Origin: Nitrospirota bacterium | Lineage (GTDB): Bacteria; Nitrospirota; Nitrospiria; Nitrospirales; Nitrospiraceae | DNA: 34,256 bases | Direction of reading: 5' to 3' | NCBI GenBank assembly: GCA_020027965.1 | Contig: JAHRHE010000052.1 | Coordinates: forward strand, 1 to 34,256 | Part shown: positions 1 to 34,256 of the stretch, one piece after another | How positions within the stretch are numbered: the stretch's first letter is position 1 | Layout of the letters: every line of letters begins with the position of its first letter | The notes under the pieces: generated by a model | Database searches by the model: none | Seen by the model: only the letters and a program-made list of their open reading frames with translations | Told to the model about the DNA's origin: nothing | Program-made: the position numbers and the translations under genes

Positions 1-1109
1 AGCACCTTGGGACGCAGGTCTGCCGGGACCGTCAGACGAGACCCCGTCTGGGCGAAGTATCCGTCTATCCTCGGCGATGGCCAGAGCCGGGCGAGCCGGC
101 GCCACACGGGCACGGCCCTGCAGCGATCCACGAAACGGATGCACCGCTCATGCAGTCCCATCGTATGTCGGTAGTATTGCTGCATGAACTGCTCGACGGC
201 CAGCAGGTGCGGTTGGTCACGGAACCCGAACTGGGACGCGAGCCGGACCTGCTCATCGAACGAGAGAATCTCCTGGGCCATGTGGGCCTGCAGATGCAGA
301 AACGCCCGGACCCGCCAGAGAAATTCCCGGGCCTCGACCAAGGCCACGTAATCCGGCCGAGAGAGGATCCCCCGGTCAGTGAGCTCCTGGAGAGTCCCGG
401 CGTGGTACCTGGCCATGCCGACCCACTGCAGCACGTGTAGGTCCCTGAGTCCCCCCTTGCTCTTCTTCACGTTGGGCTCCAGGAGATAGACGGTCTCGCC
501 GAACTTCTCATACTCCCGGCGCCGCTCCTCGAGCTTCAGGTCGATGAAGCGATCCGTTCCCCGTGATACCACGCGATGCTGGTAACGTCGCTGGAACTCC
601 TGAAAGAGATCGGGACTTCCGCCCAGGAACCGCGCTTCCATCATCGATGTCCTGACGGTCAGGTCCGTGGAGGCCAGATCCAGACAGTCCTGAATCGTGC
701 GCACGCTGTGGCCGACCTGGAAGCCAAGATCCCAGAGGTGATGCAGGACGTATCGTGACAGTGGGGCGGCAAGAGGCCCCGCGTTCGCCCGGACCAGGAA
801 CATGATGTCAATGTCGGAGTACGGGGCCAGCTCCCGGCGGCCGTATCCACCCAAGGCCACGACGCAGCAGTTGCGGGAACCCAACGCCGCCTCAGGCGCT
901 TCGGATCCCTGCAGGGCACTCCGGTAGCGGCTGACGATCAGCCCATCCACCATCTCCGACAGGGCCGCTATTGTCTCCGCCCCCGACGCTCCATCCATCA
1001 GTCGCCGGTGCAACAGCTCGCGCTGTGCAGCGAGTGTCGCGGTCGCGCACCCGAGGCCGATTACCTGCATCTGGCCGAGTGCCACCTGGCTGTTAGAATC
1101 CGGCTTCAC
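1..1109 (-). CDS. glnD: PII uridylyltransferase / uridylyl-removing enzyme GlnD (N-terminal part, runs off the window)
   Basis: This enzyme uridylylates and deuridylylates PII proteins in response to glutamine. About 369 codons are visible and the C-terminal HD and ACT domains lie outside the window. The nucleotidyltransferase core is clear: GGYGRREL at about residues 87-94, then the catalytic pair in SDID (Asp99 and Asp101). The glutamate-rich middle region (GGLRDLHVLQW) follows, as in GlnD proteins. I chose the GTG at 1109 because an AGGCGAG-like ribosome site precedes it; the next in-frame ATG (1070) has none. An in-frame stop at 1139-1137 limits the upstream extent. It lies 69 bp downstream of glnB, whose product is its expected substrate. 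The family assignment is firm and the start is moderately sure. Confidence 0.9.
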   Translation of the reverse strand, partial: MKPDSNSQVALGQMQVIGLGCATATLAAQRELLHRRLMDGASGAETIAALSEMVDGLIVSRYRSALQGSEAPEAALGSRNCCVVALGGYGRRELAPYSDIDIMFLVRANAGPLAAPLSRYVLHHLWDLGFQVGHSVRTIQDCLDLASTDLTVRTSMMEARFLGGSPDLFQEFQRRYQHRVVSRGTDRFIDLKLEERRREYEKFGETVYLLEPNVKKSKGGLRDLHVLQWVGMARYHAGTLQELTDRGILSRPDYVALVEAREFLWRVRAFLHLQAHMAQEILSFDEQVRLASQFGFRDQPHLLAVEQFMQQYYRHTMGLHERCIRFVDRCRAVPVWRRLARLWPSPRIDGYFAQTGSRLTVPADLRPKV

Positions 1110-1178
1110 CGCTCGCCTGCCCCCGTGTTCACCGAGTCAATCCTCAACCTTCACCTCGACCTGAGCCCCGCCGCCTGG

Positions 1179-1633
<455 letters not shown>

Positions 1634-1646
1634 TTCGCTCTTTTCG

Positions 1647-2921
1647 CTAAGAGTATGCCCGCTCATTATGCTGACTCAGGTCCAAACCAATGGCCTCCTC
1701 TTCCGGAGAAATCCGCAGGCCGATCAAGCCATCGACCAGCTTGAGGATGCCGAATTGGGCGGCATGGCCGAAGAACAACCCGTCCGGCCCGCCAGGATTG
1801 ACGGCGCTGGAGGCCAAGAGGCCCGTGGCCAGCATCCCGACGACCCCGCCGACCCCGTGAATGCCGACGACGTCGAGCGTGTCATCATAGCCGATCTTTC
1901 CCTTCCACACAATGACGAGGTAGCAGGAAAGGCCGGCCGCGACGCCAACCAGCATGGCCGAAAGAGGCCCCACGTACCCGGCCCCCGCGGTGACGGTGGC
2001 CAGGCCGGCCACAGCTCCGCTGGCCACCCCGAGCGCGGTCGGTTTGCCCCGGTGGAGCCATTCCGCGACCATCCAGGCCAGGGCCGCCGTCGCGGCCGCC
2101 AAGTGGGTCGCCATGAGGGCCCCAACCGCGGTCGCGTTCGCCCCCAGCGCACTGCCGCCGTTGAATCCAAGCCATCCAAACCACAACAGTCCGGTTCCGA
2201 CCAGTACGAAGGGGAGATTATGTGGAGCCATGTAGTCGCTTCCATACCCTCGTCGCCGTCCCAGCACCAACGCGCAGGCCAGGGCGCTGACCCCCGCGCT
2301 CGTATGCACCACGGCTCCTCCGGCGAAATCCACCGCCCCAAGCCTGGCCAGCCATCCCCCAGCCCAGAGCCAATGTGCCAACGGAGAGTAGATAAACACA
2401 GACCACAGGACGGCAAAGAGCAGCAACGCACTGAACCGCATACGCTCGGCAAAGGCGCCCGTGATCAGAGCTGGCGTAAACGCCGCGAACATGAGTTGGA
2501 ACAACACGAAGGCTTGGTGGGGAATGGTGGGCCCATGACTCGGGTTGGGATCAAGCCCGACTCCGCTCAGGCCCGCCCAATCCAATCCCCCGATCACCCC
2601 GCCCCGATCCGGTCCGTAGACCAGGCTGTACCCCCACAGGACCCACATCACGGAGACGAGGCACAGAATCACGAAGCTGTGCATGATCGTGCCGAGCACG
2701 TTCTTGCTGCGCACCAACCCCCCATAGAACAGCGTCAGACCCGGTGCGATCATCGCCAGCACCAGCGCTGTCGAGGCCAGCACCCACGCGGTGTCTCCGC
2801 TATTGATCCTTGCCGGCCCCTGGGTTCCCGCCACGCCCTGAGCCCACACGCCGCTCGCCGTCAAGGCCACGAACATCACCGCCGGCAGGATTCCGATTCC
2901 GCACCGCGTGAGGATGGTCAC
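1647..2921 (-). CDS. amtB: Ammonium transporter AmtB with a shortened last helix
   Basis: Inner-membrane ammonium channel of the Amt/Mep/Rh family, 424 residues. A signal peptide (to about VWAQG, residue 29) precedes the helices. The pore residues are present: Asp198 in VDFAGG, the twin histidines His206 (VVHTSAG) and His355 (GIHGVGG). The C-terminal PII-contact tail GLRISPEEEAIGLDLSQHNERAY is also kept. The start is GTG at 2921 behind a perfect AAGGAGG. Between GHAAQFG (385-391) and ILKLVD (392-397) the sequence jumps directly, whereas family members carry roughly 20-25 more residues there, forming most of the last transmembrane helix. This looks like an in-frame internal deletion that could invert the tail or inactivate the protein. 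The gene precedes glnB. Confidence 0.93.
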   Translation of the reverse strand: MTILTRCGIGILPAVMFVALTASGVWAQGVAGTQGPARINSGDTAWVLASTALVLAMIAPGLTLFYGGLVRSKNVLGTIMHSFVILCLVSVMWVLWGYSLVYGPDRGGVIGGLDWAGLSGVGLDPNPSHGPTIPHQAFVLFQLMFAAFTPALITGAFAERMRFSALLLFAVLWSVFIYSPLAHWLWAGGWLARLGAVDFAGGAVVHTSAGVSALACALVLGRRRGYGSDYMAPHNLPFVLVGTGLLWFGWLGFNGGSALGANATAVGALMATHLAAATAALAWMVAEWLHRGKPTALGVASGAVAGLATVTAGAGYVGPLSAMLVGVAAGLSCYLVIVWKGKIGYDDTLDVVGIHGVGGVVGMLATGLLASSAVNPGGPDGLFFGHAAQFGILKLVDGLIGLRISPEEEAIGLDLSQHNERAYS

Positions 2922-2946
2922 AAGAACCTCCTTCGATAGCCTGGAT

Positions 2947-3022
2947 CCAATAGCTCACAGCGAACAGCAAGAACCCCGGATGGTCTGGCTCGTTGCCATT
3001 CGCCATCCGCTACCCGCACGCG
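2947..3022. repeat. Facing degenerate heptamer arrays in the nadE-amtB spacer
   Basis: The minus-strand array at 2947-2971 contains GCTGTTC, GCTGTGA and GCTATTG. The plus-strand array at 2995-3022 contains GCCATTC, GCCATCC and GCTACCC. It has the same design as the array pair in the amtB-glnB spacer: 7-nt period, units starting GCY, two arms in opposite orientation. It fills most of the 101-bp gap after the nadE stop. Confidence 0.6.
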
Positions 3023-4801
3023 TTAAATGTTCCGGTACCCGTTCGTGATCGGCATCCGGCGGTCCTTGCCGAACGCCCGGTGAGTGATCTTGATCCCGAT
3101 CGGCGACTGCCGTCGCTTGTACTCGCTGCGATCCACCATCGCGATCACTCGTGCCACGGTGTCCCGGTCGAAGCCGAGCTCGACAATCTCATCTGGAGCG
3201 CGATCTTCCTCCACGTAGGCTTTCAGGATCGGGTCCAGGATGCTATAGGGCGGCAGGGTGTCCTCATCCTTCTGGTTGGGTCGGAGCTCGGCCGTCGGCG
3301 CTCGATCGAAGATCCGCTTGGGGATGACCGCCGTCCTGTCCCGGCGGTTCCGCAAACGCGCCAGCTCGTACACCATCGTCTTGGGCACGTCCTTGATCAC
3401 CGCGAACCCGCCCGCCATATCTCCATACAGCGTGGCGTATCCCACGCTCATTTCGCTCTTGTTGCCGGTCGTCAACACGAGGTACCCGAACTTGTTGGAG
3501 AGCGCCATCAGGATGTTGCCGCGAATCCTGGCCTGCAGGTTTTCTTCGGTCGTGTCGGTCGGCTGGCCTTCGAAGGTCGACGTAAGCGATCGCAGGTACG
3601 ACTTGAATACGGTCGTGATCGGAATGGTCCGGACCTGAATTCCCAACCGGCCGGCCAGGTCGCGCACATCGTCGCGGCTATCCGACGAGGTGTACGGTGA
3701 GGGCATGAACACGCCGTGGACATTCGCCGAGCCCAGCGCGTCCACGGCCACGACGGCGGTGAAGGCCGAATCAATGCCTCCGCTCAACCCGATCACGACC
3801 CGTTTGAACCCGTTCTTCCCGACATAGTCCCGGACGCCGACCACCAGCGCGCGATAGACTTCTTCCAAGGGCTCCAGCAGGACCGGCCCATCTGTGACCA
3901 CGCGCGTGCGTCGTCTTGGCACGAAGGTGTCCGAGAGCACGGTTCGCTCGATCATGGCCGCCGCTCTCCCGTGGAGCCACTTCTTGCGGCCGTGGGCCAA
4001 GCGAGCGCGCCCCACGGCGGCCATGTTCAGGTCAGCGATGAGCAGATCTTCTTCGAACGCCTTGCCGCGGAGGATCACCTCTCCGGTCTGATCCAGGACT
4101 AGGCTGTTGCCGTCGAACACCAGCTCGTCCTGTCCCCCCACCAGGTTCGTATAGGTCACGATCACGCCATGGTCCCTGGCGCGCGTCGCGAGCATCTGTT
4201 CGCGGAACCGGCTCTTCCCCATGTGGAACGGCGACGCGTTGATGTTCACGATCACTTCGGCTCCGGCGGCGGCTTGCACTCGAGTTGGTCCCTCGGGCAG
4301 CCAGATATCCTCGCAGATGTTCACGCCGAGCGCGGTGCCATTGAGCACGATGACCGGGATACGCCGACCAGAATGAAAATACCGGCTCTCATCGAACACT
4401 CCATAGTTCGGCAGGTACCACTTGCTGTATACCGTGACGAGCCGCCCATCGGCAATCACTGCGGCGGCATTGTGCAGTTCGTGGCGCCCGGCCGGGACCA
4501 CCATGGGATGGGCTGGCAGAGTATGAGAGATCCCGCCCTCTCCCACATACCCGACCACTGCCGCGATCCCGCGGCAGTGGCGGATTACTTCATCCAGCGC
4601 ACGCCGGTTCTCCAGGAGAAACCGTGGCTTGAGCAGGAGATCCTCCGGTGGATAGCCGGTGATCGCAAGTTCGGGAAAGGCCACCAGGTCCGCCTTGGCC
4701 TTCCGAGCCTCGCGCAACCAGCCGATGATGCGCCGGGCATTGCCGCTCACATCACCGACCGTGGCGTTCATCTGGACCATCGCGATGCGAAACGTCCGCA
4801 T
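3023..4801 (-). CDS. nadE: Glutamine-dependent NAD+ synthetase
   Basis: It catalyses the last step of NAD synthesis, amidating deamido-NAD with ammonia released from glutamine. It is a two-domain cytoplasmic protein of 592 residues. The N-terminal nitrilase-type amidase has the Glu-Lys-Cys triad: Glu44 (FPELAITGYPPEDL), Lys127 (YSKWYLPNYGVFDE) and Cys163 (GVNICEDIW). The synthetase domain has the PP-loop SGGIDS at 340-345. I placed the start at the ATG at 4801 (MRTFRIAMVQ), where the family begins; a 28-codon upstream extension would read through the terminator region and is unlikely. It is the first gene after the ANTAR-type leader, so expression is probably set by antitermination. A GC-rich hairpin (4827-4844) sits about 25 nt before the start. 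Confidence 0.96.
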   Translation of the reverse strand: MRTFRIAMVQMNATVGDVSGNARRIIGWLREARKAKADLVAFPELAITGYPPEDLLLKPRFLLENRRALDEVIRHCRGIAAVVGYVGEGGISHTLPAHPMVVPAGRHELHNAAAVIADGRLVTVYSKWYLPNYGVFDESRYFHSGRRIPVIVLNGTALGVNICEDIWLPEGPTRVQAAAGAEVIVNINASPFHMGKSRFREQMLATRARDHGVIVTYTNLVGGQDELVFDGNSLVLDQTGEVILRGKAFEEDLLIADLNMAAVGRARLAHGRKKWLHGRAAAMIERTVLSDTFVPRRRTRVVTDGPVLLEPLEEVYRALVVGVRDYVGKNGFKRVVIGLSGGIDSAFTAVVAVDALGSANVHGVFMPSPYTSSDSRDDVRDLAGRLGIQVRTIPITTVFKSYLRSLTSTFEGQPTDTTEENLQARIRGNILMALSNKFGYLVLTTGNKSEMSVGYATLYGDMAGGFAVIKDVPKTMVYELARLRNRRDRTAVIPKRIFDRAPTAELRPNQKDEDTLPPYSILDPILKAYVEEDRAPDEIVELGFDRDTVARVIAMVDRSEYKRRQSPIGIKITHRAFGKDRRMPITNGYRNI

Positions 4802-4857
4802 AACACGCTCACGCTCCACCTTCCTGCCCTCCCCACAGGGAGGGACAGAGAAGGGGC

Positions 4858-4898
4858 AAAAAAAAAACGCCCTCGATCCCATCATGGACGGAGGACGT
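4858..4898 (-). terminator. Strong intrinsic terminator in the nadE leader
   Basis: The stem pairs 4898-4886 with 4879-4867 (twelve pairs, including two G-U, with one C/C mismatch at 4890/4875), closes on the 6-nt loop 4885-4880, and is followed at once by ten U (4867-4858). It lies between a good promoter and the nadE start 57 bp further on, so it would block nadE transcription unless disrupted. Its 5' arm overlaps the candidate ANTAR hairpin P2. Confidence 0.88.
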
Positions 4899-4965
4899 CA
4901 TCGTCCGACTACCCGACTCTCACTGCCACACCGGAGGGAAACGTCGTTGTCTCCCGGTAGCTTAC
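4858..4965 (-). promoter_or_regulatory. Candidate ANTAR antitermination leader of the nadE-amtB-glnB-glnD block
   Basis: Transcription would start near 4965. Hairpin P1 pairs 4955-4949 with 4942-4936 (7 bp, one G-U) and closes on the hexaloop AACGAC (4948-4943). This loop has A at position 1 and G at position 4, the reported signature of ANTAR-bound loops. Hairpin P2 pairs 4906-4903 with 4896-4893 around GAUGAC (4902-4897), which has G4 but G instead of A at position 1. P2 uses bases that also form the 5' arm of the terminator (4898-4886), so the two folds exclude each other. The linker between P1 and P2 is about 20-30 nt, somewhat long. The neighbouring upstream gene encodes an ANTAR protein. 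Seen: the sequence and pairings. Inferred: binding and antitermination. Confidence 0.72.
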
Positions 4966-4972
4966 GGGGGCA

Positions 4973-5002
4973 CTTATAACAGTGCGCCGCCGCCTCTGTC
5001 AA
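4973..5002 (-). promoter_or_regulatory. Sigma-70-type promoter of the nadE leader
   Basis: A perfect -35 TTGACA (5002-4997), an 18-bp spacer and TATAAG (4978-4973, five of six matches) predict a start near 4965. The -35 box contains the TGA stop of the ANTAR gene, so regulator and target leader are packed without any spacer. The quality of both boxes suggests steady initiation, with control exercised at the terminator. Confidence 0.75.
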
Positions 5003-6279
5003 GGCCTTTTTGTGCCTGCGCGCTTTTCAATCCCCATCGCCAGAATGACAGCTTCGGCGATCTCGCGCATGGACTTCCGGGTGTCCATGCTCTGGCGCTG
5101 CATCAGGCGAAAGGCCTCCTCCTCGGAGATGTTCTTGGCCTGCATCAGACTTCCCTTGGCTCGTTCGACCAGCTTTCGCACCTCGAGGGCTTCCTGCATT
5201 TCGAAGGACCTCTCGACCAGTTTGGTGTTCTCAATCGCGATCGCCGCCTGGTTGGCAATGGCCTGGAGGACTTTGATCTCCTCCGACGAGAAGGAGTGAG
5301 GAACGGAGGTATAGCTGTTGATGACCCCGATGGCCAGATCACGGTTCAGCATCGGCACCGACAGCAGAGAACAGAGACCTTCTTTGCGGGCGAGCTCCGG
5401 ATACATGTAGTCCCGCTCGAGAGTGACATCAGGCACGAAGATCGGCCGGCGCTCCTGGACCGCGCGGCCGCTGATGCTCTGTCCGACTTTCAGACTGGGC
5501 TTGCGGCGGTACTCCTCGCTCAGGCTCTGCGTCGCGGCGATGTGTAATTCCCCCGCTGCTTGATCCAGTAGCATGATGGAGCAGATCTTCGAGCTCATCA
5601 TCTGGGCGGTCATCGTCACGATGAGCTGCAAGACGTCCTCGAGAAGACGATTGGAGGCGACGGTCTCCGACACCTGCGAGAGCGTATGGAGCTGCAGCGC
5701 CTTACGCTTCATCTCGTCATACAACCGGGCGTTCTCGATCGCCCCGCCCACCTGGTTGGCGATTGTGGACAGCAGCGCCAGTTCGTCTGGCCTGTACCGC
5801 CGCGGGCGCTTGTGCTGCACGTTGATCACGCCGACCACCTCGTTTTTAGCCATGACGGGAACCGACACGAACGCCTGGTAGCGATCTTCTGGAAGGTTGT
5901 GAAAAAACTTGAACCGGGGATCATCGCTGGCATTGCTGGGAATGACCACGCGGGTCCGCTCCCGGGCCACCCAACCGGTGATCCCTTCGCCCAGGCTGAT
6001 TGTGATGCGCCCGATCAGCTTGGGGTGGGGATTCTTCGAGGCCCGCAGAATGAGTTCCTCGCGGCTGTTCGAGAGCAGGTACAATAAGCAGGCATCCGCC
6101 TTGGTGACCTCGACGACCACCTCCACGATGTGCTTGAGGACGGCCTCCAGGTCCAGCGTGCTACTGATCGATTCGCTGATGCGATGCAGCACATCGACTT
6201 CGCGCGTTTTTTCGCGTAACGCTCGTTCGATCTGCTCAAGCGATTGTCTGCGCTTGGACCCCATAGCGACCGAGGTCAC
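4999..6279 (-). CDS. GAF-GAF-ANTAR antitermination regulator
   Basis: A cytoplasmic sensor of about 426 residues. A short coiled segment (QIERALREKTREVDVLHRI) leads into GAF domain 1 (about 42-185) and GAF domain 2 (about 208-350). Each ends in the typical helix (ANQVGGAIENARLYDEM; ANQAAIAIENTKLVERS). The C-terminus (about 362-415, EVRKLVERAKGSLMQAKNISEEEAFRLMQ then SMREIAEAVILA) is an ANTAR RNA-binding domain. ANTAR proteins prevent termination by binding paired hexaloop hairpins. No GAF ligand can be named. The start is GTG at 6279 or ATG at 6264; neither has a strong ribosome site. The stop overlaps the promoter of the nadE leader, its likely target. aroB lies 65 bp upstream and may share its transcript. 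Confidence 0.9.
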   Translation of the reverse strand: MTSVAMGSKRRQSLEQIERALREKTREVDVLHRISESISSTLDLEAVLKHIVEVVVEVTKADACLLYLLSNSREELILRASKNPHPKLIGRITISLGEGITGWVARERTRVVIPSNASDDPRFKFFHNLPEDRYQAFVSVPVMAKNEVVGVINVQHKRPRRYRPDELALLSTIANQVGGAIENARLYDEMKRKALQLHTLSQVSETVASNRLLEDVLQLIVTMTAQMMSSKICSIMLLDQAAGELHIAATQSLSEEYRRKPSLKVGQSISGRAVQERRPIFVPDVTLERDYMYPELARKEGLCSLLSVPMLNRDLAIGVINSYTSVPHSFSSEEIKVLQAIANQAAIAIENTKLVERSFEMQEALEVRKLVERAKGSLMQAKNISEEEAFRLMQRQSMDTRKSMREIAEAVILAMGIEKRAGTKRP

Positions 6280-6344
6280 CCGACCACGCGGTTTGGGGGT
6301 AGCCGGATCCCATCTAACCCGCTCTCCCCTTCCCCATGATCTGG

Positions 6345-7472
6345 CTACGTAACCCCTCCACTCCCTTCCGTAGCGTGCTTTCGATGCCGCTGGTCAAACC
6401 ACTGCTTGACAGCCGATCGCTCCAGCGGGGCGATCGTGACCGCCCCGATTCGCTCCGGCAGGACACAATAGACCCGCCCCTGCGTGACCTTCTTGTCATG
6501 CTGCATGGCCGCCCACAAGTCGGAGAAGGTCACGCGGGAAAGGCAGACGGGCAATCCCGCCTCGCTTACCAGCGCGCGCTGACGTGCGACCACCTCGCCA
6601 GAGCAGTGACCCAGATGGCGGGACAGGTCCGCCTCCTGAACCATGCCGATCGCCACGGCTTCGCCGTGCGCCAGTCTCCGGTATCCTCCCAACGCTTCGA
6701 GCGCGTGCCCCACGGTATGGCCATAATTGAGGATGCGCCGCCGGTCCGACTCCCGCTCATCTTCCTCCACCACCGAGGCCTTGATCTGGCAGGACCGCGT
6801 GATGGCTCGGATCACTGGCCCCTCTTCCAGCCTGAGCAAGGCGCGCATGTGTTGTTCAAGGTAAGCAAAGAACGCGTCGTCGGCGATCATCCCGTACTTG
6901 ATCACCTCGGCGAGGCCGGCCACCCACTCCCGCGCCGGCAGGGTCGTGAGTGTCCGCGGATCGACCAGGACGAGGCGAGGTTGATGGAAGGCCCCGATGA
7001 GATTCTTGCCCAGCGGATGATTGACGCCGGTCTTGCCGCCCACGCTCGAATCCACTTGTGCCACCAAGGTGGTCGGCACCTGAACGAACGGGAGGCCACG
7101 CGCGAAGATGGCCGCCGCAAAGCCGGCGAGGTCCCCGATCACCCCGCCCCCCAGGGCCACCAGCACGGACCCCCGCTCAAAGCGTGCCGTGGCCAGCTCG
7201 TCGAGGATGGTCCAGACCCCTCGCAGGCACTTCGCGCGCTCGCCCGCCGGGACGACGATGGCGAGGGCATCGTAGCCGGCCGATCGAAGTGACCGCATTA
7301 CCGCCGGCCCATACAACCGGCGGACCACGGGATTCGTCACCACACCCACGCGACCAGAAAACCCGAGGCCACGGAGAGACGGGCCGACTTCGCTCAGCAG
7401 CCCAGTCCCAATACGGATATCGTAGCTGCGTTCGGCGAGTGATACCTTCACGCAGGTCTCATGCGTGGACAC
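6345..7472 (-). CDS. aroB: 3-dehydroquinate synthase
   Basis: Second step of the shikimate pathway: NAD- and metal-dependent cyclisation of DAHP to 3-dehydroquinate in the cytoplasm. It has 375 residues, the usual length. The glycine-rich NAD site GGGVIGDLAGFAA (108-120) and the DSSVGGKTGVNHPLGKNLIGAF segment are intact. The three metal ligands are Glu189 (AEVIKYG), His252 (NYGHTVGH) and His269 (LAHGEA), each five residues later than in the E. coli numbering. The start is GTG at 7472 behind CAGGAG. It follows aroC across a 364-bp gap that holds repeats, and precedes the ANTAR gene. Confidence 0.97.
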   Translation of the reverse strand: MSTHETCVKVSLAERSYDIRIGTGLLSEVGPSLRGLGFSGRVGVVTNPVVRRLYGPAVMRSLRSAGYDALAIVVPAGERAKCLRGVWTILDELATARFERGSVLVALGGGVIGDLAGFAAAIFARGLPFVQVPTTLVAQVDSSVGGKTGVNHPLGKNLIGAFHQPRLVLVDPRTLTTLPAREWVAGLAEVIKYGMIADDAFFAYLEQHMRALLRLEEGPVIRAITRSCQIKASVVEEDERESDRRRILNYGHTVGHALEALGGYRRLAHGEAVAIGMVQEADLSRHLGHCSGEVVARQRALVSEAGLPVCLSRVTFSDLWAAMQHDKKVTQGRVYCVLPERIGAVTIAPLERSAVKQWFDQRHRKHATEGSGGVT

Positions 7473-7629
7473 GATGGGACTCCTGTCGCCTCTGGAAAAC
7501 CTGACGGCTGAGTGCAGACTGACGGGGCCGAGAAACGGAGGGATGGTATCACATGGCCGGAGAAACTAAAAGAAGGTGGTTCGGCTTACCGCCGAGCGGC
7601 CAGGACTGAGGACTGAGTCCGTACTCTCA
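7473..7629. other. aroC-aroB gap, proximal part, with heptamer words
   Basis: No gene is seen. Next to the aroB ribosome site there are heptamers at 7501-7521 (CTGACGG, CTGAGTG, CAGACTG) and two exact GACTGAG units at 7604-7617. These are the same words as in the arrays near 28.2 kb and 30.4 kb. The rest (7528-7603) is ordinary sequence without a clear terminator. Confidence 0.5.
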
Positions 7630-7836
7630 GGAGGATGCTCAAAAGGCGTATCCTCTGGGCTTTGGGCCCATTGCTTTGAGCCGTTGCATCGACCCATTGC
7701 AATGGAAAGGGCAATGGGTCCCCCAGCGACGGGTTCCCCGAGCAATGGGCACCCCGGATTTTGTCGGGTACCCATTGCGCAGGCTTCGTGCAATGGGTGA
7801 TGAGAACGAAGTTGGGGACCTTTTGGAGCATCCTCC
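7630..7836. mobile_element. 207-bp MITE-like element with terminal inverted repeats
   Basis: The left end GGAGGATGCTCAAAAGG (7630-7646) is repeated inverted at 7819-7836 with a single extra base. The interior has three CCCATTGC words and three GCAATGGG words. Two perfect hairpins result: 7691-7700 with 7711-7720 (10 bp, 10-nt loop) and 7770-7778 with 7790-7798 (9 bp, 11-nt loop). There is no transposase and no believable coding frame. The right end abuts the aroC stop codon (7839-7837), so the repeat could also act in 3'-end formation. No target-site duplication is obvious. Non-autonomous element, REP-like cluster and complex terminator remain open readings. Confidence 0.6.
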
Positions 7837-8997
7837 CTAAAAGGCTTTCACGTAGGCGAGATACGCGTCATAGTTCCGCTTCATTTCCTCGACACTGTCG
7901 CCACCGAATTTCTCGATCAGGGCATTGGCCATTTCAAACGCGACCACCGCCTCGCCGACGACGCCGGCCGCCGGGACCGTGCAAATGTCCGACCGCTCAA
8001 CCGTGGCATCGAAGGGCTCTTTGGTCTCGATGTCCACGCTCTGCTTGGGGCTGTACAGGGTAGAGATAGGCTTCATGGCCACCCGCAGGACGATAGGTTC
8101 ACCATTGCTGATCCCCCCTTCGAGCCCGCCGGCATTATTGGTTTTTCGGATGAACCCCCGGCCGCCCTGCTCGTAGTAGATGTCGTCATGCACCTCGGAC
8201 CCGAACCGGCGGGCCGCCTCGAACCCCATCCCGATCTCGACCCCTTTCATTGCCTGGATGCTCATGGCAGCCATCGCCAGTCTGGCGCCCAGCCGGCGGT
8301 CCCACTGGGCATAGCTGCCCAGCCCGATCGGCGGGTTGATGACGACCACCTCGAAGACCCCGCCGAGCGTATCGCCGCGATGCTTGGCGGTCCTGATCTG
8401 CTCGACCATCCGGGCGCCCGCCTCGGGGTCCGGAGAACGCACGTCCGACCCCTCCGCACGCTCGAAGGCGACGATCGGATCCTCGCAGCGTCTGGCAGCC
8501 ACCCCCCCGATCTCGGTGGTGTAACTGAGCACACGCATGTCGAACTGTGCCAGCAAGGCTTTCGCCACGGAGCCCACCGCGACGCGGATGGCGGTTTCCC
8601 GTGCGCTGGCCTTTTCCAGCACGTTCCGGATGTCACGATGGGCATACTTGATGGCCCCGACCAGGTCCGCATGGCCGGGCCGAGGGCGGGTCACCACTTT
8701 TTCTGGCGGCACCCCTCCAGGTTCGACGGCCATCACGTCTTTCCAGTTCTCCCAGTCCTTGTTCCTGATCATCAGCCCGATGGGGTTTCCGAGCGTCTTG
8801 CCTTTCCGGACCCCACAGACGAACTCGACCCGATCTTCTTCCACACGCATACGCCCGCCCCGGCCGTAGCCTTTTTGGCGGCGGGCCAGATCCTGATTCA
8901 CCCAATCGGAAGTCAGCGGGAGACCGGCCGGGACCCCCTCGAGGATCGCCAAGAGGCATTGGCCGTGCGATTCGCCGGCGTTCAGGTACCGCAGCAT
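7837..8997 (-). CDS. aroC: Chorismate synthase
   Basis: Last shikimate-pathway step: converts EPSP to chorismate using reduced FMN. It has 386 residues. Family signatures are present in order: GESHGQ near the N-terminus, [30 protein letters not shown] (FMN and substrate site), GGVFEVVV, and [21 protein letters not shown]. The C-terminal part [32 protein letters not shown] is also typical. The ATG at 8997 fits the family N-terminus [12 protein letters not shown], but the bases before it are pyrimidine-rich with no ribosome site. The gene sits downstream of pilQ (126-bp gap, nothing notable) and upstream of aroB. Confidence 0.97.
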
Positions 8998-9123
8998 GAG
9001 AGGCGTGTGTGTCGGGGGCTCGTGCCGTTCTCAACCGACTGTGACCGTTCCGTGTACCTCATGTCCTTCCGTTGCCGAGGCCACGACACTCACGGACACT
9101 GACCACAGATGGTTGGTCCGGCA

Positions 9124-11439
9124 CTAGCTCTTCACCACGTTGGGCGTCAGGAAGATCAGCAGTTCCTGCTTTGCGACGGTTTCCGTCTTGCTCTTGAACA
9201 GCCAGCCCAGAACCGGAATGCGGGAGAGGTACGGAATCCCGGCCACGTTGTTGATCTGGGAATCGACGAAGATGCCGCCGATCACCATCGTCTCCCCGTC
9301 ACGAACCATGACCTGGGTCGTGGCCTCTCGCTTATCGATGCTGGGGCCGGCCGGATTGCTGCGGGCACCGACCGCGTTTCGGGTGGTCCTGACTTTCAAC
9401 AGCACCTGTTTGAACTTTTCGTTCGGATCACGCGAGGTGATCTGGGGCGTCACCTGGAGCGTCAGGTTGGCGTCCACGAAGGTGGTCTGGGTGCCCTGGA
9501 GCGACGTAGTCTGGAACGGAATCGACTCGCCCTGCTCGATTTTGGCCTCTCGTTTATCGAGGGTGGTAATCTTCGGGGCCGCAATGACCCGCGTGAGGCC
9601 CAGCAACTCACCCGCGGAGATCCGCATGTCCAGCAAGGCCCCGTTGCCGTCCGTCCGCCCGATGGTGATCCCGGCGGCCGGGGTGATGATGCCGGCGACC
9701 GCCGCGGGCAGGTTCACGAGAAAATCCGACGTCTGGGCTCCGAACGCCCCGGTATTCCCGCTACGGAAATTGAACACCCCGTTCGCCGGGCTGAGCGTTT
9801 GCAGGTTCTGCACGCCCCACTGGATCCCCAGGGACCGCGCGTAGGAAGTGTCGGCCTGGACGATCCGTGCTTCGATCTGAACCTGAGGCGCACCCAGATC
9901 CAGCTCGCGCACCAGTTTCTTGAATTGGACCAGCTTGCTTTCCGTGTCTTGCACCACCAGCGCGTTGCTCGCGGCATTGAAGTTCAGTTGTCCGCGCGGG
10001 CTCAAGTATTGCCTGAGCGTGGTCTGGATCGCCTGGGCCTCGACGTTTTGGACATAAATCACGTCGGTCACCAGGTCTTCGGCCTTGATCCTGGAATCCT
10101 TGACCTTCGCCTCCTCGTCCTGCTGCCGGGCGATATTGGTGAGCGTGTCAATCCAGACGATGTTCCCTTCCTTGATCATGCCCAAGTTGTTCATCTTGAG
10201 CAGCATGTCCAGGGCCTGGTCCCAGGGCACGCTCACCAGCTTCAGGGTGACTTTCGCCTTCACTCCTTCCCCGACTACGATATTGAATCCGCTGACCTCA
10301 GCGATGAGCCGGAGCACGTTGGTGATATCCGCTTGCTGGAAGTCCAGGGAGATTCGCCGTCCCACGTACTTGGACTGAGTCGGTTCCTCAGGCTCGGCGA
10401 CCCCCTTGGCCTCGGGCGCCATCTGCGCCAAACGCGGCCTAGACTCGATCATCGCCAGCCGCTCCGGGAACGGCACGCGGCCCGGGGAAGCCACCCGGAC
10501 GCGCCCCTGAGCCTGACCGGCGTCCGCCCGGTCGGCCTCTCGGACCTCCGCCCGTTTCTGTGGACTGCGGGCTCGGTCGGCCTCACCCACCGCGCTGAGC
10601 TTGACAGCCAGATGATCGGGCCCGGACTCCACCACATAGGTCGCCGGTTGAGGCAGGTCAAACACGAGGCGGATCTTTTCGCTATGGTGGCCGATCCTGA
10701 TCTGCTTGAGGACTGGATGGTCGACGGGCAGCACCGGAAGGCGCATGGGTGAGACCACGCGGGGGAGATCCACAACCAGGCGGTCCTGGTTCAGCAGCTT
10801 GACGTCATAGGTGAAGGGTCCGTCACCGAAAATGAGCACGGTCGCCTCACCCAAACCCCGCTGAATCTCGACCTTGGTCATGGACCGAGCGGCACCGCTG
10901 GCCTCTGCAGAGCCTGCCCCCGGCGCGGCTGGCACCTCCTGCGGACTCGACTGGGCGGCGCCCTCCTGGGAGGCGGTCCGGTTCATCTCCGTTTCGGTCC
11001 GCCCGGCCTGGGCCTGACCTTTGGGAAAATCGATGAACAAGCGCGTGCCGTCTCTCCGGACTTCTGGGCGGACCGAGGCCGACAACTTGAACAGGAGCTG
11101 CACGCCCGCCCGTGGCTTGGAGACTTCCGTCGGAATGACCTGGACCAGGGGCGGCTTATTGACATTCGTCGTCTGCAACGCGCTTCCCTTGGACAGACCG
11201 GGCAGATCAACGGTCACGCTCGCAGGATCGATGCTCGAGGACAGGGAATAGGTCAAGGGGCGCCCCACGTCCACTTCCACTCGAAGGCGATCAGCGAGGT
11301 CTGTCACGCCGACGCGCTCCAGAGGCCTGGTCTCCCCGAGGGAGGTCGGACTCTCCGGCGGAAGGTGCACGCAGGAGACGAGACTCTGCAACACGATGAC
11401 CATCACGAATTTGCTGGCGTGGGGGTGTGTCGGGCTCAT
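9124..11439 (-). CDS. pilQ: Type IV pilus secretin PilQ
   Basis: Outer-membrane secretin that lets the pilus cross the outer membrane, 771 residues. A signal sequence ends in the lipobox LVSC with Cys23, so it is probably a lipoprotein. Two AMIN domains that bind peptidoglycan follow (about 40-140 and 190-280), separated by a Gln/Ala/Pro-rich linker. Next come the STN/N0 domain (RRISLDFQQADITNVLRLIAEVSGFNIVV), an N1-type domain (VIYVQNVEAQAIQTTLRQYL) and the secretin core, which ends KQELLIFLTPNVV. Its ATG overlaps the pilP stop as ATGA. It is the last gene of the pil operon. Confidence 0.95.
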   Translation of the reverse strand: MSPTHPHASKFVMVIVLQSLVSCVHLPPESPTSLGETRPLERVGVTDLADRLRVEVDVGRPLTYSLSSSIDPASVTVDLPGLSKGSALQTTNVNKPPLVQVIPTEVSKPRAGVQLLFKLSASVRPEVRRDGTRLFIDFPKGQAQAGRTETEMNRTASQEGAAQSSPQEVPAAPGAGSAEASGAARSMTKVEIQRGLGEATVLIFGDGPFTYDVKLLNQDRLVVDLPRVVSPMRLPVLPVDHPVLKQIRIGHHSEKIRLVFDLPQPATYVVESGPDHLAVKLSAVGEADRARSPQKRAEVREADRADAGQAQGRVRVASPGRVPFPERLAMIESRPRLAQMAPEAKGVAEPEEPTQSKYVGRRISLDFQQADITNVLRLIAEVSGFNIVVGEGVKAKVTLKLVSVPWDQALDMLLKMNNLGMIKEGNIVWIDTLTNIARQQDEEAKVKDSRIKAEDLVTDVIYVQNVEAQAIQTTLRQYLSPRGQLNFNAASNALVVQDTESKLVQFKKLVRELDLGAPQVQIEARIVQADTSYARSLGIQWGVQNLQTLSPANGVFNFRSGNTGAFGAQTSDFLVNLPAAVAGIITPAAGITIGRTDGNGALLDMRISAGELLGLTRVIAAPKITTLDKREAKIEQGESIPFQTTSLQGTQTTFVDANLTLQVTPQITSRDPNEKFKQVLLKVRTTRNAVGARSNPAGPSIDKREATTQVMVRDGETMVIGGIFVDSQINNVAGIPYLSRIPVLGWLFKSKTETVAKQELLIFLTPNVVKS

Positions 11440-12062
11440 TCTGTGCTCTCTTTCTCTCGCAGGCGCTTCAGGTACTCCCGCACCTGCTTCTGGCCGTACA
11501 CGTCGACGAACTGTTCCTCGACGGTGACGGCTGATTCGGTGATCGAGGTGACGATGCCATTGTTCGGGCCCATTTTGGTTCCCTTCCGCACCGCGTAACC
11601 TTTACCGTCTGGAGTCTGCACCATCGCCGTGTAGCCGAACCCTCCCCAGATGATGCCGATCAACGTGAGTTCGGTCAGACTGACGCGCTGGAGGGGCGGC
11701 AGGCTCGGATCATCCAATCTTGCCCGCTGTCCATCCAAGGTGATCGCTTCGAATGGATCCCTCCTGGCTGAGGGGTCATAGTGGTACAACGGCGGCCCGG
11801 GCGGCTCATTTCCAACTGCTGGGACAGGCGCAGCGGTTGCAGGCGGAGCGACCGGGGGCACACCGACCGGTTGCGGCGGAACGGCCTGCCCGGGGGCCGC
11901 GCTGCTCGCACCACCAGGCGGACTGGGCGCAGGCGTGGGTGCCACCTGGGCTGGCGGAAGGCGTTGCCAGGCGAATCCCTCACCTTGATCGAAGCCGAAC
12001 ACTCCGATCACACAGACGAGGAGTACCCCCCCCAGCCCTGCTCGCCAACCCCGACGCTCCAC
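11436..12062 (-). CDS. pilP: Pilus assembly protein PilP
   Basis: PilP links the inner-membrane PilMNO complex to the PilQ secretin in the periplasm. It has 208 residues. An N-terminal hydrophobic segment (about 10-24) precedes a long Pro/Ala-rich spacer (about 35-90) and the beta domain. That domain has DPSARRDPFEA, LTELTLIGIIWG and a TPDGKGYAVRKGTKMGPNNGIV motif, the PilP hallmark. Most PilP proteins are lipoproteins; here the Cys in LLVC follows Val, a poor lipobox, so anchoring may be by an uncleaved helix. The start is GTG at 12062 after GGAGG. It overlaps pilQ by 4 bp. Confidence 0.92.
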   Translation of the reverse strand: MERRGWRAGLGGVLLVCVIGVFGFDQGEGFAWQRLPPAQVAPTPAPSPPGGASSAAPGQAVPPQPVGVPPVAPPATAAPVPAVGNEPPGPPLYHYDPSARRDPFEAITLDGQRARLDDPSLPPLQRVSLTELTLIGIIWGGFGYTAMVQTPDGKGYAVRKGTKMGPNNGIVTSITESAVTVEEQFVDVYGQKQVREYLKRLREKESTE

Positions 12063-12124
12063 TGACTCCCTCCAGAGTTCCCGGCGTGCGACTCGCAGAC
12101 CGCCAGCGCCGTTCGTGTCCGCCC

Positions 12125-12715
12125 CTACGGCTTGGTCGCGGTAGGGGCGACGAACGCGGTCAAGTCGAATTGGGTTTGAATCACGACATGGTCCCGCTCG
12201 ACTTTGGCCGCACCCATCCGCAAATCGGAGACATTAATGATCCGCGGCAGCTTACTGATTCGATCAAAAAACAAGGCGGCCGTATGATACCCTCCCGTCA
12301 CTTCCACACTGACCGGCATCCGGATAAAGAGCTTCGACGGGTCCTCCGCCATCGTCCCCGGCTTCCAGAGCTTGATGTCCAGTCCGAGGCGGATGCCGAG
12401 GTCCGACAGTTGTTTCAGGAGCATGACCGCTTCGCCCTCGGGCGGGAGGCGTTCCTTCTTCTTTTCCAGCTCCAGCTCGAGCTGTTTTTTCGCCGCGATC
12501 AACTCATCCAGATGTGCGACCTTGATGGTCAAGGTCTGGATTTCCGTGTCCAGCCGGCCGATTTCGACCCCAAGGTTTGTGATAACGAGGTTCTTGGGCT
12601 CCATCACGTAATAGTAAAAGCCCGCGATAATCCCCCCTACAAGGATACCCAGCAGCGCGTACTTCTGCGCCGGCGGAATGTTCCGAAGCGAGTCGAAATT
12701 TAACCCTAGTTCCAT
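12125..12715 (-). CDS. pilO: Pilus assembly protein PilO
   Basis: Inner-membrane bitopic protein of 196 residues that pairs with PilN. It has a short cytoplasmic N-terminus, one transmembrane helix (about 22-40, YALLGILVGGIIAGFYYYV), a coiled coil (about 50-95, rich in Glu and Lys, KKQLELELEKKKERLP) and a small ferredoxin-like periplasmic domain (VSVEVTGGYHTAALFFDRISKLPRIINVSDLRM). These are typical PilO features. The ATG is 1 nt after the pilN stop, indicating coupled translation. Confidence 0.93.
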   Translation of the reverse strand: MELGLNFDSLRNIPPAQKYALLGILVGGIIAGFYYYVMEPKNLVITNLGVEIGRLDTEIQTLTIKVAHLDELIAAKKQLELELEKKKERLPPEGEAVMLLKQLSDLGIRLGLDIKLWKPGTMAEDPSKLFIRMPVSVEVTGGYHTAALFFDRISKLPRIINVSDLRMGAAKVERDHVVIQTQFDLTAFVAPTATKP

Positions 12716-12716
12716 A

Positions 12717-13268
12717 TCACCCCTTCAACCGCAACGCCAGCCTGAACTGGTAGACAATGAGCCTGGCCTCAGGTGCTTGACGGCTCTCCTGCAACTGGAT
12801 GCTGCTGAAATAGTCAGTCCGCCGGAGGTTATTCACGAACTCCACCACATCGTCGTTCGTCAGCGCGCGGCCTTCCAGTTCTATCTCGCTACCCTTCACG
12901 CCCAGTCGGACGATCCAGAGCTTGAGAGGCTCCAGACTCCGGCTCACGTAGTCCAAGACCATGACCGGGCCGGTTCGGGCTTTCTCCAACTGATCGATGA
13001 TGCGACTCTTATCCTCCAGCTCCTTCTTTTTCTTCTCGAATTCCTCGACCTGCTTGACCTTTTCCTTCAGCGAAGCCACCTGCTTTTGCTTATCCAACCT
13101 CTGCCCTTCCAGACTCTCGATCTCGCTGTCCAGGACAGAAGAGTAATACAGGCACCCCCCCAGGGTCAGGACGATGAGACCGATCCCGATGAAGGCCTCG
13201 TTCCGTCCATCCTGCCTCGCCTTGGGGGCCCTGCGCTCCGGCCCAGGGAGAAGGTTAATGCGTATCAT
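12717..13268 (-). CDS. pilN: Pilus assembly protein PilN
   Basis: Inner-membrane partner of PilO and PilM, 183 residues. The N-terminal INLLPG motif (residues 4-9), which docks into the PilM groove, is intact. One transmembrane helix (about 28-44), a Lys/Glu-rich coiled coil (about 48-95) and a periplasmic domain with the typical VKGSEIELEGRALTNDDVVEFVNNL pattern follow. Its ATG overlaps the pilM stop in ATGA and it is followed 1 nt later by pilO. Confidence 0.94.
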   Translation of the reverse strand: MIRINLLPGPERRAPKARQDGRNEAFIGIGLIVLTLGGCLYYSSVLDSEIESLEGQRLDKQKQVASLKEKVKQVEEFEKKKKELEDKSRIIDQLEKARTGPVMVLDYVSRSLEPLKLWIVRLGVKGSEIELEGRALTNDDVVEFVNNLRRTDYFSSIQLQESRQAPEARLIVYQFRLALRLKG

Positions 13269-14353
13269 TTGTCACCAACAGTTCTCAGAGCCAGTCCGAC
13301 CCCGACGGCGGCCACCGGCGCCAGGTCGGCCAGGCTCCCCTGGTCAAAGTCACAGGAAGCGGTCTCCACCTGATTAAAGGGATTGGCGATCTCCACCTTG
13401 ACCCCCATGCGGTCGCTCAACTGCTGGACCAACCCCGTCACCTTGGCACAGCCTCCGCACATGATGATCCGCTCGATCTCGCCGTCAGTGTAGGTGGACT
13501 TGAAGTAATCGATTGAGCGGGCAATCTCTGAGGACACCTCGGCGTTCACGCTCTCGATCACACTGTTGACCGAGTCCGCATCCAGAGCCCCATGGCGCCC
13601 CCCTTTCTTGGCTGCTTCCGCTTCGTCATAGGGCACGCCCAATTCTCTTTGAATCGCCTCCGTATAACGGTTGCCGCCGACGGAGATGTCCCGCGTAAAC
13701 ACGGAGGTTCCGCCTTTGACAATATTGACGTTCATGACACTGGCACCGAGATTGACGAGCGTCGTGATCTCATCGGGGCCCATCCGGTAATTGATGTCAT
13801 ACATGTTTTCGATCGCAAAGGCATCCACATCAAGAACCGCCGGCGTAAGACCCGCTCCCTTGACCAACTCGGTCAACTCATTCACTTTATCCTTCTTGGC
13901 CGCCACCAGAAGGACGGACATCTGGGGCTGTCCGTCCTCAGACTGTTCGATGGCGTTGAGAATGTGGAAGTCCAGGTTGACCTCATTGATGTCAAAGGGG
14001 ATGTACTGTTCGGCGGCCAATTTGACCTGGCCTTCCACCTCATCCTCAGGCATCGGAGGAAGGTTGATCTTCTTCACGATGACGGAGTGCCCCGAGATCG
14101 ACATCGCCACGTTCTTCAGCTTGACGTTGCTTTCACGAATGAGCTCCTTGATGGCCGACACGACTCGCCCCGCATCCATGACCGTGCCATCCACGATCAC
14201 CTCGGGTTCCAAGATCTGCATCCCGAATTTCTGCAACGAATAGCGACCCTTGGATTCCTTCATCTGAACCAGTTTGATGGCGCTGGATCCGATGTCGAGA
14301 CCCAGAAGCTGCCCTTTCCCGCCGAACAGAGAGCCAAAATCCAGATTCAGCAT
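13265..14353 (-). CDS. pilM: Pilus assembly ATPase-fold protein PilM
   Basis: Cytoplasmic actin-like protein that binds the PilN tail, 362 residues. The phosphate-1 motif LGLDIGSSAIKLVQ (about 18-31) and the GGNRYTEAIQRELGVPYDEAEAAKKG block are typical of PilM. So are the adenosine-side IIMCGGCAKVTGL and the end LAPVAAVGVGLALR. GGGGAG lies at good spacing before the ATG. It is the first structural gene of the pil operon, 36 bp downstream of the MerR-type gene. Confidence 0.95.
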   Translation of the reverse strand: MLNLDFGSLFGGKGQLLGLDIGSSAIKLVQMKESKGRYSLQKFGMQILEPEVIVDGTVMDAGRVVSAIKELIRESNVKLKNVAMSISGHSVIVKKINLPPMPEDEVEGQVKLAAEQYIPFDINEVNLDFHILNAIEQSEDGQPQMSVLLVAAKKDKVNELTELVKGAGLTPAVLDVDAFAIENMYDINYRMGPDEITTLVNLGASVMNVNIVKGGTSVFTRDISVGGNRYTEAIQRELGVPYDEAEAAKKGGRHGALDADSVNSVIESVNAEVSSEIARSIDYFKSTYTDGEIERIIMCGGCAKVTGLVQQLSDRMGVKVEIANPFNQVETASCDFDQGSLADLAPVAAVGVGLALRTVGDK

Positions 14354-14389
14354 CGGCGTTCTCCCCTCACTGTCGCTTCAAAATCCCCG

Positions 14390-14647
14390 TCAGGCAACCG
14401 TGCTGCGAGCTCGGATAATACGCTTGATTTCTTTGATGTTTCGAGGCGTATAGACCCGCCAGTTTCTCCAATCCCGAGGAGGCCCGGAGATGAGCCCCTC
14501 CCGTTCCCAGCGGAAGAGTGTGGCTCGTGACACATCAAATAGCTTACACACTTCAACCGTTTTGAAGCGCTTCTTCGAGTTGTTTTCCACACTCGTCACT
14601 CGGCCAGGGCCAAAAAGAGAAAACAGGACGCCTTTGCGCCTGTTCAT
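14390..14647 (-). CDS. Small MerR-type HTH regulator heading the pil operon
   Basis: An 85-residue protein with a single MerR-type winged helix-turn-helix: RFKTVEVCKLFDVSRATLFRWEREGLISGPPRDWRNWRVYTPRNIKEIKRII (about 27-78). There is no long dimerisation coiled coil and no cysteine metal site, so it resembles stand-alone MerR-HTH proteins rather than MerR sensors. Target and effector cannot be named. The ATG at 14647 lies only about 6 nt after the predicted transcription start, so the message would be nearly leaderless; a GTG start at residue 17 or 20 is possible. It is 36 bp upstream of pilM on the same strand, so autoregulation of the pil operon is likely. Confidence 0.82.
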   Translation of the reverse strand: MNRRKGVLFSLFGPGRVTSVENNSKKRFKTVEVCKLFDVSRATLFRWEREGLISGPPRDWRNWRVYTPRNIKEIKRIIRARSTVA

Positions 14648-14659
14648 CGCATGCGTGTA

Positions 14660-14687
14660 AGTATAGTCAATATATTATTCGTGTCAA
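14660..14687 (-). promoter_or_regulatory. Promoter of the MerR-pilMNOPQ operon
   Basis: TTGACA (14687-14682), a 16-bp AT-rich spacer and TATACT (14665-14660). The start is predicted near 14653, about 6 nt before the ATG. The short spacer containing an AATATATT palindrome would suit a MerR-type protein acting between the -35 and -10 boxes, but no long dyad is visible. Confidence 0.68.
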
Positions 14688-14784
14688 GCAAACCCCCATT
14701 TCGTGCAGAGCAGAATCACCTAGTTCGAATGGTGAGACGGGGTGACCCGACCAGACCTCCGGATGAGAAGGCCGGCAAGATCGC

Positions 14785-15654
14785 TCAGGAGGGTTTGTCG
14801 ATGTCGCGGTGGCGAAGGATGACCTCGCGGGCCGACCCGGCGAAGCTCTCCTTCAACCGGGTCCCTAGAGCCACGGAGCGGTGGCGACCACCAGTGCACC
14901 CGATGCCGATCGTGAGGTAACTGCGCCGCTCCTTTTCGAACCGCGGGATCAGAAACGTGAGCATCGTTTCCAGGTGCCCCAGGAAGGTCACGGCATCATG
15001 ATCGCTGAGGACGTACGCCTGTACACGTGGGTCAACACCCGTGAGAGGCTTCAATTCGGCCACAAAGTTGGGATTGCGCAAGAATCGGACGTCAAATAAC
15101 AGGTCCGCGTCATAGGGAACGCCGAACTTGAAGCCAAAGGTCAGGAGCGAGATGGTCATCCGGTGAGCCTGATCTGGCTGCAGATACTGGCGGGCGAGGA
15201 GATCCTTCAGTTCATGGACCGTGAGATCCGAGGTGTCGATGATTCGGTCGGCCCGGCGCTTGAGCTCTTCGAGACGCTCCCGTTCGACCCGAACGCCTTC
15301 CAGAACCGGTGCATGGGGAAGCAGCGGATGAGGTCGGCGCGATTCCGAGAACCGTCTGACGAGCACCTCATCCCTCGCTTCAAGGAACAGCAGATTCACG
15401 GGGTGGCCGAGGGATTTGAGACGGTCAAGGTTGCCGACAAAATCGGCGAAGAACCCGCGTTCCCGGATATCGATGCCCAGCGCCACATTCTTGACCTCTG
15501 CCCCGCGTTCAAGGCAGAGTTCGGCAAATTTCGGCAGCAGCGCCGGGGGAAGGTTATCGACGCAGAAAAACCCGAGATCTTCGAAGCACTTGATGGCGTG
15601 GGTCTTCCCCGAGCCGGAGAGGCCGCTGATGATGACCAGGTTGAGGGCCTGCAT
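14785..15654 (-). CDS. rapZ: RNase adapter / nucleotide-binding protein RapZ (YvcJ)
   Basis: A 289-residue P-loop protein. In enterobacteria RapZ binds glmZ-type small RNA and directs RNase E; elsewhere it is known only as a nucleotide-binding protein. Walker A is GLSGSGKT (11-18), followed by CVDNLPPALLP. The C-terminal domain carries the RapZ signature GCTGGRHRSV (252-261). The start is the ATG at 15654, with no convincing ribosome site; coupling to hpf is likely because the restored hpf frame ends 12 nt before it. It is the last gene of the lpt-rpoN-hpf cluster, and no ptsN lies between hpf and rapZ. Confidence 0.95.
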   Translation of the reverse strand: MQALNLVIISGLSGSGKTHAIKCFEDLGFFCVDNLPPALLPKFAELCLERGAEVKNVALGIDIRERGFFADFVGNLDRLKSLGHPVNLLFLEARDEVLVRRFSESRRPHPLLPHAPVLEGVRVERERLEELKRRADRIIDTSDLTVHELKDLLARQYLQPDQAHRMTISLLTFGFKFGVPYDADLLFDVRFLRNPNFVAELKPLTGVDPRVQAYVLSDHDAVTFLGHLETMLTFLIPRFEKERRSYLTIGIGCTGGRHRSVALGTRLKESFAGSAREVILRHRDIDKPS

Positions 15655-15666
15655 CAGGCGTCGGAA

Positions 15667-15768
15667 CTACTCAGTGTAAGGATCGATGACTTCGACACGC
15701 CCGTTGTCGAGCCGACGTGCGACCTGGACTCGCTTGGAGGCCGCATTCTGAAAGACACAGAGCGCCGA
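15667..15768 (-). pseudogene. Out-of-frame remnant of the long-HPF C-terminal domain
   Basis: In the frame shifted from hpf, the bases read SALCVFQNAASKRVQVARRL and then DNGRVEVIDPYTE, with a TAG at 15669-15667. This matches the end of the dimerisation domain of long HPF proteins (pattern VF-x-NA, a V-x-V pair, R-R, DG and a closing I-x-P). By hand count the third-position GC is higher in this frame (about 65%) than in the hpf frame over the same stretch (about 44%). It indicates an out-of-frame deletion, or a sequence or assembly error, near 15760-15775. Confidence 0.65.
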
Positions 15769-16021
15769 CCTGGCGGCTGATCTTATCGAACAATTGATCG
15801 ATCGAGGCGTACATCTCGTTGGTCGAGGCTCGACCCTGAATCGTCGCCCCGTTGAGACTCAGCGTCAATTCGGCAGTGTGTCGGTATTTTTCGACGTCCA
15901 GCACCACCTGCGCACCCTCAAGCTTGACGCCATACCGCTCCAGCCGTTTCATCCGAGTCTCGATATATCGCCTCAACGCTGCGCTCATTTCCATATGCCG
16001 ACCGGTAATCAACACCCGCAT
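15671..16021 (-). CDS. hpf: Ribosome hibernation promoting factor, C-terminus frame-disrupted
   Basis: The first ~84 residues are a normal HPF/YfiA domain (MRVLITGRHMEMSAALRRYIETRMKRLERYG, then TLSLNGATIQGRASTNEMYASIDQLFDKISRQ). This domain binds the 30S subunit and inactivates ribosomes in stationary phase. The ATG at 16021 is preceded by GGAG. After residue 84 the frame turns into unlikely sequence (GALCLSECGLQASPG...) and stops at 116. The next frame holds the end of a long-HPF C-terminal domain (separate entry). The gene therefore seems to derive from a long HPF that lost its linker and most of the second domain. A short HPF could still work. Confidence 0.88.
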   Translation of the reverse strand: MRVLITGRHMEMSAALRRYIETRMKRLERYGVKLEGAQVVLDVEKYRHTAELTLSLNGATIQGRASTNEMYASIDQLFDKISRQVGALCLSECGLQASPGRTSARQRACRSHRSLH

Positions 16022-16125
16022 GGCAGCTTCACTCCCGGCGGAAACAGCACCCCTACAACCTGGAGAGCGCGCGATTTGCCGCTCATCAGTGGAGGCTGTC
16101 CGGCTGTTTGCGACCTGCTGCTGAC

Positions 16126-17646
16126 CTAAAAGAACCGCTTTCGCTGGCTTGCGGACGGGATGTTCTCTTCTGACCGATATTTGGCGACCGTTCGACGGGC
16201 AATCATGATGTGGTGGCTCTTGAGCCGCGCCGCAATCTCTTGGTCCTTCAGGGGATGTTGCGCATCTTCCTCGGCCACCATCTTGCGAATCATCTCCCGA
16301 ACCGTTACGGAAGAGAGCATGTCGGCATTCTGATCTGATCGCTGGATGCCGGTATTGAAGAAAAACTTCAACTCCAGCATTCCCTGCGGGCAATACATGT
16401 ACTTGTTGGCCGTGACCCGACTGATCGTCGACTCGTGCATCCCGATATCCTCAGCGACCTGCTTGAGCACGAGCGGCTTGAGGTACTGAACCCCCTTCTC
16501 GAAGAACGGTTCCTGAAATTTCACGATGCTCTGCACAACTCTGACGATGGTCCTGTTACGCTGCTCGATACTGCGGATGATCCACTGGGCGCCCCTGAGC
16601 TTATCCTCCAGGTAGGCTTTGGTCGCCTCGCTGTTATCTTTGCTGCGCGAGAGCAATTGCCTATAGTACGGACTGATGCGGAGGCGTGGCAGACCATCGT
16701 CGTTCAGCAAGACGACCCACTCGCCTTCATTCTTGACCACAAACACATCGGGGACAATGACGTAATTGTCCGCCGTAAAGTACGGGCGGCCGGGTTTCGG
16801 CTCTAACCCCTCGATGACCTTGGTCGCCTCGAAGACCTCCTCGACGGTCACGCCCAACGCCTTGGCAATCCGTGCGTAGTGCTTTTTTTCCAGATCCTTG
16901 AGGTGGTAGGTGACGATGGCTTCGACCAGCGAACCCTTGAGCGAGCTTGCGCGTGCCTGGCCGCGACCGATGGGATTGCGGTCCAGATGCCGGAGTTGAA
17001 TGAGAAGGCACTCGCGTAGATCTCGAGCGCCCACGCCTGGAGGATCAAACGTATGCACGTGTTTCAAGACGGACTCGACGACATCCACCGGGGCCTTCGA
17101 ATCAGCAGCAATCTCCTCGATCGGCATCCTGAGGTACCCTTCGTCATCCAGATTGCCGACGATCATCTGACCGATCATCTTCTCGCTGTCGGAGAGTCCT
17201 GACAGACTCAGCTGCCACAACAGGTAGGATTCGAGCGACATGGGCTTGGCCACCGTCTGCTCATAGGACGGGAACTCGTCCTGCGCTGCGGCGGGGTACT
17301 CCGTATCTCCTGCGCGCCGATCGCTCCCGAAGTAGTCGTCCCAGTTTGCCGCGGACAGTTCCTCCGCTGTCTCGCGACCTTCTGCCGGCGGCTCTTCGGG
17401 GGTTCCTGTCGCCTCCGCCTGCTCGACGACTTTCTTTTCCTGCTCCCACTCTTCGGCCGCCGCGCCGTCGCTCTCTTCGGCATCGACATCAGCTTGCACT
17501 TCCTCCAATAGCGGGTTCTCCATGAGGTGTTGCGTGAGGGTCTGCTGGAGTTCGAGCCTGGAAAGCTGGAGCAGCTTGATCGCCTGTTGAAGCTGCGGCG
17601 TCATGATGAGCTTCTGACTGAGACGCAGATCCAGCCGCAGTTTCAT
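16126..17646 (-). CDS. rpoN: RNA polymerase sigma-54 factor
   Basis: Sigma-54 directs RNA polymerase to -24/-12 promoters that need an enhancer-binding ATPase. It has 506 residues. The glutamine- and leucine-rich region I (MTPQLQQAIKLLQLSRLELQQTL) is followed by an acidic linker (about 50-115) and the core-binding region. The helix-turn-helix (QVAEDIGMHESTISRVTANKYM) and the RpoN box ARRTVAKYR (483-491) complete it. The start is the ATG at 17646. It lies 27 bp downstream of lptB in the conserved lptB-rpoN-hpf order. No -24/-12 promoter was found in this window. Confidence 0.97.
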   Translation of the reverse strand: MKLRLDLRLSQKLIMTPQLQQAIKLLQLSRLELQQTLTQHLMENPLLEEVQADVDAEESDGAAAEEWEQEKKVVEQAEATGTPEEPPAEGRETAEELSAANWDDYFGSDRRAGDTEYPAAAQDEFPSYEQTVAKPMSLESYLLWQLSLSGLSDSEKMIGQMIVGNLDDEGYLRMPIEEIAADSKAPVDVVESVLKHVHTFDPPGVGARDLRECLLIQLRHLDRNPIGRGQARASSLKGSLVEAIVTYHLKDLEKKHYARIAKALGVTVEEVFEATKVIEGLEPKPGRPYFTADNYVIVPDVFVVKNEGEWVVLLNDDGLPRLRISPYYRQLLSRSKDNSEATKAYLEDKLRGAQWIIRSIEQRNRTIVRVVQSIVKFQEPFFEKGVQYLKPLVLKQVAEDIGMHESTISRVTANKYMYCPQGMLELKFFFNTGIQRSDQNADMLSSVTVREMIRKMVAEEDAQHPLKDQEIAARLKSHHIMIARRTVAKYRSEENIPSASQRKRFF

Positions 17647-17673
17647 GCCGATCCTCTTAAGCCCGAACCTCGG

Positions 17674-18462
17674 TTACAACTTGAACCGCTCACCTAAATA
17701 AATCGCTCTGGCTGTAGAACTGTTGACGATCTTCTCCGGCGGACCAGACTCCAGAATCCCCCCCTCGTTGATGATATAGGCGCGGTCCGTGATCGAGAGG
17801 GTCTCCTGTACATTATGGTCTGTAATCAGAATCCCGATCTGTTTTTTCTTGAGGCCCAGGATGATTTGCTGGATATCCCCGACCGCAATGGGATCAATGC
17901 CCGCGAAGGGCTCATCGAGGAGCAGGAACTGGGGCTGGATCACCAGGGCACGCGAGATCTCCAGACGGCGTCGCTCTCCACCCGAGAGCGCATAGGCCTT
18001 GCTCTCCCTCCGGTCCGTCAGACCCAGTTCCCTCAGCAGAGACGTGGCACGGCGCGCGCGCTCCTCACCCGAGAGGTCGAGCGTTTCCAGAATGGCCAGC
18101 ACATTCTCCTCGACGGACAGGCGCCTGAATACGGACGATTCTTGCGGGAGATAGCCGATGCCGCGCCGGGCACGCTTGAACATGGGCAGGTTAGTGATGG
18201 CCACCCGGTTCAGAAGAATGTCGCCCGCGTCCGGCTGGCAGAGCCCGACCATCATATCGAAGATCGTGGTCTTTCCGGCTCCATTCGGCCCCAGCAACCC
18301 CACGACCTCGCCGGCCTTGACGTCCAGACTGACACCCTTGACGACCTCCCGCCCCCTGAAACTCTTCCGCAGATTGGTGGCCTCCAGACACCGATCTTCC
18401 GGCGGCGTGACAACGGAGACCGGGCTGGCTGGCTGCCTGCCAACCTGTTCGGTTGCCCGCAT
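17674..18462 (-). CDS. lptB: LPS export ABC transporter ATPase LptB
   Basis: Cytoplasmic ATPase of the LptBFG complex that extracts lipopolysaccharide from the inner membrane. It has 262 residues, about 20 more than usual because of an N-terminal leader before CLEATNLRKSF. Walker A is GPNGAGKTT (58-66), the ABC signature LSGGE (159-163) and Walker B FLLLDEP (179-185), with the switch histidine in ILITDHNVQETL. The ATG shares one base with the lptA stop (TGATG), so the genes are translationally coupled. Confidence 0.96.
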   Translation of the reverse strand: MRATEQVGRQPASPVSVVTPPEDRCLEATNLRKSFRGREVVKGVSLDVKAGEVVGLLGPNGAGKTTIFDMMVGLCQPDAGDILLNRVAITNLPMFKRARRGIGYLPQESSVFRRLSVEENVLAILETLDLSGEERARRATSLLRELGLTDRRESKAYALSGGERRRLEISRALVIQPQFLLLDEPFAGIDPIAVGDIQQIILGLKKKQIGILITDHNVQETLSITDRAYIINEGGILESGPPEKIVNSSTARAIYLGERFKL

Positions 18463-19073
18463 CAGCGAATTCCTCCCGGCTCCGGTTCGATCATGACCCG
18501 TGATCCGCCTTCCACCACGCTTCGTTCCTCGGCCAGATACATCGTGATGATCTTGCCCGTCACGCGGGTCCCCTTTTGCCAGGCGACCGGGTCCCCGGTG
18601 AGCACGATTTTTTCCTCATCCGCGTAGTAGATGGCCTTCTTGGAGGTCGCCCGTCCATCCAATCGCTCAATTCTCACGCGCCCTGTGGCCTCGATCAAGC
18701 TGATCGACTGGTTGGACAGGACGGGCATGCCCGCGGCGCCCGACCGCGCGCCCTTGTCCTGCCCCGTCGCTTCTTTCGGCTTCACATCGGCCTGGTCTGC
18801 CGCTTTTCCCCCGGGAGCTGCGTGATCGCTCGGCTTGAACAAGATGACCATTTCGTCCGAATAGACCAACAGGGATCCCTTCGTCAGCACCACCGAACCT
18901 TGGAAGATCGCCTTGTTCTCCTGATTTCGTACGGTCAGTTTCTCCGCGGTGATCGTGGTGGCGGGATTCTCAGCCGGGGCGGGCTTCGACGCACCGGTCT
19001 CCGCAGGGTAGGCAACCGCGGCCCCGATCAAGGCGATCGCGAGGAGGCTACTGCACAATTTCCACGTGGACAT
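18462..19073 (-). CDS. lptA: LPS transport periplasmic protein LptA
   Basis: Periplasmic bridge protein carrying lipopolysaccharide to the outer membrane, 203 residues. A signal peptide (MSTWKLCSSLLAIALIGAAVAYPAE) is followed by the OstA-type beta jellyroll (ITAEKLTVRNQENKAIFQGSVVLTKG). A charged insert rich in Ala, Lys and Asp (about residues 105-130) interrupts the domain, then SLIEATGRVRIERLDGRATSKKAIYYADEEKIVLTGDPVAW follows. I preferred the ATG at 19073 because the signal peptide begins there; an ORF start at 19100 adds nine residues. It overlaps lptC by 26 bp. Confidence 0.92.
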   Translation of the reverse strand: MSTWKLCSSLLAIALIGAAVAYPAETGASKPAPAENPATTITAEKLTVRNQENKAIFQGSVVLTKGSLLVYSDEMVILFKPSDHAAPGGKAADQADVKPKEATGQDKGARSGAAGMPVLSNQSISLIEATGRVRIERLDGRATSKKAIYYADEEKIVLTGDPVAWQKGTRVTGKIITMYLAEERSVVEGGSRVMIEPEPGGIR

Positions 19074-19614
19074 CCTGCAACACCTTGAATTCCTCGGCAT
19101 CGAGTTTCCCCACGAATCCCAGCCCCCTCACTTCGAGGCCGTGGCCCGAGAGCGTCACCGGATCCTTCGTACTGATCTCCCGTCGCGCATCTGTCCAGGC
19201 CAGGTGGTTCGTGTAAATGGTGTAGCCGCTCTCAAGCAGGACCACAATCGGGCCGTTCCGCTTGATGAGGACAAAATCCTTGCGGGTCGTGTCGATCGTC
19301 CCTTCGTCCCCCTCCAGTTTCAGCTCCCAGCCCTTGGCGCCGTACAGGGTAACTTGCACCTGCTCGAGTCGCGCCCGCTTCTCGGCCTCAAACAGACGAG
19401 CCCGATGGGCCAGCACTTCCCATTGGACGGCGCCCCCTCGGGAGTGGACGAAGGAGAACTGGTCGATGCCGGCCTCGGCTTGGCCAACCGACCCGCGTCC
19501 CTTCGAACTGGGGGTCGGGCGCGATTCGGTTCGACTGGCCAGGAGGTAGATCAGGAAGGACGCAAGCAGGACTGCGAGACCAAGCAGACCACCACGCACC
19601 CATCGATGCCACAT
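19048..19614 (-). CDS. lptC: LPS export protein LptC
   Basis: Bitopic inner-membrane protein that hands lipopolysaccharide from LptBFG to LptA, 188 residues. One N-terminal helix (about 8-26, GGLLGLAVLLASFLIYLLA) precedes a periplasmic LptC fold (about 50-188), with paired strands in WELKLEGDEGTIDTTRKDFVLIKRNG and the end VLQDVHVEIVQ. The start is uncertain: ATG at 19614 or TTG at 19626, both with weak ribosome sites. It is first in the lptC-lptA-lptB-rpoN-hpf-rapZ cluster, about 45 nt from its promoter. Confidence 0.9.
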   Translation of the reverse strand: MWHRWVRGGLLGLAVLLASFLIYLLASRTESRPTPSSKGRGSVGQAEAGIDQFSFVHSRGGAVQWEVLAHRARLFEAEKRARLEQVQVTLYGAKGWELKLEGDEGTIDTTRKDFVLIKRNGPIVVLLESGYTIYTNHLAWTDARREISTKDPVTLSGHGLEVRGLGFVGKLDAEEFKVLQDVHVEIVQ

Positions 19615-19663
19615 TGCCTTACCCAAGGAGGATCACGAAGATGAAAACCCACAGACTGGCACG

Positions 19664-19692
19664 ATAATAGCATAGGCGGGCAGGCCTGTAAA
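19664..19692 (-). promoter_or_regulatory. Promoter of the lptCAB-rpoN-hpf-rapZ cluster
   Basis: TTTACA (19692-19687) and TATTAT (19669-19664), each five of six matches, are separated by 17 bp. The predicted start is near 19657. It lies in the 156-bp gap after rplQ and separates the lpt cluster from the ribosomal block. Confidence 0.65.
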
Positions 19693-19770
19693 CCAGCTAC
19701 GGGGGCGTCTACGGGACAGCGGGACACACTGGGCGGCTCGGACGGAAGCCCTGACCGAGGACGGATCGTG

Positions 19771-20232
19771 TCAGGAGGTGGAAGGCGGGGATGCTGGCCT
19801 AGTTGTGGGGGTCTTGGCCCGTTTCGCGGCTGGCCTGACGGCTTCAGCCGGTCCGGACTTTGCACGAGCATCGGTCGGCCTGTCGACCAACTCGATCACC
19901 ACTAACTCGGCGGCGTCCCCGACCCGGCGCCGAGTTTTGATCGTCCGAGTGTACCCTCCAGGCCGGTCGCGATATCGTCCGGCGACCTCCCCGAACAGTT
20001 TCGAGACGACGTCCTTGCTTCGCAGGAAGCTCAGCGCCCTTCGTCGGGCCGGCAGTGTGCCTTCCTTGCCGAGAGTGATCATGCGCTCCGTAAACCCGCG
20101 GGCCTCCTTGGCCTTAGCTTCGGTGGTTTCGATCCGCTCATGTTCCAGCAGCGACGTGACCAGGCTTCGGAACAGCGCCCGCCGGTGTTTCGTATTTCGA
20201 CCAAGCTGTCGACCCTTTTTCCGGTGCCGCAC
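19771..20232 (-). CDS. rplQ: 50S ribosomal protein L17
   Basis: Large-subunit protein at the peptide exit region, 153 residues. The core [43 protein letters not shown] to about residue 120 is typical. A lysine/proline/threonine-rich tail of about 33 residues ([30 protein letters not shown]) extends it beyond the bacterial norm. It is last in the ribosomal block, 12 bp after rpoA. No clear intrinsic terminator follows. Confidence 0.97.
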
Positions 20233-20244
20233 AACGTCCCCCGC

Positions 20245-21249
20245 TTACCCGCTGTTCTTGGCGTTCCCATCCCCGGACGGCAGCGAGTCAAGCCTGATGC
20301 CAAGACTGAGCCCCATTTCAGCCAGGATCTCCTTGATCTCGTTCAAGGATTTCTTGCCGAAATTCTTGGTTTTGAGCATCTCCATTTCGGTCTTCTGCAC
20401 AAGATCCGCGATGGTCTTGATATTCGCATTTTTCAGGCAGTTCGCCGCTCTCACGGACAATTCGAGCTCATTGACGCTCCGGTACAGATTCTTGTTGATT
20501 TCGCGCCGCTCCTCCTCCTTCCGGACCTCAGCCTTCATCTCCCCCAGCTGATCCGGGTGGATGAAGATATCCAGGTGGTCTCGCAGAATCCCTGCTGCGG
20601 CAGACAATGCGTCTTGGGGAGGCAGGCTTCCATCCGTCCAGATTTCAAGCGTCAACTTGTCATAATCGGTGACCCGCCCTACCCGCGCATTTTCGACCTG
20701 AAAGTTCACGCGTTTTACGGGGGAGTAAATCGAGTCCACTGCGATGGCGCCGATCGGGAGCCCCTCTTCCTTGTTTCGCTCGGCTGGGACATATCCCCTT
20801 CCCGGCTTCACCACCATCTCGATGTCGAGATTGGCTTCCTTGTCCAGGGTCGCGATGTGCAGATCGCCGTTCAGGATCGTCACATCGGCGTCGTGAATGA
20901 TGTCGGAACCTTTCGCCTCGCCGGGGCCTTTTTTCCGGAGACGAATAGTCTTCGGCTTGTCCGTGTGCAGCTTCAGCCGGAGGCTTTTTACATTAAGTAT
21001 AATACCTGTCACGTCCTCCGTCACCCCCGGGATCGTGGAGAACTCGTGCAGCACCCCTTCGATTCGGACCGTCGTCACGGCAGCTCCCCCCAGGGACGAC
21101 AGCAGCACACGACGCAGGGAATTGCCGATGGTCGTGCCGAATCCTCGTTCGAAGGGCTCGGCCATGAACTTGCCGTAGGTCGCAGAAAGAGTCTCCTTGT
21201 CGGCTTCGACCCGCATCGGGACCTGGAAGTCCTTCATTGCCTTGATCAT
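20245..21249 (-). CDS. rpoA: RNA polymerase alpha subunit
   Basis: 334 residues. The N-terminal dimerisation domain ([48 protein letters not shown]) and the C-terminal domain ([46 protein letters not shown]), which contacts UP elements and activators, are complete. I set the start at the ATG at 21249 behind GAAGGGGG; an upstream ATG at 21273 is in frame but lacks a site. It lies between rpsD and rplQ, the usual alpha-operon order. Confidence 0.98.
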
Positions 21250-21331
21250 GATTCCCCCTTCGACTTGTCTCAATGGGCGGAGGGCCCGCGGGCCGCCTGT
21301 TGGCCGGGCTCGCAGGACATCGAGCCTCGTG

Positions 21332-21958
21332 CTATCTCGAATACAGTTCCACCACTAATTGCTCATTCACTGGAAGTGCGATCTCTTCCTTGGTCGGAAG
21401 CCCGCGCACCGTTCCTTTGAACGCGGCGCGGTCGAGCTCCAACCAGCCTGGGATCCCTCTCCCATCGACGGCTTCGAGCGCCGACTGGATGGGAACCAGG
21501 CCGCGACTCCGTTGACGGACCTCGATCACATCGCCGGCCTTGACCAGATACCCGGGCACGTCGGTCTTCTTCCCGTTGACCAGCAAGTGGCCGTGATTCA
21601 CCAGTTGCCTGGCCTCCTTCCGCGAAGAGCCGAATCCAAGCCGGTAGACGACATTGTCCAACCGGCACTCGAGCATTCGCAGGAGATGGTCGCCCGTGAT
21701 CCCCGCCTTTCGCTCCGCCTTCCCGAAGACGCCACGGAACTGCCGCTCCATCAGCCCATAAATCCGCCTGAGCTTCTGCTTCTCACGCAACTGCGCGCTG
21801 TACTCCGAGACGCGCTGACGGCCTTGCCCGTGTTGCCCGGGCGGATAGCTTCGACGCTCGATGGCACACTTCTCAGTCATGCAGCGCGACCCCTTGAGAA
21901 ACAGTTTCACCCCTTCACGCCGACAGAGCCGACAAACGGGCCCTCGGTACTTCGCCAC
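21332..21958 (-). CDS. rpsD: 30S ribosomal protein S4
   Basis: Primary 16S rRNA-binding protein, 208 residues. It carries the zinc-binding type of N-terminus with Cys9, Cys12, Cys26 and Cys31. The S4 RNA-binding domain ([41 protein letters not shown]) is complete. S4 represses the alpha operon translationally in E. coli; no pseudoknot was identified here. A 120-bp spacer with an octamer array precedes it. Confidence 0.98.
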
Positions 21959-21986
21959 GATTTCCCTCCTTCGTCAGAATTTCATG

Positions 21987-22070
21987 CTTTGGTGATCTGG
22001 TGATGTGGTCATTGACGAATCCGTCTTCCGTCTGCGCCCCAAATCAGCAAATCAACAAATCACCAAATCG
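21987..22070. repeat. Facing degenerate octamer arrays in the rpsK-rpsD spacer
   Basis: The plus-strand array at 21987-22010 contains CTTTGGTG, ATCTGGTG and ATGTGGTC. The opposing array at 22039-22070 is four contiguous 8-nt units: CCAAATCA, GCAAATCA, ACAAATCA and CCAAATCG. The arms are imperfect reverse complements separated by 28 bp, so the transcript can fold as a hairpin between rpsK and rpsD. Confidence 0.72.
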
Positions 22071-22078
22071 TACATTCC

Positions 22079-22462
22079 TCAGACACGTCGTCGTTTCGGC
22101 GGACGACAGCCGTTGTGCGGGATCGGTGTCACGTCCCGAATCAGATTGATCCGCAGACCCGCGCTCTGGAGCGAGCGGATGGCGGACTCGCGTCCGGAAC
22201 CGGGACCGTTCACGTACACATCCACCTGCCGCATGCCGTGTTCCATCGCCTTCCTGGCTGCGGTTTCGCCCGCCCGCTGCGCCGCAAACGGTGTGCTCTT
22301 GCGGGAGCCCTTGAATCCCTGGTTCCCAGAACTAGTCCAGACCACCGCGTTGCCGCTCATGTCGGTGATAGTCACAATCGTATTGTTGAATGACGCCTGG
22401 ATGTGGGCGATTCCGCTCTGAACAGTCTTGCGTTCTTTCTTTTTCCCCTTCTTGACGCTCAT
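22079..22462 (-). CDS. rpsK: 30S ribosomal protein S11
   Basis: Platform protein of the small subunit, 127 residues. The sequence [46 protein letters not shown] and the end [18 protein letters not shown] are diagnostic. The start is the ATG at 22462 (MSVKKGKKK) with GAGGAG 6 nt upstream; an ATG ten codons earlier overlaps that site and is rejected. It follows rpsM. Confidence 0.98.
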
Positions 22463-22507
22463 GCGTGGCTCCTCACAGTTCCGGCCGATCACTCCCCCGC
22501 AGGCGCA

Positions 22508-22906
22508 CTAGGGTTTCCCCGACGGGGCAGGGGCTGCGGGTTTGCGGGCCTTCCCGATCGCTGCTCGACGGCCCTTTCGAGTCCTGGCGTTGGTCCTCGT
22601 CCGCTGCCCACGCACCGGCAGACTCTTCCGATGCCTCAAGCCACGATAGGTTCCGGTATCCACCAGACGTTTGATATTCATCGTGACTTCCTTGCGGAGG
22701 TCCCCTTCCACTTTACAATCACGTTCAATGGTCTCTCGGAGTTTGACGATCTCATCCTCGCTGAGATTCTTGACGCGGGTGCTCCCCTCCACGCCCGATT
22801 TCTTCAGGATCTGATTGGAGGTCGTCCGGCCAATTCCAAAAATATAGGTCAAGCCGACATCCACTCGTTTCTCTCTCGGAAGGTCAACCCCTGCTATCCG
22901 CGCCAT
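22508..22906 (-). CDS. rpsM: 30S ribosomal protein S13
   Basis: Head protein of the small subunit that contacts tRNA and L5, 132 residues. The helix-hairpin-helix region ([22 protein letters not shown]) and the basic end ([25 protein letters not shown]) are typical. A Pro/Ala-rich tail ([11 protein letters not shown]) extends it slightly. GGAGGAG precedes the ATG at 3 nt. The spacer upstream holds a heptamer array. Confidence 0.98.
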
Positions 22907-22916
22907 AACTCCTCCG

Positions 22917-22951
22917 CATCAGCCATCAACCATCCGCAATCAACCATTCGG
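22917..22951. repeat. Degenerate heptamer array between rpmJ and rpsM
   Basis: Five contiguous 7-nt units: CATCAGC, CATCAAC, CATCCGC, AATCAAC and CATTCGG. It ends 3 nt from the rpmJ stop and begins next to the rpsM ribosome site, so it fills the whole spacer. No facing arm is seen here. Confidence 0.68.
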
Positions 22952-22954
22952 GAA

Positions 22955-23068
22955 CTAGCCTTGTCGCTGTTTATGACGGGGGTTTTCGCACAGGACCCTC
23001 ACCACCCCCCGCCGCCGGAGGACTCTGCACTTCGAGCAAATGGGCTTCACCGACGATTTGACCTTCAT
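22955..23068 (-). CDS. rpmJ: 50S ribosomal protein L36
   Basis: A 37-residue zinc-binding protein: [10 protein letters not shown], Cys11, Cys14, a basic stretch LRRRGVVRV, Cys27, then His32. All four zinc ligands of the zinc-containing (C+) form are present. It sits between infA and rpsM, the conserved place for rpmJ, with a TAG stop at 22957-22955. Confidence 0.96.
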
Positions 23069-23085
23069 GACGACACCCCAACATC

Positions 23086-23304
23086 CTATTTAAATCGGTA
23101 CGTAATCCGTCCCCTCGTCAGATCATAGGGTGACAGTTCCACCGTGACCTTATCCCCTGGCAGGATCCGGATGAAGTGCATTCGCATCTTGCCGGAAATA
23201 TGGGCGAGAATCCTGTGCCCGTTCTCAAGTTGGACCCGGAACATGGCGTTCGGGAGTGTCTCAGCGACGGTCCCCTGCACTTCGATGATGTCTTCCTTCG
23301 GCAT
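23086..23304 (-). CDS. infA: Translation initiation factor IF-1
   Basis: An OB-fold protein of 72 residues that binds the ribosomal A site at initiation: [72 protein letters not shown]-type sequence is complete from residue 1 to 72. An AAGG lies about 10 nt before the ATG. A longer in-frame reading upstream is rejected because the family begins at this Met. It lies 35 bp after map. Confidence 0.97.
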
Positions 23305-23339
23305 CGACGTCGGCCTTGTCGGTAATCGAGTCGCCCCCG

Positions 23340-24089
23340 CTACAGTTTCGTGAGGATCCGGGCCGGCCCGTTCGCCTGGATCGCAATGGTGTGCTCGAAA
23401 TGGGCAGACAGGGCCCCGTCGACCGTCACCGCTGTCCAATGATCCTCGAGGACACGCACAGCGCTCGAGCCCATATTGACCATCGGCTCGATCGCCAGCA
23501 CCATCCCCACCTGCAGGCGCGGTCCCTGCCCCGGTTTCCCGTGATTGGGCACCTGAGGCTCCTCATGCAGTTGGCGGCCGATTCCGTGCCCCACGAAATC
23601 GGTCACCACCGCGTACCCGGCGACCTCCACGTGCTGCTGGATCGCATGCGAGATATCGGACAGCCGATTGCCCACCACCGCCTGTTCGATCCCCTTGTAG
23701 AGCGCCTCCTCCGTCACCCGGAGCAGCTTCTCCACTTCAGGAGGAACCTTTCCGACCGGAACGGTGACGGCCGAGTCTCCATAAAACCCATCAACAATGG
23801 CGCCGAGGTCGAGACCGATGATGTCTCCCTCCTTGAGCACACGCTTCGACGGAATCCCGTGCACTACCTGCTCGTTCACCGAGGCACACAGGGTCTTCGG
23901 GTAGTTGCGATAGCCTTTAAACGCGGGCACCCCTCCGCGTCCGCGGATGAATTCTTCGGCCAGCCGATCCAAGGCCTCGGTCGTCATTCCGGCCCGGACC
24001 TCCCGCCTCAGGGCCTGCAGGGTCTCCGCCACCAACTTGGAGGCCCTCGCCATGATCTCGATTTCTTCCGGGGTCTTGAGAATAATCAT
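23340..24089 (-). CDS. map: Methionine aminopeptidase, type I
   Basis: It removes the N-terminal Met from nascent proteins, 249 residues. The five metal ligands can be read: Asp94 (GLDLG), Asp105 (YGDSAV), His168 (FVGHGIG), Glu201 (AIEPM) and Glu232 (HFEHT), spaced as in the E. coli enzyme. His78 (VVHGIP) matches the substrate-binding histidine. Its ATG overlaps the adk stop in ATGA. It lies between adk and infA, a common order in the spc operon. Confidence 0.97.
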
Positions 24090-24742
24090 GCGACGCCGTG
24101 CTCAGCCAGCAGCTTCACCAGGCGTTCCTGCACCTCTTCGACCCGGCCAGATCCGTCGAGGTCTGAGAGAAGACCTCGTTCGCGATAGTACTGGACCAGC
24201 GGGGCTGTCTGCGCATCGTAGACCGAGAGTCTGGCTTCCACCGTCTCTCGCTGATCGTCGCTCCGCTGCATGAGCTCGTTCCCGCATCGGTCACACCGAC
24301 CGGCACGCTGGGGTGGCGAGAAGTCCACGTGGTACACCGCCTGGCATGTCGGGCAGCTTCGTCGGCCGCTCAACCGGCGCACCACCTCATCGCGCGGCAC
24401 GGACACGTTCACCACCCGGTCGAGTCGCTCCTTTCTGGAGTTCAGCAGGTCCGTCAATCGCTCGGCCTGGTGGACCGTCCTGGGAAAGCCATCCAGCAAG
24501 AACCCGTCCGCGCAGGCCGGCTCAGCCAGTTTGTCCTTCACAATGCCCACGACCACCTCATCCGGCACCAACTGGCCCCGATCCATATACGCTTTTGCCT
24601 GCAGTCCCATCGCCGTCTTGCTCCGGATTGCCTCACGCAGGATGTCTCCGGTCGAGATCCTGGGATGGCGGAAGCGCGACGCGATCAGCTCGGCTTGTGT
24701 GCCCTTTCCGACGCCCGGCGCTCCGAGAAATACCAGCCGCAT
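24086..24742 (-). CDS. adk: Adenylate kinase
   Basis: It interconverts AMP, ADP and ATP, 218 residues. The P-loop is GAPGVGKGT (7-15), the AMP site RISTGDILR (28-36) and DGFPRT (84-89). The long LID domain carries a zinc site with Cys130, Cys133, Cys150 and Cys153, as in Gram-positive and many other bacterial forms. It lies 9 bp downstream of secY and overlaps map by 4 bp. Confidence 0.97.
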   Translation of the reverse strand: MRLVFLGAPGVGKGTQAELIASRFRHPRISTGDILREAIRSKTAMGLQAKAYMDRGQLVPDEVVVGIVKDKLAEPACADGFLLDGFPRTVHQAERLTDLLNSRKERLDRVVNVSVPRDEVVRRLSGRRSCPTCQAVYHVDFSPPQRAGRCDRCGNELMQRSDDQRETVEARLSVYDAQTAPLVQYYRERGLLSDLDGSGRVEEVQERLVKLLAEHGVA

Positions 24743-24751
24743 GCGGGATCC

Positions 24752-26065
24752 TTACCCGCTCCGCCCTTTCAGCCGCCCTTTGGCCAGGAAGCCCTCATAG
24801 TTTCGCATCAGCATGTGCGACTCGATTTGCTGAGCCGTGTCCAGGCCGACGCCGATGACGATGAGCAGCGAGGTCCCGCCAAAATAGAACGGAACGTTCA
24901 GCTTATAGATCAGGAACTCCGGAATCACGCACACGGCGGCCAGGTACAGGGATCCCCCGAACGTCACCCGGGTCAACACATTATAGATGTAATCCGACGT
25001 CCGCTGCCCCGGTCGGATGCCAGGGATGAATCCGCCGTACTTCTTCATGTTGTCGGCCATATCCACCGGGTTCAGCACGACCGCAGTGTAAAAGAAGCAG
25101 AAAAACACGATCAGCCCGACGTAGAGGAGCGTATAGAGCAGAGACCCCGGCGAGAGCTGGCCGCCAAGGGTCTGCACCCAGGGAATCTGAATGAACCCCG
25201 CGATCGTGGCCGGGAACGCAATGATCGAGGACGCGAAGATCGGCGGAATGACGCCCGCGGTGTTGATCTTGAGCGGGATGTACGTGCTCTGCCCTCCGAA
25301 CACCTTCCGTCCGATTACCCGCTTGGCGTATTGAACCGGAATCTTGCGCCGCCCGCTTTCCAGAAAGACGATCGCCGCCACGACCCCCAGCATGATGAAG
25401 ACGAGCGCAAGCAGGAGGAAGAAGCTCAACTGTCCCACCTGGTACAGATCAAACGTCTGGCTGACCGCGCTCGGCAGCCGGGCCACGATCCCGGCGAAGA
25501 TGATCAGCGAGATCCCATTGCCGATGCCCCGCTCGGTGATCTGCTCTCCCAGCCACATGAGGAACGCGGTCCCTGAGGTCAGCGTGATGACGGTCATGAG
25601 GCGGAACGACCATCCGGGGTTCAACACGAAGGCGCCTTGGTTCATGCCCTCCAGACCCACCGCGATGCCAAAACCCTGGATGAGCGCGATCGCGATGGTT
25701 CCGTACCGCGTATACTGGATGATCTTCTTCCGGCCGCGCTCCCCCTCCTTGGCCAGCTTCGCCAGATGCGGGATCACGACCGTCAGCAGCTGCAGAATAA
25801 TCGAGGCGCTGATGTACGGCATGATCCCGAGCGCGAAAATCGTCAGTCGCGACAACGCGCCGCCCGAGAAAATATCCAGAAATCCGAGCAGCGAGCCGCC
25901 TTTCTCGGACAGGAACTTCGCCAGCGCCGCGTTGTTGATCCCCGGCGTCGGGATAAACGCGCCCACCCGGTACACGGCCAGCATCACGAGCGTGAACAGT
26001 ATGCGGGTCCGCAGCTCCGGGATCTTGAAGATGTTCTGAATGCTTGTGAGGAGTCGCTCAAACAC
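24752..26065 (-). CDS. secY: Protein translocase subunit SecY
   Basis: Channel subunit of the Sec translocon, 437 residues with about ten transmembrane helices. The N-terminus [31 protein letters not shown] and the plug/TM2 region [10 protein letters not shown] are typical. So are the cytoplasmic loop [30 protein letters not shown] and the C-terminal loop [18 protein letters not shown]. The start overlaps the rplO end by 8 bp. Confidence 0.98.
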
Positions 26066-26507
26066 CGCCGATGACCTCAGCCCTCCCGCCCGCAGCCTCG
26101 ATCTTTTCCTTCGCAGATTGGCTGAACTTATGGGCCTGGACGACGATCGCCCTCGCGACCTCGCCGAGGCCGAGAATCTTGACCAGTTGCGTCTTTTTCT
26201 TGATCAGTCCGGCGTTGACAAGTGCCTGAGGCGTCACCTGATCGAGGGACCCTAGCGCGGTCAGCGATTTCAGGTTCACGATGGCGTATTCCGTCCGGAA
26301 CGGATTCGTGAATCCGAACTTGGGCAGACGACGGAGCAGGGGCATTTGTCCGCCCTCGAACCCGGGCCGCTTGCCTCCGCCGGACCTTGCCAGCAATCCC
26401 TTATGTCCTTTGGTGGCCGTCTTTCCGTGGCCGGAGCCCGGCCCTCGCCCGATCCGCTTCCGCGCCTTCTTCGCCCCCACTGTAGGAGTCAGCTCGTGCA
26501 ACTTCAT
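26058..26507 (-). CDS. rplO: 50S ribosomal protein L15
   Basis: 149 residues. The N-terminal glycine-rich region ([25 protein letters not shown]) that threads into 23S rRNA and the [18 protein letters not shown] motif are diagnostic. The ATG overlaps the rpmD stop in ATGA, and the 3' end overlaps secY. Confidence 0.98.
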
Positions 26508-26704
26508 TCCGTGCTCACCTCCAAGAGGTATCCCACTTTGGAGATCATCCCCCTCACCTGCGGGGTATCCGGACGTCTCACGGTTTCATGGAGTCTCCGT
26601 AGACCCAGGCCCCGCAGTACCACGCGGTGGCGGGACGGCGTCCCGATGGGACTCCGTACGAGCTTGATCGAGACTGTCCCGGCGGCCTTCTGCCGTGTCC
26701 CCAT
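26504..26704 (-). CDS. rpmD: 50S ribosomal protein L30
   Basis: A 66-residue protein beginning [21 protein letters not shown], with the L30 pattern of [40 protein letters not shown] set the start at the ATG at 26704, 4 nt after the rpsE stop; a much longer in-frame reading upstream covers rpsE out of frame and is a shadow. Confidence 0.96.
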
Positions 26705-26708
26705 CACG

Positions 26709-27203
26709 TTATCCCGCCCGATCGAGGGCGCCTCGACGGATGCGGGTGACCTCAGCCGGGTCCCGGAGCTGCAACAAGCCGTCCAGGGTCGCCCGGACCG
26801 TGTTGAATGGGTTCCCACGCCCCAAGGTCTTGGCGATGATGTTGTGGGCCCCGGCCAGCTCCACCACCGCCCGCACCGCCCCACCCGCGATGATGCCGGT
26901 GCCCGCAGACGCCGGTTTGAGCAGCACGTGCTCGCCTCCAAACCATCCGTGTACGACATGGGGGATCGTCTGGTCCTTGAGCGGGATCCGCACCAGATGC
27001 TTTTTGGCCTGCTCCACCGCCTTCGAGATCGCCATTGGCACCTCAGCCGCCTTCCCTTTCCCGACCCCGACCCAACCCTGGCCATCGCCCACCACCACCA
27101 GCGCGCAGAAATTGAATCGCTTGCCGCCCTTGACCACCTTGGCGACCCGGTTGATGAACACCACCTTGTCCTTGAGACTCAGCTCATCCGGGTTCACGCG
27201 CAC
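26709..27203 (-). CDS. rpsE: 30S ribosomal protein S5
   Basis: Decoding-fidelity protein of the small subunit, 164 residues. The double-stranded RNA-binding part ([47 protein letters not shown]) and the second domain ([27 protein letters not shown]) are intact. I chose the GTG at 27203 because GAGGAG lies 9 nt before it and the family starts close to this residue; the reading continues open upstream to 27461 but that covers rplR. Confidence 0.94.
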
Positions 27204-27225
27204 GAATGAATACTCCTCTCTGAGA

Positions 27226-27591
27226 TTAGAACTGCAGCCCCCGTTCGCGCGACGCTTCAGCCAGCGCCTTGACGCGCCCGTGGTACCGGCGCCCTCCGCG
27301 ATCGAACACCACGGACCGGATGTCCTTGGCTGTTGCACGATCAGCCAGCAGTTGACCGACTGCCTTCGCCGCCTCGACGGTCCCGCCCCTTCGCAGCGAT
27401 TCCCGCAGCGGGGCATCCAGTGAGGAGGCGGCCGCCAGGGTCCGTCCGCTCGTGTCGTCAATGATCTGAGCGTAGATCTGCCGTTCGCTCCGGTAGACGT
27501 TCAGGCGCGGACGCTCGGGCGTGCCGAACACGCGTTGTCGGACGCGCACCTGGCGTCGCTGTAACTGCTCTCGTTTTTGAGACACATTCAT
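27226..27591 (-). CDS. rplR: 50S ribosomal protein L18
   Basis: 5S rRNA-binding protein, 121 residues. It contains [35 protein letters not shown] and the end [28 protein letters not shown], which are typical. It follows rplF by 5 bp. Confidence 0.97.
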
Positions 27592-27596
27592 CGGAC

Positions 27597-28133
27597 CTAC
27601 TTCCCGGTCTTCCCCGCTTTTTTGCGGAGCACCTCGCCCGCGTATCGGATGCCTTTCTGCTTGTACACGTCCGGAACCTTGATGGCGCGGATATTGGCCG
27701 CCGCCTGCCCGACCTTTCGCTTGTCGCTGCCACGGATCGTGATGATGGTCTGCTTGTCGACCTTGGCCTCGACCCCTTGCGGAAGCGTGAACATCACCGG
27801 GTGTGTGTAGCCGACGTTCAGTTGGAGCGCCTGACCCTGGATCTGGGCCTTGTAGCCGACCCCGGTGATCTCCAGTGTGCGCTCGTACGCTTTGGTCACG
27901 CCGAGGATCATATTGTTGAGCTCGGCCCGGACAAGCCCGTGCAGGGCCCTGAACTTCGCCTCGTTAGAGGAGCGGCTCACCTGCACCTGGCCGTCCGTCA
28001 CGGCCACAGCCAGTCCAGGCACCAGCGTCCATTCGAGCCGGCCGAGAGGTCCTTTCACCGAGACCAGCCGATCCTGGACTTTGACCTCTACCCCGGCCGG
28101 AATCCGGATGAGTTTTTGCCCTACCCGTGACAT
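27597..28133 (-). CDS. rplF: 50S ribosomal protein L6
   Basis: 178 residues with two similar alpha/beta domains. The start [17 protein letters not shown] and the signature [15 protein letters not shown]-type end with [12 protein letters not shown] are diagnostic. I placed the start at the ATG at 28133 after GAGGAACG; twelve upstream in-frame codons lack a site. A heptamer array lies in the spacer before it. Confidence 0.97.
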
Positions 28134-28166
28134 CGTTCCTCGATCGAAGAGGCTGGCAGCCGGCGG

Positions 28167-28215
28167 CACTCAGCCGTCAGCACTCAGCCCTTAGCTCTCG
28201 GCTCTCAGCTTCAAC
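28167..28215. repeat. Degenerate heptamer array in the rpsH-rplF spacer
   Basis: Seven contiguous 7-nt units, including CACTCAG (twice), CCGTCAG, CCCTTAG, CTCTCGG and CTCTCAG. On the minus strand the unit reads GCTGAGN, the same start (GCY) as the arrays near 1.5, 3.0 and 34.0 kb. No facing arm is seen. Confidence 0.75.
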
Positions 28216-28245
28216 CTCCTGGCCGACTGATGATCGCGCTGCTCG

Positions 28246-28641
28246 TTACCAGACCTGAAACAGGACTTCGCCGCCCAGCTTTGCCCGCCTCGATTCCTGA
28301 TCGGTCAGCAGGCCTCTTGAGGTGGACAACACCGCCAGCCCCATTCCCCCCATCACCGGAGGAACCTTCCGCCGTCCCACATAGACGCGTTGGCCTGGCT
28401 TGCTGATCCGTCGCATCCCTGTAATGATGGGTTGGCCCTCCCCGATGTACCGTAACTGGATCTTCAAGGTGGGGTGCCCATCCGTGGTAGCTTGTTCAAA
28501 GTCCGTAATGAAGCCTTCGTTCTTCAGCACCCGAAGGAGCTCCGCCTTCAGTTTGGAGGAGGGAACGGTCACGGTTTCATGGCCACGCCGCGAGGCATTC
28601 TGAATCCGGATCAGGAGGTCAGCAATCGGGTCGGTCATCAT
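28246..28641 (-). CDS. rpsH: 30S ribosomal protein S8
   Basis: 16S rRNA-binding protein, 131 residues, and translational repressor of the spc operon in E. coli. MTDPIADLLIRIQNASRRGHETVTVPSSKLKAELLRVLKNEGFI and the end STSRGLLTDQESRRAKLGGEVLFQVW are diagnostic. Two adjacent ATGs (28641 and 28638) are possible; the first lies 8 nt from GGAG. Confidence 0.97.
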   Translation of the reverse strand: MMTDPIADLLIRIQNASRRGHETVTVPSSKLKAELLRVLKNEGFITDFEQATTDGHPTLKIQLRYIGEGQPIITGMRRISKPGQRVYVGRRKVPPVMGGMGLAVLSTSRGLLTDQESRRAKLGGEVLFQVW

Positions 28642-28659
28642 GAGCAACACTCCGTCAGA

Positions 28660-28722
28660 ATTGATTCATTGAGCCATGACTTCATTTTCAATGAACCGAT
28701 CGCCAAATGATCCAATGAAACA
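28660..28722. repeat. Degenerate octamer array in the rpsN-rpsH spacer
   Basis: About eight units of 8 nt (one of 7) starting AT, for example ATTGATTC, ATTGAGCC, ATGACTTC, ATGAACCG, ATGATCCA and ATGAAACA. It fills most of the 92-bp spacer. The two halves partly complement each other around 28684-28692. Confidence 0.6.
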
Positions 28723-28733
28723 ACCCTCTTTCA

Positions 28734-28919
28734 CTACCAGCTTGCCTTCGTGACACCGGGGATCTCCCCACGCAGGCTCAGAAATCGAAAGCAGATCCTG
28801 CACATCCGAAACCGCCGGAGGAACCCCCTGACACGACCGCAGAGGGGACAGCGGTTATAGGCCCGTGTTTTGAATTTGGGGACAGCCGCTGATTTGAGTC
28901 GCAAGGCTTTTCGTGACAC
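28734..28919 (-). CDS. rpsN: 30S ribosomal protein S14, zinc-binding type
   Basis: 61 residues, the short zinc form of S14 (type Z). The ligands are Cys24, Cys27, Cys40 and Cys43 (RCPLCGR and MCRICFRF). The end [14 protein letters not shown] is typical. It lies between rplE and rpsH, as expected. Confidence 0.97.
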
Positions 28920-28959
28920 CCTAGTTCCCCACCTGAATCATCGTGAGAGGTAACGCGTG

Positions 28960-29604
28960 TTACGTCCGGAAGGGCATGCCCATGTGGCTCAACAATGCTT
29001 TCCCTTCATCATTGGTCCTGGCCGTCGTCACAATCGTGATATCCATCCCGTGGATCGAGGCGACGCTGTCGTACTTGATCTCCGGAAAGATCAACTGTTC
29101 CTTGAGCCCTAGTGTATAGTTTCCTCGACCGTCGAAGGCCTTGGGTGACACCCCGCGGAAATCCCGGATGCGGGGCAGCGCCAGACTGACCAGGCGGTCG
29201 AGAAACTCATACATCCGGTCGCTTCTGAGCGTCACCTTCGCTCCGATCGGCATCCCTTGGCGAAGCTTGAAATTAGCGATTGCCTTCTTGGCCCGCGTCA
29301 CAACCGGCCGCTGTCCACTCACGACCGCCAGTTCGCTGGCGGCACTTTCCAACAGCTTGACGTTCTGGATTGCCTCTCCCATCCCTACATTCAACACGAT
29401 TCGTTCGAGCCTCGGAACCTGCATGGGATTCTTATACCCAAACTCCTTCATCAGGGCCGGAACGACCCGGTCGCGATAGGCCTCCTTGAGACGTGGAGGA
29501 ACCTTGGGGCCAGCTGGAGCAGACTCCTTCTTGGCACCCTCCTTCTTGGCACCCTCCTTCTTGTCCAAGGTCTTGTCGGCCGCCCCTTTTTCGCCCTTGG
29601 CCAT
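28960..29604 (-). CDS. rplE: 50S ribosomal protein L5 with a lysine-rich N-terminal extension
   Basis: 5S rRNA-binding protein that contacts P-site tRNA, 214 residues against about 180 normally. The core starts near residue 37 ([42 protein letters not shown]) and ends [27 protein letters not shown]. The first 36 residues are a Lys/Glu/Ala/Gly stretch with the repeat KKEGA. The next in-frame start codon after the ATG at 29604 lies inside the core, so the extension appears real. GAGG lies 9 nt before the ATG. Confidence 0.96.
29526..29566. repeat. 15-bp tandem repeat inside rplE
   Basis: The unit CCTTCTTGGCACCCT is present twice exactly plus a partial third copy. It encodes the repeated KEGAK in the N-terminal extension of L5. 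Being a multiple of three, copy-number change would keep the frame. Confidence 0.85.
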
Positions 29605-29618
29605 CGTCTCCGTCCTCG

Positions 29619-29960
29619 TCACGCTTTCTCGATCACTTCTTTGCACTGTTTGCAGGTGCGGACTCGTTGACCGTCTGCCAGCACCTTGATTCCGAGCCGC
29701 ACTGCCTTCTGGCAGTTCCCGCAAAAGAGCATCACGTTCGAGAGGTCCAGGGGTGCTTCGCGTTCAAGAATCCCGCCCTGACGCACCTTCTGGCTCGGCT
29801 TGGTGTGACGCTTGATTATGTTCAGCTTCTCGACCACCACCCGGCTATCCACGAGATTCAGAGAGAGGATCTTGCCGGTCTTCCCGCGTTCGCGGCCCGT
29901 GATGACCATGACCGTATCGCCCTTCTTGAGTTTCGTCTTGGATACCGCCTGCCCGCCCAT
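29619..29960 (-). CDS. rplX: 50S ribosomal protein L24
   Basis: Assembly initiator protein near the exit tunnel, 113 residues. The KOW motif ([23 protein letters not shown]) and [33 protein letters not shown] are typical. The C-terminal part has Cys80, Cys83, Cys103 and Cys106 (CGNC and CKQC), a zinc ribbon found in many L24 proteins. GAGGA lies 10 nt before the ATG. Confidence 0.97.
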
Positions 29961-29978
29961 GTTCGGTGAATCCTCGTG

Positions 29979-30347
29979 CTACAGGACCTCTGGCGCCAGC
30001 GAAATAATCTTCATGAATTTCTTCCAACGTAACTCTCTTGCGACAGGCCCGAAGATGCGGGTGCCGATCGGCTCGCCTTGCGCGTTAATCAGCACACAGG
30101 CATTGCGGTCGAATTTGATGTATGACCCGTCATCTCGTCGGACCCCCTTGGTCGTCCGCACGATCACCGCCTTACTCACCTCGCCCTTCTTGACCGTGGC
30201 CTGGGGGATGGCTTCTTTGACCGCCACCACCACGATATCCCCGATCGAACCGTACCGACGCTTGGAACCACCCAGGACGTGGAAGCACATGACTTGCTTC
30301 GCACCTGAATTGTCGGCCACATCGAGATAACTGTAGTTCTGGATCAT
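29979..30347 (-). CDS. rplN: 50S ribosomal protein L14
   Basis: 122 residues. [48 protein letters not shown] and [26 protein letters not shown] are diagnostic and the length is standard. A 157-bp spacer filled by a repeat element separates it from rpsQ. Confidence 0.98.
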
Positions 30348-30358
30348 AACGTTTCCAG

Positions 30359-30503
30359 GACTGAGGACTCCCTACGCAGTGCTGAGGACTCACGACTAGG
30401 GGCTGAGAAGTAGCATCCGGAACTCAGTCCTTAGCACCCGCTTTCGTCGGGCTCCAGCGGGCCGCCGAAGCCAGGCGAAGCCGGCTCAGTCCTCAGCACT
30501 CTT
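30359..30503. repeat. Heptamer array pair with an interrupted right arm in the rpsQ-rplN spacer
   Basis: The left array (30359-30407) has seven 7-nt units such as GACTGAG, TGCTGAG, GACTCAC and GGCTGAG. The opposing words AACTCAG and TCCTTAG occur at 30421-30434, and GGCTCAG and TCCTCAG at 30483-30496. Between these two right segments lies a GC-rich 41-bp stretch (30442-30482) of different character. The element occupies nearly the whole spacer and could fold into a branched hairpin in the mRNA. Confidence 0.72.
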
Positions 30504-30504
30504 T

Positions 30505-30777
30505 CTATTCCGGCCTCCCTCGTTCCACGATCTGGGCGACACGCCAGTGTTTGTCCTTGCTGATCGGGCGGGTCTGGATCAGCCTGACCCGGTCGCCAAC
30601 CTGGCAGGCATTCTGCTCATCATGTGCCTTCAACTTAGTCACCCGTCTCAGGACCTTCCGATAGAACGGGTGGGGCACGAAATGCTCGACCGCCACCACG
30701 ACCGTTTTCTCCATCTTGTTGCTGACGACCCTGCCGACCCACTCCTGCCGCCTCTTGTCTGTCACCATGGCGATCAT
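30505..30777 (-). CDS. rpsQ: 30S ribosomal protein S17
   Basis: OB-fold 16S rRNA-binding protein, 90 residues. [72 protein letters not shown] is typical. The ATG at 30777 overlaps the rpmC stop in ATGA; an ATG three codons later (30768) is an alternative. Confidence 0.97.
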
Positions 30778-30998
30778 CCCTTGTTCCCGCCGGTCTGTGC
30801 GGTCTGGGTCGCAGCCATCTCGCGCAGAATGGTCTTCACGCGGGCCAGATCACGACGGGTCTGACGCATCTTCATCGGATTCTCTACGCGCCCGGTCGCA
30901 ACCTGAAATCGCAGGTTAAACACCTCTTGTTGAAGCTGGCGCTCCTTCTCCCGCAACTCGGTCTCATCCAGGTTTCTGAGCTCCTTGCTTTCCATCAT
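30774..30998 (-). CDS. rpmC: 50S ribosomal protein L29
   Basis: Two-helix protein at the exit tunnel, 74 residues. [55 protein letters not shown] is a complete L29 sequence, with a short Thr/Gly tail. It overlaps rpsQ by 4 bp. Confidence 0.96.
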
Positions 30999-31010
30999 GA
31001 GTTCATTAAT

Positions 31011-31073
31011 TCAGTTGTCTCGTTCAACTATCCGTTCAATCATCCCAACCGTCGATCGCCCAATCAACCAACT
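31011..31073. repeat. Weak octamer array in the rplP-rpmC spacer
   Basis: Words such as GTTCAACT, ATCCGTTC, AATCATCC, GATCGCCC and AATCAACC are spaced at multiples of 8 nt. It is the most degenerate of the series, and the period is only partly convincing. Confidence 0.45.
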
Positions 31074-31077
31074 TCTT

Positions 31078-31491
31078 CTAGATCGTCCCTCTAGCAACGA
31101 TTCTGGTAGCCAGTGGTAACTTGTGCGCCGCCAGACGAAAGGCCTCCTCGGCCACGTCCCACGTCACCCCATCCATCTCGTAGAGGATTCGCCCCGGCTT
31201 CACCACAGCCACCCAGAACTCGGGGTTACCCTTCCCCTTTCCCATACGTGTTTCGGCTGGCTTCTTGGTAATCGGCTTATCCGGGAATACTCGCGTCCAG
31301 ACCTGTCCGCCGCGCTTGACATACCGGGTGATGGCGATGCGAGCCGCCTCAATCTGCCGGCTGGTCAGGCGCGCTGGCTCCATGGCTTTCAAACCGTACT
31401 CACCCAGCGTGATCTGCCCACCCCGGTACGCCTTGCCGCGCATCCGGCCTTTCTGCATCTTTCTGAACTTGACCTTTTTCGGAGCCAGCAC
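31078..31491 (-). CDS. rplP: 50S ribosomal protein L16
   Basis: Protein near the A site and peptidyl-transferase centre, 137 residues. It starts at a GTG (31491) with GGAGAAGAG before it. [92 protein letters not shown] is diagnostic. Confidence 0.97.
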
Positions 31492-31577
31492 GTCTCTTCT
31501 CCGTCAGTGACCCGCGGGCAGCGGGGTCCTCGTGGGCGGCCTTGCCTCCGGGGGCAGTCCTCCCGCCGCACGGCCCC

Positions 31578-32243
31578 CTATCGGCGGTCGAACGGGCTTT
31601 CGACCTTGTCCACCCGGGTGGGTAACACCTCACCCTTATAGATCCAGGTCTTAATCCCGATCTGACCCATCGTGGTGTGGGCCTCTGCAAAGCCGTAGTC
31701 GATGTCCGCACGCAAGGTGTGAAGCGGCACTCGACCTTCGCGATACCACTCGGTCCTGGCGATCTCGGCTCCCCCGAGCCGTCCCGCGCACGTGATCCGA
31801 ATCCCTTGCGCACCCAACCGAAGCGCCGCTGCCACGCTCCGCTTCATGGCCCGCCGAAACGCGACCCGTTTCTCCAGTTGAACCGCAATGTTCTCGCTCA
31901 CAAGCTGCGCGTCGAGCTCCGGCTTCTTGATCTCCTTGACCGTGATGTACACCTGCGAGCCATACTGCTTCTCAAGCGAGGCTTTCAGCTTATCGACTTC
32001 CGTGCCCTTTCGTCCGATGATGATGCCCGGTCGAGCGGTATGAATGATGACCCGTGTCTGATCTCCCGATCGCTCGATCTCGACCCGCGAGACCCCGGCG
32101 TGGTACAGCTTCTCCTTGACCATTTTTCTGATCCGAATGTCCTGATGGAGCAGCTTGGCGAAGTCTTTCCCCGCATACCAACGAGAACTCCAGGTGCGGT
32201 TGTAGCCTAACCGATACCCTATCGGATGAGTTTTCTGCCCCAT
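31578..32243 (-). CDS. rpsC: 30S ribosomal protein S3
   Basis: Small-subunit protein at the mRNA entry, 221 residues. [24 protein letters not shown] opens the N-terminal domain. The type II KH motif carries GRKG (77-80), and the C-terminal domain ([57 protein letters not shown]) is complete. AGGAGG lies just before the ATG. The 104-bp gap to rplV shows nothing notable. Confidence 0.98.
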
Positions 32244-32347
32244 ATCCTCCTATCGCTCCCCGTACGCTGCGTCCACAGGCGTGGTCGCGTATTACCCTTC
32301 GACGGGAGCCATCTTATCCCGCGCCTGATCGGTTCTGCACCGCTCCG

Positions 32348-32701
32348 TCACCGACTCGACGAGGCTTCCGGCGCAGCGACGACCACGGTAATATGACTAG
32401 TCCGCTTGTGGATTGAGTTGGCTCGCCCCATGGACCGGGCTCGAAATCGCTTGTAGGTCGGTCCGCCATCCACATAGGCCCGGGCCACCCACATCGCGTC
32501 GCTGTCCCCCATCTCCTTCTGCTCGGCATTCGCCACCGCCGATCGCAGTACCTTTTCCACGACCTTGGCGGCATGCCGTGGCGTATATTTCAACACCGTG
32601 AGGGCATGCGGGACCGGCTGCCCGCGGATCAAGTCCACGACGGCGCGAGCCTTGCGCGGTGTCACCCGCACGTACCGCAAGATGGCTTTTGCCTCCGTCA
32701 T
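32348..32701 (-). CDS. rplV: 50S ribosomal protein L22
   Basis: Exit-tunnel protein, 117 residues. AILRYVRVTPRKARAVVDLIRGQPVPHALTVLKYTPRHAAKVVEKVLRSAVANAEQ and the tunnel hairpin region (YVDGGPTYKRFRARSMGRANSIHKRTSHITVVV) are intact. The ribosome site before the ATG is weak. Confidence 0.97.
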   Translation of the reverse strand: MTEAKAILRYVRVTPRKARAVVDLIRGQPVPHALTVLKYTPRHAAKVVEKVLRSAVANAEQKEMGDSDAMWVARAYVDGGPTYKRFRARSMGRANSIHKRTSHITVVVAAPEASSSR

Positions 32702-32724
32702 CTCACAACCCCGTGACGCGGGGC

Positions 32725-32752
32725 ACCCATTGCATTCTCCAGAGCAATGGGT
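32725..32752. repeat. CCCATTGC hairpin in the rpsS-rplV spacer
   Basis: ACCCATTGC (32725-32733) and GCAATGGGT (32744-32752) form a perfect 9-bp stem with a 10-nt loop. The same two arms with loops of 10 and 11 nt occur in the 207-bp element near 7.7 kb, so this is a dispersed palindromic unit. Confidence 0.8.
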
Positions 32753-32801
32753 CCCGGCGATGCGTGACGCGCGTCGACATTAATCTTCGCTTGCCGGACC
32801 G

Positions 32802-32843
32802 TTCCTTACTCGTCACGTGTCACCTGTCACTCGTCACGTTTCA
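32802..32843. repeat. Degenerate heptamer array at the end of rpsS
   Basis: Six 7-nt units: TTCCTTA, CTCGTCA, CGTGTCA, CCTGTCA, CTCGTCA and CGTTTCA. Read on the minus strand the unit is GTGACNN. The last unit (32837-32843) contains the TGA stop codon of rpsS, so the array starts exactly at the gene end. Confidence 0.75.
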
Positions 32844-33128
32844 CTTTAGGGGAACTGCCTTCTCGGTCCTCACCGCTCCGTGGCTCTTGAAGAATCGGGT
32901 CGGCGCGAACTCGCCTAACTTATGGCCAACCATGTTCTCGGTCACGAAGACGGGAATGAACTTCTTTCCGTTGTGGACCGCCAGCGTATGTCCGATCATA
33001 TCCGGGACCACCGTGGAGCGACGCGACCACGTCTTGATGATTTGTCGGTCCCGAGTCGTGTTCATCTGCTCCACCTTCTTCAGCAGATGGGCGTCCACGA
33101 ACGCGCCTTTGCGGATTGATCGTGCCAT
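32841..33128 (-). CDS. rpsS: 30S ribosomal protein S19
   Basis: Head protein of the small subunit, 95 residues. [23 protein letters not shown] and [52 protein letters not shown] are diagnostic. GGGAG precedes the ATG at 8 nt. A long repeat-bearing spacer (139 bp) follows before rplV, which is unusual for this operon. Confidence 0.98.
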
Positions 33129-33156
33129 CGGATCTCTCCCGCTGTTTCCGCTCGCC

Positions 33157-33984
33157 CTACTTCTTCCGCCGGGCGATGATGAACTTGTCCGTCGCCTTGT
33201 TCTGTCTGGTCTTATACCCTTTGGTCGGCAGCCCCCAGGGGGACACCGGATGGGGATTCCCCTGTCCAGACTTACCCTCCCCGCCTCCGTGCGGATGATC
33301 CACCGGATTCATCACGACACCGCGCACATGCGGCCGCCACCCTTTCCACCGATTCCGCCCAGCTTTTCCGATCGTGACATTTTCATGATCCAGATTGCCG
33401 ACCTGCCCCACCGTCGCCATGCAGGCGGCCAGAATGCGCCGCATCTCGCCGGACTTCAGGCGAACCTGCACATAGTCGCCGTCTCGGCCCATGACCTGGG
33501 CGAAGCCGCCGGCGCTCCGGATCAGTTGGCCGCCTTTTCCCGGTTTCAGCTCGATATTATGGATGGTGGTCCCCAGCGGTATGGCGGCGAGCGGGAGTGC
33601 GTTGCCCGGCCTCACTTCGGCATTCGGACCTGACTGGACCGTGTCGCGCACCGCGAGCCCTTCCGGAACCAGAATGTATCGCTTCTCCCCATCAGCGTAA
33701 TGCAGCAACGCCAGCCGCGCCGAGCGGTTCGGATCGTATTCGATGGCCGCCACACGCGCCGGTATTCCCACCTTGTCCCGCTTGAAATCGACGCGCCGGT
33801 AGAGTCGCTTGTGGCCGCTGCCCCGGGCTCGAACCGTCATCCGACCGTCGTTGTTGCGCCCGCCAGGCCTGGGGTGAGATTCCGTCAGACTCCGTTCCGG
33901 CCTCTTTTTGCTCAGGCCTTCCCCGGTCAGGATTGTCATCCCCCTCCGCCCCGGCGAGGTTGGCTGGTATGGCTTCAGTCCCAT
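33157..33984 (-). CDS. rplB: 50S ribosomal protein L2
   Basis: Conserved 23S rRNA-binding protein needed for subunit joining and peptidyl transfer, 275 residues. [44 protein letters not shown], and [30 protein letters not shown] with the conserved histidine are all present. The ATG at 33984 matches the family N-terminus; an in-frame start at 34053 would read through a hairpin array. A weak GGA lies before the ATG. Confidence 0.98.
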
Positions 33985-33998
33985 AATTTTCCAATCCT

Positions 33999-34075
33999 GG
34001 CTATAGGCTATAGGTAATGGGCTCTGGATTAGGGAAGATTTCTTCCCTATCACCTATCGCCCAGAGCCTCTAGCC
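33999..34075. repeat. Paired heptamer arrays forming a long hairpin before rplB
   Basis: The left arm (33999-34038) has units GGCTATA (twice), GGTAATG, GGCTCTG and GATTAGG. The right arm (34041-34075), read on the minus strand, has GGCTAGA, GGCTCTG, GGCGATA, GGTGATA and GGGAAGA. The arms are imperfect reverse complements almost without a loop. In the transcript the hairpin ends just upstream of the rplB ribosome site. Confidence 0.78.
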
Positions 34076-34076
34076 T

Positions 34077-34099
34077 GAGAGCGTGCCTTACACGCTCTC
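34077..34099. other. Perfect hairpin with the rplW stop codon in its loop
   Basis: GAGAGCGTG (34077-34085) and CACGCTCTC (34091-34099) are exact reverse complements with a 5-nt loop (34086-34090). The loop contains the TAA of rplW. No U tract follows, so it is not a standard terminator. Confidence 0.75.
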
Positions 34100-34256
34100 G
34101 TACATTTCAAGTTTTTCGCCTGGCTTCAAGGTGACTATGGCTTTCTTCCAATCCGGTCGCTTCCCCGCGAAGCGACCGAGCCGCTTCGTTTTTCCCATCA
34201 CGTTGATGATATTCACGCGGGCCACCTTGACCTTGAGCGCGGATTCCACGGCACGC
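34088..34256 (-). CDS. rplW: 50S ribosomal protein L23 (C-terminal part)
   Basis: The last 55 residues are visible; the 5' part lies beyond the window edge. VESALKVKVARVNIINVMGKTKRLGRFAGKRPDWKKAIVTLKPGEKLEMYE is the typical L23 C-terminus that folds at the peptide exit site and binds trigger factor and SRP. It precedes rplB, as in the S10 operon. Confidence 0.96.
   Translation of the reverse strand, partial: RAVESALKVKVARVNIINVMGKTKRLGRFAGKRPDWKKAIVTLKPGEKLEMYESV

Follow-up and report, generated by a model that had tools for sequence, protein, structure and literature searches.

A candidate ANTAR-type antitermination leader upstream of nadE-amtB-glnB-glnD and a predicted nitrogen-acquisition regulon in Nitrospirales

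The window analysed here is a stretch of 34,256 nt from a Nitrospirota bacterium (contig JAHRHE010000052.1). On its minus strand, a gene for a GAF-GAF-ANTAR regulator is followed by nadE, amtB, glnB and glnD, which are predicted to be co-transcribed (Table 1). The start of nadE at position 4801 is kept in relatives, and in close relatives the region from the ANTAR gene to nadE has an identical layout. The ANTAR domain scores 74.2 bits against a Pfam cut-off of 27.3, and a search of the window's own genome found no other gene with a Pfam ANTAR domain. Related 16-nt sequences (GCTGATGGCGTATGGC) lie in the nadE-amtB and amtB-glnB gaps (window positions 2995-3010 and 1606-1621, respectively); sequences of this type match four times in the window where 0.4 matches would be expected and are possibly a small repeat family.

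Table 1. Features of the nadE locus and its leader in the window
Feature	Position	Strand	Basis
GAF-GAF-ANTAR regulator gene, 426 aa	4999..6279	-	Pfam GAF (two), ANTAR 7e-21
nadE, glutamine-dependent NAD synthetase, first gene of the putatively controlled operon	3023..4801	-	Pfam CN_hydrolase and NAD_synthase
amtB, ammonium transporter	1647..2921	-	Pfam Ammonium_transp 9e-112
glnB, PII protein	1179..1517	-	NCBIfam P-II models just under equivalog cut-offs; tblastn 92%
glnD (PII uridylyltransferase), matched part, cut by window edge	1..1061	-	tblastn, 65% identity to glnD cluster
Promoter TTGACA-18-TATAAG	4973..5002	-	-35 overlaps regulator stop codon
ANTAR hairpin 1 (P1), loop AACGAC (A1, G4)	4936..4955	-	Folding, covariation
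Linker P1-P2, 29 nt	4907..4935	-	
ANTAR hairpin 2 (P2), loop GAUGAC (G1, G4)	4893..4906	-	Folding
Intrinsic terminator, 5' arm begins in P2	4858..4898	-	12-13 bp stem and ten U
Whole dual-hairpin element	4891..4958	-	Covariance models R1 and R2

The original prediction had placed a promoter here with the stop codon of the ANTAR gene inside its -35 box, and this is what is found: the -35 hexamer (5002-4997) includes the TGA stop (5001-4999) and is followed after an 18-nt spacer by the -10 hexamer (4978-4973). A consensus scan missed this promoter because its -10 ends in G. Downstream lies the proposed 7-bp hairpin P1 (GGGAGAC-AACGAC-GUUUCCC), which folded alone has an energy of -9.2 kcal/mol (z -3.9). 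The proposed second hairpin (GGAC-GAUGAC-GUCC) is also present and shares its 3' arm with an intrinsic terminator (-17.3 kcal/mol), whose stem of about 12-13 bp runs from position 4898 and ends in ten T (4867-4858). With this arm in common, P2 and the terminator are predicted to be mutually exclusive folds. When loop 2 of the window is folded alone, a fifth pair (G1-C6) closes to leave an AUGA tetraloop.

The folding energy of the whole leader is unexceptional (z -0.9), and the leader was therefore tested by comparison. A search for the ANTAR protein covered 119 genomes, the window's genome included, and two covariance models were built, R1 from 14 leaders and R2 from 110 aligned elements. R1 matches elements in 80 of the 119 genomes and R2 in 99, showing the conservation of both hairpins in relatives on which the prediction had been made to depend. 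The window element is found in its own genome with E values of 2.4e-13 (R1) and 4.6e-12 (R2), the window sequence being among those used to build the models. A third match in that genome (C146, E 0.39) was dismissed as chance, and weak matches in N. moscoviensis (L260, L261) and in genome G234 also look like chance.

In the alignment of 110 elements 98% of cells are paired and 65 cells carry two-sided changes, compared with 16.5+-3.1 in shuffled alignments (none of 500 shuffles reached 65); these figures are biased in favour of the structure, given that the sequences share ancestry and were aligned to fit the model. Two-sided changes occur at five pairs of hairpin 1. The stem of hairpin 2 shows almost no variation and contributes nothing here, so covariation backs P1 and says little on P2. 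RNAalifold, unprompted, predicts the identical two hairpins from the 110 elements. The evidence that the leader is real is thus its conservation, that is, the RNAalifold consensus and covariation above shuffles, and not its energy.

Position 4 is G in both loops of all 110 elements. Position 1 is A in 99 of the first loops and 84 of the second, so the family follows the rule of A1 and G4 hexaloops for ANTAR-target RNAs; the window copy follows it fully in loop 1, and in loop 2 has G4 with G1. This G1 had been flagged as a weak point and proves to be a minority form (25/110), occurring with C6, such that a tetraloop could close as in the window, in 16 elements. The linker, flagged as somewhat long, is clearly long: lengths run from 11 to 43 nt with a median of 25. 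A conserved helix was sought within the linkers, which as a group fold barely better than shuffled sequences (mean z -0.7); some sublineages can form one, but we make no claim for such a helix.

As in known ANTAR-target RNAs, helix covariation (in hairpin 1) is accompanied by a terminator that overlaps the second hairpin. A run of at least five T follows within 75 nt in 107 of the 110 elements, and the GUCC of P2 pairs with a downstream arm in 105 of these 107. Runs of at least seven T occur in 95 of 110 elements compared with 52 of 5000 random windows, and comparable promoters, mostly with spacers of 17-18, lie upstream of 83 of 110 elements compared with 40 of 5000 random windows. These data bear on the suggestion that the site, which lies directly after the ANTAR stop codon and carries a good intrinsic terminator, simply ends an aroB-ANTAR transcript, with nadE read from elsewhere. 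However, the terminator has its own promoter upstream, the promoter-hairpins-terminator unit also precedes urtABC, cyanase, amtB and other genes, and a plain terminator needs no two conserved hairpins before it. We therefore regard an ordinary terminator as extremely improbable.

Variant arrangements were also seen. Pairs of complete dual-hairpin/terminator units occur in tandem at L108:398-550, L126:409-561, L128:5469-5661, L129:5480-5632, L138:403-556 and L085:3187-3386, mostly before a family of ~300-aa lipoproteins (no Pfam match in the member tested), and resemble multi-terminator eut leaders. In G261, from another family of the same class, a differently arranged leader precedes nadE (L270:1420-1700), in which a G4 hairpin that overlaps one terminator is followed by another GGGACAAUGCUGUCC hairpin and another terminator.

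The element occurs with the regulator: it is present in 96 of 103 genomes with an ANTAR orthologue and in 3 of 16 without. No element was detected in seven ANTAR-bearing genomes, and the three ANTAR-negative genomes with an element are all incomplete assemblies. Restricting the count to genomes of 95% completeness or more gives 68 of 69 with ANTAR and 0 of 10 without (p 7.6e-12, relatedness ignored), as would be expected of an RNA target of the ANTAR protein. It could still be argued that the leader is some other attenuator, a riboswitch or leader peptide, beside which the ANTAR gene is a mere neighbour: adjacency is no proof by itself and, for an ANTAR target, this is a long linker. However, an Rfam search of the leader in two modes gave no matching family, and what is conserved is precisely a pair of G4 hexaloop hairpins with an overlapping terminator. 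Moreover, although many elements are distant from the ANTAR gene or sit on a different contig, they track its presence across genomes. An unrelated attenuator is thus very improbable, and the data favour an ANTAR-type leader.

We read 104 target regions, counting nitrogen genes within 5.4 kb downstream of the element, and found at least one such gene in 87 of them. The first recognised gene is nadE in 54 regions, a BBP2 porin in 21, another porin-like protein in 10, a lipoprotein of no known function in 8, cyanase in 3, amtB in 2, nrtA in 2 and others in 4. The target list comprises nadE-amtB-glnB-glnD, urtABC, cyanase, nrtABC, nirC-nirA and porins. Checks on representatives placed UrtA, UrtB and UrtC above curated cut-offs and identified cyanate lyase, a formate/nitrite transporter and a nitrate ABC ATPase; the NirA-like reductase falls under its equivalog cut-off. 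The second element of the window's genome (C55:4276-4333; L142, G000), with loops AACGGC and AAUGGC, has a promoter and a terminator of its own and precedes a cyanase with a putative signal peptide, which may be exported. In N. defluvii, elements precede nadE-OMP-amtB-glnB-glnD and, in tandem, nirC-cynS-nirA; in N. moscoviensis they precede nadE-OMP-amtB-glnB-glnD, nrtABC-cynS and amtB-amtB. Porin-like outer-membrane proteins (BBP2 and unassigned barrel families) come first in about 31 of the 104 regions (L077-L163), which suggests nitrogen-scarcity porins.

The neighbouring regulator had been proposed to turn on nadE and perhaps the ammonium uptake and PII genes. The link between regulator and element stands, given their co-occurrence. 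The place of nadE as the central target does not, with amtB in 63 of 104 regions and nadE in 54. In several genomes (including those with L020, L025 and L028) nadE follows the ANTAR gene without a leader and the element lies before a porin-amtB operon, so nadE, an enzyme that uses glutamine, is one member among several. As read from these gene lists, the targets form a putative nitrogen-acquisition regulon and not an NAD switch.

The regulator is predicted to fold as GAF, coiled coil, GAF, coiled coil and a three-helix ANTAR domain, with long helices joining the GAF domains (mean pLDDT 80.6, pTM 0.48), and 23 aligned orthologues are 70-89% identical. Of eight EutV RNA-contact residues (PMC8934654), five are identical in the aligned regulator (R368, K369, K375, E386 and M398), two are conservatively changed (R373, K to R; F390, Y to F) and one, EutV Arg168, is replaced by glutamine (Q394, R to Q). 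More distant GAF-GAF-ANTAR orthologues (46-49% identical) occur in another family of the phylum (G129, G137, G145 and G190), where R2 finds no element; their RNA targets may have diverged.

The first GAF domain is close to that of PtsP/EINtr (match to 3ci6, E 6e-25) and also resembles the GAF domain of NifA; the PtsP domain has been reported to bind glutamine in S. meliloti (PMC4848567). The switch could be real and the GAF domains nevertheless report a signal other than nitrogen, such as redox, light or a cyclic nucleotide, since GAF ligands are unreadable from sequence and the best fold matches of the tandem GAF region are cyclic-nucleotide and phytochrome proteins. Against this, GAF1 has PtsP and NifA domains as its close sequence relatives, the identifiable targets are mostly for nitrogen acquisition, and regulator and leader are absent from the amoA-bearing genomes examined in one genus, g6 (below). 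A non-nitrogen signal, which would alter only the sensory part of the model, is unlikely but has to be taken seriously.

Ammonia monooxygenase (PF02461) was found in 15 of the 119 genomes, nine of which belong to g6 and have neither the regulator nor elements. Eight ANTAR-bearing g6 genomes that we examined have elements and no PF02461. In eleven further ANTAR-negative g6 genomes, PF02461 is present in six and absent in five (which may be assembly gaps or non-oxidisers), and two gave element matches, one weak and apparently within coding sequence (G234) and one strong (G249). In the eleven ANTAR-negative g6 neighbourhoods that were read, G249 aside, the sequence upstream of nadE contains neither six consecutive T nor a P2 motif; ten of the eleven have the order nadE-glnB-glnA, lacking an intervening amtB, and what precedes nadE looks by eye like the end of aroB. 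The regulator-less g6 genomes are mostly ammonia oxidisers, and the leader and terminator before nadE are gone from them. Among the nine g6 genomes found first, eight encode just a divergent member of the Amt family and the ninth encodes none, in agreement with the Rh-type transporter that has been reported in clade A comammox (PMC6311188).

The amoA-bearing genome G249, in which no ANTAR gene was found, retains 55 aa of a GAF domain of the regulator, encoded upstream of nadE (L283:1178-1342), and an orphan element (L264) with a weakened terminator and no recognised target gene; both are likely relics of the lost system. We rejected the idea that every ammonia oxidiser lost it: six amoA-bearing g10 genomes keep the regulator, five of them with an element, so ammonia oxidation alone is not enough to eliminate it. 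For g6, a single loss within one lineage would be a sufficient explanation.

Taken together, the data make it very probable that the leader is an ANTAR-type antitermination switch over nadE-amtB-glnB-glnD, with a dispersed nitrogen-acquisition regulon under the same protein. By default, polymerase starting at the TTGACA-TATAAG promoter would form the terminator and stop before nadE. An active dimer of the regulator would bind both G4 hexaloop hairpins through its ANTAR domains and hold P2 closed, keeping the 3' arm of P2 from the terminator, and transcription would then enter the operon; the neighbouring protein can thus probably block the leader terminator, and the predicted direction of the response is read-through on activation. 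Dispersed nitrogen-acquisition genes, including the cyanase in the window's genome, would be controlled likewise. We infer that the signal is likely nitrogen status, perhaps glutamine or 2-oxoglutarate acting on the first GAF domain. The points against this model are the 29-nt linker, the replacement of EutV Arg168, the uninformative P2 stem, and the possible G1-C6 closure of loop 2 to a tetraloop, a form that EutV is thought to reject (PMC8934654). More tentatively, this soluble regulator, perhaps reading glutamine or 2-oxoglutarate through its PtsP-like GAF domain, could be the main nitrogen-status regulator of Nitrospirales, acting through linkers far beyond the EutV range and deleted, along with all of its RNA regulon, as one comammox lineage turned to a life on ammonia; we hold this broader picture to be possible, with the balance somewhat against it.

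ANTAR control of nitrogen genes is already known as a kind, because predictions made in 2012 covered PII and ammonium, urea and nitrate transporters (PMC3369931). What is new is the Nitrospirales-wide regulon, nadE and cyanase as targets, the long linker and the loss. In the literature searched we found no described ANTAR switch on nadE, as the original prediction had supposed, nor any description of an ANTAR system in Nitrospira, of cyanase targets, of an order-wide regulon or of its loss, and no paper on how Nitrospira regulate nitrogen uptake. The predicted switch recurs across the nitrite-oxidising Nitrospira group before ammonium, urea, cyanate, nitrite and other nitrogen genes. In soils, waters and treatment plants Nitrospira belong to the chief nitrite oxidisers, and their genetic manipulation is difficult; RNA-seq of cultured species offers a way to check the regulator, RNA code and gene list. 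What is seen in the ammonia-oxidising relatives ties a network of regulatory RNAs to an ecological change, and the length of the linker calls into question the spacing rule derived from EutV.

NasR of Klebsiella, which we take to sense nitrate through a NIT domain where GAF domains are found here, presumably has a single known target operon, nasF. In outline, that system resembles ours in its sensor-ANTAR protein, nitrogen assimilation target and leader terminator (PMC3369931, PMC7496416). The eut operon of Enterococcus faecalis, controlled by EutV (PMC3369931, PMC8934654), shares two A1/G4 hexaloop hairpins, the overlap of P2 with the terminator and most contact residues. In contrast, its regulator is a REC-ANTAR protein, the targets here are for nitrogen acquisition, and loop 2 here can have G1. 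The eut linkers are also short (5-12 nt compared with 11-43 nt here), and the 29 nt of the window lie outside that range; a 14-nt linker drastically cut EutV-dependent induction and a 20-nt extension abolished antitermination (PMC3369931, PMC8934654). The 2012 definition of the ANTAR-target family permits a variable linker (PMC3369931), so the long linker is a difference from eut and no exclusion from the wider family.

The nitrogen regulons that Ramesh et al. predicted in 2012 for Desulfotomaculum, Pelobacter and other bacteria (PMC3369931) likewise have dual hairpins and several units per genome, with PII, ammonium, urea and nitrate transporters, nitrite reductase and glutamine synthetase as targets. 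Their main text names no Nitrospira, nadE or cyanase, and a N. defluvii match in their Table S2 is possible. Unlike the regulons described there, one orthologous regulator and its regulon extend here across an order, and their loss is also seen. Finally, nadE beside glnB is known from PII-nadE gene islands, reported for Nitrospirae too (PMC7196632); there PII acts on the activity of the NadE enzyme, whereas here a transcriptional switch is predicted over those same genes.

Follow-up and report, generated by a model that had tools for sequence, protein, structure and literature searches.

ERIC sequences of enterobacteria (also IRU or RU-1) are intergenic repeats of 127 bp presumed to be non-autonomous mobile elements; ERIC RNA is strongly base-paired and acts on the upstream transcript in an orientation-dependent way, and the element is described with TA at its termini and with target duplication (PMC2229807). 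SPRITE of pneumococcus is a terminator-like repeat located near gene 3' ends, for which co-option as terminators has been suggested; it is AT-rich with AAAA/TTTT ends and its target duplication is also not established (PMC3049150). Moreover, hairpin repeats of the Correia/NEMIS and BIME types are combined into mosaics or co-transcribed with genes (PMC2229807; PMC3049150), and REP/REPIN systems with RAYT consist of short dispersed palindromes, in which REPs carry a GTAG/GTGG guide (PMC6006769).

In this context, we analysed a window of 34,256 nucleotides (the whole stretch of contig JAHRHE010000052.1 of a Nitrospirota bacterium, GCA_020027965.1), where positions 7630-7836 appear to hold a single, damaged copy of a short hairpin sequence that is mobile and occurs dispersed among Nitrospira-type bacteria. 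In size, fold and gene-end effects ERIC would come closest, a likeness of features, and SPRITE would be the nearest by position. The family of the window element shares with ERIC its size, intergenic place, strong pairing and presumed non-autonomous mobility; unlike ERIC, it occurs in another phylum, and neither TA nor target duplication is seen in general. Unlike SPRITE, it is a stem of about 125 bp with about 50-60% G+C, docked within a few bases of the gene. Correia/NEMIS and BIME differ from the present case, in which hairpins of one family are inserted at the apical loop of another, the inner ones being also nested concentrically in their own kind. The inner CCC(A/G)TTGC family resembles the short dispersed palindromes of REP/REPIN, but unlike REP/RAYT it had no linked Y1 gene in the stretches examined here. 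Docking polarity and concentric nesting would be the differences to stress with respect to ERIC and SPRITE. Our preferred reading, to which we assign a probability of roughly 0.75, is that of a miniature, non-coding, imperfect-palindrome mobile element of Nitrospirota, represented in the window by a composite copy, docked behind stop codons, presumably spread in trans and possibly serving as an RNA 3' end.

Results and Discussion

The composite element (7630-7836, minus strand, the aroC direction running from 7836 to 7630) was delimited from its arms, its fold and comparison with compact copies. Its distal or "left" arm, GGAGGATGCTCAAAAGG (7630-7646, minus strand), was recovered by an inverted-repeat search, and the stop-proximal or "right" arm of 18 nt (7819-7836, minus strand) has the reverse complement GGAGGATGCTCCAAAAGG, with one extra C compared to the left arm. 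The arms form 17 pairs with one bulged base, a pairing that the gapless repeat finder reports as 15 nt at 93%. The right arm abuts the TAG of aroC, which encodes chorismate synthase (7837-8997, minus strand; Pfam PF01264, E 3e-118), and since the stop codon (7837-7839, minus strand) begins at the base adjoining 7836, zero bases separate gene and element. The initial annotation, which had described a 207-bp element with 17-bp inverted ends touching the aroC stop, was therefore correct in this respect. Furthermore, 7625-7841 folded far better than dinucleotide shuffles, both as RNA (z -7.2) and as DNA (z -6.3), with 0/200 shuffles as good in each case. No gene evidence was found inside 7630-7836, as had been proposed, one mechanical ORF (7761-8063, plus strand) overlapping the element. 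Terminal inverted repeats, small size and lack of a gene, the usual marks of a MITE, are thus all present in the window element. A known RNA family was ruled out as its identity by 0 Rfam matches above gathering, in the window and in six loci with compact copies.

The hairpins enclosed by the arms had been taken for two long CCCATTGC hairpins; hairpins are indeed enclosed, but the first is concentric in three layers (7666-7750) and the second is simple. The nested module of the former, a CCCATTGC/CCGTTGC hairpin (7660-7758), was defined by a BLAST match (7665-7758) and the fold. The 5' arm of layer 1 (7666-7675) pairs with 7741-7750, and that of layer 3 (7691-7700) with 7711-7720, each at 10/10 pairs. 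The simple hairpin, ACCCATTGC-N11-GCAATGGGT (7770-7798), was supported by inverted repeats, hairpin count and fold. In BLAST, 94 bp of the interior recur as an 89% identical copy without outer arms (C17:11326-11419), and the CCCATTGC hairpins are a dispersed family separate from the outer palindrome. This inner family, ACCCRTTGC-N-GCAAYGGGT, counts 63 exact hairpins in the element's own genome vs 0 in the control, and is present in 13/60 genomes of the window's taxonomic family, corresponding to 10/22 genera. Four composites of the own genome (C61, C107, C220 and C172) likewise carry an inner hairpin at the apical loop.

Other hairpins of these kinds were seen along the way. Another exact member of the inner family, ACCCATTGC-N10-GCAATGGGT, is located outside the element at 32725-32752 of the window. 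In outer elements of other genera, a third hairpin type (CACCCGCCCACCCCGAGCTGC...GCAGCTC-like) fills the region of the tip (L268 413-584, L257 253-423, L275 726-896 and L239 565-731), and in three loci (L033, L034 and L037) inner hairpins occur among other repeated words (TGCGCGCGTC, GCGAGCAC), partly near contig ends.

In alignment with compact copies, the window copy consists of the outer arms, the left one shortened by about 40 bp, and of the nested hairpins. What remains of the left arm and apical stem is CGTATCCTCTGGG (7644-7659, minus strand), directly preceded by a gap of about 40 bp relative to the left arm of the consensus; 7644-7674 matches C127:16013-16043 at 94%, and the C127 copy retains the portion missing from the window element. 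On the other side, the right arm matches C198 at 82% and C127 at 90%, and these matches, together with the alignment, contain GAGAACGAAGTTGGGG (7802-7817, minus strand), the conserved inner portion of the family's right arm. The E values of the BLAST matches are 2e-6 and 6e-5 for the C127 copies and 4e-7 for C198. A simple, recently multiplied unit was rejected, since BLAST of the element at E 10 found only pieces in the own genome and no other full-length copy of the 207-bp composite. In the preferred reading, part of the window copy's left arm was deleted and, in common with several other copies, the element took up hairpins of the second, CCC(A/G)TTGC family in its apical loop or close to it.

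A search of the own genome (3.6 Mb, 263 contigs) with the arm pattern AGGATGYTSAAAAAGGYC, allowing up to 3 mismatches, gave 65 sites vs 12 for the reversed pattern. Many of these sites form pairs, giving compact palindromes of about 123 bp and others that reach about 206 bp, so that the window copy has related termini and compact relatives in its genome. Nine compact copies, of which eight come from the own genome and one from the aroC site of a relative, have a mean column identity of 82% when aligned, and the family consensus, about 125 bp long, reads CAGGATGCTCAAAAAGGCC...GGCCTTTTTCAGCATCCTG, with CAGGATGCTCAAAAAGG as the end sequence. The covariance model R1, trained on these nine copies, which match it by construction, also matches 168/395 Nitrospirota genomes at E 1e-5, the copy numbers per genome being lower bounds because no more than 8 candidates were scored in each; 20 of the misses are listed and 207 are not, and the listed ones include four genomes from the window's own family (G126, G138, G140 and G144). 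R1 matched 0/20 genomes not labelled Nitrospirota, a set without positive control in which three genomes are named only "bacterium".

In the own genome R1 recovers compact and composite copies; it does not report the window copy, in which the left arm is partly deleted and the interior replaced, and it also misses the composite of L133. An ortholog site that R1 leaves unreported (L272) still has a degenerate right end. Membership of the window copy consequently rests on its arm, inner-arm and apical-stem matches, seen in both BLAST and alignment, and its right end lies at a stop codon, where the aroC TAG abuts. On these sequence matches, the window element appears to be a composite member of a Nitrospirota-wide family of imperfect palindromes of about 125 bp. 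No published description of such a family was found in the open-access literature, most papers in subscription journals being outside this search.

The stem itself is under structural constraint or arm-to-arm correction. The shared fold of the nine compact copies has 43 pairs, 16 of them with two-sided changes, and 0/500 shuffles reached any of five covariation measures, with slid controls far lower. The idea of a simple element with 17-bp terminal repeats and flanking duplications was consequently abandoned: the arms are the base of a covarying palindrome, and the inner hairpins belong to another family. Since paired changes reach the outer stem, they suggest either that the hairpin forms over its full length, as RNA or as single-stranded DNA, or that one arm is copied onto the other during replication.

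At the aroC site, relatives differ in state. Scanning 450 bases behind aroC in 80 named loci, with up to 5 mismatches per arm, identified an element directly behind the stop codon in three (L090, L133 and L108); a fourth fuzzy match, 270 bases on (L109), was read as chance, being inside the next gene. L108 comes from a distant relative, whose aroC is 79% identical, and its copy of the element is divergent. Among 22 closer-relative aroC loci, two have the element and the rest do not, and loci with (L090, genome G028) and without it (L089, genome G015) occur in the same genus. Filled aroC sites also differ in their interior. Past the window element, a 57-bp spacer (7573-7629, minus strand) leads to CTTTTAGTTTC...TGTGATACCATCC (7541-7572, minus strand), which holds a second copy of the aroC-end heptamer CTTTTAG and a block that precedes the next gene in many relatives. 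In relatives without the element, the first part of 7541-7572 overlaps the aroC stop, and in the window, L090 and L133, CTTTTAG or CCTTTTAG recurs 57 to about 99 bp past the element, ahead of this block. The recurrence fits duplication, or selection keeping both the gene end and a promoter-like block, the latter being promoter-like by eye only; a consensus scan of 7450-7950 gave no sigma-70-type site. As a separate observation, in genera g2, g6, g10 and g18 most genomes had no chorismate synthase match closer than about 35-39% identity, in contrast to 81-91% in the best-matching genera, possibly due to gene replacement.

Empty sites in relatives were also found at two other places. At a site flanked as in L249, eight of 11 aligned loci were empty and three had a collapsed remnant of about 40 bp, in a sample that was not random because loci were chosen for a match running across the joint; in other genomes, this site showed gaps of full-element size. 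At the L245-flank site, 11 loci comprised two empty sites, two right-arm scars, one collapsed copy, four full inverted copies (the orientation of three of which was read by eye) and two other inserts. At both sites the empty state, by eye, is a few-base gap between neighbouring genes. The proposal of a non-autonomous mobile element is therefore supported by related termini, by compact relatives in the genome, and by empty and filled sites in relatives.

Certain sites carry an element that is old and stays in place rather than moving. In one genus it aligned at one orthologous place in 13/21 genomes searched, where 17/41 pairs had two-sided changes; 0/500 shuffles reached four of five measures, and 7/500 the fifth, further pair types. 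Two of these 13 copies carry tip inserts, and replacement at the same place could be an alternative source of the paired-change pattern.

Such element-free sites, together with small size and arms resembling terminal inverted repeats that often end beside CTA/TTA, would also be expected from a classical MITE, i.e., one IS (such as a TA-targeting IS630-type) shortened by internal deletion, with terminal repeats that the IS transposase cuts and a short target duplication; the recurrence of CTTTTAG or CCTTTTAG beyond palindrome and spacer at three filled aroC sites would agree with this. Nevertheless, no general duplication of the gene end was seen past the far end: over 40 copies, the gene-end 12-mer agreed with the far end in 7.6/12 positions vs 7.3 in shuffles (9, 9 and 8 of 12 at the three aroC sites), which gives no signal of a general target duplication, and the expectation of full-length copies with flanking duplications was not borne out. 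Positional fixation mainly of one end, paired changes all along the stem and not at the tips only, and the failure to find, in the loci examined, a larger element bracketed by lone inverted arms at a distance of 0.5-4 kb (up to 2 mismatches an arm) also speak against a classical MITE, which we consider unlikely. In one contig (C156), two similar elements in direct orientation (568-740 and 1577-1749) flank one 259-aa ORF; the gene between these two 167-bp copies was dismissed as an autonomous element, the ORF being, by eye, not obviously a transposase.

A matching transposase, which had been suggested as a check, was not recovered in the stretches examined either. The own genome encodes two Y1-type transposases (PF01797; L087 in C233 and L088 in C228), and with inner hairpins that are short, mosaic and plentiful (63 exact copies vs 0 in the control), a REP/REPIN system moved by a RAYT-type Y1 transposase could be considered, the more so as a single-strand transposase could account for insertion at hairpin tips. 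However, no hairpin of either family lies beside the two Y1 genes in the stretches around them (2.1 and 3.3 kb), one unpaired CCCGTTGC word in L087 being all that was seen, and the outer element is about 125 bp long. A REP/RAYT origin is thus improbable, the Y1 transposase was set aside as a neighbour, and these neighbourhoods in the own genome identified no mobilising enzyme. In the preferred reading of a miniature mobile element, copies would be spread by an enzyme supplied in trans.

Docking is mostly one-sided. An element end was counted as docked if it lay between -5 and +3 nt of the stop codon of an ORF with 100 or more codons, a minimum lowered to 60 for ORFs at a locus end. Among 82 full-length, primary-strand R1 hits from two locus sets (36 after dropping overlap repeats, plus 46), the right end was near a stop codon in 50/82 and the left end in 2/82, or 23/40 and 2/40 after grouping by right flank, in a count based on mechanical ORFs and on loci that hold the best-scoring copies, often orthologous. 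This recount omits antisense duplicates, L235 at 1306, L275 at 726 and aroC sites; partial hits (L217, L240 at 1, L253 at 3036, L260, L267 at 3198 and L271 at 1293); and copies of the own genome (C156, C172, C198, C226, C49 and C127:15962). For one left-docked case (L263 at 2750), scores of 42.1 vs 40.2 bits on the two strands make the polarity uncertain. In 59 partly hand-picked copies, aroC sites included, the right end was docked in 40 and the left in 0 (24/39 and 0 by groups), and in the own genome 10/14 right ends and 0/14 left ends were docked. All ten neighbour ORFs tested (nine of the own genome and aroC) had Pfam matches. Stop codons at the 50 docked right ends were TAG in 32, TGA in 11 and TAA in seven; crude ORF picking gave TAG 8, TGA 12 and TAA 6 for the 26 long ORFs of the window.

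Tight intergenic gaps alone would favour stop adjacency, without explaining that one end docks about ten to twenty times more than the other, and this polarity is the most unusual property of the family. Insertion just behind stop codons may be tolerated or favoured. A bolder version, which we hold to be doubtful, is that stop codons would be the target to which the mobile hairpin is brought in a preferred polarity, the TAG often coming with it, by a mechanism that also drives hairpins into hairpin tips, and would represent a class of stop-codon-targeting miniature elements rewiring 3' ends across a phylum.

Integron attC sites are also palindromes that lie next to stop codons, are polar and conserve their structure more than their sequence. 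A related recombination site would share position, polarity and structural conservation with attC, and the stem contains ATCCAAC and GTTGGGG, likened by eye to attC core words. Yet these words are internal, inside about 20 further stem pairs, and the neighbours tested are ordinary chromosomal genes, which makes an attC-like site very improbable indeed.

Stop-codon docking, paired changes at the orthologous site, and an A-tract and T-tract around a G+C core in the stem could also point to an immobile element, inherited vertically and kept by selection as a terminator or as a stabiliser of mRNA 3' ends. Indeed, compact copies contain GGCC-TTTTT, with the T-tract paired. For the window copy the terminator idea is weak, since scanning 7450-7950 yielded no site in the aroC direction; the sole site lies on the strand opposite aroC, starts in the apical-stem and nested part, and is about chance expectation. 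In addition, congeners show empty, inverted and collapsed states, the empty state at two sites being a few-base gap between genes, and the paired changes extend to the outer stem beyond the T-tract, which a terminator does not need, so they do not fit a plain terminator. We give little credence to an immobile terminator or stabiliser.

Conclusion

In brief, the most likely explanation is a miniature mobile element that has been tolerated or recruited as a structured 3' end. The initial annotation's alternative, in which a compound unit serves as 3' end, agrees with the docking behind stop codons as far as position is concerned, whereas the 3'-end role is one that we infer: the docked RNA hairpin may end or shield the upstream mRNA. 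Among the genomes listed, almost every one from the window's own taxonomic family has these elements, as do some from elsewhere in the phylum, and they would be a sizeable, apparently unnamed part of Nitrospira-type intergenic DNA. Their mostly one-sided docking poses a testable question, targeted insertion vs selection for hairpins behind stop codons, and the family may define many 3' ends.
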